Positions 1 to 64,000 of a stretch of DNA of 64,000 bases are shown one piece after another (the first letter of the stretch is position 1; every line of letters starts with the position of its first letter). The stretch spans positions 1 to 64,000 of the forward strand of contig NZ_JANQOM010000038.1 of assembly GCF_028289625.1 (NCBI RefSeq), read 5' to 3'. The DNA comes from Winogradskyella sp. (GTDB taxonomy: Bacteria > Bacteroidota > Bacteroidia > Flavobacteriales > Flavobacteriaceae). A program made the position numbers and the translations under genes. The notes beneath the pieces were generated by a model that saw nothing but the letters and a program-made list of their open reading frames with translations, made no database searches and had not been told where the DNA came from.

Positions 1-2
1 TG

Positions 3-734
3 GCATACGAAAAGTACAAAGAACGCTTTGCTAATGCAGGTGATTTCCATTTTTATTTTGTAGGAAATGTAGATGAAGAAAAAATCGCGGATTATGCCGA
101 AACATACATTGCCTCTTTACCAAGTTCTGACGAAAACGAAATGTACAAAGTACATGACTTTAGGTCAAAATCGGGTTCGCATGAGTTTATTTACAATAAA
201 GGCACCGAACCTAAAAGTCAAGTCAATCTCACCTGGACTGGTGAGGCAGAATACGACGTAAAAGAAGCCAGAGCCATGACCATATTGGGTGAAATATTGA
301 GTATTAAGCTCATAGAAAAGTTGCGAGAAGAAGAAGGCGGTGTGTATGGTGCTGGTGCAAGAGGTTCATTGAGTAAAATACCATATGGCCGTTATAATTT
401 TAGTATATCCTTCCCTTGCGGACCAGATAATGCTGAAAAATTAATAACTGCATCTATTGCAGAATTAGAGAAAATCATTAAGGATGGACCTACTGAGACC
501 GATTTGGATAAAGTAAAAAAAGCATTGTTATTAACAAGAAAAGAACAGCTCGAACAAAATCGTTTTTGGTTAGGAGCTATTAGAGGCGCTGATTACAATC
601 AAAGTGACTTAAATAACATTGTTAATTATGAAACCAATATCAACGCCATTACAGCGAAGGACATCCATAATATTGCCAAGAAATATTTAACAAATGGTTA
701 CATCAAGGCAGTCCTCATGCCTGAAGAACAATAA
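3..734 (+). CDS. M16 family metallopeptidase (C-terminal part, truncated by window edge)
   Basis: Frame open from position 3 (AYEKYKERFANAGDFHFYFVGN...); REEEGGVYGAGARGS and YGRYNFSISFPCGPDNAEKL typical of M16 C-terminal domains. Confidence 0.85.
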   Translation, partial: AYEKYKERFANAGDFHFYFVGNVDEEKIADYAETYIASLPSSDENEMYKVHDFRSKSGSHEFIYNKGTEPKSQVNLTWTGEAEYDVKEARAMTILGEILSIKLIEKLREEEGGVYGAGARGSLSKIPYGRYNFSISFPCGPDNAEKLITASIAELEKIIKDGPTETDLDKVKKALLLTRKEQLEQNRFWLGAIRGADYNQSDLNNIVNYETNINAITAKDIHNIAKKYLTNGYIKAVLMPEEQ

Positions 735-753
735 AATTAATATAAACAACTCA

Positions 754-793
754 AAATAAGCCATCTAAATCTAATATTTTAGATGGCTTATTT
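754..793 (+). terminator. Intrinsic terminator-like hairpin after M16 gene
   Basis: 16-bp perfect stem AAATAAGCCATCTAAA / TTTAGATGGCTTATTT with 8-nt loop; T-rich 3' side. Confidence 0.8.
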
Positions 794-873
794 GTTTAAC
801 AATGTTAACAACTTCGATTTCTTAAACTCATAAATAATTGTATTTTTAAGACCTATTAAAACCAAATCATTTA

Positions 874-1641
874 ATGGGTAAAATCATTGCAATTGCTAAT
901 CAGAAAGGTGGTGTTGGTAAAACTACTACGTCTGTTAATTTAGCAGCTTCTCTTGGCGTATTAGAGAAGAAAGTCCTACTTATAGATGCCGATCCACAAG
1001 CTAATGCGAGTTCAGGGTTAGGTATTGATGTTGATGCCGTACAAATTGGTTCTTACCAAGTATTAGAACACACTAAATCTGCTAAAGAAGCGATAACGGC
1101 TTCAAATGCTCCAAATGTTGATGTTATTCCTGCACACATCGACCTTGTGGCGATTGAGATAGAGCTCGTTGATAAAGACCAACGTGAGTACATGTTAAAG
1201 AAAGCAATTTCTAATCTGAAATCGGAGTACGACTATATCTTAATAGATTGTGCTCCCTCATTAGGGTTATTGACACTCAACGCTTTGACAGCCTCAGATT
1301 CCGTGATTATACCTATACAATGCGAATACTTTGCCCTAGAAGGCTTAGGCAAACTGTTAAATACTATTAAAAGTGTACAGAAAATACATAATGAAGCGTT
1401 AGACATAGAAGGTATGCTACTTACCATGTTCGATTCGCGCTTACGATTGTCGAACCAAGTAGTTGAAGAAGTACAAAAGCATTTTAGCGATATGGTATTT
1501 GAAACCATTATTCAACGCAACGTAAGATTGGGCGAAGCACCAAGTTATGGTGAGAGTATCATAAATTATGATGTAAGCAGCAAGGGCGCTGCAAATTATT
1601 TAAATCTAGCCAAGGAGCTGATTAAGAAAAATGAATTGTAA
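874..1641 (+). CDS. parA: ParA family chromosome partitioning ATPase
   Basis: MGKIIAIANQKGGVGKTTTSVNLAASL deviant Walker A; followed by parB. Confidence 0.95.
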   Translation: MGKIIAIANQKGGVGKTTTSVNLAASLGVLEKKVLLIDADPQANASSGLGIDVDAVQIGSYQVLEHTKSAKEAITASNAPNVDVIPAHIDLVAIEIELVDKDQREYMLKKAISNLKSEYDYILIDCAPSLGLLTLNALTASDSVIIPIQCEYFALEGLGKLLNTIKSVQKIHNEALDIEGMLLTMFDSRLRLSNQVVEEVQKHFSDMVFETIIQRNVRLGEAPSYGESIINYDVSSKGAANYLNLAKELIKKNEL

Positions 1642-2540
1642 TGGCGAAGGCTACAAAAAAACAGGCACTAGGACGAGGACTTTCTGCATTATTAAAGGAT
1701 CCAGAAAATGATATTAAATCTGCTGAAGATAAAAATGCAGATAAAGTCGTTGGCAACATTGTTGAGCTAGACATCGATAGTATTGAGGTCAATCCTTTTC
1801 AGCCTAGAACAAATTTTAATGAAGATACGTTAAAGGAGTTGGCATCTTCTATCCGTGAATTAGGTGTTATTCAACCTATTACAGTGAGAAAATTGGCGTT
1901 TAACAACTACCAGTTGGTTTCTGGTGAACGTCGTTACAGGGCTTCAAAATTAATTGGTTTAGAGACCATTCCTGCATACATAAGAATCGCCAATGACCAA
2001 GAGGCTTTGGAGATGGCTTTGGTAGAAAATATTCAGCGTCAAGATCTCGACCCAATCGAAATTGCACTCTCCTATCAACGATTGATTGATGAAATTAACC
2101 TAACCCAAGAGCAAATGAGCGAGCGCGTTGGCAAAAAACGCTCAACCATTGCAAATTATTTACGATTATTAAAACTCGATCCTATCATTCAAACGGGTAT
2201 GCGAGACGGATTTATTTCTATGGGTCATGGTAGGGCCATGGTAAATATTGAAAACCAGATTGATCAACTTGAGGTGTACGAAAAAGTAATAAGTAATAAA
2301 TTATCTGTTAGAGCCACGGAACAGTTGGTTCAGAAACTAAATTCCACCGAATCACCATCAGAAAGTACATCTACAGAAGTCCCTAAACACATCAAAAAAG
2401 GGGTTAAAGAGTTTTCAGAATATTTTGGCCACAAAATTGAGGTTAAAGTGGCTAAGAATGGTAGTGGTAAAATTACCATCCCTTTCCATTCTGAAGAAGA
2501 CTTCAATAGAATCAAAAAATTAGTGCAACGTGCTAAATAA
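1641..2540 (+). CDS. parB: ParB/RepB/Spo0J family partition protein
   Basis: NPFQPRTNFNEDTLKELASSIRELGVIQPITVR...GERRYRASKLIG; HTH region; adjacent to parA. Confidence 0.95.
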   Translation: MAKATKKQALGRGLSALLKDPENDIKSAEDKNADKVVGNIVELDIDSIEVNPFQPRTNFNEDTLKELASSIRELGVIQPITVRKLAFNNYQLVSGERRYRASKLIGLETIPAYIRIANDQEALEMALVENIQRQDLDPIEIALSYQRLIDEINLTQEQMSERVGKKRSTIANYLRLLKLDPIIQTGMRDGFISMGHGRAMVNIENQIDQLEVYEKVISNKLSVRATEQLVQKLNSTESPSESTSTEVPKHIKKGVKEFSEYFGHKIEVKVAKNGSGKITIPFHSEEDFNRIKKLVQRAK

Positions 2541-3135
2541 AAGTAAAATCTTTTTTTTACTGTGCTTGTTTTCAGTTACGCTTTCCTTTTCACAAAAGGA
2601 AAAAGATAGTACAAGCATTGCCTTGGAAAACGAAATGGTAGTCATTGAAGAACAATTTGTCAAGAAAAAAGAAATTGACCCATTAAGACCTTCAAAAGCT
2701 GCATTTCTCTCTGCTATTTTTCCTGGTGCAGGACAAGCTTACAACAAAAAGTATTGGAAAATCCCAATTGTCTGGGGAGCTATAGGTACTGGAGTCTATT
2801 TTTATTTAAGAAACGATAGTCAATTTGACCGTTATAGAGATGCCTACAAAAGGCGATTAGCAGGATTTACCGATGATGAATTCTCGGACGCAAACGGTAA
2901 TCCATTGATATCCGATGACGGATTAATACGTGCTCAGCAACAGTTTAGGCGCAACAAAGAAATTTCGTTACTTGTCACAATAGGCTTATATGCCCTAAAT
3001 ATCATTGATGCCAATGTTGATGCACACCTTCTTCAATTTAATGTCGACGAAAATCTAACCTTAAGTCCACATTATCAATACAATCAAATGGAAAATTCCT
3101 CGGATTTGGGCGTAACACTAAATTTTAAATTTTAA
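2530..3135 (+). CDS. DUF5683 domain-containing protein (GTG start)
   Basis: Signal peptide then LRPSKAAFLSAIFPGAGQAYNKKYWKIPIVWGAIG; conserved position after parB in flavobacteria. Confidence 0.8.
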   Translation: MLNKSKIFFLLCLFSVTLSFSQKEKDSTSIALENEMVVIEEQFVKKKEIDPLRPSKAAFLSAIFPGAGQAYNKKYWKIPIVWGAIGTGVYFYLRNDSQFDRYRDAYKRRLAGFTDDEFSDANGNPLISDDGLIRAQQQFRRNKEISLLVTIGLYALNIIDANVDAHLLQFNVDENLTLSPHYQYNQMENSSDLGVTLNFKF

Positions 3136-3136
3136 T

Positions 3137-3841
3137 ATGAATATCGCATTATTAGGATATGGGAGAATGGGAAAGAGTATTGAAACCATTGCTCTTGAGC
3201 GTCATCACAAGATAGTACTGAAGATTGAAAATGATACGGACAATTTCGATTTTTCTAATACAGATGTCGCCATAGATTTCAGTGTTCCTACAGCAGCAGT
3301 ATCCAATATCAAAAAAGCACTGGATGCTGGTATACCTGTAATATCGGGTACTACAGGTTGGTTAGAACATTACAACGACATTATAGACCATTGCAACGCT
3401 AAAGACGGGACTTTTTTGTATGCTTCTAACTTCAGTTTGGGAGTTAATATCTTTTTTGAAACCAATAAAAAATTGAGTGCATTAATGTCAACTGTTGATG
3501 GATATTCAACCGAAATTGAAGAAATCCATCATACTAAAAAGCTAGATGCACCAAGTGGCACAGCCATTACGTTGGCCGAACAAATTATTGAAAATACCGA
3601 TTATAATAATTGGACATTAGATACACCAAAATCTAATGAAATCCCTATAGAATCTAAGCGTATTCCAGACGTACCAGGCACTCATGAGATTACTTACAAA
3701 TCAGATATTGACACCATAAATATTAAACATACAGCCCATAGCAGACAAGGGTTTGCATTTGGTGCTGTTGTTGCGGCTGAATGGATAAAAGATAAAAAAG
3801 GTGTATTCGCTATGCGAGATGTGTTAAATATTAATGGCTGA
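3137..3841 (+). CDS. dapB: 4-hydroxy-tetrahydrodipicolinate reductase
   Basis: MNIALLGYGRMGK..., EEIHHTKKLDAPSGTAITLAE motif. Confidence 0.95.
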   Translation: MNIALLGYGRMGKSIETIALERHHKIVLKIENDTDNFDFSNTDVAIDFSVPTAAVSNIKKALDAGIPVISGTTGWLEHYNDIIDHCNAKDGTFLYASNFSLGVNIFFETNKKLSALMSTVDGYSTEIEEIHHTKKLDAPSGTAITLAEQIIENTDYNNWTLDTPKSNEIPIESKRIPDVPGTHEITYKSDIDTINIKHTAHSRQGFAFGAVVAAEWIKDKKGVFAMRDVLNING

Positions 3842-3998
3842 TGTTGAATGATGAAAATCTTATACATTTTTAGAGTTGTAAATCTTTGTTAAATGAAGCT
3901 AATGAATTAACTAGGATTTTTATTTCATCAAGAAAAACTGCAAATTTGAACCTTAAAAACTAATCAATTGTCATTAGACAATTATCATTATATAGATT

Positions 3999-5621
3999 AT
4001 GACTTGGACCGAGTGGTTTATTTTTTTACTCATATTACAGATTATTCATGGCTTAGGGACATGGAAACTATATGTTAAAGCAGGGAGACAAGCTTGGGAA
4101 GCTTTTGTACCTATTTATAACGCCATAATACTTATGAAAATAATTTCTCGCCCTTGGTGGTGGGTTATTTTAATGTTCTTACCAATAGTCAATCTTATTA
4201 TGATTCCAGCGGCTTGGGTGGAAACCGCAAGAGCATTTGGTAAAGACACCAAACTAGATGCGTTGATTTGTATCGTTACCTTTGGATTTTATTTGTACTA
4301 TTTAAACTATGTCGCAGATGTCAACTATATTGAAAATAGAAAATTAAAACCAAAAACCTCGGCAGGCGAATGGATTACATCTATTTTGTTTGCTATAGTT
4401 GCTGCTACAATTGTACATACCTATTTCTTTCAGCCTTTTGTGATTCCATCGTCATCCTTAGAAAAATCTTTATTAGTTGGTGACTTCTTAATTGTAAGCA
4501 AAATTCATTATGGTGCTAGAGGACCTATGACTACTGTTGCTGCACCAATGGTACATGATACCATACCGAAATTGGGTATCAAATCGTATTTGTATAATGA
4601 TAATTTTGAAGAGAAGAACACCTCCTTATTAAACAAACTACAACTCCCCTACTTTAGGCTACCAGGATTTGAAAAGGTAGAACGTAACGATATTGTGGTG
4701 TTCAATCAGCCAGCGGATACCTTGTTGAATATGAACGATTTCAACCCAGACCGTAATTATTACAAACCTATTGACAAAAAAACCAATTTGGTAAAGCGTT
4801 GTGTTGGCTTGCCTGGAGATACCTTAGAAGTTAGAAATGGTTATGTCTTTATCAATGGTGTACAGAATGAGTTACCCGATAGAGCAAAACTTCAGTTTTC
4901 TCATGATATCGTTTTTAAAAACATTAATGCCAGAAGTTTTCCAGAACTTAATCAAATAACAAAGCCATTTCTTAAGAAGTATGATATTACAGATGGTATT
5001 GGCTTTAATGAAACGACAAAAAATTATACAGTACAGACAACACCAGAATCTGCTAATAAAGCCGTCGTTCATCCAAATGTCGTATCTGTAACCTATGCTT
5101 CTGATGAAAAAGGAATTAAAGATGAGCGTGTGTTTCCGCATGATGCAAATTATAATTGGAACTACAATTATTTTGGCCCTATATGGATTCCAAAAGCAGG
5201 TGCTACTCTAAACTTAACTATGGAAAATTTACCCCTTTATAAACGCGCCATTGGTGAATATGAAGGTAATAAAGTGGTTACTAGAGGTAATCAAATCTTT
5301 ATCAATGATAAAGCAGCGACTTCCTATACCTTTAAGCAAGACTATTATTGGATGATGGGAGACAATCGTCATAACTCCATAGATGCAAGAGCTTGGGGCT
5401 TTGTACCCTACAATCATATTTTTGGCAAACCTGTATTTATTTGGATGAGCATTGATGGGATTAATGATGGTCTAAAAAACTGGAGCTTTAGATGGGACAG
5501 AATTTTCACTACGGTTAGTGGTACTGGAGAACGACGATCGTACTTTATTCCATTTTGGGTAGTAGTAATTGGTATTTACGCCTTTACAAAATGGAGAAAG
5601 AAAAAGAAAGCTAAATCTTAA
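3999..5621 (+). CDS. lepB: Signal peptidase I with N-terminal multi-TM (DUF5684-like) domain
   Basis: VIPSSSLEKSLLVGDFLIVSK (catalytic Ser box), LVKRCVGLPGDTLEVRNGYVFING (Lys box), YWMMGDNRHNSIDARAWGFVP. Confidence 0.92.
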   Translation: MTWTEWFIFLLILQIIHGLGTWKLYVKAGRQAWEAFVPIYNAIILMKIISRPWWWVILMFLPIVNLIMIPAAWVETARAFGKDTKLDALICIVTFGFYLYYLNYVADVNYIENRKLKPKTSAGEWITSILFAIVAATIVHTYFFQPFVIPSSSLEKSLLVGDFLIVSKIHYGARGPMTTVAAPMVHDTIPKLGIKSYLYNDNFEEKNTSLLNKLQLPYFRLPGFEKVERNDIVVFNQPADTLLNMNDFNPDRNYYKPIDKKTNLVKRCVGLPGDTLEVRNGYVFINGVQNELPDRAKLQFSHDIVFKNINARSFPELNQITKPFLKKYDITDGIGFNETTKNYTVQTTPESANKAVVHPNVVSVTYASDEKGIKDERVFPHDANYNWNYNYFGPIWIPKAGATLNLTMENLPLYKRAIGEYEGNKVVTRGNQIFINDKAATSYTFKQDYYWMMGDNRHNSIDARAWGFVPYNHIFGKPVFIWMSIDGINDGLKNWSFRWDRIFTTVSGTGERRSYFIPFWVVVIGIYAFTKWRKKKKAKS

Positions 5622-5624
5622 CCT

Positions 5625-6929
5625 ATGGAAAATGCTCTTTTAAATAGCCTTTTGGAAGCATTAGACTTATCTCCAGAAAATATTCCTCTTCGCAAACAGG
5701 TGGCTCAAATCTACATGCAAGCATTTGACTATTCAAATGCTGAAATGCATTTACTTAAAATCATTGAATTCGAAAGTACTAATGCAAATAAATTTCTTTT
5801 AGCTAGTTGTTATTTTGAACAAGAAAAATATAATTTAACTGAAGTCATTCTTGAAGAAATTATCGAAAACGAGAACAACATTGATTATCTAGAACTTTAT
5901 TGCGAGAATTTACTCCAATTAAATCAATATGATCAGGCCTTAAATATTTACAAACAAATTCTGGAAATTGACAACAAATACCGCAACGAGTCTCTTGAAA
6001 GTATTTTTAAAGTTAAAAGTACAGGCATAGATAATGACTTTACCGATGATGATGCCCTAAAATTCATTAAAAAAACAAATTTAAAGTTTGATGATGTTGG
6101 TGGCATGAATAAAGTAAAAGAAGAAATCGATTTAAAAATAATTAAGCCCTTGTTGCATAAAGAGCTCTATAAGGCTTACGGGAAGAAGATAGGCGGTGGA
6201 ATTCTATTATACGGTCCGCCGGGTTGTGGTAAAACCCATATAGCAAAGGCTACAGCTGGAGAAATCGATGCCAATTTTATCAATGTTGGTATAAATGATA
6301 TTTTAGACATGTGGCTAGGAAATTCAGAGAAAAATCTGCACGAAATCTTTGAAACTGCCCGTCAAAATAAGCCCTGTGTTATCTTCATTGATGAGATTGA
6401 TGCGCTTGGCGCTAATAGAAATGATATTAATAAAACTGCTGGTAGAACTGTTATCAATCAATTTTTAGCCGAATTAGATGGCATTGACTCAGATAATGAT
6501 GGTATTTTAGTTCTTGGTGCGACCAATGCCCCATGGTATATAGATCCTGCATTTAGAAGGCCAGGTAGGTTCGATAGAATAATTTTTGTGGCACCACCTG
6601 ACCAAGAGGCCAGAAAATCAATCTATCAGATTCAGTTAAAGGGAAAACCCACAGAACGTATTGATTTCAAAACTTTAGCTAAGAAGACCAAGAATTTCTC
6701 TGGTGCCGACATATCTTCCAGCATCGATTTGGCTATAGAAGAAAAATTACAAGCATCGTTTAAGGATGGCATACCTCAGCCGTTATCGACAAAGGACCTC
6801 ACCAAGGCAATTTCAAAAATGAAACCATCTACCAAGGAATGGTTTGCCTCTGCTAAAAACTATGCGCTTTATGCTAACGATTCTGGGCTATATGATGAAA
6901 TTCTCACCTATTTAAACATAAACAGATAA
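5625..6929 (+). CDS. AAA+ ATPase (CDC48/FtsH-like AAA domain) with N-terminal TPR-like region
   Basis: GPPGCGKTHIAKATAGE (Walker A), PCVIFIDEIDALG (Walker B), GATNAPWYIDPAFRRPGRFDR (SRH); helical repeats at N-terminus; no HExxH protease domain. Confidence 0.85.
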   Translation: MENALLNSLLEALDLSPENIPLRKQVAQIYMQAFDYSNAEMHLLKIIEFESTNANKFLLASCYFEQEKYNLTEVILEEIIENENNIDYLELYCENLLQLNQYDQALNIYKQILEIDNKYRNESLESIFKVKSTGIDNDFTDDDALKFIKKTNLKFDDVGGMNKVKEEIDLKIIKPLLHKELYKAYGKKIGGGILLYGPPGCGKTHIAKATAGEIDANFINVGINDILDMWLGNSEKNLHEIFETARQNKPCVIFIDEIDALGANRNDINKTAGRTVINQFLAELDGIDSDNDGILVLGATNAPWYIDPAFRRPGRFDRIIFVAPPDQEARKSIYQIQLKGKPTERIDFKTLAKKTKNFSGADISSSIDLAIEEKLQASFKDGIPQPLSTKDLTKAISKMKPSTKEWFASAKNYALYANDSGLYDEILTYLNINR

Positions 6930-8161
6930 TGGGCTCTGAGGCTAATTTTGAACGAGGTCTTCAACTCTTTGAGATGGGAAGGTTTAAAGATGCTATTCCT
7001 TATCTTCAAAATGCATTGGCTGTTGATATAGATAATTTTGAAACAAAATTTTTGTTGGCACAGTCTTACCTTCAAACAGACAAAACAGAACAAGCCAAGA
7101 CTCTGACTCTCGAATTAAGAAGTAAGGCCCCAAATTATAGTGGGATTTATTACCTACTTTCAAAAATATATTTCTTAGAAGAAAATATGAGTTTGGCACT
7201 AGAGCTAATAGATGAAGCTATCAGTCTAGACCCTTATGACGAAGATTATTTTGGGCATAAATCATACATACGACTTCACGAAAAAAAGTATGAGGAGGCG
7301 CTTTTGTTAGCTGAAGAAGGTCTTAAACTTAATGCAAAAAGCATAATTTGTCTCAATGCAAGGGCAACGGCATTAACAAAGTTAAAACGTAAAGAAGAGG
7401 CTAGAGAGACTATTGAAAACTTACTAAATGATGATCCTGAGAATGCCTATTCTCATGCCAATATTGGTTGGAATCATTTAGAGCATAATGATACTTCAAA
7501 AGCATTGACACACTTTAAGGAGGCTTTAAAACTAGACCCAAATGATGACTATGCTAGAAATGGAATGATAACTGCGGTTAAGTCCAAAAACAAAATCTAT
7601 AATTTGTATTTAAGATATGCATTTTGGATTGGTAATCAATCTCAGAAAAACCAATGGATTTTTATTATAGGTATTTATTTGATATATAGGTTTTCGTTGA
7701 AAATATTGACATTTTCGGGTCTCTCAATACTAGCTATACCGCTCATAATAGCCTACTTATTGTTTGCTTTGGGCAGCTGGATTATGGAACCTTTATCAAA
7801 TATGATATTATTGTCTGATAACTATGGAAAATATCTTTTAGATAAAAATTCGAGATTAAGTGGGCAAATCCTATTTGTCTTATTACTACTTTCCCTCTTA
7901 TCATTCTGCATTAATTTTATTTTTGAAAGCGATTATTTGATTTTATTTAGTATTGCTTCATTAGCTGCAATTTTGCCTTTAACAAGGAGTCCACTAAGTT
8001 CAAATAAGAACGCTCAGCTATTAGGGTATATCTATGGTATAGTTATTTTATTAATTCCGATAATTGGTGGTATTATAGACTACGAGTATGGTACTTTACT
8101 TGTTGTTATCGCGATTATGTTCATTGCTTACACGTGGTTAGGAAATATCTTCTTTAATTAA
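6929..8161 (+). CDS. Tetratricopeptide repeat protein with C-terminal transmembrane region
   Basis: TPR consensus (AYSHANIGWNHLEHNDTSKALTHFKEALKLDPNDDYARNGM) followed by several hydrophobic segments; start overlaps the AAA gene stop (taATG). Confidence 0.82.
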   Translation: MGSEANFERGLQLFEMGRFKDAIPYLQNALAVDIDNFETKFLLAQSYLQTDKTEQAKTLTLELRSKAPNYSGIYYLLSKIYFLEENMSLALELIDEAISLDPYDEDYFGHKSYIRLHEKKYEEALLLAEEGLKLNAKSIICLNARATALTKLKRKEEARETIENLLNDDPENAYSHANIGWNHLEHNDTSKALTHFKEALKLDPNDDYARNGMITAVKSKNKIYNLYLRYAFWIGNQSQKNQWIFIIGIYLIYRFSLKILTFSGLSILAIPLIIAYLLFALGSWIMEPLSNMILLSDNYGKYLLDKNSRLSGQILFVLLLLSLLSFCINFIFESDYLILFSIASLAAILPLTRSPLSSNKNAQLLGYIYGIVILLIPIIGGIIDYEYGTLLVVIAIMFIAYTWLGNIFFN

Positions 8162-8778
8162 TGCAACATATTTTATTGTACCCAGCGTATTTCCCAAACA
8201 TAGCCCATTTTGTAGCTATGGTTAATGCAGAGATGGTTTATTTTGAAGTCTGCGATAATTACCAAAAACAATCTTACAGAAATCGAGCGGAAATATATGG
8301 CTCTAATGGAAAAATAGCTCTTACAGTTCCTGTGAGCTATACCCAAAAAAACAGGCAACTGTATAAGGATGTTAAGATTGCTAATGAAGACAACTGGCAG
8401 TTACAACACCTTAAATCTTTACAGTCTGCTTATAGCACGTCCCCTTTTTTCGAATACTATGTTGATGACTTAATGCCTTTATTTGAAAAATCATTTACAT
8501 ACATCTTAGATTTTAATTTAAAGTGCTTTGAAATACTTATAGATAGTCTTCAAATTAATTTAGCGACTTCAAACACTTCTGTGTTTGAAAAAGAACCAAA
8601 TGACAAGATTGATTATCGATTACTCGTCAATCGAAATCACAAATTAAAATCACATTTAGATGATTATACGCAAGTATTCAAGGAAAAACATGGTTTTATC
8701 CCAAATCTTAGTATTTTGGATTTGCTATTCAATGAAGGTCCAAATACAGAGTTGTACCTAAAACGACAACATTTATAG
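8161..8778 (+). CDS. WbqC family protein
   Basis: LLYPAYFPNIAHFVAMVNAEMVYFEVCDNYQKQSYRNRAEIYGSNGKIALTVPV. Confidence 0.85.
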   Translation: MQHILLYPAYFPNIAHFVAMVNAEMVYFEVCDNYQKQSYRNRAEIYGSNGKIALTVPVSYTQKNRQLYKDVKIANEDNWQLQHLKSLQSAYSTSPFFEYYVDDLMPLFEKSFTYILDFNLKCFEILIDSLQINLATSNTSVFEKEPNDKIDYRLLVNRNHKLKSHLDDYTQVFKEKHGFIPNLSILDLLFNEGPNTELYLKRQHL

Positions 8779-8780
8779 TC

Positions 8781-9089
8781 ATGCTCAGATTTTGTGTTCA
8801 CTATGGCTTACATTTTGGGTTACCTTTAGTAATCGCTCTTTTGGTTTTTAGAAAAAAATGGCCAAAAGCTTATTTGATAATGCTATCAGCTTTTGTCATC
8901 GATTTAGACCACCTGTTAGCCAATCCCATATTTGACCCAAATCGTTGCAGTATTAATTTTCACCCACTCCACTCTTACTATGCCATCGTAGTCTACATCG
9001 TTCTTTTACAACCAAAACCAACGCGAGTTTTTGCCATTGGTCTATTGGCTCATATTATTGCAGATAGTGCCGATTGTTTACTTATCTAA
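8781..9089 (+). CDS. DUF6122 family membrane protein
   Basis: Short membrane protein with DLDHLLANPIFDPNRCSINFHPLHSYY; follows wbqC. Confidence 0.7.
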   Translation: MLRFCVHYGLHFGLPLVIALLVFRKKWPKAYLIMLSAFVIDLDHLLANPIFDPNRCSINFHPLHSYYAIVVYIVLLQPKPTRVFAIGLLAHIIADSADCLLI

Positions 9090-10109
9090 TTTCAAAGTAG
9101 CTTTTATCGGGTAATGGTCCGATAGCTTAATATCCGAATATGTTTTAAACCCATTTACAGTGAAATCTTTATCGGCTAATATAAAATCGATTCTAAGCGG
9201 GAAATACTTAAAATCATAGGTTTTACCAAAACCATGGCCTGCCTCTTCAAAGGCATCAACCAAATCTTCCCCTTTAATTATATTATAAACATATGAATAA
9301 GCCGTATTATTAAAATCTCCCGCAACAATAGTCCTATACTTACATTTTGATTTATGTTCTAAAAAAAGTTCCACTTGGGATTGTTGCATTATAAATGCCG
9401 CTTTTACCCGTTTTAAAAATACATCTCTTGAATATTGACTATTTATATAATCTATTTTGGTATTGATTTTTGAAGATTGTAAGTGAACATTATAGACTCT
9501 AATGGTATCCTTACCTTTTACAACGTCTACAAAAATCGCATTATTATAGGTGTCCTTAAACTCTAAGGACCCTGAGTTTACAATAGGAATTTTAGAAAAA
9601 ATTGCATGCCCTGGTCTAGCATCTTTTGTATAACTTCCGTTATAATTTGAATAGTTTTCTATCTTTAAGGGCGTTCCTCTTGTATATTCTTGCATACAAA
9701 TAACATCTGGCAATTCTTCATAAAAGAAGTCTACAATATCTTCTCTTGTTGTTTTATTAGGCTTCCAGTTATATTTATTAAACAATCTAACATTAAAAGA
9801 CATCACCGATAGATTATTAGGGTCGTCAGTCTTTTTTGAAGAAGAGATTTTATACATCGAACCTATATAGCTCCAGCCCAAGGAAAGTACTATTAGAGAC
9901 AAGAACATTTGTTTTTTTAACTGAATTAACCAATACACAAAAAAAAGCATATTAATTAATATCAAAAGAGGCACTCCGAGGCTCAAAATCGATAAGGTGG
10001 CAAAGTTCTTAGGAGGCACATAAGGTAATAAATAAGAAAGCAAAAGTAAAACCGCAGCCAACGAATTGACAATAAACACAAGCTTACCAAAAAACTTCAA
10101 TTTTTTCAT
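9078..10109 (-). CDS. Endonuclease/exonuclease/phosphatase family protein with N-terminal TM segments
   Basis: LSVMSFNVRLFN..., ICMQEY, VAGDFNNTAYS, LSDHYPIKA motifs; start chosen at the internal ATG at 10109. Confidence 0.85.
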   Translation of the reverse strand: MKKLKFFGKLVFIVNSLAAVLLLLSYLLPYVPPKNFATLSILSLGVPLLILINMLFFVYWLIQLKKQMFLSLIVLSLGWSYIGSMYKISSSKKTDDPNNLSVMSFNVRLFNKYNWKPNKTTREDIVDFFYEELPDVICMQEYTRGTPLKIENYSNYNGSYTKDARPGHAIFSKIPIVNSGSLEFKDTYNNAIFVDVVKGKDTIRVYNVHLQSSKINTKIDYINSQYSRDVFLKRVKAAFIMQQSQVELFLEHKSKCKYRTIVAGDFNNTAYSYVYNIIKGEDLVDAFEEAGHGFGKTYDFKYFPLRIDFILADKDFTVNGFKTYSDIKLSDHYPIKATLKLDK

Positions 10110-10116
10110 GGTGTTA

Positions 10117-10992
10117 TTAATCGTCTTTACTAGCCTCAAACAAAAATTTCTTCTCTTTAGCTGTTAGACTATCATAACCACTTTTACTTATTTTATCTAA
10201 AATGGCGTCTATTTGTTTTTGTTTATCATTTGTTGTTGTTGTTTGCTTTTGTCTTCTAGTAGATTTAGTCGAACGCCTTTTATGGACGGTTTTAAGGTTC
10301 GATTTTGGTTTGAACCAACTCATAAACGAGTCCATAAGACGTTCAAAACCTGTACCTATATCTTTTCCTTTTTTTAAGTTAGCAGCATAATAGTAACCCA
10401 ATAGGTAACCACCAACATGTGCTACATATCCACCTTGATTAATTCCCATAATTATTCTCAGTACATCTAGCGCAACAAAAAAGATGGCGATATGCATCCA
10501 TTTTACATTAAACGTATTAAACAATCTAATCTGTGAATCTGGCATGTAAATCGCTATAAACATCAATAAGGCACTAACACCCGCGGAAGCTCCAACCATA
10601 TTGCCATAACTGGCACCTAAGAAATTGGAAGGGACAATATTAGAAACAGCCAAAAAAGCAAGGCCGCCGCAAATAATGCCAAGAAAATAAATGTTTAATA
10701 CCATTTTGGTTCTAAAGAGATTGGAGGCCGTCCTTGAAAGGTAAAATAAAAAGAGCATATTGAACAGTAAATGCCAAATGCCAGAATGTAAAAACCCATA
10801 GGTGATTAATGACCAAGGCTGAAGAATAAAATCACCAAACCTAGGAGGCATTTCAAAATACGTTAGTAAAGTTAATTTAAAAAGCCTAGTAAGTAAAACA
10901 GCAAGAATAAAAACTACAATATTAATGGTAATAATTTTACCAAAAACGTCTAGATTATTATATCTATATTTTAAACTTTGAACGGTATTCAT
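10117..10992 (-). CDS. Rhomboid family intramembrane serine protease
   Basis: SGIWHLLFNMLFLFYL, NMVGASAGVSALLM (GxSx), VAHVGGYLLGY. Confidence 0.9.
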   Translation of the reverse strand: MNTVQSLKYRYNNLDVFGKIITINIVVFILAVLLTRLFKLTLLTYFEMPPRFGDFILQPWSLITYGFLHSGIWHLLFNMLFLFYLSRTASNLFRTKMVLNIYFLGIICGGLAFLAVSNIVPSNFLGASYGNMVGASAGVSALLMFIAIYMPDSQIRLFNTFNVKWMHIAIFFVALDVLRIIMGINQGGYVAHVGGYLLGYYYAANLKKGKDIGTGFERLMDSFMSWFKPKSNLKTVHKRRSTKSTRRQKQTTTTNDKQKQIDAILDKISKSGYDSLTAKEKKFLFEASKDD

Positions 10993-10994
10993 AA

Positions 10995-11759
10995 TTAATT
11001 CCAGCGCGTTTTATTTATATCTTTTCTTTTCCAATAGAAAAATATCAGTGCTCCTGTAATAGCCCCGCCAACATGAGCCCAATAAGCAGTATTACTATGT
11101 CCTAATAAAGGTGTTCCCGTAAGGAGAGCACTAATAAAATCTGAACCAATCATACCTACAACCAAATACTTTATCTTTAATCTTATGGGCGGAAATATTA
11201 AAAACACCTCTCTATTAGGGATTAACAACCCTAATACCGCTAAAACACCCATAATCGCTCCAGATGCGCCTACCATCGGCGTACTATAATTTACTACTAA
11301 GTGCTTTAGTCCCTTTTCACTAAGTACCGACTCCCATTGTAAATTATATCTTAAAACTCCTGAATTTAGAACTTCGAAAATTTGATTTTCGCTGAACCCT
11401 GCAGCCAGCAAATCATTAAAAGCAAATGTAAATTGAAAGTAATTTACTACAAACGTAAGTAGAAGGGCACCAAATCCCGAAGTAAAATACAACAGCAAAA
11501 ATTTGCGCATTCCAAGTACAGACTCAACAAAGACGCCAGTTAAATACAACATTAGCATATTAAAAAAAAGGTGAGATGTATCACCATGCATAAACATATG
11601 TGTCAAAATCTGCCAAGGTTGAAACATGGGATTCTTTGGGAAATAAAATGCAAACCAGTCATAAAATAATTGACCGTTGCCAATAGCCATAGTCCCAATA
11701 AACATTACTACGTTTATTATCAATAGGTGCTTTACAGCATCAGTTATTCCTAATCTCAT
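10995..11759 (-). CDS. Rhomboid family intramembrane serine protease
   Basis: GDTSHLFFNMLMLYLTG, PMVGASGAIMGVLAV, YWAHVGGAITGA. Confidence 0.92.
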   Translation of the reverse strand: MRLGITDAVKHLLIINVVMFIGTMAIGNGQLFYDWFAFYFPKNPMFQPWQILTHMFMHGDTSHLFFNMLMLYLTGVFVESVLGMRKFLLLYFTSGFGALLLTFVVNYFQFTFAFNDLLAAGFSENQIFEVLNSGVLRYNLQWESVLSEKGLKHLVVNYSTPMVGASGAIMGVLAVLGLLIPNREVFLIFPPIRLKIKYLVVGMIGSDFISALLTGTPLLGHSNTAYWAHVGGAITGALIFFYWKRKDINKTRWN

Positions 11760-11762
11760 AGA

Positions 11763-13613
11763 CTATATAAATTTCTTTTCAATGTCATTAACTGACATAG
11801 TGATAAACGTTGGTTGGTTGGTTGGTGACATATTGGGTTCCTTACAAGCAAACAAGCTATTCACCAAATGCTCTTGCTCTGTATGATTAAGTATTTTTCC
11901 GTTTTTGATGGCCAAGCTTTTTGCCATAGACTTTGCCAATAAATCCGTAGCGCTAAAATTAGCATCCGGTACGTCGTTCTCAACATCACTAATTAATTGC
12001 TCAAAAATAGAAGATACTTCATTTTCAGGTACTCCAACTGGTACTCCTGTTATCGTAATGGCTTGGTCTGAGAATTCAGAAAGCACAAACCCTGTATGTT
12101 CTAAATCTGTTTTTAAATCCTTAATGATTTTACTTTCGTTCGGTGCAAAATGTAATTGCAACGGAAACAACAATTGTTGACTCGTAGCTTCCTTAATGGT
12201 AACGTGTTTTAGAAAATTTTCGTACAATACACGCTGATGTGCTCTGTTTTGGTCAACAATTAACATCCCTGATTTTAGGGTACTGACAATATACTTCTGT
12301 TGTAGTTGGAACGTTGTTTTATTGGTTTCAACAGAATCGTCACTAAAAATAGCTTCAGTTTTTGAATCATTTTCAAAAGTAACATTGCTGAAGTCATTTT
12401 CTAAGCTGTTATCCTTAGATTCTAACCCAACGTAAAGGCTTTCCCAGTGTGTGGCTGGGCTTTTCTTAAAATGTGTATTTCCAGAGGCTTTTTTATGAGC
12501 ATCATCTAAAAACGGATTAAAGCTTCGATCCACTTCAATAGTAGGTGCTTTACCCACTTTATCCTTATAACTGTATGGTGTGTTGAGACTGCTTTGATGT
12601 TCAAAATCCAATACAGGCGCAATATTAAATTGTCCTAAACTATGCTTTACTGCTGAACGCAATATAGCATACAAGGTATGCTCGTCATCAAACTTGATTT
12701 CTGTTTTAGTTGGGTGTATGTTGATATCAATTGTTTCGGGATTAACAGTGAGATTTAAGAAATAACTCGGATTATAACCTGTTTTTAATAAACCTTCAAA
12801 GGCGGCACTAATCGCATGGTTAAGATAAGGGCTTTTTATAAAGCGCTGATTAACAAAGAAAAACTGCTCTGACCTTGTTTTCTTGGAATACTCTGGTTTA
12901 CCAACAAATCCCGAAATCTTCAATACTTCGGTATCTTCTTCCACAGGCACTAACTTTTCGTTGGTTTTGCTTCCAAAAATATGCACCACACGTTGTCTGT
13001 AGTTTTCTTGAGGTAAATGAAATAATTCACTTCCATTATGATAAAACACAAATGCAATGTTAGGATGGGCTAAGGCTACACGATGAAATTCGTCGGTGAT
13101 ATGACGTAATTCTACCGTATCGGATTTTAAAAAGTTACGTCTTGCGGGAATATTGAAAAACAAATTCTTAACAGCCACTGAAGTTCCTGTGGGAGTTACG
13201 AAGACGTCTTGGGATTTTACCTTACTGCCCTCAATTTCTATAGCTGTACCCAATTCATCTTCAGGTCGTTTGGTCTTTAATTCTACATGTGCTATGGCTG
13301 CAATACTCGCTAGAGCCTCACCTCTAAACCCCTTGGTATTGATTTGAAATAAATCTTCAGCTGTTTTTATTTTGGAAGTGGTATGTCGTTCAAAACTCAA
13401 ACGTGCATCAGTGATGCTCATGCCTTTGCCGTTATCAATAACTTGAACCAAGGTTTTACCAGCATCCTTTATAATCAGCTTTATTTCAGTCGCTTCAGCA
13501 TCAATAGCATTTTCCAAAAGTTCCTTAACTACAGAAGCAGGTCGTTGTACCACTTCACCAGCTGCAATTTGGTTGGCAACGTGGTCGGGTAAAAGTTGAA
13601 TGATATCTGTCAT
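11763..13613 (-). CDS. mutL: DNA mismatch repair endonuclease MutL
   Basis: IIQLLPDHVANQIAAGEVVQRPASVVKELLENAIDA; TKGFRGEALASIAA. Confidence 0.97.
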   Translation of the reverse strand: MTDIIQLLPDHVANQIAAGEVVQRPASVVKELLENAIDAEATEIKLIIKDAGKTLVQVIDNGKGMSITDARLSFERHTTSKIKTAEDLFQINTKGFRGEALASIAAIAHVELKTKRPEDELGTAIEIEGSKVKSQDVFVTPTGTSVAVKNLFFNIPARRNFLKSDTVELRHITDEFHRVALAHPNIAFVFYHNGSELFHLPQENYRQRVVHIFGSKTNEKLVPVEEDTEVLKISGFVGKPEYSKKTRSEQFFFVNQRFIKSPYLNHAISAAFEGLLKTGYNPSYFLNLTVNPETIDINIHPTKTEIKFDDEHTLYAILRSAVKHSLGQFNIAPVLDFEHQSSLNTPYSYKDKVGKAPTIEVDRSFNPFLDDAHKKASGNTHFKKSPATHWESLYVGLESKDNSLENDFSNVTFENDSKTEAIFSDDSVETNKTTFQLQQKYIVSTLKSGMLIVDQNRAHQRVLYENFLKHVTIKEATSQQLLFPLQLHFAPNESKIIKDLKTDLEHTGFVLSEFSDQAITITGVPVGVPENEVSSIFEQLISDVENDVPDANFSATDLLAKSMAKSLAIKNGKILNHTEQEHLVNSLFACKEPNMSPTNQPTFITMSVNDIEKKFI

Positions 13614-13918
13614 TAGCGTTTGAGGGAGAAAATAGAGAGATCAAAATCTATAATGTAAAGAAAGATCAAAATAAAAACACCTATTAAAATGAGAATAGTT
13701 CTATTAAAGCCTGAGTTATTTCTATTTCTACTGCTTAGCCTACGCTCATGCCATTGACCAGAAAAGTCATTCTTATTATACGTATCAGCATAAGCGTCAA
13801 ACTTAGTTGCGTATTTAGATGAATCTGTACCTTCTTTACCTTTATAATAACGCGGAGTATAGTTAAACCTTTTGTTTCTAGGTAATTTCTTAATAAGTGT
13901 AAATTTAATTGGACCCAT
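13613..13918 (-). CDS. Small single-TM protein of unknown function (family sometimes labelled riboflavin synthase subunit beta)
   Basis: RNKRFNYTPRYYKGKEG motif, C-terminal TM; abuts mutL start. Confidence 0.7.
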   Translation of the reverse strand: MGPIKFTLIKKLPRNKRFNYTPRYYKGKEGTDSSKYATKFDAYADTYNKNDFSGQWHERRLSSRNRNNSGFNRTILILIGVFILIFLYIIDFDLSIFSLKR

Positions 13919-13925
13919 AATTCAA

Positions 13926-14141
13926 TTATTTAATATAGCCGTTAAGGATATAAATTAAAATAAAAAGCGCTGCCAAAACGATAATCAAAAAAGGTAATGA
14001 CGTAAACATGTTTCCTCTACGCTTGGTATTACCTCTTAACTCATCCCATTTTGCTTCTAGGCTTTCTCTCGACTTTACTTCTTCAGAATCCTGAAAACGA
14101 GGCTTATAACTAAACCGCTTATTTTTTCGTTGATTAAACAA
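13926..14141 (-). CDS. Small single-TM protein, paralogue of the adjacent gene
   Basis: Shares KRF-Y-PR motif (RKNKRFSYKPRFQDSEE) and a C-terminal TM. Confidence 0.65.
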   Translation of the reverse strand: MFNQRKNKRFSYKPRFQDSEEVKSRESLEAKWDELRGNTKRRGNMFTSLPFLIIVLAALFILIYILNGYIK

Positions 14142-14245
14142 GTGCTCTCGTTATTAAATACTTGATTATCTCAAAAGTACTTAAAATACTAAGAAAAATT
14201 GCCTAAGGATTCCTTAAAATTATCAACAAAAAGGATGCCACATTA

Positions 14246-14301
14246 AAGTTAGAAGTATGAAGTTAGAAGTACGAAGTTGGAATTTGGTATTGGGTATTTG
14301 A
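14246..14301. repeat. Degenerate heptanucleotide array (AAGTNNG)n
   Basis: AAGT at 14246, 14253, 14260, 14267, 14274 (exact 7-nt period), decaying into AATTTGG/TATTGGG/TATTTGA. Confidence 0.8.
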
Positions 14302-14320
14302 AAGTCAATTATTATTTCAA

Positions 14321-14386
14321 ACTGAATACTGACCACTGTATACTGTCAACTGTAACTGCCTACTGATTACTGAGCACTGCTTACTG
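14321..14386. repeat. Degenerate heptanucleotide array (ACTGNNN)n
   Basis: ACTG at 14321, 14328, 14335, 14342, 14349, 14355, 14362, 14369, 14376, 14383; ends at the ribH stop codon. Confidence 0.88.
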
Positions 14387-14893
14387 CTACTTAGTATCTT
14401 TCCGTAATTGAGCCATTTTTATTGCAGTAATAGCCGCTTCCATACCTTTGTTGCCATGCTTTCCTCCGGAACGTTCTATAGATTGTTGCATATTGTTATC
14501 TGTTAGCACACAGAAGATGACCGGAATGTCTCCTTTGACATTTAAATCCTTTATCCCTTGAGTAACTCCCTCACAAACAAAATCGAAGTGTTTGGTTTCT
14601 CCTTGTATTACACAACCAATAACAATGATGGCGTCTAACATGCCAGACTCGGCGTAGATACTTTTTGACATCCTAGCAGCACCATAAGTCAATTCAAAGG
14701 TCCCAGGAACATTCCAACGTACAATGTTCTCCTTCAAAGCACCACAATCGATTAAAGCATCGAATGCGCCTTGCCAAAGGCCTTCAGTAATAGTAGTATT
14801 CCATTCTGAAACAACAATCCCAAACCGAAAATCTTTCGCATTTGGGATTGTGGCTTTATCGTAATTCGATAAATTATGATTTGCAGTAGCCAT
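14387..14893 (-). CDS. ribH: 6,7-dimethyl-8-ribityllumazine synthase
   Basis: FRFGIVVSEWNTTITEGL, VPGTFELTYGA, GCVIQGETKHFDFVCEGV. Confidence 0.96.
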   Translation of the reverse strand: MATANHNLSNYDKATIPNAKDFRFGIVVSEWNTTITEGLWQGAFDALIDCGALKENIVRWNVPGTFELTYGAARMSKSIYAESGMLDAIIVIGCVIQGETKHFDFVCEGVTQGIKDLNVKGDIPVIFCVLTDNNMQQSIERSGGKHGNKGMEAAITAIKMAQLRKDTK

Positions 14894-14896
14894 GTT

Positions 14897-15661
14897 TTAT
14901 AAGCTTGCTTCTACTTTTCCTATGAGTACATCAACTTGACTAGCTTGTGTAGAGTCACCAAATTCAGACTTTATACGATTTAAATAATCCAAAGCTTTTT
15001 GGTTGTCGCCTAAATCTATAGCAACTCTAGCGGCCTTCATCAGATACATTGGAGTTGTAAAGTCATTCACGTTGGCTTTAAACGCCTTTTCGTAATACTC
15101 TAAAGCTTCAGTAGGTTGTTCTAACTGCACAAAAGCATCACCAATACCACCCTTAGCGATTGGACCCAACATCTTATCGTCGCTAGAAAAATCACTAAGA
15201 TAAGTCACCGCATTCTGATAATCCTTGAGATTTAAATAAGCCATACCAGCATAGTAATTGGCTAAATTGGCCGCTGGTGTACCACCATATTGATCAATAA
15301 TATCCAACATGCCATATTTACCTTCACCTCCATTTAATGCCATGGTGTACAAAGAATCCGAAGAAATACCATTTGCCGCATCTTCAAAATACTTCTTGGC
15401 CTGGTACATTTCGTTCATCGCTTCTTCTTGTTGTGGTTCAGCAATATATTTATTGTAACCTAAATAACCCAAAACTACTACAGCTATAACTGCAATAGCA
15501 CCAACAATATAGTTCTGGTTTTTAACAAACCACTCTTCTGTCTTAGAAGCTCCTTCATCTAATGTATTAAATACCTCAGCTGTTGTTGAGTTTTCCTCAG
15601 CAATTTCTTCCTTTTCCTTTTTAGTTTTTGGTTTATAGCCTCTTTTCTTATACGTTGCCAT
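14897..15661 (-). CDS. Tetratricopeptide repeat membrane-anchored protein (YfgM-like)
   Basis: N-terminal cytoplasmic/TM segment then TPR-like repeats; precedes ribH. Confidence 0.8.
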   Translation of the reverse strand: MATYKKRGYKPKTKKEKEEIAEENSTTAEVFNTLDEGASKTEEWFVKNQNYIVGAIAVIAVVVLGYLGYNKYIAEPQQEEAMNEMYQAKKYFEDAANGISSDSLYTMALNGGEGKYGMLDIIDQYGGTPAANLANYYAGMAYLNLKDYQNAVTYLSDFSSDDKMLGPIAKGGIGDAFVQLEQPTEALEYYEKAFKANVNDFTTPMYLMKAARVAIDLGDNQKALDYLNRIKSEFGDSTQASQVDVLIGKVEASL

Positions 15662-15921
15662 ATCTTGTCTAATATACTAACCTCAATATCAAATATTTAA
15701 GGCGATAATTTGAATTAACTTATATACAGACGCTCAGCGTCAAATATTAAATCTCATCTTCTGGCCTGCCGAAGCATAGGCGAAGGCGGATTATTGCGTG
15801 CGCAAAAATATAATTTTTATTGGGATTTAAAAGCCTATTTATTTGTTATTTTTCAATAATTTGCGTGATTATTAAGAGCATTAAATACAATGCTAAACCC
15901 AAGGAACAGGTATCACCTTTT

Positions 15922-17001
15922 ATGATTCTAAACACGTTATCTTTAGTTAATTACAAAAATTTTGAAAGTCAGGTTTTTGACTTTGACACTAAAATCAATT
16001 GCTTTGTTGGTGCTAATGGTATCGGAAAAACCAATGCACTAGATGCGATTTACCATTTAGCGTTTGGTAAAAGTTACTTCAATCCCATTGCACTACAGAA
16101 TATAAAACACGGTACCGATTTTTTTGTAATCGATGGTAGTTTTACCAAAAACGAACGCCCAGAAAAAATTATAGTATCGCTTAAACGAAGCCAGAAAAAA
16201 ATCATTAAGCGTAATGGCAAAGCCTATGACAAATTCAGTGATCATATTGGTTTTATTCCATTGGTCATTATCTCACCGGCCGATCGCGATTTGATCATTG
16301 AAGGTAGTGATACACGACGAAAGTTCATCGATAGCGTTATTTCCCAAAGCGATAAGAACTATTTAACCAATGTCATTGCTTATAACAAAGTCTTATCGCA
16401 GCGCAATGCGCTACTGAAATACTTTGCGCTTAATAACACTTTTAATGCAGATACCCTAAGTATTTATAACGAACAGCTCGATACTTACAGCAAGGACATT
16501 TTTAAAAAGCGTGATGAATTCTTAAAAGTTTTTATTCCCATTTTTAAGGAACGTTACCAAGCGATTAGCCAAAGTAAGGAAGATATTGATTTAAAATATA
16601 AAAGTGATTTGTTCAGTGGAGATTTAATCGATCTGTTGCAAGTCAATCTCAATAAAGACAAAGCTTTACAGTACACAAGTGTAGGCACACACAAAGATGA
16701 TTTGACGTTTTTAATTGATGATTTTCCTATTAAGAAGTTTGGTAGCCAAGGCCAACAAAAATCCTTTTTAATCGCTTTAAAATTGGCGCAGTTCGATTTT
16801 ATAAAGCAACAAAGTGGAGTGTCTCCCATATTATTGTTAGATGATATTTTTGACAAGCTCGATGAGAACCGCGTCGCACAAATTATAAGCCTTGTTGATG
16901 ATTCACATTTTGGACAAATCTTTATTAGCGATACCCATGCCGATAGAACTGAAAATGTTGTCAAGCAAATTCACCAATCGTATAAACTATTCAAGTTATA
17001 A
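15922..17001 (+). CDS. recF: DNA replication and repair protein RecF
   Basis: [53 protein letters not shown]; start shifted from the 15820 ORF start to a canonical RecF N-terminus. Confidence 0.95.
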
Positions 17002-17492
17002 TGAAGATTACACATAGAATTAGCACTGTCATTGCGAGTTCCGAAAATTCGGAACGCAGCAATCTCTTCACATATGGTTGCATTATCTCATTCCTTCTGT
17101 TATTAGCAACTAGTTGTTCTGAAGATCCCACAACGTACATTCAACATATAGAAGGCTATTGGGAAATTGAAGAAGTCACACTGGCTAATGGCACCAAAAA
17201 ACAATATCAGTTTAACGAAACCATAGATTACATCAGCATCAATGATAGCTTACAAGGCTTTAGAAAAAAGCTAAAACCAGGTATTAACGATACTTACTTT
17301 ACATCAGATGATGCAGAATCCCTTATTTTAAAGGTTGAGAATAACAGTTTAAACGTTTACTACACCACTCCCTATGCCCAATGGAAAGAAACCGTTTTGG
17401 AGGCCTCGCCCACACATCTCAAAGTCAGTAATCAAAATAAAAATATCTATTTGTACAAACGCTACACTCCTATTGAATTAAACTTAGAATAA
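17001..17492 (+). CDS. Lipocalin-like lipoprotein
   Basis: Signal peptide with lipobox LLLLATSCS; body IEGYWEIEEVTLANGTKKQYQ; start overlaps recF stop. Confidence 0.7.
   Translation: MKITHRISTVIASSENSERSNLFTYGCIISFLLLLATSCSEDPTTYIQHIEGYWEIEEVTLANGTKKQYQFNETIDYISINDSLQGFRKKLKPGINDTYFTSDDAESLILKVENNSLNVYYTTPYAQWKETVLEASPTHLKVSNQNKNIYLYKRYTPIELNLE
17028..17067. repeat. Palindromic repeat element inside the lipoprotein CDS
   Basis: GTCATTGCGAGTTCCGAAAATTCGGAACGCAGCAATCTCT: TTCCGAA/TTCGGAA stem and outer ATTGC/GCAAT. Confidence 0.75.
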
Positions 17493-17512
17493 AATTCTTA
17501 TCTAAGAACAAC

Positions 17513-17702
17513 TTGTCATGTTGAACACTTCGACCACCATACATCGTACAAGACTCTGGAAGGCGCGTCGCTCAGTGCAAGCCGCTAGACATCACATAAT
17601 CAGCATAAAATAGATCTAAGTGATTCAGCTTGCAGAGCCTAAGGGTTTTGCCTAGCAAAATCTAAAAATTTCTCAATCGCTGCGCCCATTTCGAAATGAC
17701 AA
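17513..17702. repeat. Dispersed intergenic repeat, copy 1 (TGTCATG...TTTCGAAATGACA)
   Basis: Shares ordered blocks GAACACTTCGAC, GGAAGGCGCG-CGCTCAGTGCA-GCCG, AGACATCACAT, TTTCTCAATCG, CATTTCGAAATGACAA with 28239-28418. Confidence 0.85.
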
Positions 17703-17918
17703 ATGCCCTGAAGAATTTACAGAAACCAAAGTAACAGCTAATGATGATGTCAGTTCGAGTAATTCCAATAGCAATTGGGATTGTAACGAGAATCTTCTTA
17801 AAACAAACTTTCACTTTTATTAGAGCAAAAGTTCGTTCAAATTTTCGACCTTTGTAATACTGTACATTAAATGACGAAATTCCTTCCCGATGGTTATCGG
17901 GATTCACAGGAAGTAAAC

Positions 17919-18215
17919 ATGACAAAGCGCAACAACGATAACCGCCCTATTGAAGAGATTCTCAAAGAGTTTGTTGAAACGAATAATTTACAAACTGGTT
18001 TAGACAAAGTCAACGTGCGCGAAGCTTGGACAAATCTTATGGGAAATGGCGTTAACAACTACACGACTGCCATTGAGCTAAAACACGAGACCCTTTATGT
18101 ACAGTTAAGTTCTAGTGTCTTGCGCGAAGAGTTAAGTTATGGCACTGAGAAAATTATAAAAATGCTTAACGAATCTATCGGTAAAGACCTCGTAAAAAAG
18201 TTAGTGCTCCGATAA
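17919..18215 (+). CDS. DUF721 (DciA-like) domain-containing protein
   Basis: MTKRNNDNRPIEEILKEFVETNNLQTGLDKVNVREAWTNLMG; internal ATG preferred because the upstream extension is repeat-like (CCCGATGGTTATCGGG). Confidence 0.8.
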   Translation: MTKRNNDNRPIEEILKEFVETNNLQTGLDKVNVREAWTNLMGNGVNNYTTAIELKHETLYVQLSSSVLREELSYGTEKIIKMLNESIGKDLVKKLVLR

Positions 18216-18286
18216 GCGTCAAACTGCTAAAGTTTTCAAAAATCTGAAAATGATCCCTTTGTAGCTTCGTATCTTTACAAAAAGCT

Positions 18287-18817
18287 ATGATGCGACTACT
18301 TTTATTTGTTTCAGTTATTCTATTTCAACAATCCATGACCTTATTTCAATTCACTTCGGAAAGCAATATCGACAACTGGAGAATTTTGGATGATGTGGTT
18401 ATGGGTGGACGATCTGATGGTCATTTTAAGATTAATGACGATGGTTATGGTGAATACTATGGCGACATTTCTTTAGCAAACAATGGTGGTTTTTCGTCAC
18501 TGCGTTATTATTTTGAAACTGTAGATGCATCGGACTATTCAAAATTCAAACTGCGACTAAAAGGTGATGGCAAAACCTATCAATTAAGGGTTAAGGACAG
18601 TCGTTATAATCGCTATTCGTATATCTGTAAATTTGAAACTACTGGCGAATGGCAAACCGTTGAAGTTCCTTTTGCTGACATGTACGCTTCGTTTAGAGGC
18701 TACCGTCTAGACATGCCGAACTTTAAAGGCAATCAAATGGAAGAAATCGCATTTTTGATAGGCAACAAGAAAAAAGAAAGTTTCAAACTATTGATTGACA
18801 CTATTACGTTAGAATAA
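18287..18817 (+). CDS. CIA30 family protein
   Basis: WRILDDVVMGGRSDGHFKINDDGYGEYYGDISLANNGGFSSLRY. Confidence 0.85.
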   Translation: MMRLLLFVSVILFQQSMTLFQFTSESNIDNWRILDDVVMGGRSDGHFKINDDGYGEYYGDISLANNGGFSSLRYYFETVDASDYSKFKLRLKGDGKTYQLRVKDSRYNRYSYICKFETTGEWQTVEVPFADMYASFRGYRLDMPNFKGNQMEEIAFLIGNKKKESFKLLIDTITLE

Positions 18818-18855
18818 TATTTGGTATTTTTAAGTGCAAATAATCATTCCACTTA

Positions 18856-21282
18856 ATGAAATACGCAAAACTTCTCTTGTCCTTGGTGCTTACCATAGGC
18901 ATTTTTTATGCTTTAAATACAAAATTTGGTACTATTCCACCGTTGGGTAAATTCTTAAATCCGACTTCGGGTATCTGGCAAAATGAAACCGATGAAACCA
19001 TCACTGGAGACATTGCTATTCCAGGCTTAAAAGATAAGGTCACAGTGCACTATGACGAATACATGATTCCACATGTCTTTGCGCAAAACGAACACGATCT
19101 ATACAAAGCCCAAGGTTACCTAACGGCAAAACATCGTTTATGGCAGTTGGAATTTCAAACCCATGCAGCAGCAGGACGATTGTCCGAAATCTTTGGCGAA
19201 GGTGCCTTAAACTACGACCGTACCGAACGCAGACGTGGTATGGGTTATGGTGCAGACAATGCCATTAAATACATGGAACAATACGATACGGAAACCTTAA
19301 GCTATGTTCAGGATTATGCCGATGGTGTAAATGCCTATATCGACCAACTCGACTCCAAGGATTATCCAGTAGAATATAAATTATTGGATTATACGCCAGA
19401 AGCTTGGTCACCGAAAAAAACGGCTTTGCTGCTCATGTACATGACCAAAATGTTGGCAGGAGGTGATGACGATTTAGAATATACCAATGTACTGCGACTC
19501 ATTGGGCAAAAGAATTTTGATTTGTTGTTTCCAGATTTTTTTGACAGTACCGATCCCGTTATTCCAAAGGAAACCGACTGGAGTTTTATCGACGTCCCAC
19601 AAACCGAATTACCAGCTAGTAAGGCAGCCGTTTTGGACACCATAGCAGAAAGCATTGAAAAACCAAACCCAGATAATGGGAGTAACAATTGGGCGGTTTC
19701 AGGAGTGAAGTCAGCCACCGGAAACCCTATTCTGGCTAACGATCCACATTTGAGCTTAAATTTACCTGCTATTTGGTTTGTGATGCAACTCAGTACGCCA
19801 AAGCACAATGCCTTTGGAGCGACTATTCCAGGTGCTTTGAGTGTCATTTCAGGCTTTAACCAATACATCGCTTGGGGAGAAACCAATGCGACACGAGACG
19901 TGATTGATTGGTACAAAGTGGAATTCAATGCCAATCGTACCCAATACAAATATGATGGTGGTTGGAAAGATGTCACCCTAAGAGTTGAAGACATTAGAAT
20001 AAGAGGCAAGGAAAACTATAAAGATTCGGTATTGTACACCCATCATGGTCCTGTGGTATTTGACAAGAATTTTAAAGGCGATAATGAATTGGCAGGCTAT
20101 GCCATGCGATGGATAGGTCATGATGGTGGCAATAACCAACGTACCTTTATCGAACTTAATAAAGCCAAGAATTACGACGATTATGTGAGTGCTTTACAAT
20201 ACTGGAATGCACCAGCACAAAACTTTGTATTTGCCTCCACCGAAGGTGATATTGCGCTTTGGATACAAGGAAAATTTGCCAATAAATGGGAAGGTCAGGG
20301 CAAGTTCTTAATGGATGGCAGCAATCCGGAAAACGACTGGCAATCCTATATTCCGCAAGCGTTTAATGCACATACTAAAAATCCCGAAAGAGGATTTGTT
20401 AGTTCTGCCAACCAACATCCTGTGGATGAAAATTATCCCTTTTATGTCTTTAACGATGGTTACGAGACCTACCGCAACCGAGTGATTAATGACGTCTTTA
20501 ATTCTAAAGACACCTTTAGCGTACAGGACTTTAAGGATTTGCATAACAATAATTATAATTTGAAAGCTGCCGAACTCGTGCCTTATATGCTAACACATAT
20601 GGATGCTTCTTCCCTATCTGAAGCTGAGAAAGCGGTTTACGAAGACATCAAAGCCTGGAATTTTAATAATGATATCGATGAAGTAGGGCCTAGTATTTGG
20701 AGACAATGGTATGGCAGATTGTATAACATGACTTGGGACGAATTTGATGTTGAAGACACTGCTTTGGATGCGCCCACCACCTACCAAACCATTTACCTAT
20801 TAAAGAACCATGGTGATCATGAGTATATGGATATGGTTGAAACAGAGGATACCACCGAAACGGCTAAGGATTTGTTTTTACTAGCTTTTAAAGAAGCCGC
20901 TGAACGTTTAATGGAAATTAAGGAAGAAAAAGGCGATTACACATGGTTAAAGTATAAAGCCACGTATGCTGGGCATTTGTTACAAGCCTTACCCGCCTTT
21001 TCGCGATTTGACATCCCTATCGGAGGTGACCGCAACATTGTGAATGCCACTTCTGAAAATCACGGTCCATCATGGCGTATGATTGTAGAAATGACGACAC
21101 CACCAACGGCCATTGGTATTTATCCTGGTGGCCAATCGGGTAATCCGGGTAGCCAGTACTACGATAATTTTATCGACGATTGGGCTGCAGGGAATTATTA
21201 CAACCTTAACTTTTTACAATCCAATACCGTTACAGATGCGATTATTGGTACACAAACCTTAACACCAGCAAGTAATGACTAA
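18856..21282 (+). CDS. Penicillin acylase family protein
   Basis: GSNNWAVSGVKSATGNPILANDPHLSLNLPAIWF (autocatalytic Ser region); full-length about 808 aa. Confidence 0.93.
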   Translation: MKYAKLLLSLVLTIGIFYALNTKFGTIPPLGKFLNPTSGIWQNETDETITGDIAIPGLKDKVTVHYDEYMIPHVFAQNEHDLYKAQGYLTAKHRLWQLEFQTHAAAGRLSEIFGEGALNYDRTERRRGMGYGADNAIKYMEQYDTETLSYVQDYADGVNAYIDQLDSKDYPVEYKLLDYTPEAWSPKKTALLLMYMTKMLAGGDDDLEYTNVLRLIGQKNFDLLFPDFFDSTDPVIPKETDWSFIDVPQTELPASKAAVLDTIAESIEKPNPDNGSNNWAVSGVKSATGNPILANDPHLSLNLPAIWFVMQLSTPKHNAFGATIPGALSVISGFNQYIAWGETNATRDVIDWYKVEFNANRTQYKYDGGWKDVTLRVEDIRIRGKENYKDSVLYTHHGPVVFDKNFKGDNELAGYAMRWIGHDGGNNQRTFIELNKAKNYDDYVSALQYWNAPAQNFVFASTEGDIALWIQGKFANKWEGQGKFLMDGSNPENDWQSYIPQAFNAHTKNPERGFVSSANQHPVDENYPFYVFNDGYETYRNRVINDVFNSKDTFSVQDFKDLHNNNYNLKAAELVPYMLTHMDASSLSEAEKAVYEDIKAWNFNNDIDEVGPSIWRQWYGRLYNMTWDEFDVEDTALDAPTTYQTIYLLKNHGDHEYMDMVETEDTTETAKDLFLLAFKEAAERLMEIKEEKGDYTWLKYKATYAGHLLQALPAFSRFDIPIGGDRNIVNATSENHGPSWRMIVEMTTPPTAIGIYPGGQSGNPGSQYYDNFIDDWAAGNYYNLNFLQSNTVTDAIIGTQTLTPASND

Positions 21283-21628
21283 AAATATCACCAACTTTAT
21301 CGCTACCCTTGTTTTAGCTATTGTCCTGTCTTTGTTTTTACCTTGGTGGTCTATCATGACTGCTGCCTTGGCCACGGCTTTATTTATTCCTTTAAAAAGA
21401 GCGGCCGTATTTTTTGTGCCTTTTTTAGCGATATTGGTATTTTGGGCAGGCTTTAGTTTTTTCTTAAGTAGTGCTAACGATTTTATACTCGCCAAGAAAA
21501 TTTCCCAATTGCTGGAACTCGGTGGGAATCCGTATCTCTTGATTTTAGTCACTGGAGTTGTTGGTGGTTTAGCGGCTGGTATTGCAGCGATTTTTGGGAA
21601 GCAGTTGATCATGTTGACTAAATCTTAA
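21275..21628 (+). CDS. Hypothetical membrane protein
   Basis: Four hydrophobic segments; ATG overlaps the penicillin acylase stop. Confidence 0.7.
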   Translation: MTKNITNFIATLVLAIVLSLFLPWWSIMTAALATALFIPLKRAAVFFVPFLAILVFWAGFSFFLSSANDFILAKKISQLLELGGNPYLLILVTGVVGGLAAGIAAIFGKQLIMLTKS

Positions 21629-21804
21629 TAAGCCTGTATTTTCTTAAAAATATGTAGTTTTACGTATAGTAATCTATGTTTTTAAAGCTATCTTTAACTG
21701 ACAAAATTTAGAAAGAATAAACAAGATGTGTTTATTCTTTTGGACACTTGTTTAAATCTAATATTATAACAGTATAAGAGCTTCAAACAATCTTAATTAA
21801 TCAG

Positions 21805-22083
21805 AAAGTGTTGGACAAAAACTCGATGAAATTATTAACGAGTTAAAAATCATAAAAATGATGTAAGTTTTGCCTCAAACAACAAAATACTACTTGAACA
21901 ATATGAAATGAATATTGTAAAAAGACTAAAACGAATTGAAAAGAAATAAGGAATTTGGAAAGACATGAAAATCATGAGCCAATCGATTATAAAATGTTCA
22001 AAGCTAACAAAGTCAAATATCATGAATTAAATGGTTTTGACGTGTTTAAAATTAAAGTGGATTATTATTTAAAACGCTATTGA
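21805..22083 (+). pseudogene. Decayed coding remnants of unknown family
   Basis: ESVGQKLDEIINELK (frameshift) NHKNDVSFASNNKILLEQYEMNIVKRLKRIEKK* and, in frame 1, RHENHEPIDYKMFKANKVKYHELNGFDVFKIKVDYYLKRY*; no intact ORF. Confidence 0.45.
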
Positions 22084-22145
22084 TTTATCACATTTTGATA
22101 TTTATTCCACCGATAATAATTGTTAATCATTAATTAAATAAAATA

Positions 22146-24305
22146 ATGGATTATTGGGAAAAAAGAATTTATGATGCTAAGCTCTATAACCTCAAAGAGC
22201 TTAACTTAGGTCAAGCACAATTAAAAAAAATTCCAAAAGAAGTTTTTGAACTTACTAAGCTTAAATCATTAAGTCTTATACGAAATGGGTTAACTGAAAT
22301 TCCAAGATCTATTTCAAAACTTAAAAACCTTGAAGTACTTTACTTAAGTGGAAATGAGATAACAGAAATTTCTGAAGACATATGTAAGCTTGTCAATTTA
22401 AGGATTCTAGTAGTAAACAGTTGCAAAATCCAAGTAATATCTGACAGTATCTCAAACTTAAAAAATTTGGAGTTTTTAGATATTCGATTTAATAGACTGG
22501 ATTCTTTACCCTACACCTTAGGTAAGTTAACAAATTTGCATAGCTTATTATTAGGTAAAAATAGATTTAAAGATTTATCACCCGAATTACTTGTCCAAAA
22601 CACTAACGTCATATTGGACTATTTAAAATCCAAATTAGATGGGGATACTGTAAAACTATACGAAGCAAAATTACTTATAGTTGGAGAAGGAGAAGTTGGA
22701 AAAACATGGCTTAAGGAAAGGTTAATTTATAACAAGATAATAAGTAAAAGGAAAAATAGCTCTACAGAGGGTATTGATATCTCTAAATGGAATTTATCAA
22801 CTTCTCTGTCAAAAAGATTTAGAATTAATCTATGGGATTTTGGTGGCCAAGAAATTTATCATTCAACCCACCAATTTTTTTTGACTGAAAGATCTCTTTA
22901 TCTTTTAGTTTTTGATGCAAGAAAGGATTCTGACGTTTCAAGTTTTGGTTATTGGCTTAAAACCATTAAACTATTAAGCAATGAATCACCTACTGTTATT
23001 GTTCTAAATAAAATAGATGAAAGATTAAAAGAAATAGATATTGAGCTTTACAAAGAACAATTTCCAAACATAATAGATTTTGCAAAAATTAGTTCCTTAA
23101 ATGGTAAAGGACGTAGTGAACTTCTAGATATAATCGAAAAAAATATTACAAAACTTGAACACGTTGGTCAAGAGCTCCCCAAAAACTGGGTAGCAGTAAG
23201 AAGTAGGCTGGAAAGTTTAAAGCAAAATTTCATCTCATATGATTATTATATAAATATATGTCAAGAAAAAGGTATAGCTGAAAACTTGGCACGAGAATTA
23301 AGTTATTACTACCATATTTTAGGTGTATTCTTACATTTTCGAGATAACCCAATACTAAAAGGAATGATATTCTTAAATCCTGCTTGGGCAACAAATGCAG
23401 TTTATAAAGTATTGGATCACGAAATTATTGAAGAAAATATTGGAAAATTTAGTTTGGAGCAACTCCCAAAAATATGGCGCCGTAAAGATGGTTATCCTGA
23501 AGAAAATTATGTTCATCTTTTGGAATTAATGAAGAAATTTGAGCTTTGCTTTCAATTACCAAAAAATAATTGGTTCATTATACCGTCAAAGTTACAATCT
23601 ACCAAGCCAAAGTTCGATTGGAATTATGATGAAAATTTGGTGTTTGAATTCAAGTATGATTTCATGCCAGCTGGGATAATGACTAGGCTAATTGTAAGAG
23701 TTCATGAAATCATCAAACAAAGACTATTTTGGAAATCAGGTGTAATACTAGAAGAAATAACTTATATACATAAAGAAGATGAGACAGTAAAACCCAAAAA
23801 ATTAACAACTAAAGCTTTAATATTGGAGAATAGATTTGATTGGAAGATTTCAATCTATTTAGTGGGTGATGAAAAAAGGGAGCTATTATCCCTTATTAGA
23901 AGACAAATCAATCAAATACACAAAACTTTAAGAAACCCACCTGTAACAGAATTGATTGCCTGTTGTTGTAGTGAATGCAGTAATGACAAATTTCCAGAAA
24001 AAATCAAATTTGATACAATAAAACAATTTAATAATAAAAATGTGGAGTCGTTCCCATGCCCTAAATCAGGAGAACAAGTATCCGTATCGGCATTATTAGG
24101 TGATTTTAGGTTAACTCAACAACCTATTAATGAGGAAATATTAAGATTACTTAAACAACTTAAAAATGAAACCGATAACGAAGAATCATTTATCAAAAAA
24201 GTAAATGACTTAGTAGTAATCCAACCTAATTTTTTTGGGATTGGTGTGGACGTAAAAAAGCTAATTGAAAGATTTGTTTCTAAAAAACCTCTTTCAAAAA
24301 AGTAA
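22146..24305 (+). CDS. Roco family protein: leucine-rich repeats, Roc GTPase, COR domain
   Basis: LRRs (LKSLSLIRNGLTEIPRSISKLKNLEVLYLSGNEITEI); LLIVGEGEVGKTWLKERL P-loop; LWDFGGQEIYHSTHQFFL switch II; VLNKID; downstream COR-like region. Confidence 0.88.
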   Translation: MDYWEKRIYDAKLYNLKELNLGQAQLKKIPKEVFELTKLKSLSLIRNGLTEIPRSISKLKNLEVLYLSGNEITEISEDICKLVNLRILVVNSCKIQVISDSISNLKNLEFLDIRFNRLDSLPYTLGKLTNLHSLLLGKNRFKDLSPELLVQNTNVILDYLKSKLDGDTVKLYEAKLLIVGEGEVGKTWLKERLIYNKIISKRKNSSTEGIDISKWNLSTSLSKRFRINLWDFGGQEIYHSTHQFFLTERSLYLLVFDARKDSDVSSFGYWLKTIKLLSNESPTVIVLNKIDERLKEIDIELYKEQFPNIIDFAKISSLNGKGRSELLDIIEKNITKLEHVGQELPKNWVAVRSRLESLKQNFISYDYYINICQEKGIAENLARELSYYYHILGVFLHFRDNPILKGMIFLNPAWATNAVYKVLDHEIIEENIGKFSLEQLPKIWRRKDGYPEENYVHLLELMKKFELCFQLPKNNWFIIPSKLQSTKPKFDWNYDENLVFEFKYDFMPAGIMTRLIVRVHEIIKQRLFWKSGVILEEITYIHKEDETVKPKKLTTKALILENRFDWKISIYLVGDEKRELLSLIRRQINQIHKTLRNPPVTELIACCCSECSNDKFPEKIKFDTIKQFNNKNVESFPCPKSGEQVSVSALLGDFRLTQQPINEEILRLLKQLKNETDNEESFIKKVNDLVVIQPNFFGIGVDVKKLIERFVSKKPLSKK

Positions 24306-24371
24306 TGTTTGAATTATAAAGAATTAAATCCACTTAAACTAGGATCTTTAAAGTGGGAATAAAGTATTATT

Positions 24372-24411
24372 GCAACCATAGATTCAAACTCCACAACCAT
24401 AGATTTAGCAA
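24372..24411. promoter_or_regulatory. Candidate operator, copy 1 (two half-sites 21 bp apart)
   Basis: GCAACCATAGATTCAAACTCCACAACCATAGATTTAGCAA; TAGATT at 24379 and 24400; about 32/40 matches to 25103-25142. Confidence 0.6.
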
Positions 24412-24505
24412 CTCGTCATTGCTCAATAATTTCACTTTAAAACCTATGATGACATTTTAGGGTGTTTACGATACATAACTAAACCAACATTTATAATTTT
24501 TTGTT

Positions 24506-25078
24506 ATGTTATTAAAATTCTTAAAACAAACTCGATTTAATTATGTATTTGTATTATCGTTTATTCTTCTAACTACATTAGGCTGTAGTGATGATGACAA
24601 CAGATCCGATGACCCTCAACTAGAAACAGAAAACGTGACTATTGGTGCTCAAGCTACATTTTTAAGAGTCGATAATGTAGATACCTCAACAAATCCTGCC
24701 GTCGTTAATCTCAATGCCCTTAACATTTCCCCTGGTGATGTCTTACGTCTTAAGACCATAGGTAATTATATCAACAGTCCAACAGGCAGCACAAGGGATA
24801 GTGCAGCTGGTGTGTTTTCATCATCTAATTTACTACTCGACAGCAGTGAACTCAACAGAGTTGTGGATGCTATTGACGCTGGTGAAGATCGAGTGACCGA
24901 CAACACCTTTGAGCAAAATCAAGTCACTGATATTCCTGAGGATTTTAGGATTGACGAAAATCAAATACAAATTACGGTGCCTGTAGGAGCACAATTCCTG
25001 TTCCTTGGTGTTACGGATAGTAAACTTTCTGATAATATGCAATCCTCTGCAGGTTTTGCTATAGAAATACGCTATTAG
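24506..25078 (+). CDS. Putative lipoprotein of unknown function
   Basis: Signal peptide with FILLTTLGCSDDD lipobox; body with DIPEDFRI...VPVGAQFLFLGVTDSKLSDN. Confidence 0.72.
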   Translation: MLLKFLKQTRFNYVFVLSFILLTTLGCSDDDNRSDDPQLETENVTIGAQATFLRVDNVDTSTNPAVVNLNALNISPGDVLRLKTIGNYINSPTGSTRDSAAGVFSSSNLLLDSSELNRVVDAIDAGEDRVTDNTFEQNQVTDIPEDFRIDENQIQITVPVGAQFLFLGVTDSKLSDNMQSSAGFAIEIRY

Positions 25079-25102
25079 ACAAAAAATCTAACTAAGATTC
25101 GG

Positions 25103-25142
25103 GCAATCGTAGATTTAAACAACACAAGCTTAGATTTGGCAA
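25103..25142. promoter_or_regulatory. Candidate operator, copy 2 (two half-sites 21 bp apart)
   Basis: GCAATCGTAGATTTAAACAACACAAGCTTAGATTTGGCAA; TAGATTT at 25110 and 25131. Confidence 0.6.
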
Positions 25143-25262
25143 AATTAGAATAAGCCATTAGTCGCAACTTTGTATCATAACCAAACCCGACTTCGCTTTA
25201 TCTCCTCCGCTTTTAGCTACGAAGATAGAGGAAAGCTTCGTCGGACAAAGAATCACAAAATT

Positions 25263-26018
25263 ATGAATACAAAAACAGCACTAATCACAGGAGGCAGCCG
25301 TGGACTAGGAAGAGACATGGCGCTAAGCCTCGCCAAAAAGGGTGTGGACATTATCTTTTCGTATCACAGTAACACCGCAAAAGCAGAAGACGTCATCAAT
25401 GAGATTAAGGCTTTAGGGCAAGATGCCAAAGCCTTTCTATTTGATGCCAACGACTATAAAAGCGGACAAGCGTTTATTGCCAGTGCCACAAACTATCTTA
25501 AAGAGAAAAACGATAGCCCAAACTTCGATTTTCTGATTAACAATGCAGGGACTGGCACCTTTAATATAGTGGCCAATACTACAGAAGACCAGTTTAATGA
25601 AATGATGAACGTACACCTTAAAAGTGTGTACTTTATGACGCAAGCCGCTTTACCATTTTTAAATACTGGCGGCCGTATCATTAATATTTCGAGTGGATTG
25701 ACACGCTTTAGTTTGCCTGGCATGTCATCTTACGCCATCATGAAAGGCGCCATTGAAGTCTTTACACGTTATTTGGCCAAGGAACTCGGAGACCGAAAAA
25801 TTACGGCCAATACCGTAGCGCCAGGAGCTATTGCAACCGATTTTGCAGGTGGTAGCAACAAAGCAGAAGACAAAGTCAAAATGATTGCCAGTGTCACCGC
25901 ATTGGGTCGTATTGGCGAAGCCGAGGATATCGGTGGTGTCGTGGCCTTTTTATGTTCAGACGATGCAGGTTGGATCAATGCCCAACGCATTGAGGTATCT
26001 GGTGGTATGTTGGTATAA
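25263..26018 (+). CDS. SDR family NAD(P)-dependent oxidoreductase
   Basis: TALITGGSRGLGRDMALSLA, INNAGTG, SSYAIMKGAIE (YxxxK). Confidence 0.93.
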   Translation: MNTKTALITGGSRGLGRDMALSLAKKGVDIIFSYHSNTAKAEDVINEIKALGQDAKAFLFDANDYKSGQAFIASATNYLKEKNDSPNFDFLINNAGTGTFNIVANTTEDQFNEMMNVHLKSVYFMTQAALPFLNTGGRIINISSGLTRFSLPGMSSYAIMKGAIEVFTRYLAKELGDRKITANTVAPGAIATDFAGGSNKAEDKVKMIASVTALGRIGEAEDIGGVVAFLCSDDAGWINAQRIEVSGGMLV

Positions 26019-26026
26019 CCTTATAG

Positions 26027-26058
26027 AGAATTGGGAGATGAATCTCCCAGTTCTTTTT
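26027..26058 (+). terminator. Intrinsic terminator-like hairpin after SDR gene
   Basis: AGAATTGGGAGA-TGAA-TCTCCCAGTTCTTTTT. Confidence 0.6.
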
Positions 26059-26067
26059 ATTAAATTT

Positions 26068-26988
26068 ATGACAATGAAACACATCACACGTTTTAAAAAA
26101 GTAGGAGACTACCATAAAATAGCACAATTGCCTGCACCTGAGCATCCCTTAATCAGCTTGGTGGATTATTCTAAAGTGCGCTATCCAGATAACGTTAGTG
26201 AGATGATATGGACGCAAGATTACTATACCATTGGTCTGAAGCGCAATATTCCCTATAAATTTTTCTATGGACAGCAGGAATACGATTTCGATGAAGGCGT
26301 AATGACCTTTATTGCGCCCAATCAAGTATTGAGTGTTGGTAGTAACCCTAATGTTGGGCATACACCATCAGGCTGGTTGTTATTGATTCACCCAGATTTT
26401 ATGTGGAATACCAGTTTAGCTGAAAAAATGCAACGCTATGAGTTTTTTGGCTATGCCATTAATGAAGCCTTGTTCCTCTCTGAAAAAGAGGAAACCATGA
26501 TGGGAGATTTGCTTCAAAATATTCAGCGCGAATACCAATCGAACATCGATAAGTTCAGCCAAAATATCATCATTTCACAAATTGAACTTTTACTCAATTA
26601 TGCCGAACGGTTTTACGAACGCCAGTTCATCACCAGACAAATTGTTAACCATAAAATACTGGATGGTTTAGAAACTTTGCTTAAAGACTATTTTAAAGCC
26701 GATTCCCTTATTGAAAAAGGCTTACCAACAGTACAATGGGTAGCGGACCACTTGAATCTATCTCCTAACTATTTGAGCAGTATGCTAAAGTCCTTAACTG
26801 GTATGAGCACGCAGCAGCACATTCATCAAAAACTCATTGAAAAAGCCAAAACACAACTATCGGCTACCAATTTATCCATTAGTGAAATTGCCTATAATCT
26901 TGGCTTTGAGCAACCTGCATCCTTCACCAAATTATTTAAGAGTAAAACGGAGATGTCTCCCTTGGAATTTAGAAAAACATTTAACTGA
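26068..26988 (+). CDS. AraC family transcriptional regulator
   Basis: C-terminal double HTH: VADHLNLSPNYLSSMLKSLTGMSTQQHIHQKLIEKAKTQLSATNLSISEIAYNLGFEQPASFTKLFKSKTEMSPLEFRK; start moved to MTMKHITRF. Confidence 0.92.
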   Translation: MTMKHITRFKKVGDYHKIAQLPAPEHPLISLVDYSKVRYPDNVSEMIWTQDYYTIGLKRNIPYKFFYGQQEYDFDEGVMTFIAPNQVLSVGSNPNVGHTPSGWLLLIHPDFMWNTSLAEKMQRYEFFGYAINEALFLSEKEETMMGDLLQNIQREYQSNIDKFSQNIIISQIELLLNYAERFYERQFITRQIVNHKILDGLETLLKDYFKADSLIEKGLPTVQWVADHLNLSPNYLSSMLKSLTGMSTQQHIHQKLIEKAKTQLSATNLSISEIAYNLGFEQPASFTKLFKSKTEMSPLEFRKTFN

Positions 26989-27029
26989 AAGTTTGCAGAT
27001 AAAAATTATCTTTATGGTATAATTGATTA

Positions 27030-28214
27030 ATGCTCATGAATCCATCGGCTAGCGGCTGGATAAAAAAACTACTCCTAGAGGTTTCTGAAACATCTTGTGC
27101 TCAGATGGAAACTTCGCAGTTTTATAATAGACTTAAGCAAACCGGATTCATCTATGGTAGCAATGTGAGCGTGGTGCTCGATATTGCAAAACCTTTTGAG
27201 TTTACAGATGAAGAACGCTGTAAAATCAACTTGTTGGTCACCTACTATTTTATTCACGAAAAGAGGAAGTGCCAAGAAAGCTTTACCGACAGCCTTATTA
27301 GATTTTATAAAGCGACAAGCACTAAAAGACGTTCCTTTTTTGATGAGTTATTTGGCGATAAGTCATCGGATAGTCTGTTGGAAAAAATGATTCACAAGCG
27401 CATTAATATCGACGATAATTTTATCACCAAAACCTTTAACTACTTTTTGATTAATGCCTTATTGTTTGTAGATGTTTTGGGCTATCAGCGCTTTTTAAAA
27501 GATGAAACCAACGTTAGGGCTTATGTGAATAATTTGGAATCGGCCTTAGAAACCATCATCTTTTCTGCTATAGATGCGAAATCCAAAAAAACCGAATATG
27601 ACAACAATCTTATACGCTTATTTAAAGAATCGGTACGCCATAAAAATTCTGAATTACCATCTTACAACGATGCGATTACTTTTATTACCGAACCGTTAGA
27701 AAAGCTATACCTTATTGATTTGGTGTGTATGGCTTCTTGGAGCGACAAAGTGATTGACAAAGAAGAGCGTGAGTTTTTAAATCGCTTAAAGACCGATCTG
27801 GATTTACAGAATAACGACATTACAAAATCCGTCGATGATATCAATCGCTTTTATGCAAAGTATAAGGATGATGTGGCATTTTTGCGTTCTAAGAACTTAG
27901 CTCAAAGTTTTTATGACAATAGCAGTAAGGTGGTCTCCAAATTAATTAAGCGCAACAGCAAACGATTGATTAAAGAGCTCTCAGAAAGTAAGGAAGCCAT
28001 GTGGCTCTTAGCACAATCGACTCAACGGAATTTAACTGACGAGGAACAGAAAAAAATTCAATCGCAACTCATAGATATATTCAAATCCATTCCAAGTTTA
28101 GCCATTTTTATGTTGCCTGGAGGAATGATTTTACTGCCGCTTTTCGTAAAATTCATTCCAAAATTATTGCCTTCGGCTTTTGATGATAATAGGATAGAAA
28201 ACGATAAGGTGTAA
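27030..28214 (+). CDS. LETM1-related protein with TerB-like middle region
   Basis: YLIDLVCMASWSDKVIDKEEREFLNRL (TerB-like) and LAIFMLPGGMILLPLFVKFIPKLLPSAFDDNR (LETM1-like). Confidence 0.75.
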   Translation: MLMNPSASGWIKKLLLEVSETSCAQMETSQFYNRLKQTGFIYGSNVSVVLDIAKPFEFTDEERCKINLLVTYYFIHEKRKCQESFTDSLIRFYKATSTKRRSFFDELFGDKSSDSLLEKMIHKRINIDDNFITKTFNYFLINALLFVDVLGYQRFLKDETNVRAYVNNLESALETIIFSAIDAKSKKTEYDNNLIRLFKESVRHKNSELPSYNDAITFITEPLEKLYLIDLVCMASWSDKVIDKEEREFLNRLKTDLDLQNNDITKSVDDINRFYAKYKDDVAFLRSKNLAQSFYDNSSKVVSKLIKRNSKRLIKELSESKEAMWLLAQSTQRNLTDEEQKKIQSQLIDIFKSIPSLAIFMLPGGMILLPLFVKFIPKLLPSAFDDNRIENDKV

Positions 28215-28238
28215 TTAATTATACCTTTTGACAAACGA

Positions 28239-28418
28239 AGTCATGTCGAACACTTCGACTGTCGTCCGCCGTAAAAGATCCTGAAAGGCGCGACGCTCAG
28301 TGCAGGCCGTGAGACATCACATCAACAGCAAAAAATAGAATTGGTTTGATTTAACGCCACTGCGCCTAAAGATTTCTCAATCGTCCTGATAGCTATCGGG
28401 ACTCATTTCGAAATGACA
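28239..28418. repeat. Dispersed intergenic repeat, copy 2 (GTCATGTCGAACACTTCGAC...CATTTCGAAATGACA)
   Basis: Ordered blocks shared with 17513-17702; contains CCTGATAGCTATCGGGA hairpin. Confidence 0.85.
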
Positions 28419-28505
28419 ATTAGAATATAGTCCTATTCTGAATAAAAAAATGGCAAACTGTAACATTTAGGCCAAATTGATTACACATAGATATAATATT
28501 TAGTC

Positions 28506-28931
28506 ATGATTACTAATTACTACATGTTGCTTAATATCGACCAATCCGCCAATTTAGAAACTATTAAAAAAGCCTTTAGAAAAGAAATTGCAATGTATCA
28601 TCCCGATAATAACGCTTCGCCTGAGGCAAGAGAAAAATTTGAACAACTCGTGGAAGCCTTCGACATTTTATCTAATGAAGATAAACGTCGTGAGTATGAT
28701 ACAATTCTAAATCATGAAGCTACTAATAAGCCCGTAATCATAGAACAAAAACAGGAGTATGAAGACTGGCAAAAAGAGGCCAAAAAGAAATCTAAAAAAT
28801 ACGAAGGTATTGGCTTAGAAGAACTCTTACTTCTCGATATTTTTGTTTTGAATGGTGACTTCCTAGATGGTTTATTCGCAGGAACTGATCAACTTTTTGA
28901 TGGTATAGGTGATATCTTTGATTTATTCTAA
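28506..28931 (+). CDS. J domain-containing (DnaJ-like) protein
   Basis: NYYMLLNIDQSANLETIKKAFRKEIAMYHPDNNASPEAREKFEQLVEAFDILSNEDKRREYD with HPD. Confidence 0.9.
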   Translation: MITNYYMLLNIDQSANLETIKKAFRKEIAMYHPDNNASPEAREKFEQLVEAFDILSNEDKRREYDTILNHEATNKPVIIEQKQEYEDWQKEAKKKSKKYEGIGLEELLLLDIFVLNGDFLDGLFAGTDQLFDGIGDIFDLF

Positions 28932-29678
28932 CCAGTTCTTAAAATCTTTTACACGTTCTCTGGCTACAATAACGTCTTGTTCGTTATAATGGTTTAGTTT
29001 AATTTGAAGCCTTGAATTGGTATAGCTGATAATATCCTTTATAGCATTGATATTCACATAAAACTTTCGGCTAATTCTGTAAAACATATGTGGCTCGAGC
29101 TCATCCTCAAGCTGATCTAAGGTCATATCCAAAAGATAATTACGACCTCCATTTGTATGAGCGTAAGTTCCTTTATTCTCGCTATATATACATTCAATCT
29201 CTTCGACATTTATTAACTTAATGTGTTGACCTACCTTTACCGAAAAACGCTTTTTGTATTCGCGCTCAATTGGGTTGACCAGTAGCTTTTTTATGTCATT
29301 AAAGTCTAAAGTAACTGATTTCTGTTGTTGTGTAGTGCCTTTATATTGATTAATTGCTGTTTTGAGCTCGTCCTCATCAATAGGCTTCAATAAATAATCT
29401 ATACTATTAAGTTTAAAAGCCTGCAAGGCATATTCATCATAAGCGGTCGTAAAGATTACAGCTGAATTGATTTCTATAGCTTCAAAAATCTCAAAAGACA
29501 GACCATCACTCAATTGAATATCCAAAAAAATTAAATCGGGATGTTCATTGGTTTGAAACCATGCTATGGATTCTTCGACGGAATGTAGTAGCGTTTCCGC
29601 CTCAACATCAAAGGATTTTAACATACGCTGTAAACGTCGTGCTGATGGTTTTTCGTCTTCTATTATGATTACCTTCAT
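28923..29678 (-). CDS. LytTR family DNA-binding response regulator
   Basis: MKVIIIEDEKPSARRLQRML, HPDLIFLDIQLSDGLSFEIF, C-terminal LytTR domain (MFYRISRKFYVNINAIKDI). Confidence 0.94.
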   Translation of the reverse strand: MKVIIIEDEKPSARRLQRMLKSFDVEAETLLHSVEESIAWFQTNEHPDLIFLDIQLSDGLSFEIFEAIEINSAVIFTTAYDEYALQAFKLNSIDYLLKPIDEDELKTAINQYKGTTQQQKSVTLDFNDIKKLLVNPIEREYKKRFSVKVGQHIKLINVEEIECIYSENKGTYAHTNGGRNYLLDMTLDQLEDELEPHMFYRISRKFYVNINAIKDIISYTNSRLQIKLNHYNEQDVIVARERVKDFKNWLE

Positions 29679-29703
29679 AGTTTAATTTTAAGCTTTTAAT
29701 TGA

Positions 29704-30027
29704 TTATTTCCAGAGTTTGATTTCAATTTTAGATTCCTTATCAATAAACTCGTCTATTTTTTTGTCCTCCCAAGTTTTTTTGAAAAGAGATCGTCTGCGA
29801 TACACATCAATGCCATGAATAATTATAAAAACCGTCCAAGTTCCTAAAATACTTAGATTTAATGCTGTAATGGTACTTTTATAAGGTCCTTCTTCTAGGA
29901 TATAAAAGTTAAGTGAAATAAGACCAACAACTAGTATATAACCCGCTAAATGGATATAAAATAGCCTAGTTCTTCTGAGTATGCGTTGAGTCTTAAGATA
30001 CTTTTCTTGTTTTGAAATGGTTTTCAT
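29704..30027 (-). CDS. 2TM domain-containing protein
   Basis: FYIHLAGYILVVGLISLNFYI...KKTWEDKKIDEFIDKE. Confidence 0.8.
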   Translation of the reverse strand: MKTISKQEKYLKTQRILRRTRLFYIHLAGYILVVGLISLNFYILEEGPYKSTITALNLSILGTWTVFIIIHGIDVYRRRSLFKKTWEDKKIDEFIDKESKIEIKLWK

Positions 30028-30031
30028 TAGT

Positions 30032-31168
30032 TTAGAGTTTTACACGTTTCCCTTCTTTCCAAACGATTTTGGTGTTAGAGATAGCATTAATGTTTTGTGT
30101 AACATCACCATCAACCAAGATTAAATCAGCAATATAACCCGGCTTTATAAAACCTGTTTTTTCTAAAGCAAAGGCCTGCGCAATATTGCTCGTTCCAGCT
30201 TTTAAGACCTCAATATTTGAAAGTCCCGATGCCTTTAAAAGTTCTAATTCCTTATATAAATCCGTGCCATAATTGATGCCTACATTTGGTGGATCTGTTC
30301 CTGCTAAAATAGGCACACCAGCTTCATAGAGCTTTTTAAGCTCAGATAATAATTGTGCTTTGGTTAAGAAACTACTGGCTCTTTCGCCTATACTTTCAAA
30401 AGCTTTGAGTGTTGTAAGCAAAGTCGGAATCACAAAAAAATCTTTTTCCTTAGAAAGCGTATTGAGTGCTGCTTTATCCAATTCTTTATCTCTCCATAGA
30501 TGTACCAATCCATCAGCATTCTTATTTAAAACACTGACTGCATCTTCTAATCGACTAACATGAACAACCGCTATTTTTTTAGCCTTATGCGCTTCTTTAA
30601 TGAGTTCTGAAACCGTTTCTATTGACAATGTATTTCTCCAAGGCTCCACGATGATTTTTATATGGTCTACATTGGCCTTTACTCGACCCTCAATGAATTT
30701 CTTAGCATCTTCGGGCTTGGTGAGTGTAGGCACCGGGAAACCATATTGTGTGCCGTGACCATCAGGAGCCGTTGCAGCATATCCTGATACATAATATCTC
30801 GCAAAGTTAGTAGAGTCCTTAAGTTGCCTCATCATGGTTTGATAGGGTTCTAGACCATGCATGTCCATGACGTTCAAAACTCCTGCTTGCGCAGCTTCGG
30901 TTAAGGATTGTGGTGTCCAAGCATGTACATGAGCATTAGATAATGCTGGTAATAAAGTTTTGCCTTTGCCATTAATTACTTCATCATTATTCAAGGCTTT
31001 TATCGTTTTCGAAACTTCTGTAATAATACCATCTTCAACCTTAACAGAAGTAGAAGCTATGACGGACTCCCCATCAAATACTTTTACATTTTTAATGATA
31101 AAACTGTTTTGGGCATTTCCAATGAACATGCATACGATAAAGGCCAAAACTATGTTGGTTCTATACAT
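30032..31168 (-). CDS. Amidohydrolase family protein
   Basis: LLPALSNAHVHAWTP, LAGTDPPNVGINYGTDLYKELELL, IKPGYIADLILVDGD. Confidence 0.88.
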   Translation of the reverse strand: MYRTNIVLAFIVCMFIGNAQNSFIIKNVKVFDGESVIASTSVKVEDGIITEVSKTIKALNNDEVINGKGKTLLPALSNAHVHAWTPQSLTEAAQAGVLNVMDMHGLEPYQTMMRQLKDSTNFARYYVSGYAATAPDGHGTQYGFPVPTLTKPEDAKKFIEGRVKANVDHIKIIVEPWRNTLSIETVSELIKEAHKAKKIAVVHVSRLEDAVSVLNKNADGLVHLWRDKELDKAALNTLSKEKDFFVIPTLLTTLKAFESIGERASSFLTKAQLLSELKKLYEAGVPILAGTDPPNVGINYGTDLYKELELLKASGLSNIEVLKAGTSNIAQAFALEKTGFIKPGYIADLILVDGDVTQNINAISNTKIVWKEGKRVKL

Positions 31169-31214
31169 AATTAGAATTTTGGATATTTAAAAACACTGCA
31201 ACTAGGTATTCGAA

Positions 31215-31559
31215 CTATTCCCAGTTACGTTCTTCCTTGTCCATAAACTCCTTAATCTTTCGTTTCTCCCAGTTTTCGCCGAAAAAGAAATCCGGCCCAA
31301 AAACACCAATAAAATGAAAGAGTAATCCAATGCCCCAAAATGCCGCTGTGGCATAAGGTCCGAAACCAGAAAATCCATTGCCAGAGTTAAAGCCAATCAA
31401 TAAAATTAAAAAGACGTTTACTACCAAATACACCGCAAAGTGCCAGTAAAAGCCAACAATTGAATCTACCTTCTTTTTAGCACGCATGTATGCTTCTTCT
31501 TTTCTAAAATCTGAAACCTCATCCTTATTCTTATAAGGTTCTATACTATACTTTTCCAT
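31215..31559 (-). CDS. 2TM domain-containing protein
   Basis: AKKKVDSIVGFYWHFAVYLVVNVFLILLIGF...ENWEKRKIKEFMDKEE. Confidence 0.85.
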   Translation of the reverse strand: MEKYSIEPYKNKDEVSDFRKEEAYMRAKKKVDSIVGFYWHFAVYLVVNVFLILLIGFNSGNGFSGFGPYATAAFWGIGLLFHFIGVFGPDFFFGENWEKRKIKEFMDKEERNWE

Positions 31560-31561
31560 GA

Positions 31562-31879
31562 TTATTTTAATTTTTTATCGTTCGACAATTCTTTATTCAT
31601 TAACGCTTCTATTTTGCGCTCTTCCCAAGCTCCTCCAAATTTAAAGGACAGGAAATGTAATATGAGAAAGATGCCCCAAATGACCCAGACGCTCAAAACA
31701 TTAATGCTTATCAACTCATTGGTAAAACTTTCCCAACTGTCTAAATCATTCCATACTTTAAGCAAAGTTATGAACACATTCACCAGCACATATATTATAA
31801 GATGCGTGTAAAAACCTCGCTCTTTTTCGACCTTATTTTTGGCCCTGATATAACTTAAATTAGAATTTTGATTTTTCAT
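31562..31879 (-). CDS. 2TM domain-containing protein
   Basis: AKNKVEKERGFYTHLIIYVLVNVFITLLKVWN...AWEERKIEALMNKE. Confidence 0.85.
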   Translation of the reverse strand: MKNQNSNLSYIRAKNKVEKERGFYTHLIIYVLVNVFITLLKVWNDLDSWESFTNELISINVLSVWVIWGIFLILHFLSFKFGGAWEERKIEALMNKELSNDKKLK

Positions 31880-31891
31880 AATTTCTAGGTC

Positions 31892-33247
31892 TTAGTTCCA
31901 ACGATTTTTTTCCTCTTCCTTACGCATGTACTCTTCAATTTTGCGTTCTTCCCACTTAGCCCCTAATGCACCGTTATCGACATAAACTCTATAGGCCTGA
32001 AAAACTAAGCCAATTCCCCAACCAAATATTGGGAACCAGAACCATTGAATGGTATGGCTTGTAAATCTGTACCAGATAAAGATTAAAAATGGGATAACAA
32101 AGACATAAGCAATTAAACTATAATAAAATGCTTTAAGTTCTTCCACACGGTTACGTGCCCTAACATAATCGTCATTAAGACGGTCTTGTGATTTTTGTGT
32201 TGTTCTCATGATTGCTATTTGTTTTGTGAGCATAGGAATTGCAACTGCAAAATCCGTATCTCGTTGATTGATGTAAACTTTTCGTTCCGTTAGTAATTTG
32301 TAGCGTTGCTTAATATTCTCTAATCCTACACCACTACCCTTTTTTACGATTTGTTTTGGTTGAAGATTGTTCATCACTACCAGATGATTTCCATCTTCGT
32401 ATATCTTAATGTGCAGCGGCCTACTCGACGTTACCATATTGTGCTTTACTGCATTTTCTAAAAGCAATTGTAAGGACAAGGGCACTACTTTACTTTCAGG
32501 ATTTGATGCTTTATCAGGAATTTCAAAAATGATACTGTCTTCAAAACGCATTTTTAAAAGTGACATATAGGTCCTTGCAAAGTTGAGTTCTTCATCTATG
32601 GTGACCAGTTCCTTATTTTTCTGTTCTAATACATAGCGATAGACCTTAGATAAAGCCGTAGTAAATTTTTGTGCACTTTCTGGATTCTCTTCTATTAAAC
32701 TGGTCAATACATTTAAACTATTAAACAGAAAATGTGGATCTAACTGATTCTTTAAAGCATCGAACTTAGCACTTGCCGCACCTGCTATGACTTTTTGTTC
32801 TTTGACCTTATTTTTCTGATAACGGTTATAGAAATAGGCTATATAAAATATACTTAATATGCTAAGGGTGATCCATAACCCGAAAGAATATCCCTGCCAG
32901 CTATCATTTTGAAGAAATGTTTGAACAGACTGGCCATACATAAAGACTAAAACTATAAACCTTAAAAAGAATATTGTAGTCAAAGTAATCATTGTTGCAC
33001 CAGCGACACCATAGACTATACGTTTTACTACATCATAACTTCTAAATTTTAATCGTTTTATAAAACGAAAATAAAGCATGTTTACAGAACTTAGTACAAA
33101 GGTATATAACTGCGTTATACCAAAATCAATTAAGTATAAGTTGGTGTTTTCATATCTAATTTCATCTCCTACCAAAAAATACCTGATTGCATAGATTACG
33201 CAACCTATAATAAAAACTACAACTAGATTCTTAACTGACTTTATCAT
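31892..33247 (-). CDS. LytS-type histidine kinase (His_kinase) fused to a C-terminal 2TM domain
   Basis: FDALKNQLDPHFLFNSLNVLTSLIEE; GSGVGLENIKQRYKLL; C-terminus VRARNRVEELKAFYYSLIAYVFVIPFLIFIWY...KWEERKIEEYMRKEE. Confidence 0.9.
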   Translation of the reverse strand: MIKSVKNLVVVFIIGCVIYAIRYFLVGDEIRYENTNLYLIDFGITQLYTFVLSSVNMLYFRFIKRLKFRSYDVVKRIVYGVAGATMITLTTIFFLRFIVLVFMYGQSVQTFLQNDSWQGYSFGLWITLSILSIFYIAYFYNRYQKNKVKEQKVIAGAASAKFDALKNQLDPHFLFNSLNVLTSLIEENPESAQKFTTALSKVYRYVLEQKNKELVTIDEELNFARTYMSLLKMRFEDSIIFEIPDKASNPESKVVPLSLQLLLENAVKHNMVTSSRPLHIKIYEDGNHLVVMNNLQPKQIVKKGSGVGLENIKQRYKLLTERKVYINQRDTDFAVAIPMLTKQIAIMRTTQKSQDRLNDDYVRARNRVEELKAFYYSLIAYVFVIPFLIFIWYRFTSHTIQWFWFPIFGWGIGLVFQAYRVYVDNGALGAKWEERKIEEYMRKEEEKNRWN

Positions 33248-33265
33248 TTTATGTATTCTAAATGT

Positions 33266-33937
33266 TTAAGATTTACAATCTTTAACCACTTGCTCTGCAC
33301 GTTCTTTTCCCCAATTAGGATGAAAGTCACTCTCTGGTTTAAAGTTATCAAAAAGTTCAATGGCGGCTTCCATTTGTTTGCAGTAAGGCGCCATATCCTG
33401 TCCAAAAAATTTAGCACTTCCCATACCCCATTCCGCTTTACCAAAAGCAACTCTTGGGTTGTTAGGATCTATTTTATAGGCCTTGGCATAAGTTTCAGTG
33501 ACTTTTGCAGAATACTTCATTCCATATTTCATGCCATCAAAGGCCACCCAATTGGTATAAACCTGTGCTTGTATGACTAAAAGCTCCGCATTATCTTCAC
33601 TTTTAATCATGGCTATATCTAGATGTTCCTGTGCTTTTTCCAGTTGGGCTTTTAAAACGGCTTCGTCTTTTACATTCCAACTTTTTAAGCTGTTTATCTG
33701 TGCAATGTAATAGTTAGGCAACCACTCATCGGCTTCAGCTTTTGCAATACGCTCAAACATATTTTCAGCCTCATCCAATTTATCGGCTTCCCAAAGATCA
33801 AAGGCTTTTTGCATTCCTTTTTCAAAATTGGTTTGTGCCGCTGTTACACCAGTAATTACTAATAAAGCAAAAATTAATAAATTTTTACTGATGTGACATC
33901 TATTTATCTTTTTGTATTCGCGAATCTTCGATTTCAT
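33266..33937 (-). CDS. Hypothetical TPR-like secreted protein
   Basis: Signal peptide; helical repeats (FEKGMQKAFDLWEADKLDEAENMFERIAKAEADEWLPNYYIA). Confidence 0.7.
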   Translation of the reverse strand: MKSKIREYKKINRCHISKNLLIFALLVITGVTAAQTNFEKGMQKAFDLWEADKLDEAENMFERIAKAEADEWLPNYYIAQINSLKSWNVKDEAVLKAQLEKAQEHLDIAMIKSEDNAELLVIQAQVYTNWVAFDGMKYGMKYSAKVTETYAKAYKIDPNNPRVAFGKAEWGMGSAKFFGQDMAPYCKQMEAAIELFDNFKPESDFHPNWGKERAEQVVKDCKS

Positions 33938-33948
33938 TTGTTGTTATA

Positions 33949-34371
33949 TTAAAGTGTTATTGTTATTGTCGTATCTGATTTTAATTCGAATTTGGCATCT
34001 TTCCATTTTGGTGGCCCCATAAAGCCTTTAGCGTTATTAGAACAAGCATAGTCCTCTTTTGGGATACCCAAAAAATTACTATCCATTTTTCCGTTGTCAT
34101 TTTCATCATGAAAAGTGGAAACCGCATAAGTGCCTTCAGATAAATTTTCAAAGGTAACCACACAACTATTATTGGTTATTTCGGTCTTGACCCCTTTGTA
34201 AGAACTATCCAAAAAATCTGAAGCCTTATTATATACAGCAATAAACATCTTACCATCGTTGCTCTCGGCATCTTCAACTTTAACCGTTAAGCTGTAAGAC
34301 TCCTGAGCTTTTGAAGTAAGCGTGAATAAGCTTATAATAACTATAACTGCAATCTTTACTAGTGTACCCAT
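33949..34371 (-). CDS. DUF2141 domain-containing protein
   Basis: YSLTVKVEDAESNDGKMFIAVYNKASDFL...GTYAVSTFHDENDNGKMDSNFLGIPKEDYACSNNAKG. Confidence 0.87.
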   Translation of the reverse strand: MGTLVKIAVIVIISLFTLTSKAQESYSLTVKVEDAESNDGKMFIAVYNKASDFLDSSYKGVKTEITNNSCVVTFENLSEGTYAVSTFHDENDNGKMDSNFLGIPKEDYACSNNAKGFMGPPKWKDAKFELKSDTTITITL

Positions 34372-34391
34372 AATGTTTTGTTTTGTTAGTA

Positions 34392-34399
34392 CAAATATC
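34392..34399 (-). promoter_or_regulatory. Candidate Bacteroidota -7 element (GATATTTG, one mismatch to TAnnTTTG) for the DUF2141/2TM/LytTR cluster
   Basis: GATATTTG on minus strand, about 20 nt upstream of the DUF2141 start. Confidence 0.4.
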
Positions 34400-34433
34400 C
34401 GACACAATGGAAGATTTTTAAAACACGAACGAC

Positions 34434-34463
34434 CGAATTGTAATTTTTTAATGACGAATTGTA
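34434..34463 (-). promoter_or_regulatory. Candidate LytTR-type operator: TACAATTCG-N12-TACAATTCG
   Basis: On plus strand CGAATTGTA at 34434 and 34455 (21-bp period), with flanking A/T-rich identity. Confidence 0.6.
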
Positions 34464-34555
34464 TTTTTTTGAAAAGTCCCTCTAAAAAAGAGTAACTTAG
34501 TATGCCTTTTCGCTACTTATAGATTATCTCAACCTATTAAAAAAACCAATCAAAA

Positions 34556-36361
34556 ATGAAGAAGTATATTTTCAGCATTACCCTTATCCTATTTGTATTT
34601 ATAGCCTTTGCACAAACCGATAAGCGTCTTAAAGGCATCGAAAAACAGTTCAATTTGGTATTAGAAACGACTAAAGCCTCAGGGTTTGCAGTGGCTATAG
34701 TGGAAGGCGACAAAGTCATCTATACCAAAGGTTTTGGTTATGCCGATTATGAAAATAAAGTGCCTGCTGATGCCAATACTTTGTTTGCTATAGGTTCATC
34801 CACAAAGGCTTTTACCTCTGCCTTACTTGGCATTCTACGAGAAAATGACAAACTGTCTTTTGATGACAGTCCCTTAGATTATGTCCCAGGATTGAAATTT
34901 TACAATGATGATATGAATAACACTATTATCATAAAGGATTTGATGCGCCACAGTACAGGCTTACCAAGACATGATGGTGCTTGGTATTTTTTCCCGACCC
35001 ACGATAAAGATACCTTGGTGGCACGAATGCAATATCAAGAACCGTTTACTGGAGTGCGCCAAAAATGGTACTACAATAACTTTGGCTTTTTATTACAAGG
35101 TGTTATTACCGAAAAAATTACAGGCAAATCCTGGGAGGATAATATTGAAGAACACTTCTTTAAACCTCTAGGGATGAATCGCTCTAACACCATGATTGAT
35201 GGTATGAAAAACGGCACTAATGTTGCTAAAGGGTATCGGTTAGATGAAGATCGAAACCTTATAAAAATGGACTACTATGATATTGCTGGGATGTCACCTG
35301 CAGGAAGCATCAATAGCAGTGTTAATGATATGAGCAAATGGTTAATACTCTGGGTCAACAAGGGAAAACATGGTGAGGAACAAATCATTCCTGAAGCTTA
35401 TGTAAAGGAAGCAATGAGTTCTCAAATGGTGGTCGCTGCCGGTTTTCCTACCGATGAATTACCAGGAGTACAGTATGCCAATTATGGTTATGGTTGGTTT
35501 TTACATTCGTACAAAGGGCATTATATGGTAGAACATGGTGGTAATATTGATGGCTTCTCCGCAAGTGTGGCTCTATATCCAACCGATAGCTTGGGCATCG
35601 TCGTCTTGGCCAATCAAAATGGCTCTGCGGTACCACGGCTGATTAGAAATATCGCTGCCGATCGTATGCTAAAGGTTGAAATCACCGAATGGGCAAAGAA
35701 ACATAAAGAAGACTTAGAAAAAGCACTTGAAGCTCAAAAAGAAGGCGAGGAGACCAATGAAACCTCCAATGTAAAAGGCACAAAACCTTCGCATATGTTG
35801 TCGGACTACACAGGGTCTTATGAAAACAAAGGTTATGGGCAGTTTGATATTGTGATGGAAAACGATTCGTTGTATGTCGAACTCGATAATAATCGCCAAT
35901 ACCTACACCATTATCATTACGACACTTTTGAACTCATTGATGTTAATGATGGTAAAGTTGATGAATCCCAAATTGGCAGTGCCTTAAAAGTAACCTTTAG
36001 CACCAACGTTGCGGGTGATATTGATTATCTCAAAGCGAATATTGAACCCTTAACCGACGCTATTGCCTTTAAACGCACGCCCAACAGTATCGATGTCGAT
36101 GCCAAAACTTTAGAGCAATATGTAGGGCAATACGATTTAATGGGTACTGAAATTAAAGTATACATTAAAGATGAAAATGTCTTATACGCTTTTGTGCCAG
36201 GGCAACCCGAATATGAGTTGGTACCAACAGCCGAACATAAATTTAATATCAAGGTCTTAGAAGGCTTTAAAATAGAGTTTATAGATACTGATGGTAAAAT
36301 TGATCAGGTGAAGTTTATACAACCCAATGGAACGTTTGTGGCGAAGCGGAAGAGAGAATAA
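34556..36361 (+). CDS. Serine hydrolase (beta-lactamase/class C-like) with C-terminal DUF3471-type region
   Basis: IGSSTKAFTSALLG (SxxK), YYNNFGFLLQG (YxN), MVEHGGNIDGFSA. Confidence 0.9.
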   Translation: MKKYIFSITLILFVFIAFAQTDKRLKGIEKQFNLVLETTKASGFAVAIVEGDKVIYTKGFGYADYENKVPADANTLFAIGSSTKAFTSALLGILRENDKLSFDDSPLDYVPGLKFYNDDMNNTIIIKDLMRHSTGLPRHDGAWYFFPTHDKDTLVARMQYQEPFTGVRQKWYYNNFGFLLQGVITEKITGKSWEDNIEEHFFKPLGMNRSNTMIDGMKNGTNVAKGYRLDEDRNLIKMDYYDIAGMSPAGSINSSVNDMSKWLILWVNKGKHGEEQIIPEAYVKEAMSSQMVVAAGFPTDELPGVQYANYGYGWFLHSYKGHYMVEHGGNIDGFSASVALYPTDSLGIVVLANQNGSAVPRLIRNIAADRMLKVEITEWAKKHKEDLEKALEAQKEGEETNETSNVKGTKPSHMLSDYTGSYENKGYGQFDIVMENDSLYVELDNNRQYLHHYHYDTFELIDVNDGKVDESQIGSALKVTFSTNVAGDIDYLKANIEPLTDAIAFKRTPNSIDVDAKTLEQYVGQYDLMGTEIKVYIKDENVLYAFVPGQPEYELVPTAEHKFNIKVLEGFKIEFIDTDGKIDQVKFIQPNGTFVAKRKRE

Positions 36362-36369
36362 TTGATAAA

Positions 36370-36393
36370 AAAACCATCCTCTCGGATGGTTTT
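36370..36393. terminator. Bidirectional intrinsic terminator between convergent genes
   Basis: AAAACCATCC-TCTC-GGATGGTTTT. Confidence 0.8.
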
Positions 36394-36419
36394 CCTAATA
36401 TCATATTTATTTCAATGCC

Positions 36420-36839
36420 TTAAAACATCTCTCTACCAGAGAAGTGAAACGCGCCCTCAATAGCTGCATTTTCGTCGCTATCACTACCATGTACCGCATT
36501 TTCACCAATAGACGCTGCATATAATTTACGAATCGTACCTTCAGCCGCTTCTGCAGGATTGGTAGCACCAATTAAGGTCCTAAAATCCTCAACCGCATTG
36601 TCTTTTTCTAAAATCGCAGCGACGATGGGACCACGAGTCATATATTCTACAAGTTCAGGAAAGAACGGACGTTCTTTATGAATGGCATAAAATTCCTGGG
36701 CATCTGCCTTGGTCATTTGCGTTAACTTCATGGCCACGATTCTAAATCCTGAAGCTGTAATTTTTTCTATAATTGCGCCAATGTGTCCTTTTTCAACAGC
36801 ATCTGGCTTTAACATTGTAAATGTTTTGTTAGTTACCAT
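36420..36839 (-). CDS. ndk: Nucleoside-diphosphate kinase
   Basis: [21 protein letters not shown]..., [24 protein letters not shown]. Confidence 0.97.
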
Positions 36840-36994
36840 GGGTCATTTTTTAATTGTTCGCCTTCGCAAAAAACGCTTCTGCGAATGAATTCGCAAAAAT
36901 AATGCATTTCTTTAATTTATCAAGCCAAGCATTTATTAAATTATTGTTAGAAACGCTAGGGCAGTTCGGGTGTCCTGAAACGTCAAGATGTACT

Positions 36995-37429
36995 ACAACC
37001 CTTCGACTGCCTGTCCATCGTATAAGACTTTGGAAGCCGTGGCGCTTAGGGCAGGCAATCTCAGTGTGACAAATATTGTCATGTCGAACCTTGTGTGAGA
37101 CATCACATCATATAGTATCTAACAGGACAAAAACAATGCTATTCAGCTACACTTAACATGCGATTTCTCATCGCTCATAATTTGTATTTCGCTCTGTCGA
37201 AATGACCAAACTTGTCTTCTTGAACACTTTGACTGCCTGTCTACCGTACGAGACTTTGAAAGGCGTGGCGCTATGCCTAACAAAAATCACTCAAAGTAAA
37301 GCTTATCTTTCATTCCTGCGTCCGCGTTCACTAGAGCTTTAGCGGAGGCACAAGGCAGGAATCTATAAGATAAATCAAATGTGGACTCCGCCAGGCCACG
37401 AGAACCTCAGCCTTCGTGCGGAATGACAG
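36995..37429. repeat. Compound block of dispersed intergenic repeats (several TGTCAT/ATGACA-bounded units)
   Basis: Repeated cores CTTCGACTGCCTGTCCATCGTATAAGACTTTGGAAGCCGTGGCGCT and CTTTGACTGCCTGTCTACCGTACGAGACTTTGAAAGGCGTGGCGCT, plus TCGAAATGACC and GCGGAATGACAG ends. Confidence 0.82.
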
Positions 37430-37505
37430 TCAGACCAAAACTCATTGTCTTAATTTCCTATTAAAACCATTTTCAAAAACCCTAAAAATTGTATCTTCGT
37501 CCACT

Positions 37506-38525
37506 ATGATTAAGGCACAAATTGCGGAGATAAAAGAACTTTTAGCAACACCAAAACATATTGTCGTTGTTCCACACAAAAATCCTGATGGTGATGCCAT
37601 GGGTTCTACCTTAGGGCTATATCAGTATTTAAAGGCTTACAATCACAGTGTGGTTGTTATTGCTCCAAACGATTATCCTGATTTTTTAAAATGGTTGCCA
37701 GGTAATGATTCGGTTTTAATTTTTGAAAGCCATGAAGAAGACAGTGAAGCTTTAATCCATAACGCCAACCTCATATTCACCTTAGACTTTAACGCTTTGC
37801 ATCGTACTGGTGGTATGACCGAAGTTTTGGAAAATTCTAAGGCTACTAAGATTATGATTGATCATCATCAACAACCAGATGATTATGCCAAATACACCTA
37901 TTCGGATGCCGGCATGTCTTCGACATGTGAAATGATTTACAATTTCATTGAATTCTTAGGCGACCTAGACAAAATAGATAGCACCATTGCCACCTGTTTG
38001 TACGCTGGCATTATGACGGATACTGGTTCATTTCGTTTTCCGTCAACCACAGGTAGAACTCATGAAATTGTCGGTGACCTAATTGCCAAAGGTGCCAATA
38101 ATGCTGAGATTCATAATAATGTTTTTGATACGAATAGTTACAGTCGATTACAACTTCTGGGAAGAGCGATGCAAAACCTTAAGGTAATTCCAGAATTACG
38201 TACCGCTTATATTACCTTATCCCAAGCTGAATTGGACGAATTCAACTTTAAAAAAGGTGATACCGAGGGTTTTGTCAATTATGGCTTATCCTTAAAGGGT
38301 ATTATCTTTGCCGCCATCTTCATTGAAAATCAACAAGAGAACATTGTAAAGGTATCGTTACGAAGCAAAGGCTCATTTTCGGTGAACCAATTTTCGAGAG
38401 CACATTTTAGTGGTGGTGGTCACGATAATGCCGCTGGAGGACGTTCTGAAGATGGTTTAAAGACTACTGTTGATAAATTTATTAGTATATTACCACAATA
38501 TAAAGATGAATTGTCCCCAAAATGA
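37506..38525 (+). CDS. nrnA: DHH family phosphoesterase (NrnA-like oligoribonuclease/pAp phosphatase)
   Basis: VVPHKNPDGDAMGSTLGLYQYL, IMIDHHQQPDDYA, GGGHDNAAGG; start moved to MIKAQIAEIKELL. Confidence 0.9.
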   Translation: MIKAQIAEIKELLATPKHIVVVPHKNPDGDAMGSTLGLYQYLKAYNHSVVVIAPNDYPDFLKWLPGNDSVLIFESHEEDSEALIHNANLIFTLDFNALHRTGGMTEVLENSKATKIMIDHHQQPDDYAKYTYSDAGMSSTCEMIYNFIEFLGDLDKIDSTIATCLYAGIMTDTGSFRFPSTTGRTHEIVGDLIAKGANNAEIHNNVFDTNSYSRLQLLGRAMQNLKVIPELRTAYITLSQAELDEFNFKKGDTEGFVNYGLSLKGIIFAAIFIENQQENIVKVSLRSKGSFSVNQFSRAHFSGGGHDNAAGGRSEDGLKTTVDKFISILPQYKDELSPK

Positions 38526-39055
38526 AGCACCTACACTACATAATTTTATTAGCTTTAGTAGTTTTGAGCTGCAAATCGCCCGAAGCGCGAATGCCAGAAA
38601 CAGTTCAGTCGGGTTCATTCCTTAAAGAATCTGCAGAACGTAACAAAAAGCTCAATGAAAAAGAACAACTACTCATCCAAGACATCATAAAAAATAATCC
38701 TGAAACGAATTATATTGCTTCCGAAAGCGGTTTTTGGTATTACTATACTGTCAAAGTGGAAAACGATACTATTCAGCCAGAATTTGGTGATATTATTGAT
38801 TTTCGGTACAACATCGCTGACATCCATGGTAATGAAATTTATGCCGAAGCCCAAAAGACCTATGTCATGGATAAGCAAGAATTATTCACAGGTTTACGTG
38901 AAGGTCTAAAATTGATGAAACCCAAAGAAAGCGTCACCTTTATTTTCCCATCACAAAAGGCATATGGCTATTATGGTGATGACAATAAAATAGGAACAAA
39001 CGTTCCACTAATTTGCGAAGTAACATTAAATACTATAACACAAGAAAATGATTAA
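38522..39055 (+). CDS. gldI: Gliding motility-associated peptidyl-prolyl isomerase GldI
   Basis: Lipoprotein (VVLSCKSPEARMP), FKBP-like domain (GLREGLKLMKPKESVTFIFPSQKAYGYYGD). Confidence 0.88.
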   Translation: MKHLHYIILLALVVLSCKSPEARMPETVQSGSFLKESAERNKKLNEKEQLLIQDIIKNNPETNYIASESGFWYYYTVKVENDTIQPEFGDIIDFRYNIADIHGNEIYAEAQKTYVMDKQELFTGLREGLKLMKPKESVTFIFPSQKAYGYYGDDNKIGTNVPLICEVTLNTITQEND

Positions 39056-40247
39056 AAAAGCCCTTACAGCATTTGTTGTATTAGTCGTATTGGTAAGTAG
39101 CTCTTGCCAAGAACGTTATCCAGATTTAGAAGACGGACTTTATGCCGAAATTATAACAACCAAAGGTACGATGGTAGCCAAACTGCATTATGATAAAGTA
39201 CCAGTAACTGTAGCTAATTTTGTAGCCCTTGCAGAAGGCAACCACCCAATGGTAGAAGAAAAATACAAAGGCGAACCATTTTATGATAGTCTTACTTTTC
39301 ATAGAGTCATGGATAAATTCATGATTCAGGGAGGTGATCCTTTAGGCACTGGTGCTGGCACACCTGGATACCGATTTGCAGCTGATTTTAGTCCAGACTT
39401 AAAACACGATAAACCTGGTATTCTATCCATGGCCAATGCTGGAGGTATCAATACCAATGGCAGTCAGTTTTTCATTACTGAAGTACCTTATGAAAGAGGT
39501 GATTTCTATGACGCCAATGGTAATTTAAAACCTTGTGATCAACGCGGTGTAAGCTGTCATTCCGTTTTTGGTGAATTGGTTCAAGGACTAGAAGTTCAAG
39601 ATTCTATTTCTAATGTGAAAGTAGCCGTAAGAAATAAACCTGTAGAAGATGTAATCATTGAAAAAGTAAATATTATTAGAAAAGGAAAAGATGCCAAATT
39701 CTTTGATGCGCCAAAAGTATTTGAAGAAGAAATGCCTAAAGTAGAGGCTAATTTCAAATCCATAAGGGATGAAGCTAAAAAGAAAGCAGAAGCATTAGCA
39801 AAACAAGCCAAAATGGACTGGTTAAAGAAGAATGAAGAGCTTAATGGCCGTCGTATTGATTCACCAACAGGAATGGCTATGATTTTTACGCAGGAAGGTA
39901 ATGGTGTACAACCTAATGCCTCTCAACAAGTAAATATTGACTGTGCAGGTTATTTTGAAGACGGCACTTTGTTCTGGACGACCAGGAAAGACGTGGCAGA
40001 AAAGAACGGTAAATACGACCAACGCCAAGACGAAGCTGGTCAGTATGCACCTTTTGCAATGCCTTATAATGAAACTGCTAGACTAGTTGCTGGGTTTAGA
40101 GAAGCCATGTTAAATATGAAAGTTGGAGATAAAGCAAGAGTGTTTATCCCTTATTATTTAGGCTATGGAGATGCAGGTAGACCACCTTTAATTCCAGGGA
40201 GAACAAACCTTGTATTTGATATTGAATTGGTGAGTATTAAAGAGTAA
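39048..40247 (+). CDS. Peptidylprolyl isomerase: cyclophilin domain plus C-terminal FKBP domain
   Basis: YDSLTFHRVMDKFMIQGGDPLGTGAGTPGYRF (cyclophilin) and FREAMLNMKVGDKARVFIPYYLGYGDAGRPPLIPGRTNLVFDIELV (FKBP). Confidence 0.92.
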   Translation: MIKKALTAFVVLVVLVSSSCQERYPDLEDGLYAEIITTKGTMVAKLHYDKVPVTVANFVALAEGNHPMVEEKYKGEPFYDSLTFHRVMDKFMIQGGDPLGTGAGTPGYRFAADFSPDLKHDKPGILSMANAGGINTNGSQFFITEVPYERGDFYDANGNLKPCDQRGVSCHSVFGELVQGLEVQDSISNVKVAVRNKPVEDVIIEKVNIIRKGKDAKFFDAPKVFEEEMPKVEANFKSIRDEAKKKAEALAKQAKMDWLKKNEELNGRRIDSPTGMAMIFTQEGNGVQPNASQQVNIDCAGYFEDGTLFWTTRKDVAEKNGKYDQRQDEAGQYAPFAMPYNETARLVAGFREAMLNMKVGDKARVFIPYYLGYGDAGRPPLIPGRTNLVFDIELVSIKE

Positions 40248-40266
40248 TCTCTTAAATATAAACAAC

Positions 40267-40314
40267 AAAAAGGCAGCTACACATCGACTACGCTTAGTGA
40301 CTAGCTGCCTTTTT
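40267..40314. terminator. Intrinsic terminator with long loop between convergent genes
   Basis: AAAAAGGCAGCTA / TAGCTGCCTTTTT (13-bp stem), 22-nt loop CACATCGACTACGCTTAGTGAC. Confidence 0.75.
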
Positions 40315-40333
40315 GGTTACTGAAATCCAAATG

Positions 40334-40403
40334 TGTCATGCTGAATGAAGTTCAGCATTTCATATTTAAAGCTTCGAGATTCTGAAATAAATTCAGAATG
40401 ACA
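40334..40403. repeat. Cloverleaf-like dispersed repeat
   Basis: Outer TGTCAT/ATGACA, inner ATGCTGAA-TGAAG-TTCAGCAT and ATTCTGAA-ATAAA-TTCAGAAT hairpins. Confidence 0.85.
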
Positions 40404-40411
40404 AAGTGATT

Positions 40412-41875
40412 TTAATTTTTTTGGGGAATGTGCTCTAAAATCTCGAGAACAAACTCCCAATATTTCTGAGCAGAAGATATTTGGGCACGTTCGTCTGGTG
40501 AATGTGCACCTTTAATATTTGGCCCGAAACTAATCATATCCATATCTGGATAATTCTGCCCTAGAATGCCACACTCTAAACCAGCATGACAAGCGGCCAC
40601 ATGAGGCTTCTCACCATTATTTAAACGTTCATAAATCGGTACCATAACTTTCAAAATCGCCGAATCCATATTTGGCGCCCAACCAGGATAGCTTCCTGAA
40701 AATTCAACATCACATCCAGCCAATTCAAAAGTAGACTTAAGCGCATTAGCTAAATCCATTTTTGAGGATTCTACAGAGCTACGTGTTAAACAGCCAACTT
40801 TTATTCCGCCATCTTTAATAACAACTCGTGCAATATTATTGGACGTTTCTACCAAATCAGGAATATCCGGACTCATACGATACACACCATTATGTGCCGC
40901 ATACAAAGCTTTAAGGATGTGCTCTTGAGCTTCAAATGGCATTACGGTTTTAGGCAAATCGGTTGCAGTGAACACCATCTCTAAGTCTGGCTCCATGGTT
41001 TTCAGTTCTTTCTTAATCGTTTTAGATAACGAATTCAAAACATTTAGTAGCAATTCTTCTTTATCAGCTCTAAAAACAACTACTGAAACACTCTCTCTAG
41101 GAATCGCATTGCGTAAACTTCCACCATCAATTTCAGCAATTTTAATATCTTCGATAACGGCATATAGCAAACGATTCATAATCTTATTGGCATTTCCCAA
41201 ACCTTCGTGAATTTGCATACCTGAATGCCCTCCTTGCAAACCTTTAACTTCGATTTTATAAGCTTTCATCCCCTCGATTGAAATAGGTTCAGGGTTATAA
41301 GCTCCTCTTGCTGTGATGTCGATACCACCAGCACAACCCACTCCGATTTCGTTATCTTCTTCAGTATCTAAATTCAATAGAATTTCACCTTTTAACAAAC
41401 CACCTTTTAAACCCATAGCACCTGTCATACCAGTTTCTTCATCAATCGTAAATAAGGCTTCCAAGTCTGGATGTGCTATGGCATCACTTTCTAAAATTGC
41501 CATAATCGTTGCGACTCCCAAACCGTTATCTGCACCAAGTGTAGTCCCTCTAGCTTTTACCCAATCACCATCAATATACATCTCTATACCTTGGGTATCA
41601 AAATCAAAAACCGTATCATTATTTTTTTGATGTACCATATCTAAATGCGACTGCATCACAATGGGTTTTCTGTCTTCCATACCTTTGGTCGCTGGTTTTC
41701 TAATAATGACGTTACCTACCTCATCTTCTATAGTTTCCAAACCTAGGCGCTCTCCAAAATCTTTCATGAATTTGATAACGCGTTCCTCTTTTTTTGAAGG
41801 ACGAGGTATGGCGTTTAAATCTGCAAATTTATTCCAAAGTGCTTTGGGTTCTAATGTTCTTATTTCTGAGCTCAT
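40412..41875 (-). CDS. pepD: Aminoacyl-histidine dipeptidase (PepD)
   Basis: VMQSHLDMVHQKNNDTVFDF, GTTLGADNGLGVATIMAILE, FTIDEETGMTGA; start moved to MSSEIRTLEP. Confidence 0.94.
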   Translation of the reverse strand: MSSEIRTLEPKALWNKFADLNAIPRPSKKEERVIKFMKDFGERLGLETIEDEVGNVIIRKPATKGMEDRKPIVMQSHLDMVHQKNNDTVFDFDTQGIEMYIDGDWVKARGTTLGADNGLGVATIMAILESDAIAHPDLEALFTIDEETGMTGAMGLKGGLLKGEILLNLDTEEDNEIGVGCAGGIDITARGAYNPEPISIEGMKAYKIEVKGLQGGHSGMQIHEGLGNANKIMNRLLYAVIEDIKIAEIDGGSLRNAIPRESVSVVVFRADKEELLLNVLNSLSKTIKKELKTMEPDLEMVFTATDLPKTVMPFEAQEHILKALYAAHNGVYRMSPDIPDLVETSNNIARVVIKDGGIKVGCLTRSSVESSKMDLANALKSTFELAGCDVEFSGSYPGWAPNMDSAILKVMVPIYERLNNGEKPHVAACHAGLECGILGQNYPDMDMISFGPNIKGAHSPDERAQISSAQKYWEFVLEILEHIPQKN

Positions 41876-41937
41876 ATTGATTATTTTTAGGTATACAAAA
41901 ATACAAAAAGACACATGATTTTTTCTATTTTTGAACC

Positions 41938-43005
41938 ATGCGCATCAATAAAAAACTTGGTCTAGTTATTTTTCTTGTTATCCAAATTCTTGTTATCCAA
42001 GTCTTAAAAAAATTTCCTGAATTTATTGAACAGTTTTACAGTAACGGCCTTTATATTTTTATTTCAAAGTTGATGCGTTATGCCTTTGGATGGATTCCTT
42101 TTTCTATTGGTGATATCTTCTATACATTGGCCAGCATCTACATAATTCGCTGGCTAATCTTTAATAGGAAACGTATCCTCAAAGACACTATAAATTGGTT
42201 GTTAGATATTGGTGCTACCCTATCTATGGCTTATTTTGCGTTTCATATCCTTTGGGCCTACAATTATTATAGACCACCACTTAATAAATCCTTGAATATT
42301 GAAGCAGAATACACCACAGAGCAATTAGTAGATTTTACAAAGCGTCTTATTAAAAAATCAAATGAAATTCATACCAAAATTGCAAAGAATGATTCAGCAA
42401 AGGTAGTAATGCCTTTTACCAAAACTGATGTGTTTGATAAAATGCAGGATGGTTACAATAAATTATCTGAAGATTATCCGATTTTTAAATATCAACCCAA
42501 AAGCATAAAAAAATCCATTTATAGTCTCCCTTTGACCTATATGGGGTTTTCGGGTTATCTAAATCCTTTTACTAATGAAGCCCAAGTTGATGGATTGATC
42601 CCAACCTACAAGTTTCCGACGACATCATGTCATGAAGCTGCGCATCAAATAGGTTACGCTGCTGAAAACGAAGCTAATTTTATAGGCTGTTTAGCCTCAA
42701 TTTATAATGAAGATGTTTATTTTAAATATTCGGGTTATACATTCGGTTTAAAATATTGCCTGGTTGAGATTTTTCGTAGAGATAAAAACGTATACTATGA
42801 TATACTCGAAACGGTTAATAAGGGTATTATAAAGAATTACGTAGAAGTCGATGAGTTTTGGAAATCTTATGAAAACCCTTTAGAACCCGTTTTTGAAAAA
42901 ACATATGATACATTTCTTAAATCCAATAACCAAGCTGCTGGTATGAAAAGCTATAGTTATGTGGTGGCGCTTTTGGTCAATTATTATGAAGGCAAAACGC
43001 TATAA
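41938..43005 (+). CDS. DUF3810 family membrane protein (HExxH-like)
   Basis: PTTSCHEAAHQIGYAAENEANFIGCLA; N-terminal TM segments. Confidence 0.85.
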   Translation: MRINKKLGLVIFLVIQILVIQVLKKFPEFIEQFYSNGLYIFISKLMRYAFGWIPFSIGDIFYTLASIYIIRWLIFNRKRILKDTINWLLDIGATLSMAYFAFHILWAYNYYRPPLNKSLNIEAEYTTEQLVDFTKRLIKKSNEIHTKIAKNDSAKVVMPFTKTDVFDKMQDGYNKLSEDYPIFKYQPKSIKKSIYSLPLTYMGFSGYLNPFTNEAQVDGLIPTYKFPTTSCHEAAHQIGYAAENEANFIGCLASIYNEDVYFKYSGYTFGLKYCLVEIFRRDKNVYYDILETVNKGIIKNYVEVDEFWKSYENPLEPVFEKTYDTFLKSNNQAAGMKSYSYVVALLVNYYEGKTL

Positions 43006-43042
43006 TTCAACGTATGCACAAATCGATGGCTTAGCAGCTTTA

Positions 43043-43831
43043 CTACTCAACAACTCTTGCGCCTTCAGGCATAGCAAACAAAGTATTATCAGGTACTTCT
43101 TCAGAAAGTACGATATCTAAAAACTCTACCGTGTTTCGTTTTTCTATGGGCTTGTTATTCTCATAGGTATACCAATCAATACTCTTAGGAACGGCCAACC
43201 CATTCACGGTTTGCCAATTGTTATATCTAATAAAGTGAAAGTCTTTGCTCTTCTCATTTTTTCCAAAAGTCACGGTATAACCCAACCATTCCATTTGTCC
43301 AGAATCAGCATCATAATAAATAATGTATTGGTCATCTGGCGAAACACCAATACCGGCTTCATAAGAAATTAAAATTCCTGGATAAGTTTTGCCTTCAAAA
43401 GTTAAGGGTTCGGCTTCTTCATATAAAATACCATCATCTCCAACAATAAAGGGCATAGCGTAGAAATACATCATTAAGCCTTTATAAAATTTTGCATTGC
43501 CTTTATATGCATTGCCTTCTTTTTCATTAACCCATAGACTATTGCCATCAAAGCCCAAAGTGTATGTTGGAGTATTAATCTGCTCTGCTCTGGTTTTTAA
43601 ATTTGTAGTTGTTACTTCTTTTCCATTTGGCTTATCCATGGTAAAAGATAAGGTTTTCATTTTGTTCCATTGGTCAATACCGCCATGGGCATCAAACACT
43701 TTGGTAATATTGTCTGGATAAATACTGGTTGTTACTTCTAAATCGTCGTTAGAGTAATCCGTTTTATTTTTTGCTTGCTGACAAGATATCGTCACAATAA
43801 GGATTATCAGTAATCCTATTAAATTTTTCAT
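43043..43831 (-). CDS. DUF6503-type lipoprotein
   Basis: Signal peptide ISCQQAKNKTD; FDAHGGIDQWNKMKTLSFTMDKP. Confidence 0.75.
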   Translation of the reverse strand: MKNLIGLLIILIVTISCQQAKNKTDYSNDDLEVTTSIYPDNITKVFDAHGGIDQWNKMKTLSFTMDKPNGKEVTTTNLKTRAEQINTPTYTLGFDGNSLWVNEKEGNAYKGNAKFYKGLMMYFYAMPFIVGDDGILYEEAEPLTFEGKTYPGILISYEAGIGVSPDDQYIIYYDADSGQMEWLGYTVTFGKNEKSKDFHFIRYNNWQTVNGLAVPKSIDWYTYENNKPIEKRNTVEFLDIVLSEEVPDNTLFAMPEGARVVE

Positions 43832-43881
43832 GTTTCGGTGGTTTAGTTGATGGGTTGGACGTATTTAAATTTAACCCATTA

Positions 43882-43907
43882 CAAAAAAGCTTCAGAAAAA
43901 TTCTGAA
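43882..43907 (-). terminator. Intrinsic terminator for the T9SS cargo gene
   Basis: Minus strand TTCAGAA-TTT-TTCTGAA-GCTTTTTTG. Confidence 0.6.
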
Positions 43908-43920
43908 ACTTAAAGATTAT

Positions 43921-46900
43921 TTAGTCGATTATCAATTTTTCTATCATGGAAATACTGCTATTGCGCAATCTTACAAAGTAAACGCCAGCACTTAGATTTG
44001 AAATATCGATAGTTGTACTGGTATTTAATCGCTCGGATTGTAAAAGCTTTCCTTGAATATCAATTATTTCCATTCTATAATCACCATTAACAGTATTAAA
44101 CTGAATCGTCACAAAAGCATTTGCCGGATTTGGATGCAAACTGAAATTAATAATTGTCTCATCGTCAACAGATAATGGCTCTACAAAAGTTGTTGTAAAA
44201 GTATTGGTGATTATTGGTGGGTTAAAGTCGAAATAAATGGCTGCGGAATTCGGAATAATATCACTAACAGCATAACCAACTTTTGGCTTAATTTTAAAGT
44301 AGACATAACCTATGCTGCCCTCAGCATCATCTTGCTCCGCAGGTAAGTCAATATCATCAAAAAACCATTCTAAATCGCTGCCTGTTCTAGTCACTACATA
44401 ATCATGACTAGATCGTATCATTTCGAACGTATCTTCATCCAATTGACTATCTAAAGCATCTTCAATCCTTACAAAGATAGCTTCTGCTGTACCGATATTC
44501 TGAAAACGTATGGTATAGTACAAATATTCATCGGACGATACAAAGTCATCATATACGATTTCTGATCCATGAACTTCCATTTTATCATTTGGGTCGTAAG
44601 AACCAATAACCACTTCAGAGAGTGTAGAGCTATTATTGTCTAAAACCGTATCGTTAGTAACTGTAGTATATGTAGCCGAATTTGTAACTATCTCATCTAA
44701 TGGTACAGTCACAGGAGTAAATAAAGTAATTGAAACTGTCTCACTTGTACTAGGCAAAAGGTCGACAAAATCTAATGTAAACCCATTTGCTGTAGTAGTC
44801 ACAGTTAAATTAGAATTGCTAACAGTTGTGGCATTAAGAAGCAGGTTATCATCGAGAATAAACTCAACTGAACCTGAAGAAATTGTACTTCCACTAAGAT
44901 TTTCAATGATGAGTGTGTTAGCATGTTCAAAACCTGGACGTGGTGATTCAAAGGGATTGATTAAATAAACTGCTAAATCCTGACAGGTTTCATTGTCGAT
45001 TACTGGAAAATCCACCTGTGTAATGTCACCAAGAATCGCACTTATATTTTCAAATGACGGTAAGTTTTGCGAATAGCAACTGTCAAAATCATCATCTACA
45101 TTAAACGTTATATCATAAAAATCGGATTCATTGTCACTAATAATCGTAAAGCTACCATTTGATGAGTTAACGACATTAATTATGCCATCGTTATTTTTCT
45201 CGTAGGTAAATGAGCCATTAGTAAAGCTGTTTTCATTTTCATCAAATGTGTTATTGGTATTGGTATCGTTAAACGCATTAACCCTGATTAAGCCTATGTC
45301 GTCGCAAATGCCGCCAACATCAAAACTTCCAGCTTTAAAAAATACAGCTGTGTCATACACGAAATCTGCATCATCGGCAATTACCAACTTAATATGATAG
45401 GTTTCTCCAATAGTTACGTTAGCCTCTGCCGTAAAAGGTACTGTTAGTCCATTGTAGGCAATAGGTGGCGCATCAGTCTGTATATATCCACTAAAAAACT
45501 CAGGATTTGCTGCGTCACAAACATCATTTTGTGGGTGAATATTAGTGATTAGTATTGGGAGATCAGTACCTGGAATAATCGCCAAATTAGTTGTATTCCC
45601 AGAAGCATCAGTTAATAAAAAGGCAAACGCATCAGAAAAATTGCATTCAAAATTATCCGTACCATATTCTTCAGAGGCCATTAAAAATTCAAAGCTTATC
45701 TGATCCACCACAGGCACAAAATCAAATTCAATGAAGGTCGCATTTCTAGAGTTTATACTCAATTCATTATCTAAATCCACATCACCAGGCCAGTTATTTG
45801 AACCAGAATTAGGTTGATTGTCATTTGGTCCACCTGCATCAGCCGCATTACCAGTAGAAATCAAAAGCCCTTCATTAAACGGAAAATTGCCACCTTCATA
45901 AACAAAATAACCAATACCATTGGGTTCAGTTATATTAAAACTGCTACCTGTTGAATAGGTAATATTAGAAATAGAGCTACAATCATTACCAATTAACACA
46001 TTTTGTACTAGCTCCTCAACTGTAAATTGCGATTGATCGACAACAAGATTACCTTCAAGCACAATGACTTCAATAGAAATAGAATCGGAGCAGCCTTCAG
46101 GATTATCATCAGCTACAGTAAGCGTAACGGTATAGTTACCCTCTAGACTGTATTGATGGGCAGTTTGAGTACCCGAAGCCATATTACCGTCCCCAAAATC
46201 CCAAGTATATGAGGCATTTGCTCCATCGACAGAGAATGTGGCACTCCCAATAAAAGAAACCTCATTTCCTACTTCTACAACTATGACTCCAGAGTCATTG
46301 ACTTCTGGTGCTGTACTATCTATTGATGCCATGATATCCTGACATGGCATACAAGTCTGATCAGCTACCAAGTTAAAACTTTCGATACGTCTATTACAAC
46401 CATAAGTATCAGATACAGCGACAAAAATAGTTTGAGGATTACTAGTATTTATAAAAGGGTCTGACAACGGATTGGCTAGATTGAGCGCATCGTCTTCAGA
46501 AATATGATACGTAACTAAAAGGTCAAAAGGATACATCTGACCAACTAGTACTTCATCGTTTTTAGATTCTAGGCTAAATTCTTCAAATCCGTCCATGCTT
46601 TCATCACAAATAACATAGTCTGATATGGAAGGTAATGGTGCTGTTCCTAATACAATAAGATCTAATTCAACAACAGCAAAACAAGTAGAATTATTATCTT
46701 CTATTACTGCGTATAATGGTTGAGAAAATGGAAAGATATTTGTATAAGGAATGGCTGTATTTATTGGGTTAATTTGAGCATCAGCATCAGCCTGGGTTTC
46801 ATAATAACTGACTGTTAAATTGTTAAATCCGCCTGTAATCTGGGCTGTCGCTTGTGCTAAATCGAACTCACCAAAACCATAGGTATCAAGGGCACTACAA

Positions 46901-47811
46901 GCAACTAGTGCATCAGGCTCATTAAAAGTCAAAACACCGTCAAAGGATACGTTAAATGTTTCCAAGAACGAGCAACCACTAATTATGTTAGTAGCTTGAA
47001 CAGTATAGTTGCCTTCTTGTGTAACAGTATAAGATGTATTTACGGCGTCTGGTATAATTGCACCATCTAACGACCATTCAAATACAAAACCCACAGGATC
47101 AACACCTGTATTGACCACTGTCGATTCACCTTCGCAGATATTAATATCATCTATAAAAAATGTTGGCACTGGATTTACAACTAAATCAAAATCAACAAGG
47201 ACAAAGCAACCTGTAACACTACTTTCCACTCTCGTATAAATGGTCTGTTGCCATGCCACTATATTTGCGTAACCGGTAGGATTGCTTATTGCATTAATAC
47301 CATTTGAAGCATCAGATACAGTTTCATAATAGTTGACCAGCACATCAACTTCTCCATTAAGAATCAATGCATCATTTAGTGTTAAATCAAATACGGAGAA
47401 TCCGTCACTATCATCATCGCAAATTTCTAAATCTGGAACTGGAATACTTGGTGAAGGCAATGGATTGACTCTTATGGTCAATGAAGTGGTATCATAATTT
47501 CCCGTATTAATATCCTCAACTCTAATAAATATGGTTTGAGGATTTACAACATTAACATAAGAAGTTGGCGAGGAAATGGCATTCGTGCCATTATCTGCAT
47601 CAATCAAAGTCTCATGATAAGTCAGCACAAAAACCGTTGGGTCTTGGCCACCTAATACTTCAGCTTCAACAATAGTCAAATCAAAAGCCTCAGATTCATC
47701 ACCACTATTATTGGAATCACATAATTCAAGGGTAGATGGTGGGTTTGCTATTTGAGAAAATGCACATAATGAAAACAGGATTAGTGTAAAGATGAGTAGT
47801 TGTTTTTTCAT
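43921..47811 (-). CDS. Large T9SS-secreted multi-domain protein (internal about 95-aa repeats, PKD, choice-of-anchor L, C-terminal sorting domain)
   Basis: Signal peptide; YTWDFGDGNMASGTQTAHQYSLEGNYTVTLTV (PKD); ITEPNGIGYFVYEGGNFPFNEGLLISTGNAADAGGPN (choice-of-anchor L); C-terminus FSLHPNPANAFVTIQF...AGVYFVRLRN. Confidence 0.9.
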   Translation of the reverse strand: MKKQLLIFTLILFSLCAFSQIANPPSTLELCDSNNSGDESEAFDLTIVEAEVLGGQDPTVFVLTYHETLIDADNGTNAISSPTSYVNVVNPQTIFIRVEDINTGNYDTTSLTIRVNPLPSPSIPVPDLEICDDDSDGFSVFDLTLNDALILNGEVDVLVNYYETVSDASNGINAISNPTGYANIVAWQQTIYTRVESSVTGCFVLVDFDLVVNPVPTFFIDDINICEGESTVVNTGVDPVGFVFEWSLDGAIIPDAVNTSYTVTQEGNYTVQATNIISGCSFLETFNVSFDGVLTFNEPDALVACSALDTYGFGEFDLAQATAQITGGFNNLTVSYYETQADADAQINPINTAIPYTNIFPFSQPLYAVIEDNNSTCFAVVELDLIVLGTAPLPSISDYVICDESMDGFEEFSLESKNDEVLVGQMYPFDLLVTYHISEDDALNLANPLSDPFINTSNPQTIFVAVSDTYGCNRRIESFNLVADQTCMPCQDIMASIDSTAPEVNDSGVIVVEVGNEVSFIGSATFSVDGANASYTWDFGDGNMASGTQTAHQYSLEGNYTVTLTVADDNPEGCSDSISIEVIVLEGNLVVDQSQFTVEELVQNVLIGNDCSSISNITYSTGSSFNITEPNGIGYFVYEGGNFPFNEGLLISTGNAADAGGPNDNQPNSGSNNWPGDVDLDNELSINSRNATFIEFDFVPVVDQISFEFLMASEEYGTDNFECNFSDAFAFLLTDASGNTTNLAIIPGTDLPILITNIHPQNDVCDAANPEFFSGYIQTDAPPIAYNGLTVPFTAEANVTIGETYHIKLVIADDADFVYDTAVFFKAGSFDVGGICDDIGLIRVNAFNDTNTNNTFDENENSFTNGSFTYEKNNDGIINVVNSSNGSFTIISDNESDFYDITFNVDDDFDSCYSQNLPSFENISAILGDITQVDFPVIDNETCQDLAVYLINPFESPRPGFEHANTLIIENLSGSTISSGSVEFILDDNLLLNATTVSNSNLTVTTTANGFTLDFVDLLPSTSETVSITLFTPVTVPLDEIVTNSATYTTVTNDTVLDNNSSTLSEVVIGSYDPNDKMEVHGSEIVYDDFVSSDEYLYYTIRFQNIGTAEAIFVRIEDALDSQLDEDTFEMIRSSHDYVVTRTGSDLEWFFDDIDLPAEQDDAEGSIGYVYFKIKPKVGYAVSDIIPNSAAIYFDFNPPIITNTFTTTFVEPLSVDDETIINFSLHPNPANAFVTIQFNTVNGDYRMEIIDIQGKLLQSERLNTSTTIDISNLSAGVYFVRLRNSSISMIEKLIID

Positions 47812-47979
47812 GGATTGATTTTTTAGCTCGATAAATGTAAGAAAATCATTTCGTTCTAATAATCTACAAGGTTAAGGGAAAGATATTTTAGTTGAAAAAC
47901 TGATTAGTGCCCCATTTTAACTAAATTGGAGTTGAAAAGTGTAATTTTGAAAACGGTTTAATTGCCATTCTATGTCTAT

Positions 47980-48777
47980 ATGAAATTTATTTCAAGCCCA
48001 CAAAATCCTTTGGTTAAACGCCTTATGCTTTTAAAAGAAAAATCGCGAGAGCGCAAAAAGACTAATACGTTTTTAATAGAAGGCAAACGTGAGTTATCCT
48101 TAGCCATAAAAGGTGGTTACACCATCGAAACCTTATTATTTTATCCTAATCTTTTTTCTGAAAGTGAAGCTAACGCTATGAGCCGTTACGGTATTGATAT
48201 CATTGAAATTTCTAAAGACGTTTTTCAAAAATTAGCACATCGCGATACGACTGAAGGAGTCATTGCTGTAGTGAAATCAAAATCTCACGAATTGGAAAGT
48301 CTCAACTTTAAATCTAAAAATCCACTTATTTTAGTAGCCGAAGCACCAGAAAAACCCGGGAATGTTGGTGCCTTGCTCAGAACTGCGGATGCTGCTAATA
48401 TTGATGCTGTGATTATTGCCAATCCAAAGTCTGATTTATATAACCCAAACATTATTCGCTCTAGTGTAGGCAGTGTATTTACTACAGAAATTGCTGTGGC
48501 TAGCTCTGAAGAAGCGATTGCATTTTTGCAGAAATACAATTTCAATATTTTTTCTGCAATATTACAAGAATCGGAGCCATACCATACACAAGATTACACC
48601 TTACCAACTGCCATTGTGGTTGGCACCGAAGCTACAGGATTAACGGAAATCTGGAGAGATGCAGCAACAAAAAACATTAGTATTCCCATGCAAGGAGTTA
48701 TTGATTCCATGAATGTCTCTGTTGCCGCAGGAATTCTTATTTTTGAAGCTATTCGCCAAAGGCGAATTAATGAGTAA
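47980..48777 (+). CDS. TrmH/SpoU family RNA methyltransferase
   Basis: MKFISSPQNPLVKRLMLLKEKSRERKKTNTFLIEGKRE; APEKPGNVGALLRTADA; NIIRSSVGSVFT; VGTEATGLTE; IPMQGVIDSMNVSVAAGIL. Confidence 0.94.
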   Translation: MKFISSPQNPLVKRLMLLKEKSRERKKTNTFLIEGKRELSLAIKGGYTIETLLFYPNLFSESEANAMSRYGIDIIEISKDVFQKLAHRDTTEGVIAVVKSKSHELESLNFKSKNPLILVAEAPEKPGNVGALLRTADAANIDAVIIANPKSDLYNPNIIRSSVGSVFTTEIAVASSEEAIAFLQKYNFNIFSAILQESEPYHTQDYTLPTAIVVGTEATGLTEIWRDAATKNISIPMQGVIDSMNVSVAAGILIFEAIRQRRINE

Positions 48778-48822
48778 TTAATAATTGGTAATGTGTAATT
48801 AGTAACTTGTAATAAGTAATGA
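48774..48822. repeat. Degenerate heptanucleotide array (GTAATNN)n, left flank of four-helix-bundle gene
   Basis: GTAATTA ATAATTG GTAATGT GTAATTA GTAACTT GTAATAA GTAATGA, 7 contiguous 7-mers running into the ATG at 48819. Confidence 0.82.
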
Positions 48823-49163
48823 AAGAGAATATAATTGCCTCCAAAAGCTATGATTTTGCAGTAAGAATAGTTTTATTAAACAAAGATTTAATTGCTAAAA
48901 ATGAATATGTTTTATCGAAACAAATCCTTAAATCAGGAACGTCAATTGGCGCAAATGTAGAGGAAGCCATAGGCGGCATCTCTAAGAAAGATTTTAGAGC
49001 AAAAATGTCAATATCCTATAAAGAAGCTAGAGAAACCCATTATTGGCTCAGATTACTAAAAGATACCAATTACATTAATCTGGAAGAATATGAAAAATTG
49101 GAAAGCGAGCTTTCAAGTATTCTAAAGATACTTTTCAAAATTATTCAATCCTCTAAAGAATAA
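48819..49163 (+). CDS. Four helix bundle protein (S23 / 23S rRNA IVS-encoded family, Avd-like fold)
   Basis: SYDFAVRIVLLNKDLIAKNEYVLSKQILKSGTSIGANVEEAIGGISKKDFRAKMSISYKEARETHYWLRLLKDTN. Confidence 0.92.
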   Translation: MKENIIASKSYDFAVRIVLLNKDLIAKNEYVLSKQILKSGTSIGANVEEAIGGISKKDFRAKMSISYKEARETHYWLRLLKDTNYINLEEYEKLESELSSILKILFKIIQSSKE

Positions 49164-49169
49164 AGAACT

Positions 49170-49197
49170 ATTAATTATTCATCATTAATTACTAATT
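49170..49197. repeat. Degenerate heptanucleotide array, right flank of four-helix-bundle gene (opposite orientation)
   Basis: ATTAATT ATTCATC ATTAATT ACTAATT; revcomp of 49181-49200 matches 48766-48785 at 18/20. Confidence 0.7.
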
Positions 49198-49200
49198 AAT

Positions 49201-50433
49201 ATGAGCGCAGCGAATCTTTTCTACATCATAATCGGGATAATCATCGTCAACTTCATGAAAGACAAAATCCTAAATGCTATAAATGCCAAACATTTTAATG
49301 ATTCCATTCCAGACGAATTGAATGATGTGTATGATACCGAAGAATATAAAAAATCTCAAGACTATAAAGCCACGAATTATAGATTTGGCATATGGTCTTC
49401 CCTATTCTCTTTAGTATTAACGCTAGCATTTTTGTTTTTAGATGGGTTTGAGTTTGTGGATGATTTAGCAAGAAACTATTCCGATAAGCCTGTGGCTGTA
49501 GCTCTTATATTTTTTGGCATTATCATGTTGGCAAGTGATATTATCACTATACCTTTTGGGTATTACAAAACCTTTGTGATTGAAGAACGGTTCGGTTTTA
49601 ATAAGACCACGAAAAAGACTTTTATCCTAGACAAGTTTAAAGGCTTATTAATGATGGCCATTCTAGGAGGAGGAATTATTGCTCTTATTGTTTGGTTTTA
49701 TGAACTTACAGGCAATAAATTCTGGCTTTATGCTTGGGGTATTGTCACAGTTTTTACTGTGTTTATGAATATGTTTTATTCGAGGTTAATCGTACCTTTA
49801 TTCAATAAGCAAAGCCCATTGGAAGAAGGAGACTTACGTCAAAAAATTTCAGACTATGCCAAATCGGTTGGTTTTAGTTTGAAAAAGATTTTCATTATCG
49901 ATGGTTCTAAACGAAGCACTAAAGCCAATGCCTATTTTTCTGGTTTTGGCAGTGAAAAACGTGTCACACTATATGATACATTGATTAATGATTTAGAAGA
50001 TGAAGAAATCGTAGCGGTTTTAGCTCACGAAGTTGGGCATTATAAGCGCAAGCATATTATTTTTAACTTGGTAACGTCTATCTTATTGACTGGATTAACC
50101 CTTTATATTCTCTCTATTTTTATTTCTAATCCTTTGCTGTCTAATGCTATTGGAGTTGAAACACCGAGTTTTCATGTTGGGTTGATCGCCTTTGGCCTAC
50201 TCTACTCACCAATATCTGAAGTCACTGGATTAATTATGAATTATGTCTCTCGTGTCTTCGAATACCAAGCTGACAATTATGCAAAAAACACCTACAAGGC
50301 AGAACCCCTGATTAGTTCCTTAAAAAAATTATCGAAGAATAGCTTAAGTAATCTTACGCCTCATAAAGCTTATGTCTTTATGCATTATTCGCATCCTACA
50401 CTTTTGGATAGGGTTAGAAATTTGAGAAATTAA
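49201..50433 (+). CDS. M48 family metallopeptidase (Ste24-like)
   Basis: AVLAHEVGHYKRKHIIFNL, FGFNKTTKKTFILDKFKG, EYQADNYA. Confidence 0.94.
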   Translation: MSAANLFYIIIGIIIVNFMKDKILNAINAKHFNDSIPDELNDVYDTEEYKKSQDYKATNYRFGIWSSLFSLVLTLAFLFLDGFEFVDDLARNYSDKPVAVALIFFGIIMLASDIITIPFGYYKTFVIEERFGFNKTTKKTFILDKFKGLLMMAILGGGIIALIVWFYELTGNKFWLYAWGIVTVFTVFMNMFYSRLIVPLFNKQSPLEEGDLRQKISDYAKSVGFSLKKIFIIDGSKRSTKANAYFSGFGSEKRVTLYDTLINDLEDEEIVAVLAHEVGHYKRKHIIFNLVTSILLTGLTLYILSIFISNPLLSNAIGVETPSFHVGLIAFGLLYSPISEVTGLIMNYVSRVFEYQADNYAKNTYKAEPLISSLKKLSKNSLSNLTPHKAYVFMHYSHPTLLDRVRNLRN

Positions 50434-50587
50434 CAGCTTGATATTCTGAAATAAAAAAGTGAAATTGGTTAACGTCTGATATAGACAATTAAAAAAGTTA
50501 ATATCTAGGCATTGTCAACAATTATCAAATTTTTACGATAAACAATCGATTAAATTCTGAGAACCCTTATTGATACAAAAGGTTCAA

Positions 50588-50620
50588 CTTTTAGAACAAA
50601 TCATACTTCTTTTAGAATAA
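50588..50620. promoter_or_regulatory. Candidate operator: CTTTTAGAAYAA direct repeat, 21-bp period
   Basis: CTTTTAGAACAA at 50588 and CTTTTAGAATAA at 50609. Confidence 0.5.
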
Positions 50621-50641
50621 GTTACCGATTAACGACGACTT

Positions 50642-50649
50642 TATATTTG
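50642..50649 (+). promoter_or_regulatory. Candidate Bacteroidota -7 promoter element TATATTTG
   Basis: Exact TAnnTTTG match 31 nt before the ATG at 50680. Confidence 0.5.
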
Positions 50650-50679
50650 TACCATACTTAAAAGAAAACCTTCTAGAAC

Positions 50680-52389
50680 ATGGAAATTAAAATAAACTTA
50701 TCAAAGCAGGTAGCTATTTGTATTTGTGCACTATTCTTTATCCTCACATTAAAAGCCCAAAATAACTTATATTACAATTTTGACGTAAATAAAATAGCAA
50801 AGAGAATTGACAGCCTTTTAATGAACTATAATGACAAAGAACCAGGAATGTCCATTGGAATTGTTATCGATAGTAAATTGGTAATTCAAAGGCAAATAGG
50901 CCTTGCTAATTTAGAGTACCAAGTTCCAATTACGGGAGAAACCTCATTTCATGTTGCATCAGTTTCTAAACAATTCACGGCGTTCGCAATCTTACTACTC
51001 GAAGATGAAGGAAAAATTTCACTGAATGATGATATCAGAAAGTACATTCCTGAAATTCATGAATTTGAACATAAAATAAAGATTAAAAATCTCTTGAACC
51101 ATACCAGTGGAATTAAAGACCAATGGAATTTATTAAGACTTTCTGGATGGCAATTAAATGATTTTATAAACAATGACCACGTACTTAATATTCTCTACAA
51201 TCAAACTTCATTAAATTTCGAGCCTAACGAAGACTTTATGTACAGCAATTCTGGCTACACTCTTTTGGCAGAAATTGTTACACGAGTTTCTGGTATGAGA
51301 TTTGCCGAGTATATGGAAAAACACATCTTTAAGCCATTGAAAATGAATCAAACTCAATTTGTAGATAAAGAAGGTCAAATAATCGAAAAAAATGCTAATT
51401 CTTATTATAAAAATGGGCAATACTATATAGAAGATGTATTCAATAATTCCAGCTATGGGGCGACAAATTTGTCAACTACTATCGAAGACTTAACTAAATG
51501 GGTCGTAAATTTCAATAAAAAAAAAGTTGGTAATAGTATCCTGTTTGATAAAATGAATTCCCAAGGAAAGTTGAGCAATGGTAACACTTATGGCTATGCG
51601 AATGGTCAATTCATCAATCAATATAAAGGTATCAATAGAATTCAGCACAGTGGACAAGATGCAAGTTATCAAGCCTATATTGGCAGATTTCCAGATTTAG
51701 ACGTTAGTATAATTTTCTTCAATAATAATTCTGAAATTAATGGAGGCGAAGTTGTAAGTCAATTAACAGAAATCTGTTTATCAGAGTATTTAAAAAACAG
51801 ACAGTATAATTCAACATCAAAAATAATACTAAACAAAAAATCGCCGATTTCAAAGTCGACAAAAACACTTAAAACTTTTGAAGGCTATTATTGGAGCGAG
51901 CAAGACAGATATTCACGTCAATTAAAAGTTCAAAATGACACCTTGCAATACATACGAAATACCAATGACAAAACAGCACTAATTCCTGTTGATGAAAATG
52001 AATTTGAAATGAAGATTGACGAGTACTTATCGGTATTATTTAAATCTAATCAGATAGTTTTAACACTAAATGATGGCAACCAAATTATTTTGGACAAATA
52101 CATTCCAGCAAAGTATGATTCAAATTTATTAAGACAGTTTGCGGGAAAATATCGTAGTCCAGAATTAAACAGTTATTACACCTTTTCAATTCAGGATAAT
52201 CAATTAGTTGCGAATCACACAAGACTTGGAAATTTTAACCTAAAAGCAATAAAAAATGACTATTTCATCGGAAATAAAGGTTCGATTCAGAAAATTGTAT
52301 TTTTAAGAAATGGATTAGGAAAAATTGTCGGAGTGAACATATCAAGTAGTAGAGCTAAAAATGTTAAGTTCGATAAAGTAAGTGAATAA
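50680..52389 (+). CDS. Serine hydrolase (beta-lactamase family)
   Basis: HVASVSKQFTAFAILLLEDEGKISLND (SxxK), MYSNSGYTLLAEIV (YxN). Confidence 0.9.
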   Translation: MEIKINLSKQVAICICALFFILTLKAQNNLYYNFDVNKIAKRIDSLLMNYNDKEPGMSIGIVIDSKLVIQRQIGLANLEYQVPITGETSFHVASVSKQFTAFAILLLEDEGKISLNDDIRKYIPEIHEFEHKIKIKNLLNHTSGIKDQWNLLRLSGWQLNDFINNDHVLNILYNQTSLNFEPNEDFMYSNSGYTLLAEIVTRVSGMRFAEYMEKHIFKPLKMNQTQFVDKEGQIIEKNANSYYKNGQYYIEDVFNNSSYGATNLSTTIEDLTKWVVNFNKKKVGNSILFDKMNSQGKLSNGNTYGYANGQFINQYKGINRIQHSGQDASYQAYIGRFPDLDVSIIFFNNNSEINGGEVVSQLTEICLSEYLKNRQYNSTSKIILNKKSPISKSTKTLKTFEGYYWSEQDRYSRQLKVQNDTLQYIRNTNDKTALIPVDENEFEMKIDEYLSVLFKSNQIVLTLNDGNQIILDKYIPAKYDSNLLRQFAGKYRSPELNSYYTFSIQDNQLVANHTRLGNFNLKAIKNDYFIGNKGSIQKIVFLRNGLGKIVGVNISSSRAKNVKFDKVSE

Positions 52390-52490
52390 AAATCGCTACT
52401 ATCCTTATCCGAGACCATTGACGAAACCATCTAAAATTTCCTTTTAAAAACCCATTGCCCAATTCATAGAGTTTGTTTACTTTAGTTGTT

Positions 52491-54698
52491 ATGACTGAAG
52501 TGGACATTGAAAAAGAGAATGCAGCCATTGCAAAAGCCTACAAAGAGCTACTCCGAGTAAGCTACCAGACCCTAACGGCAGCCGATAAAAAACTGATTCG
52601 GCAAGCGTTTGAGGTAGCGCTCGATGCGCACAAAGACCAACGACGCAAATCCGGGGAGGCTTATATCTTTCATCCGATAGCTGTGGCAAAAATTGTCGCC
52701 CAAGAGATTGGCTTGGATGCGACCTCTATTGCTTCTGCCTTACTTCATGATGTGGTTGAAGACAACCCTAATTATACCATTGCTGATATTGAACAACTTT
52801 TTGGGGAAACCGTAGCAAGAATTGTAGATGGTCTCACTAAAATTTCGTATTTAAAAAAAGACATGGATGTCTCGCTACAAGCAGAGAATTTTCGTAAAAT
52901 GTTGCTCACGCTCAATGACGATGTACGGGTTATCATTATTAAAATCGCAGATCGTTTGCACAATATGCAAACTATGGATGCCATGCGTAATGATAAACAA
53001 GTAAAAATTGCTTCAGAAACTTTATACATCTATGCACCATTAGCACACAGAATAGGACTTTATAACATTAAAACCGAACTCGAGGACTTAGGCCTTAAGT
53101 ATACAGAACCTGAAGTCTACAATGACATAGCCGAGAAAATGCAAGAAAGCAAAGAAGAGCAAGATGCTTATATTAAAGCTTTCTCTAAAGTCATTGAAAA
53201 ATCCTTAAATCAAGAAGGTCTTAACTACGAAATTAAAGGTCGACCAAAATCCATTTTTAGTATAAGACGAAAAATGGTGAAGCAAGGTGTATCTTTCGAC
53301 GAAGTCTACGATAAATTTGCCGTAAGAATTATTTACAAATCAGATTTTGTAAACGAAAAATTCCTCGCTTGGAAAATTTACTCAATCGTTACCGATCACT
53401 TCACACCTAATCCTATCCGATTGCGCGATTGGATTTCGTCACCAAAATCTACGGGTTATGAAGCATTGCACATCACGGTTGTTGGACCAAAAAGTCGTTG
53501 GGTAGAGGTTCAGATTCGTAGTGAACGTATGAACGAAATTGCTGAAAAAGGTTATGCGGCGCATTACAAATACAAAAATGTTGATGATAAGGATGATAGT
53601 CTCGATTTATGGATCAATAAACTACAAGAGGCTTTAGAAAACAACGAAGCTGATGCCGTGGATTTTGTGGAGCAATTTAAGCTTAACCTGTATTCCAAAG
53701 AAATATTTGTCTTCTCACCAAAAGGAGATTTGAAGTCCTTACCCAAGGGAGCCACTCCACTTGATTTTGCCTTTAGTATCCATACTGAGGTTGGTATGAC
53801 CACACGAGGCGCTAAGGTTAATGGTAAATTGGTTCCCCTGAGTTACGAGTTGCAAAGCGGTGATCGTGTAGAAATTTTAACCTCCGAAAACGCCAAACCC
53901 AATGCCAATTGGCTAGATTACGCAACAACGGCGAGAGCAAGAAGTAAGATTAAATCGGCCTTGAATGCGCATACCAAGGAAATTGCTGAAGAAGGTAAAG
54001 AAATCCTTAGACGAAAATTAAAACAACTCAAGATTACCCTCAACGAAAAAGCGGTAAATGAGTTGGTAACCTACTTTAAACTCAAAACCTCATTAGATTT
54101 ATTTTATCGTGTTGGTATCGGAACCATTGATAATGCAAAATTAAAGGCCTTTGCTTCCTCACGTAGCGGTGCTTTTATGAGCTATATTAAAAACCGAATT
54201 CGAAAACCAGATGTCCCAAAAGACATAGACAAAGAAGAGATTACGTCTAAGTACGATATGCTTGTTTTCGGCAAGGAGGAAGAACGTCTGAGTTATACCT
54301 TAGCTAATTGTTGCAATCCAATTCCTGGCGATAAAGTTTTCGGTTTCTTAACCGTTAATGATGGTATAAAAGTGCATAAAAAGAACTGTCCCAATGCGGT
54401 AAGCCTTCAATCTAATTATGCCTACCGTATTATGACAGCCAAATGGATAGATTCGTCACAGCGTACCTATACCTCTAGTATTAAATTATCAGGCATTGAT
54501 AATCTTGGACTGGTTAATAATATCACAAAGCTGATTTCAGGAAACCTTCATGTAAATATGAAGAGTATCAGTTTTTCTAGCGAAGATGGTATTTTTAGCG
54601 GTGACATAACGGTTGAGGTCAAAAACCAAAACATGTTAAAAAACCTTATTGAAAAACTCAAAAAAATTAATGGAATAGACAAAGTGACTAGAGTATAA
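52491..54698 (+). CDS. RelA/SpoT family bifunctional (p)ppGpp synthetase/hydrolase
   Basis: HPIAVAKIVAQEIGLDATSIASALLHDVVEDN (HD), synthetase and TGS (VFSPKGDLKSLPKGATPLDFAFSIHTEVG), ACT domain. Confidence 0.96.
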   Translation: MTEVDIEKENAAIAKAYKELLRVSYQTLTAADKKLIRQAFEVALDAHKDQRRKSGEAYIFHPIAVAKIVAQEIGLDATSIASALLHDVVEDNPNYTIADIEQLFGETVARIVDGLTKISYLKKDMDVSLQAENFRKMLLTLNDDVRVIIIKIADRLHNMQTMDAMRNDKQVKIASETLYIYAPLAHRIGLYNIKTELEDLGLKYTEPEVYNDIAEKMQESKEEQDAYIKAFSKVIEKSLNQEGLNYEIKGRPKSIFSIRRKMVKQGVSFDEVYDKFAVRIIYKSDFVNEKFLAWKIYSIVTDHFTPNPIRLRDWISSPKSTGYEALHITVVGPKSRWVEVQIRSERMNEIAEKGYAAHYKYKNVDDKDDSLDLWINKLQEALENNEADAVDFVEQFKLNLYSKEIFVFSPKGDLKSLPKGATPLDFAFSIHTEVGMTTRGAKVNGKLVPLSYELQSGDRVEILTSENAKPNANWLDYATTARARSKIKSALNAHTKEIAEEGKEILRRKLKQLKITLNEKAVNELVTYFKLKTSLDLFYRVGIGTIDNAKLKAFASSRSGAFMSYIKNRIRKPDVPKDIDKEEITSKYDMLVFGKEEERLSYTLANCCNPIPGDKVFGFLTVNDGIKVHKKNCPNAVSLQSNYAYRIMTAKWIDSSQRTYTSSIKLSGIDNLGLVNNITKLISGNLHVNMKSISFSSEDGIFSGDITVEVKNQNMLKNLIEKLKKINGIDKVTRV

Positions 54699-54779
54699 TA
54701 TATGTGAAGGTTTTTGAAAACTTGTTCATTTTTTAGCTTTAAAACACAGCTTCTATTTATTAGTTCCTTTAATTTTATG

Positions 54780-54787
54780 TAAATTTG
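54780..54787 (+). promoter_or_regulatory. Candidate Bacteroidota -7 promoter element TAAATTTG
   Basis: Exact TAnnTTTG match 10 nt before the fur-family ATG. Confidence 0.4.
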
Positions 54788-54796
54788 CACCTTATT

Positions 54797-55249
54797 ATGA
54801 ATGCAACAACAGAAGAAAGTAATCAGGAAATCGTAAAGCGTGTTTTTACACAATTCCTAGAAGATAAAGGACATAGAAAAACTCCAGAGCGCTATGCCAT
54901 TCTTCAAGAAATATACGATAGTGAAGAGCATTTTGATATAGAGTCTTTATACATCAAAATGAAGAATAAAAATTATCGTGTCAGTAGAGCTACCTTGTAC
55001 AATACTATAGAATTGTTGTTAGAATGTAATTTGGTCCGTAAGCACCAATTTGGACAAAATCAGGCACATTACGAAAAGTCCTATTTCGATAAACAGCACG
55101 ATCATGTCATTCTAACGGATACTGGTGAAGTTATAGAATTCTGCGATCCTCGCATTCAATCCATAAAAAAGACCATAGAAGAGGTCTTTGATATCGAAAT
55201 AACTAATCATTCACTATACTTTTACGGCAACCGTAAAGCAGAAGACTAA
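54797..55249 (+). CDS. Fur family transcriptional regulator
   Basis: [76 protein letters not shown]. Confidence 0.92.
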
Positions 55250-55262
55250 CTAACGTTTTAAA

Positions 55263-56543
55263 ATGGCAGTAGATTTACTACTAGGACTTCAATGGGGAGA
55301 CGAAGGCAAAGGAAAAATTGTTGATGTATTCACCTCTAAATACGATATTATTGCGCGCTTTCAAGGTGGGCCAAACGCAGGACACACCTTAGTATTTAAT
55401 GGACGAAAGCACGTATTGCATACCATTCCATCTGGAATTTTTCACGACAATACCATAAATCTTGTTGGTAATGGTGTGGTTATAGATCCTGTGATTTTTA
55501 AAAAGGAACTCGACAAATTAGATGAACAAAATGTCGATTATAAAACATCCCTCTGCATCTCGCGTAAGGCACATATCATTTTACCTACGCATCGCTTATT
55601 GGATGCTGCGAGTGAAGCTTCGAAAGGAAAAGCAAAAATAGGCTCTACACTCAAAGGTATTGGGCCTACCTATATGGACAAGACTGGCAGAAATGGCATT
55701 AGAGTTGGTGATATTGAATTGTCTAGCTGGAAGAAAAAATACAGAGCTTTAGCCGATAAGCATGAGGCGATGATCGATTTCTATAATGTTGATATACAAT
55801 ACGATTTAAAAGATCTTGAAGCCGATTTCTTTGAAGGCATAGAGACCTTAAAAACCTTAAAGTTCATAGATTCTGAAGAATTTATCCACCAAGCACAAAC
55901 ATCTGGAAAATCCGTCTTAGCTGAAGGTGCTCAAGGTTCGCTATTGGATATTGATTTTGGCACCTATCCTTTTGTCACCTCATCAAATACCACAGCTGCT
56001 GGTGCTTGTACAGGTCTTGGTGTCGCACCAAATAAAATTGGTGATGTGTTTGGTATTTTTAAAGCCTATACAACTCGAGTAGGTTCGGGGCCATTCCCTA
56101 CGGAATTATTTGATGAAGCTGGTGAAACTATGGGTCTTGTTGGTCATGAGTTTGGTGCAACCACAGGTCGCCCAAGACGTTGTGGCTGGTTAGATTTGGT
56201 GGCGTTAAAGTATGCTTGTCAAGTCAATGGAGTGACACAACTGATTATGATGAAAGGTGATGTATTATCTGGTTTTGACACCTTAAAAGTCTGCACAGCC
56301 TATAACTACAAAGGCGAAACTATAACACATCTTCCTTATAATATTGAAGCCGAAAATGTATCTCCTATCTACACTGAAATAAAAGGTTGGTCAGAAGATT
56401 TAACAGGAATGACCGAAGCATCCCAATTGCCAAAGGAGTTTAATGATTATGTGGAGTTCTTAGAAAATGAACTCGGCATTCCGATTACCATCGTTTCCGT
56501 AGGTCCAGACCGTAAACAGACAATTGTAAGAAAGGAAAAATAG
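55263..56543 (+). CDS. purA: Adenylosuccinate synthetase
   Basis: MAVDLLLGLQWGDEGKGKIVDVF; ARFQGGPNAGHT; GIGPTYMDKTGRNG. Confidence 0.98.
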   Translation: MAVDLLLGLQWGDEGKGKIVDVFTSKYDIIARFQGGPNAGHTLVFNGRKHVLHTIPSGIFHDNTINLVGNGVVIDPVIFKKELDKLDEQNVDYKTSLCISRKAHIILPTHRLLDAASEASKGKAKIGSTLKGIGPTYMDKTGRNGIRVGDIELSSWKKKYRALADKHEAMIDFYNVDIQYDLKDLEADFFEGIETLKTLKFIDSEEFIHQAQTSGKSVLAEGAQGSLLDIDFGTYPFVTSSNTTAAGACTGLGVAPNKIGDVFGIFKAYTTRVGSGPFPTELFDEAGETMGLVGHEFGATTGRPRRCGWLDLVALKYACQVNGVTQLIMMKGDVLSGFDTLKVCTAYNYKGETITHLPYNIEAENVSPIYTEIKGWSEDLTGMTEASQLPKEFNDYVEFLENELGIPITIVSVGPDRKQTIVRKEK

Positions 56544-56598
56544 TTGTATTCGCTTTCTGTTAAAAAAACTGTTAACTCATACTAAAGCAAATCTATAA

Positions 56599-58425
56599 GT
56601 GTTACCTTGTAAAAAACATATAGTTTTGAGTAGTTTTAAAAGTTCACTTTTTTTTGCAGTCATTCTCTTCTCTGTATTTAGCTTTTCTCAAGAAAAACAA
56701 AGGATTACTGTAGAATATTCTGGTAATACATCCTCAAGTCCAGACATAGAAGAAGGTGCATTGGTATTTTTACGTGATGCCTCACAGCAAGTCCATTTTG
56801 TTCATAAAGGTGTGAACCTATGGTGCGATAAAGCTATCTACTATCAAGATCAGGAATATATTGAAGCCTTCAGTAATGTCGTTATGAAACAAGGAGATTC
56901 TATTAATATGGTGGCCAAATATGTAGAGTACAGTGGTAAAACAGAATTAGCTTTTGCGCAAGGTGAGGTGGTCTTAACCGAACCACAATCAGTATTAACC
57001 ACCGATAAACTCTATTTTGATAGAACGCGTCAACTCGCCTATTACAATACTAAAGGTAAAGTGGTTAGAGATACCTCTGGGACCATCACTAGCCAGATTG
57101 GACGTTATTATATGAACGCCAAAAAATACCAGTTTACCAAAGATGTAGTATTAGTCAATCCAGATTATACACTAAATACAGAACGGCTCGATTTTTTCCC
57201 AGATAATGGTCATGCCTATTTATTTGGGCCTTCGACCATCATTGGCGAAACAAGTAAAATTTATACCGAACGTGGTTTTTATGACACCAATGCCAATGTC
57301 GGTCACTTTCAACGTAATGCCAAAGTTGACTATGATAGTAGAACGATAACAGGAGATAGTATTTATTTTGACAGAAATAGAAGTTTTGCATCGGCCAGTA
57401 ATAATATTACTGTAACAGATACTATTAATAATAGTATTGTAAAAGGACATTACGCTGAGGTCTGGCGCGATAAAGATTCTGTTTTTATCACCAAGCGTGC
57501 ACTTGCCATAACCGTTCAGGAAAAAGATTCAGTGTATTTACATGCCGATACCTTAATGATGACTGGCAAAGAGAATAATCGTATTACAAGAGCCTATTAC
57601 AACGCCAAGTTATACAAAAGCGATTTGGCTGGCAAAGCCGATTCTATTCACGTTAACCATAAAACAGGTTTAACCCAACTCATTAACTTGGCACGTTATA
57701 GCTCAACAGATGCCTTTGCTACCGCACGAAAACCCGTGCTTTGGAATCTCGGCAACCAAATGACCGGAGATACCATTCACTTAATTTCAAATGTCGAAAC
57801 CGAAAAATTAGATTCTTTAAAAGTATTTAATAATGCGTTTTTGGTCAGTAAAGACACCTTAAGCGATGATGGTTTTAATCAAATAAAAGGCCAACGGCTT
57901 ATAGGTTTGTTTAGGGATAATGAAATTTACAATGTAGATATCATTAAGAATGCTGAAACTATTCGTTACATGCGAAATGATGCCAATGAACTTATAGGTA
58001 TACAAAAGTCTAAGTCCGGGAGTATCAACATTCAAATCATAGACCAAGCTATAGACGAGGTGCGTTTCATCAATCAAATTGATGGCAATATTTTTCCTGA
58101 AGCTGATTTCCCAAGAAGTTCAAAGCGATTGCGAGGCTTTGATTGGAGAGGAGAAGAACGACCGTTATCTGTTGACGATTTATTTAAAGACGATCCGCCT
58201 TTGGTATTACCCAAAATTACAGGCTTGCAAGATTATGTACCACCAGAGGATTTTATTGATGACAGTGTCATTGAAAGGATTGAGGAAGCAGGTAAGGCAA
58301 CACCCAATAAACCTAACAAAGCAGCCAGGAACCTACCAGCAAACGACACTATCCCAACTTTAAAACCTAATCAGGTAAAAAAGGTGAAAATACCGAAAGA
58401 GAAGAAAGAAAAGGAAGATCAATAA
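56599..58425 (+). CDS. OstA/LptA-like organic solvent tolerance domain protein (non-ATG start likely)
   Basis: ALVFLRDASQQVHFVHKGVNLWCDKAIYYQDQEYIEAFSNVVMKQGDSINMVAKYVEYSG; repeated OstA-like beta strands. Confidence 0.85.
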   Translation: MLPCKKHIVLSSFKSSLFFAVILFSVFSFSQEKQRITVEYSGNTSSSPDIEEGALVFLRDASQQVHFVHKGVNLWCDKAIYYQDQEYIEAFSNVVMKQGDSINMVAKYVEYSGKTELAFAQGEVVLTEPQSVLTTDKLYFDRTRQLAYYNTKGKVVRDTSGTITSQIGRYYMNAKKYQFTKDVVLVNPDYTLNTERLDFFPDNGHAYLFGPSTIIGETSKIYTERGFYDTNANVGHFQRNAKVDYDSRTITGDSIYFDRNRSFASASNNITVTDTINNSIVKGHYAEVWRDKDSVFITKRALAITVQEKDSVYLHADTLMMTGKENNRITRAYYNAKLYKSDLAGKADSIHVNHKTGLTQLINLARYSSTDAFATARKPVLWNLGNQMTGDTIHLISNVETEKLDSLKVFNNAFLVSKDTLSDDGFNQIKGQRLIGLFRDNEIYNVDIIKNAETIRYMRNDANELIGIQKSKSGSINIQIIDQAIDEVRFINQIDGNIFPEADFPRSSKRLRGFDWRGEERPLSVDDLFKDDPPLVLPKITGLQDYVPPEDFIDDSVIERIEEAGKATPNKPNKAARNLPANDTIPTLKPNQVKKVKIPKEKKEKEDQ

Positions 58426-59601
58426 TTGCGAGAAGACTTTTTAAAATATCAGGCACAAACCACACCACATCCCTTAGCTATGGAAATAAGCCATGCTAAA
58501 GGCTCATATATTTATGATAAAAACGGGAAAGCCTACCTCGATTTTGTGGCTGGAGTTTCGGCTTGTAGTTTAGGACATTCGCATCCCAAAGTCATTGAAG
58601 CCGTCAAAACGCAATTAGACCAATATCTTCATGTGATGGTTTATGGCGAATACATCCAAGATTCAGCACTTCAGTTATCCCAACTTTTAGCAAAGCATTT
58701 ACCAAGCCCCTTAGAAACGACTTACTTGGTTAATTCGGGAACCGAAGCCATTGAAGGCAGTATTAAATTAGCAAGACGTTATACTGGACGAAGCGAAATT
58801 ATAGCCGCTAAAAACGCTTATCATGGAAATACTATGGGTTCTTTGAGTCTGATGGATTATGAAGAACGCAAAGCCCCTTTTAAACCTTTAATCCCAGGTA
58901 TTAAGTATATTGAGTTCAATTCTGAAAGTGATCTTCAACAGATAAGCCAAGAAACGGCAGCTGTTATTTTGGAAACCATCCAAGGAGGTGCAGGTTTCAT
59001 TGAACCAACAAATAATTACCTTAAAAAGGTGCAAGAACGTTGCAATGACGTCGGTGCAGTTTTTATTTTGGATGAAATTCAACCAGGTATTGGTAGAACA
59101 GGTAAACTTTTTGGTTTTGAACATTATAACTGTCAACCAGATATCGTAGTGATCGGAAAAGGTCTTGGTGGAGGTTTACCTATTGGAGCTTTTACCGCTT
59201 CCAACGAAATGATGTTAACGCTAAGTGATAACCCAAAACTAGGACATATCACAACCTTTGGAGGCAATCCTGTAATAGCTGCAGCTGCCTTAGCCACTTT
59301 AAAAGAAATCACTGAATCTAACTTAATGGCTGAAGCCTTGGAAAAAGAGCAACTCATTAGAGAGTATCTTCAACATAAGCATATTAAAGCCATAAGAGGT
59401 AAAGGATTAATGCTTGCGGCAATCACCGAAAGTGCAGAAGTGACCAATGAAATTATACGACGTGCCCAAGATAAAGGTTTAATTTTATTTTGGCTGCTTT
59501 TTGAACCTAAAGCCATTAGGCTCACGCCACCATTGACAATTTCTAAAAACGAGATTATTGAAGGTTGCCGAATCATTACTTCAATATTAGACACTATTTA
59601 G
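58426..59601 (+). CDS. Aspartate aminotransferase family protein (class III, TTG start)
   Basis: YLVNSGTEAIEGSIKLARRYTGRSEIIAAKNAYHGNTMG; VFILDEIQPGIGRTGKLFGFEHY; VVIGKGLGGGLPIGAF. Confidence 0.93.
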   Translation: MREDFLKYQAQTTPHPLAMEISHAKGSYIYDKNGKAYLDFVAGVSACSLGHSHPKVIEAVKTQLDQYLHVMVYGEYIQDSALQLSQLLAKHLPSPLETTYLVNSGTEAIEGSIKLARRYTGRSEIIAAKNAYHGNTMGSLSLMDYEERKAPFKPLIPGIKYIEFNSESDLQQISQETAAVILETIQGGAGFIEPTNNYLKKVQERCNDVGAVFILDEIQPGIGRTGKLFGFEHYNCQPDIVVIGKGLGGGLPIGAFTASNEMMLTLSDNPKLGHITTFGGNPVIAAAALATLKEITESNLMAEALEKEQLIREYLQHKHIKAIRGKGLMLAAITESAEVTNEIIRRAQDKGLILFWLLFEPKAIRLTPPLTISKNEIIEGCRIITSILDTI

Positions 59602-59843
59602 TCATCAGTCTTTTCTAATGTATTGGATATCAGTCTAAAATACATTTTAATAAATCTTTATCACAATGTTAATTATTTTGTTAAAAACAAAAACCTAAAC
59701 ACTTACGTCCTTAACACGATAACTGTAATTTTAGATTAACCAAAAATCAGTAGACACTGGCACATCAAAAAGTAAGTCTTTAAAACTGAGCACGAATTTT
59801 GATGTATTAAATCTCGATTATTGAGTGAACCTTTAAACCGCTT

Positions 59844-61250
59844 ATGAATTACAGTCACGAAGACGAAAACTTTCCGCTTACTAGATTTGAATCCATGTTA
59901 AAGACAAATGATATTTTGTTTTTTGATTCAAATGAATTTGAAAACATCATCCACCACTATCTCGAAAATGGTAAAGTTTCCTTAGCGAAACGCGCCATTA
60001 AACTTGGACTTTCGCAACATCCAAGCTCAGTCAATTTAAGATTATTCCAGGTGGAAATATTGGTTATTGAGAACAAATTCTCTGAGGCTGATGACATCTT
60101 AGATATGCTTCATGATTTAGAGCCCACTAATGAAGAGATTTTTATTCAAAAAGCCAATGTGCTATCTAAGCAAGATGAGCATGAGAAAGCTATAGAAATA
60201 TTACTTATTGCCATTGATGTATCTAGTACACCATCTGAAGATTCGGACCTTTATGCCTTAGTAGGTATGGAATATTTGTTCTTAGATCAGTTTGAAAATG
60301 CGGTTATGTATTTTAAAAAATGTCTAGAGTCCGACCCATCTGATTATTCAGCTTTACATAATGTTGTATATTGTTACGATTTTTTAGATTTAAATGAAGA
60401 TGCTATTGCGTACCTCAATAACTTCTTGGACTCCAATCCATACTGTGAAGTAGCTTGGCATCAATTAGGTCGTCAATATTTTGCCATTAAAGATTATACC
60501 AAGGCTAATGCTGCTTTTGATTTTGCCATCATCTCAGATGATACCTTTGTTGGTGCTTATATTGAAAAAGGAAAGGTTTTAGAGAAGCTTAAATATTATG
60601 AAGAAGCCATAGAAAACTATAAAATTACTTTGGCATTGGATGAGCCTACCTCTTTTGCGTTATTACGAATAGGGCATTGTTATGAAAAACTTGGTAAAGA
60701 AGACATGGCGTTGCAATTTTTCAAAAAAACAGTCGAGGAAGACGCCTTATTAGACAAAGGATGGATTGCCATCACTAAGTTTTACATGAAACGTTTAAAC
60801 TATCAAAAAGCATTGCATTACATCAACAAAGCCGTGAATATTGACGGCGAAAACGTATTGTATTGGAAACTTTTTGCTACAATTAATAAACGCTTAAACT
60901 TTCTGGAAGAAGCCGAAATCGGTTATAAACGAACTTTAGAACTTGGCAATTACGAGCTAGACACTTGGTTAGACCGATCAGATATCCTAATTGCCTTAGG
61001 TGAATACGATGCTGCAATTTACAATTTGAATCAAGCTGCGGAATTCTATCCTGAAAATTCCGAAATAGAGTATCGACTTGGTGGCTTATACTTTACAACG
61101 CATCAGACCGAAGAAGGCCGCTTTCACCTTAAGAATGCTTTAAAGCTTAATATCGATTACAGTTTTATCATTAACGAGCTGTTTCCAAAGCTTAATAATA
61201 GACCAATGGTAAAGGCTATAATTTCGGAATGTAAAAAGGCTTCCAACTAA
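59844..61250 (+). CDS. Tetratricopeptide repeat protein
   Basis: Multiple TPR units (AWHQLGRQYFAIKDYTKANAAFDFAIISDD; KGKVLEKLKYYEEAIENYKITLALDE). Confidence 0.9.
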   Translation: MNYSHEDENFPLTRFESMLKTNDILFFDSNEFENIIHHYLENGKVSLAKRAIKLGLSQHPSSVNLRLFQVEILVIENKFSEADDILDMLHDLEPTNEEIFIQKANVLSKQDEHEKAIEILLIAIDVSSTPSEDSDLYALVGMEYLFLDQFENAVMYFKKCLESDPSDYSALHNVVYCYDFLDLNEDAIAYLNNFLDSNPYCEVAWHQLGRQYFAIKDYTKANAAFDFAIISDDTFVGAYIEKGKVLEKLKYYEEAIENYKITLALDEPTSFALLRIGHCYEKLGKEDMALQFFKKTVEEDALLDKGWIAITKFYMKRLNYQKALHYINKAVNIDGENVLYWKLFATINKRLNFLEEAEIGYKRTLELGNYELDTWLDRSDILIALGEYDAAIYNLNQAAEFYPENSEIEYRLGGLYFTTHQTEEGRFHLKNALKLNIDYSFIINELFPKLNNRPMVKAIISECKKASN

Positions 61251-61286
61251 AAAAATCCATACCTTAGCGTTTCTTATAAAAAAGAA

Positions 61287-62255
61287 ATGCAGAGAGGTTT
61301 TCTTGACTATGTAATCATTACTTTTAAGGGTATCGCTATGGGAGCAGCAGATGTTGTACCAGGTGTTTCAGGCGGTACAATTGCTTTTATTTCTGGTATT
61401 TACGAAGAACTTATTGGGAGTATCGATAAAATTAATTTAGGATTTTTTAAAGTATGGAAACAACAAGGTTTTAAAACCGCATGGACATCCATAAACGGAA
61501 CATTCTTATTAGCGCTTTTTTCAGGAATTGCTGTAAGTATTTTGTCTTTGGCAAAATTAATAAAATGGCTTTTGCACAATGAGCCCATTTTATTATGGTC
61601 TTTCTTTTTCGGATTGGTTCTGGCAAGCATTTTATATATCGCCAAACAAATAAAAGCTTGGTCGGGAAAAATCATTGTAGCTATTATAGTAACTTCTGTC
61701 CTATCTTATTACATCACACTTGCTGAGCCTTTTGCATCGCCAGAAAGCCCTTTTTATCTATTGTTTTGTGGTTTTATTGCCATTATTGCGATGATCCTGC
61801 CTGGGGTCTCTGGTGCTTTTATTCTATTGATTTTAGGGGCTTACCAAACGGCAATAGAAACTGTGAATAACTTAAGGGATGGTTTGCTCACGGGAAATGC
61901 AGAGTTGTTTAAAGATGCGCTTTTAAAATTCGCTTTGTTGGGTATTGGTGCTATAGTTGGGTTAAAAGTCTTTTCTAAAGCATTAAACTGGATGTTTAAA
62001 CACCAAAAAAACCTCACACTCGCTATCTTAACAGGTTTTATGATTGGCTCACTGAATAAAATATGGCCCTGGAAAGACATCCTAAAAACAAGAATTAATT
62101 CCGAAGGTGAAGAGGTAACACTCTTAGACAAAAGTATCTTACCCTCTTCCTACGATGGCGATAATCAAATGCTATTGGCCATCGTCTTTATGCTCATCGG
62201 GATAGCTACTATTTTAGTTTTAGAATACTTTGGACGTCAAAAAAACAACGTTTAA
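61287..62255 (+). CDS. DUF368 domain-containing membrane protein (PopT-like family)
   Basis: GIAMGAADVVPGVSGGTIAFISGIYEELI; LPGVSGAFILLILGAYQ. Confidence 0.92.
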   Translation: MQRGFLDYVIITFKGIAMGAADVVPGVSGGTIAFISGIYEELIGSIDKINLGFFKVWKQQGFKTAWTSINGTFLLALFSGIAVSILSLAKLIKWLLHNEPILLWSFFFGLVLASILYIAKQIKAWSGKIIVAIIVTSVLSYYITLAEPFASPESPFYLLFCGFIAIIAMILPGVSGAFILLILGAYQTAIETVNNLRDGLLTGNAELFKDALLKFALLGIGAIVGLKVFSKALNWMFKHQKNLTLAILTGFMIGSLNKIWPWKDILKTRINSEGEEVTLLDKSILPSSYDGDNQMLLAIVFMLIGIATILVLEYFGRQKNNV

Positions 62256-63274
62256 TGCAAAGTACAAGAACTTTTAAAGATCGTATTTTTTTGGTCATTA
62301 AGGGCTTAGCCATGGGAGCAGCTAATAAAGTTCCTGGTGTTTCTGGTGGTGTAGTTGCCTTCGTTGCTGGTTTTTATCAGGAGTTTATTTACTCGCTACA
62401 GCGTGTTAATAAAACAGCATTCAAACTCTTTATCAATGGTCGTTTTAGGAGCTTCTATCAGTATATCAATGGCAGATTTCTAAGCCTATTGTTCTTAGGA
62501 ATGGTGGTCAGTTACTTTAGTGTCTCCAAGATTTTAGACTATCTTATCATCAATTACGAACTTTATGTATGGAGTGCCTTCTTTGGTATGATCTTAGGAT
62601 CTATCTACTACATTAATCAAGATTTTAAAGCTTGGAACAAAAAAACGATAACCGCATTAATTCTTGGCACTGCTATAGGAATCAGCATTAGCTTTCTAGA
62701 TCCGGCTAAGGAAAATGACAATCTTTGGTTTGTCTTTTTATGTGGTATAGTGAGTGTATCTGGCATGACACTTCCCGGTTTCTCAGGTTCATTTATTTTG
62801 ATATTATTAGGAAATTATGTATTGTTATTGGTTGACTCAGTCAATGCACTATACGATACAATCTCGGAAATCTTTTTAGGAGATTTTGACTTTATAAAAG
62901 ACGAGGCTAGGATACGCATGCTAAAAGTCCTTGCTGTATTTACATTAGGTTCAGTGGCTGGTTTGGTGACTTTTTCGCATGTGCTTAACTACATTTTAAA
63001 GCATTACAAAAATATCACTTTAGCTACGCTTGTAGGGTTTATTGTTGGGTCACTTGGTTTGGTATGGCCTTGGAAAAAAACCATCTATAAAACAAATAGT
63101 GATGGTAGCTATATTTTGGATTCTACTGGTTCACAGATTGTTGAGAATTATGAACGTTTTTTCCCTGAAGCTACTACCGAAACTTATATTGCAATTGCTT
63201 ATATTGTCCTTGGAATCCTTATAGTTTTAGGATTGGAATGGTATGGAAAACGCACAAGACAAATCAAAACTTAA
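62255..63274 (+). CDS. DUF368 domain-containing membrane protein, tandem paralogue
   Basis: GLAMGAANKVPGVSGGVVAFVAGFYQEFI; LPGFSGSFILILLGNYV; start overlaps upstream stop. Confidence 0.92.
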   Translation: MQSTRTFKDRIFLVIKGLAMGAANKVPGVSGGVVAFVAGFYQEFIYSLQRVNKTAFKLFINGRFRSFYQYINGRFLSLLFLGMVVSYFSVSKILDYLIINYELYVWSAFFGMILGSIYYINQDFKAWNKKTITALILGTAIGISISFLDPAKENDNLWFVFLCGIVSVSGMTLPGFSGSFILILLGNYVLLLVDSVNALYDTISEIFLGDFDFIKDEARIRMLKVLAVFTLGSVAGLVTFSHVLNYILKHYKNITLATLVGFIVGSLGLVWPWKKTIYKTNSDGSYILDSTGSQIVENYERFFPEATTETYIAIAYIVLGILIVLGLEWYGKRTRQIKT

Positions 63275-64000
63275 ATTCGGTCTCGTAGGTAAAAATATTT
63301 CCTATTCGTTTTCAAGAAGTTATTTCGCAGACAAATTTAAACGTGAAGAATTACCACATACCTATGTCAATTTCGATATACAATCCATAGAAGAATTAGA
63401 TACTATTATTAAATCCTCTCCAAACTTAAAAGGTCTAAATGTTACTATCCCTTACAAAGAAGCAGTAATTGCAATGTTAGATGATTTAAATAAACGCGCA
63501 CAAAAAATAGGAGCCGTTAATACTATAAGAATAACGCGTTACCAAAAACTCATTGGTTATAATACAGATTATTATGGTTTCAAAAATTCATTAAGACCAC
63601 ACCTTAAGAAGTATCATAAACGCGCTTTAATTTTGGGAACAGGAGGTGCTTCCAAAGCTATTGCTTACGCACTTAAAAAGCTTAAGATTCAATACGATTA
63701 CGTATCACGATCCGAAAAAGAAGGTGTGAAATTTTTGTATTCGGACATAACTGACGATATCATTTCATCATATCACATCATCATCAACTGCACACCTATT
63801 GGTACATTTCCCAATGTTAATGAATGTCCTGATATTCCCTATGACGCCATAACTGAGAAACATATACTTTACGACCTTATCTATAATCCTGAACAAACTA
63901 AATTTCTAAGTTGTGGTGATATAAAAGGGGCGACCACAATTAACGGATTGGAAATGCTACAACTACAAGCCGAAAAATCTTGGAGTATTTGGAATAAGTC
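63243..64000 (+). CDS. aroE: Shikimate dehydrogenase (truncated by window edge, not in ORF track)
   Basis: MENAQDKSKLKFGLVGKNISYSFSRSYFADKF...LKGLNVTIPYKEAV...ALILGTGGASKAIAYALKKL...INCTPIGTFPNVNECPDIPYDAI. Confidence 0.93.
   Translation, partial: MENAQDKSKLKFGLVGKNISYSFSRSYFADKFKREELPHTYVNFDIQSIEELDTIIKSSPNLKGLNVTIPYKEAVIAMLDDLNKRAQKIGAVNTIRITRYQKLIGYNTDYYGFKNSLRPHLKKYHKRALILGTGGASKAIAYALKKLKIQYDYVSRSEKEGVKFLYSDITDDIISSYHIIINCTPIGTFPNVNECPDIPYDAITEKHILYDLIYNPEQTKFLSCGDIKGATTINGLEMLQLQAEKSWSIWNK

Follow-up and report, generated by a model that had tools for sequence, protein, structure and literature searches.

Here, we report that the two adjacent heptanucleotide arrays downstream of ribH in Winogradskyella sp. 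are, on the ribH strand, the arms of one inward-facing inverted pair, and we favour, at a probability of about 0.55, the reading that this pair is a gene-less member of a class of S23/IVS-type heptad elements, whose letters and copy number have been turned over by slippage. The window, meaning the whole stretch of DNA that was analysed, comprises 64,000 nt (positions 1 to 64,000 of contig NZ_JANQOM010000038.1), and the ribH site within it is laid out as follows.

14161..14240, minus strand: conserved stretch past the distal arm (GGCATCCTTTTTGTTGATAATTTTAAGGAATCCTTA...), kept among congeners, the fixed border of the hypervariable site
14243..14303, plus strand: ribH-distal arm, AAGTNNG five times at 7-nt steps, then in-phase decay, facing the proximal arm
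14304..14320: gene-free spacer of about 17 nt between the arms
14321..14386, minus strand: ribH-proximal arm, ten units starting from the ribH stop, CAGTNNN on the ribH strand (ACTGNNN on the plus strand)
14387..14893, minus strand: ribH (6,7-dimethyl-8-ribityllumazine synthase; PF00885, E 1.5e-50), its stop touching the proximal arm

The conserved stretch at 14161..14240 probably serves as promoter region for the genes that follow. The periodicity given in the preliminary description was confirmed letter by letter: AAGT occurs five times at exact 7-nt steps (14246, 14253, 14260, 14267 and 14274), and ACTG ten times (14321, 14328, 14335, 14342, 14349, 14355, 14362, 14369, 14376 and 14383) at steps of 7,7,7,7,6,7,7,7,7, with the last ACTG abutting the ribH stop (14387-14389, minus strand). 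Lag-7 matching peaked at the ribH arrays, with 32/42 against 22-26 in 20 Markov shuffles, and lags 7, 14 and 21 were the only ones above chance among lags 2-30 in the window. Four ACTG words at exact 7-nt steps with at most two mismatches were expected 0.02 times per window, while five overlapping matches were observed. The ten ACTG units also carry the four fixed and three nearly free positions that had been described, with per-phase mismatches to the majority letter of 0,0,0,0,6,7,4; uniform decay would leave four phases intact and place all 17 departures in the remaining three with a P of at most 6e-8, which is an upper bound. The unit positions of the window array are therefore not all alike, as they are in the perfect microsatellites of several congeners at the same site, and its units are ACTGNNN with varied NNN, not exactly TAACTGA.

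Read on the ribH strand, the site runs from the stop codon through ten CAGTNNN units and a short spacer into the reverse complement of the AAGTNNG array. The arrays had been presented as two with different consensus; given that they form an inward-facing inverted pair on this strand, we correct this to two arms that are not independent, with cores, CAGT and AAGT, one letter apart. Because cores and spacers differ, the arms fail to align in the window itself (alignment score 12, not above background; null 95th percentile 13), and the case for their pairing rests on relatives, in which the orientation of the two related-core arrays is kept.

We compared 30 ribH loci, those of 29 congeners and the window. 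Near the ribH stop, CAGT occurred 64 times and ACTG twice, while in the far half of the site ACTG occurred 82 times and CAGT four times; CAGT was proximal in 20/30 ribH loci of the genus. With the two richest species excluded, AG recurred at lag 7 in the first 60 nt 44 times, against a shuffle mean of 2.3. Several congeners carry perfect far arms, each built from its own unit (ACTGCTT, ACTGCAA, ACTGCTA, ACTGCAT, ACTGCAC or ACTGCCT) and followed by a conserved GGCATCCTTTTTG border; other congeners have degenerate or different heptads, and three loci (L031, L035 and L036) have a hairpin-forming sequence in place of the arrays; presence in the genus is patchy. Since the order is conserved while the units differ or are replaced among congeners, the ribH heptad site is old in the genus and turns over quickly.

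The alternative that survives best, possible if rather unlikely in our estimation, is a heptamer microsatellite with no tie to S23, in which slippage favours 7-nt steps and the gap 3′ of ribH tolerates growth, decay and regrowth of the array. Perfect arrays of variable copy number occur at the site, such as ACTGCTT with about eight copies in G011 and 17 in G034, and heptanucleotide repeats are reported to form the most frequent class of long SSRs in the majority of genomes surveyed, polymerase slippage being the proposed cause (Mrazek 2007, as cited in PMC4679880). The preliminary description had called the arrays unlike a slippage microsatellite and had named single-motif microsatellites in relatives as a finding that would speak against its inference. 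The first claim stands for the fixed core of the window array; the adverse finding was made in part, and slippage clearly acts at the ribH site since several congeners carry perfect single-motif arrays there. Against a microsatellite by itself stand the four letters kept fixed in the heterogeneous array of the window's genome (G000) and the conserved inverted orientation.

Heptad tracts with varied cores, which had been anticipated for this genome, do recur in G000 and its relatives, and 17/18 were intergenic in about 800 kb. This census combined pattern searches with about 800 kb of sampled stretches, and the density of tracts in the sampled G000 contigs differs from a genome average because these contigs were picked for S23 genes or an ACTG array. 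One further tract in G000 (G000:C5:3657-3720) repeats GGCTGTT perfectly about six times and is bordered by an FtsX-like gene and a small ORF resembling a lipoprotein gene.

The core word of the ribH pair has a family of its own. CAGTNNN repeated four times at exact 7-nt steps was found in 28/60 genomes, with 725 overlapping matches against 30 for the backwards pattern. Among the loci fetched, CAGT and ACTG arrays that neighbour each other on opposite strands within 700 nt pointed inward in 15 cases and outward in none, several of the 15 being one orthologous site. Four of these inward pairs enclose an S23 gene and are orthologues of one site (G017, G028, G030 and G036), where G011 likewise has arrays around the gene; at this one site, the ribH core word thus surrounds S23 in five close relatives, including G017, the sister of the window's species. 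The other 11 pairs hold no gene and have gaps of 3-87 nt; one lies between atpD and atpC in G005 (L382). Among the loci compared, pairs like that of ribH therefore exist both with and without S23. Moreover, the array module TTTAATTTTGC(NNACTGC)n, including its non-repeat flank TTTAATTTTGC, is common to the ribH site and others including panB, a sharing that speaks against a microsatellite. Given that both the CAGT...ACTG pairs and the TTTAATTTTGC module recur elsewhere, the ribH pair is one member of a dispersed family, some copies of which surround S23 genes. CAGT arrays mostly stand alone, and in G033 20 CAGT matches go with no S23 match; across the genus, CAGT matches correlate with S23 number at a rho of 0.54 (partial 0.38 after genome size), which kinship also confounds.

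Two further loci touch on this family. Besides the ribH pair, the window's genome has a CAGT/ACTG inverted heptad arrangement in its ATP synthase operon, where it lies between atpD and atpC as in G005 (L001; G000:C5:113620-113712). L387, considered as a second neighbourhood of CAGT and S23, was rejected, its profile match being weak and its protein looking sigma-factor-type.

S23 proteins are a pentameric four-helix-bundle family named after the 23S rRNA intervening sequences, and relatives solved in the PDB (2gsc and 2rld) have five chains each. The proteins are common in Bacteroidota and present in other phyla, and we know of no function for them. The window carries one such gene between two arrays.

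48765..48822, plus strand: upstream heptad array of the window S23 element, GTAATNN core
48819..49163, plus strand: S23/four-helix-bundle gene (PF05635 2.3e-28; TIGR02436 9.1e-30)
49154..49203, minus strand: downstream heptad array of the window S23 element, inverted relative to the upstream array

These two arrays gave an inverted alignment score of 17, against a null 95th percentile of 12-13, and for three of the four S23 genes in the window's genome, one flank or both hold heptad tracts above the lag-7 threshold. We then assembled S23 loci by protein score only, a choice blind to repeats: 93 came from 60 relatives, and 85 were obtained by scanning GTDB genomes. Lag-7 arrays lay upstream of S23 in 31/93 and 37/85 of these loci and downstream in 30/93 and 40/85, where shuffles gave about one expected. 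At lags 5, 6, 10, 11 and 12 the counts were 0-2, with lag 8 a weaker second, and the flanks of ordinary genes in three genomes showed a lag-7 array in 14/665 and 15/665 cases. Arrays on both flanks were found for 43/178 S23 loci against 1/665 ordinary genes (Fisher 4e-30), and for 19/59 groups when S23 loci with related neighbours were merged; more than half of the S23 loci have no clear lag-7 array at the threshold used. The earlier hunch that four-helix-bundle genes lie near such tracts was thus borne out, and a tie of this strength speaks against a microsatellite origin. Core similarity between the upstream and downstream arrays of the same locus was 2.51 in inverted and 1.17 in direct orientation, against 1.22 between loci, showing that S23-flanking arrays are inverted and have a core common to both flanks of one locus. 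Besides Bacteroidota, the GTDB scan included records labelled Ignavibacteriae, Acidobacteria, Verrucomicrobiia and Omnitrophota, the labels being those of draft and metagenome records. The tie between S23 and heptads, being period-specific and oriented, offers a first substrate candidate for S23 and makes the old question of the role of IVS proteins directly testable, and the heptamer repeats reported here and there from bacteria may share this setting.

Two stricter rules were tried and dropped. Among non-syntenic loci, S23 sequence and core co-varied weakly (Mantel 65/500), and we therefore claim no recognition code between them. Four fixed phases were a mild tendency and not a rule across S23 arrays, with 18/125 above the 95% neutral limit and four arrays with four clean phases against 0.9 expected, so that the ribH array is extreme in this respect. 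Separately, one S23 gene (L051, in G014) departs from the inverted arrangement, the long heptad arrays on its flanks running in the same direction (ATCACGAACAACGA...).

Orthologous sites allowed S23 genes and arrays to be followed together. At the trmH-type gene of the window, S23 and arrays are present in G000, G001 and G023 and absent in the 21 other congeners read. In a three-protein tree, G017, the sister of G000, has no S23 at this site, and neither has G010, which stands beside G001 and G023; therefore, more than one event, gain or loss, is needed there. Between prfA and pyrF, S23 and arrays are present in G000 and G013, and the 21 other congeners read have no S23, many of them carrying a short intrinsic terminator; G037, from another family, has a gene-less inverted heptad pair. 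At these two sites, S23 and heptads are present or absent together. About a dozen congeners carry S23 at panB, their arrays being spaced at 7-9 nt. G009 has lost the S23 gene at panB; 38 nt matching its 3′ end and beyond sit between array remnants (score 26, null maximum 17) as the residue of the deleted gene. G003 and G005 have a CAGTAAG array at panB without S23.

The panB arrays of L261 and L270 consist mainly of 8-nt units (GATTGTTA and GATTGTTG), so the spacing beside S23 is mostly but not always 7. At prfA-pyrF in G017 and G012 (L331 and L338), a palindromic element, TGTCATTCCTGCGAA...GCAGGAATGACA, replaces the terminator or S23 element of other congeners, and at the trmH site in G017 and G009 (L279 and L280) the sequence ATGTCATTGCGAGGA... 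resembles another dispersed palindromic repeat.

We propose that these loci belong to a widespread class of intergenic elements, each of which would have two inward-facing arrays of units of about 7 nt with a fixed core of about four letters and free spacers, and which in complete form would enclose one S23 gene. At ribH, no S23 (PF05635) gene lies between the arms, and only a gene-less relative is claimed for this reason; S23 was found at the ribH site in none of the 30 loci examined, and ribH near S23 in none of the S23 loci fetched. The arrays may form the termini of an IVS-like element that is, or once was, mobile, and for which no target-site duplication or excision product was identified. 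Gene-less pairs could arise by internal deletion or by gene-free spread, as MITEs do from transposons, and slippage would then make the arms longer and more uniform in each species separately, without loss of the core. More speculatively, the core might be kept by a repetitive ring-shaped binder, with S23 as first candidate, each subunit of which could read a single core in single-stranded RNA or DNA, by analogy with TRAP. TRAP reads spaced NAG triplets. A bolder form of the proposal, which we consider improbable, makes S23 proteins the component that reads sequence in a large, so far overlooked class of bacterial mobile elements. These elements would end in spaced-core arrays instead of exact inverted repeats, each pentamer would read consecutive cores in single-stranded form, and gene-less pairs such as that of ribH would spread in trans.

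A quite improbable alternative is that the arrays act through RNA structure, the arms pairing in the ribH transcript through successive CAGU/ACUG helices, in the manner of a ladder, to serve as terminator, stabiliser or RNase III site. Such ladders, with 4-bp helices and 3-nt internal loops, do fold in L029, L033 and L038; the array site immediately precedes a conserved T run, real terminator hairpins occupy the ribH site in array-less congeners (L035 and L036) and many prfA-pyrF sites, and RNase III cuts the stem of the Coxiella IVS (PMC4990558). However, heptad-bearing 3′ regions fold near their shuffles (z about -1.9 to +1.6), and the window sequence has a z of -0.2 against -6.3 and -6.8 for true terminators. 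With z-scores near zero, a stable hairpin or terminator role of the ribH arrays was rejected; no terminator-like site, that is, a G+C-rich hairpin with a T run, was found in the window stretch, and an Rfam scan returned one chance-level match and nothing else. We rate as very improbable that the arrays are landing sites for a nucleic-acid-binding protein of the host, such as S1 or a cold-shock protein, that regulates the neighbouring genes. In its favour, the core is fixed while the spacer is free, and ACTG lies within TAACTGA, whose repeats in Beggiatoaceae have been proposed to regulate (PMC4679880); against it, the arrays are patchily present at the ribH site, and a single regulator is hard to reconcile with core words that vary among loci of one genome. 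The earlier suggestion of a protein on one face of the array was not supported, 7 nt not being a helical repeat and no array-specific protein code being detected.

Our preferred reading, a gene-less relative of S23 elements, has several counterparts among known repeats. Cyanobacterial STRR are degenerate or perfect 7-nt tandem units between genes, and the ribH arrays resemble them in all these points. As an analogue, STRR, which had been proposed from the window alone, hold for the repeats as such; the ribH arrays come closer to the TAACTGA heptamers (PMC4679880) and to the heptamer repeats next to the S23 ORF in the Coxiella IVS (PMC4990558). In the latter, an S23p ORF lies between terminal inverted repeats, with tandem direct GACAGAT heptamers by the start codon that vary in copy number among strains (PMC4990558). 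The Coxiella IVS differs in residing in the 23S rRNA gene, from which it is cut out by RNase III, whereas the elements described here lie between protein genes and have arrays on both sides with locus-specific cores; the ribH site in addition has no ORF, its arrays lie between protein genes, and no rRNA match was found in the stretch scanned. TAACTGA heptamers occur in Beggiatoaceae, Cyanobacteria and some Bacteroidetes (MacGregor, PMC4679880); they share with the ribH arrays an intergenic position, the word ACTG, patchiness in relatives and, in Gramella and Aequorivita, a mixture with other heptamers, but in the published description they are direct repeats of a single motif, most of which lie ahead of start codons (PMC4679880). 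The text of that paper mentions neither S23 nor intervening sequences, nor inverted array pairs as a class. A general link between S23 and heptads was not found elsewhere in the literature, covered mostly without subscription papers, and an earlier description is possible. The Avd proteins of diversity-generating retroelements belong to the same four-helix-bundle superfamily as S23 and are distant relatives only; one S23 protein of the window's genome matched their profiles NF033474 (1.9e-5) and PF22296 (2.9e-5), below both cut-offs.
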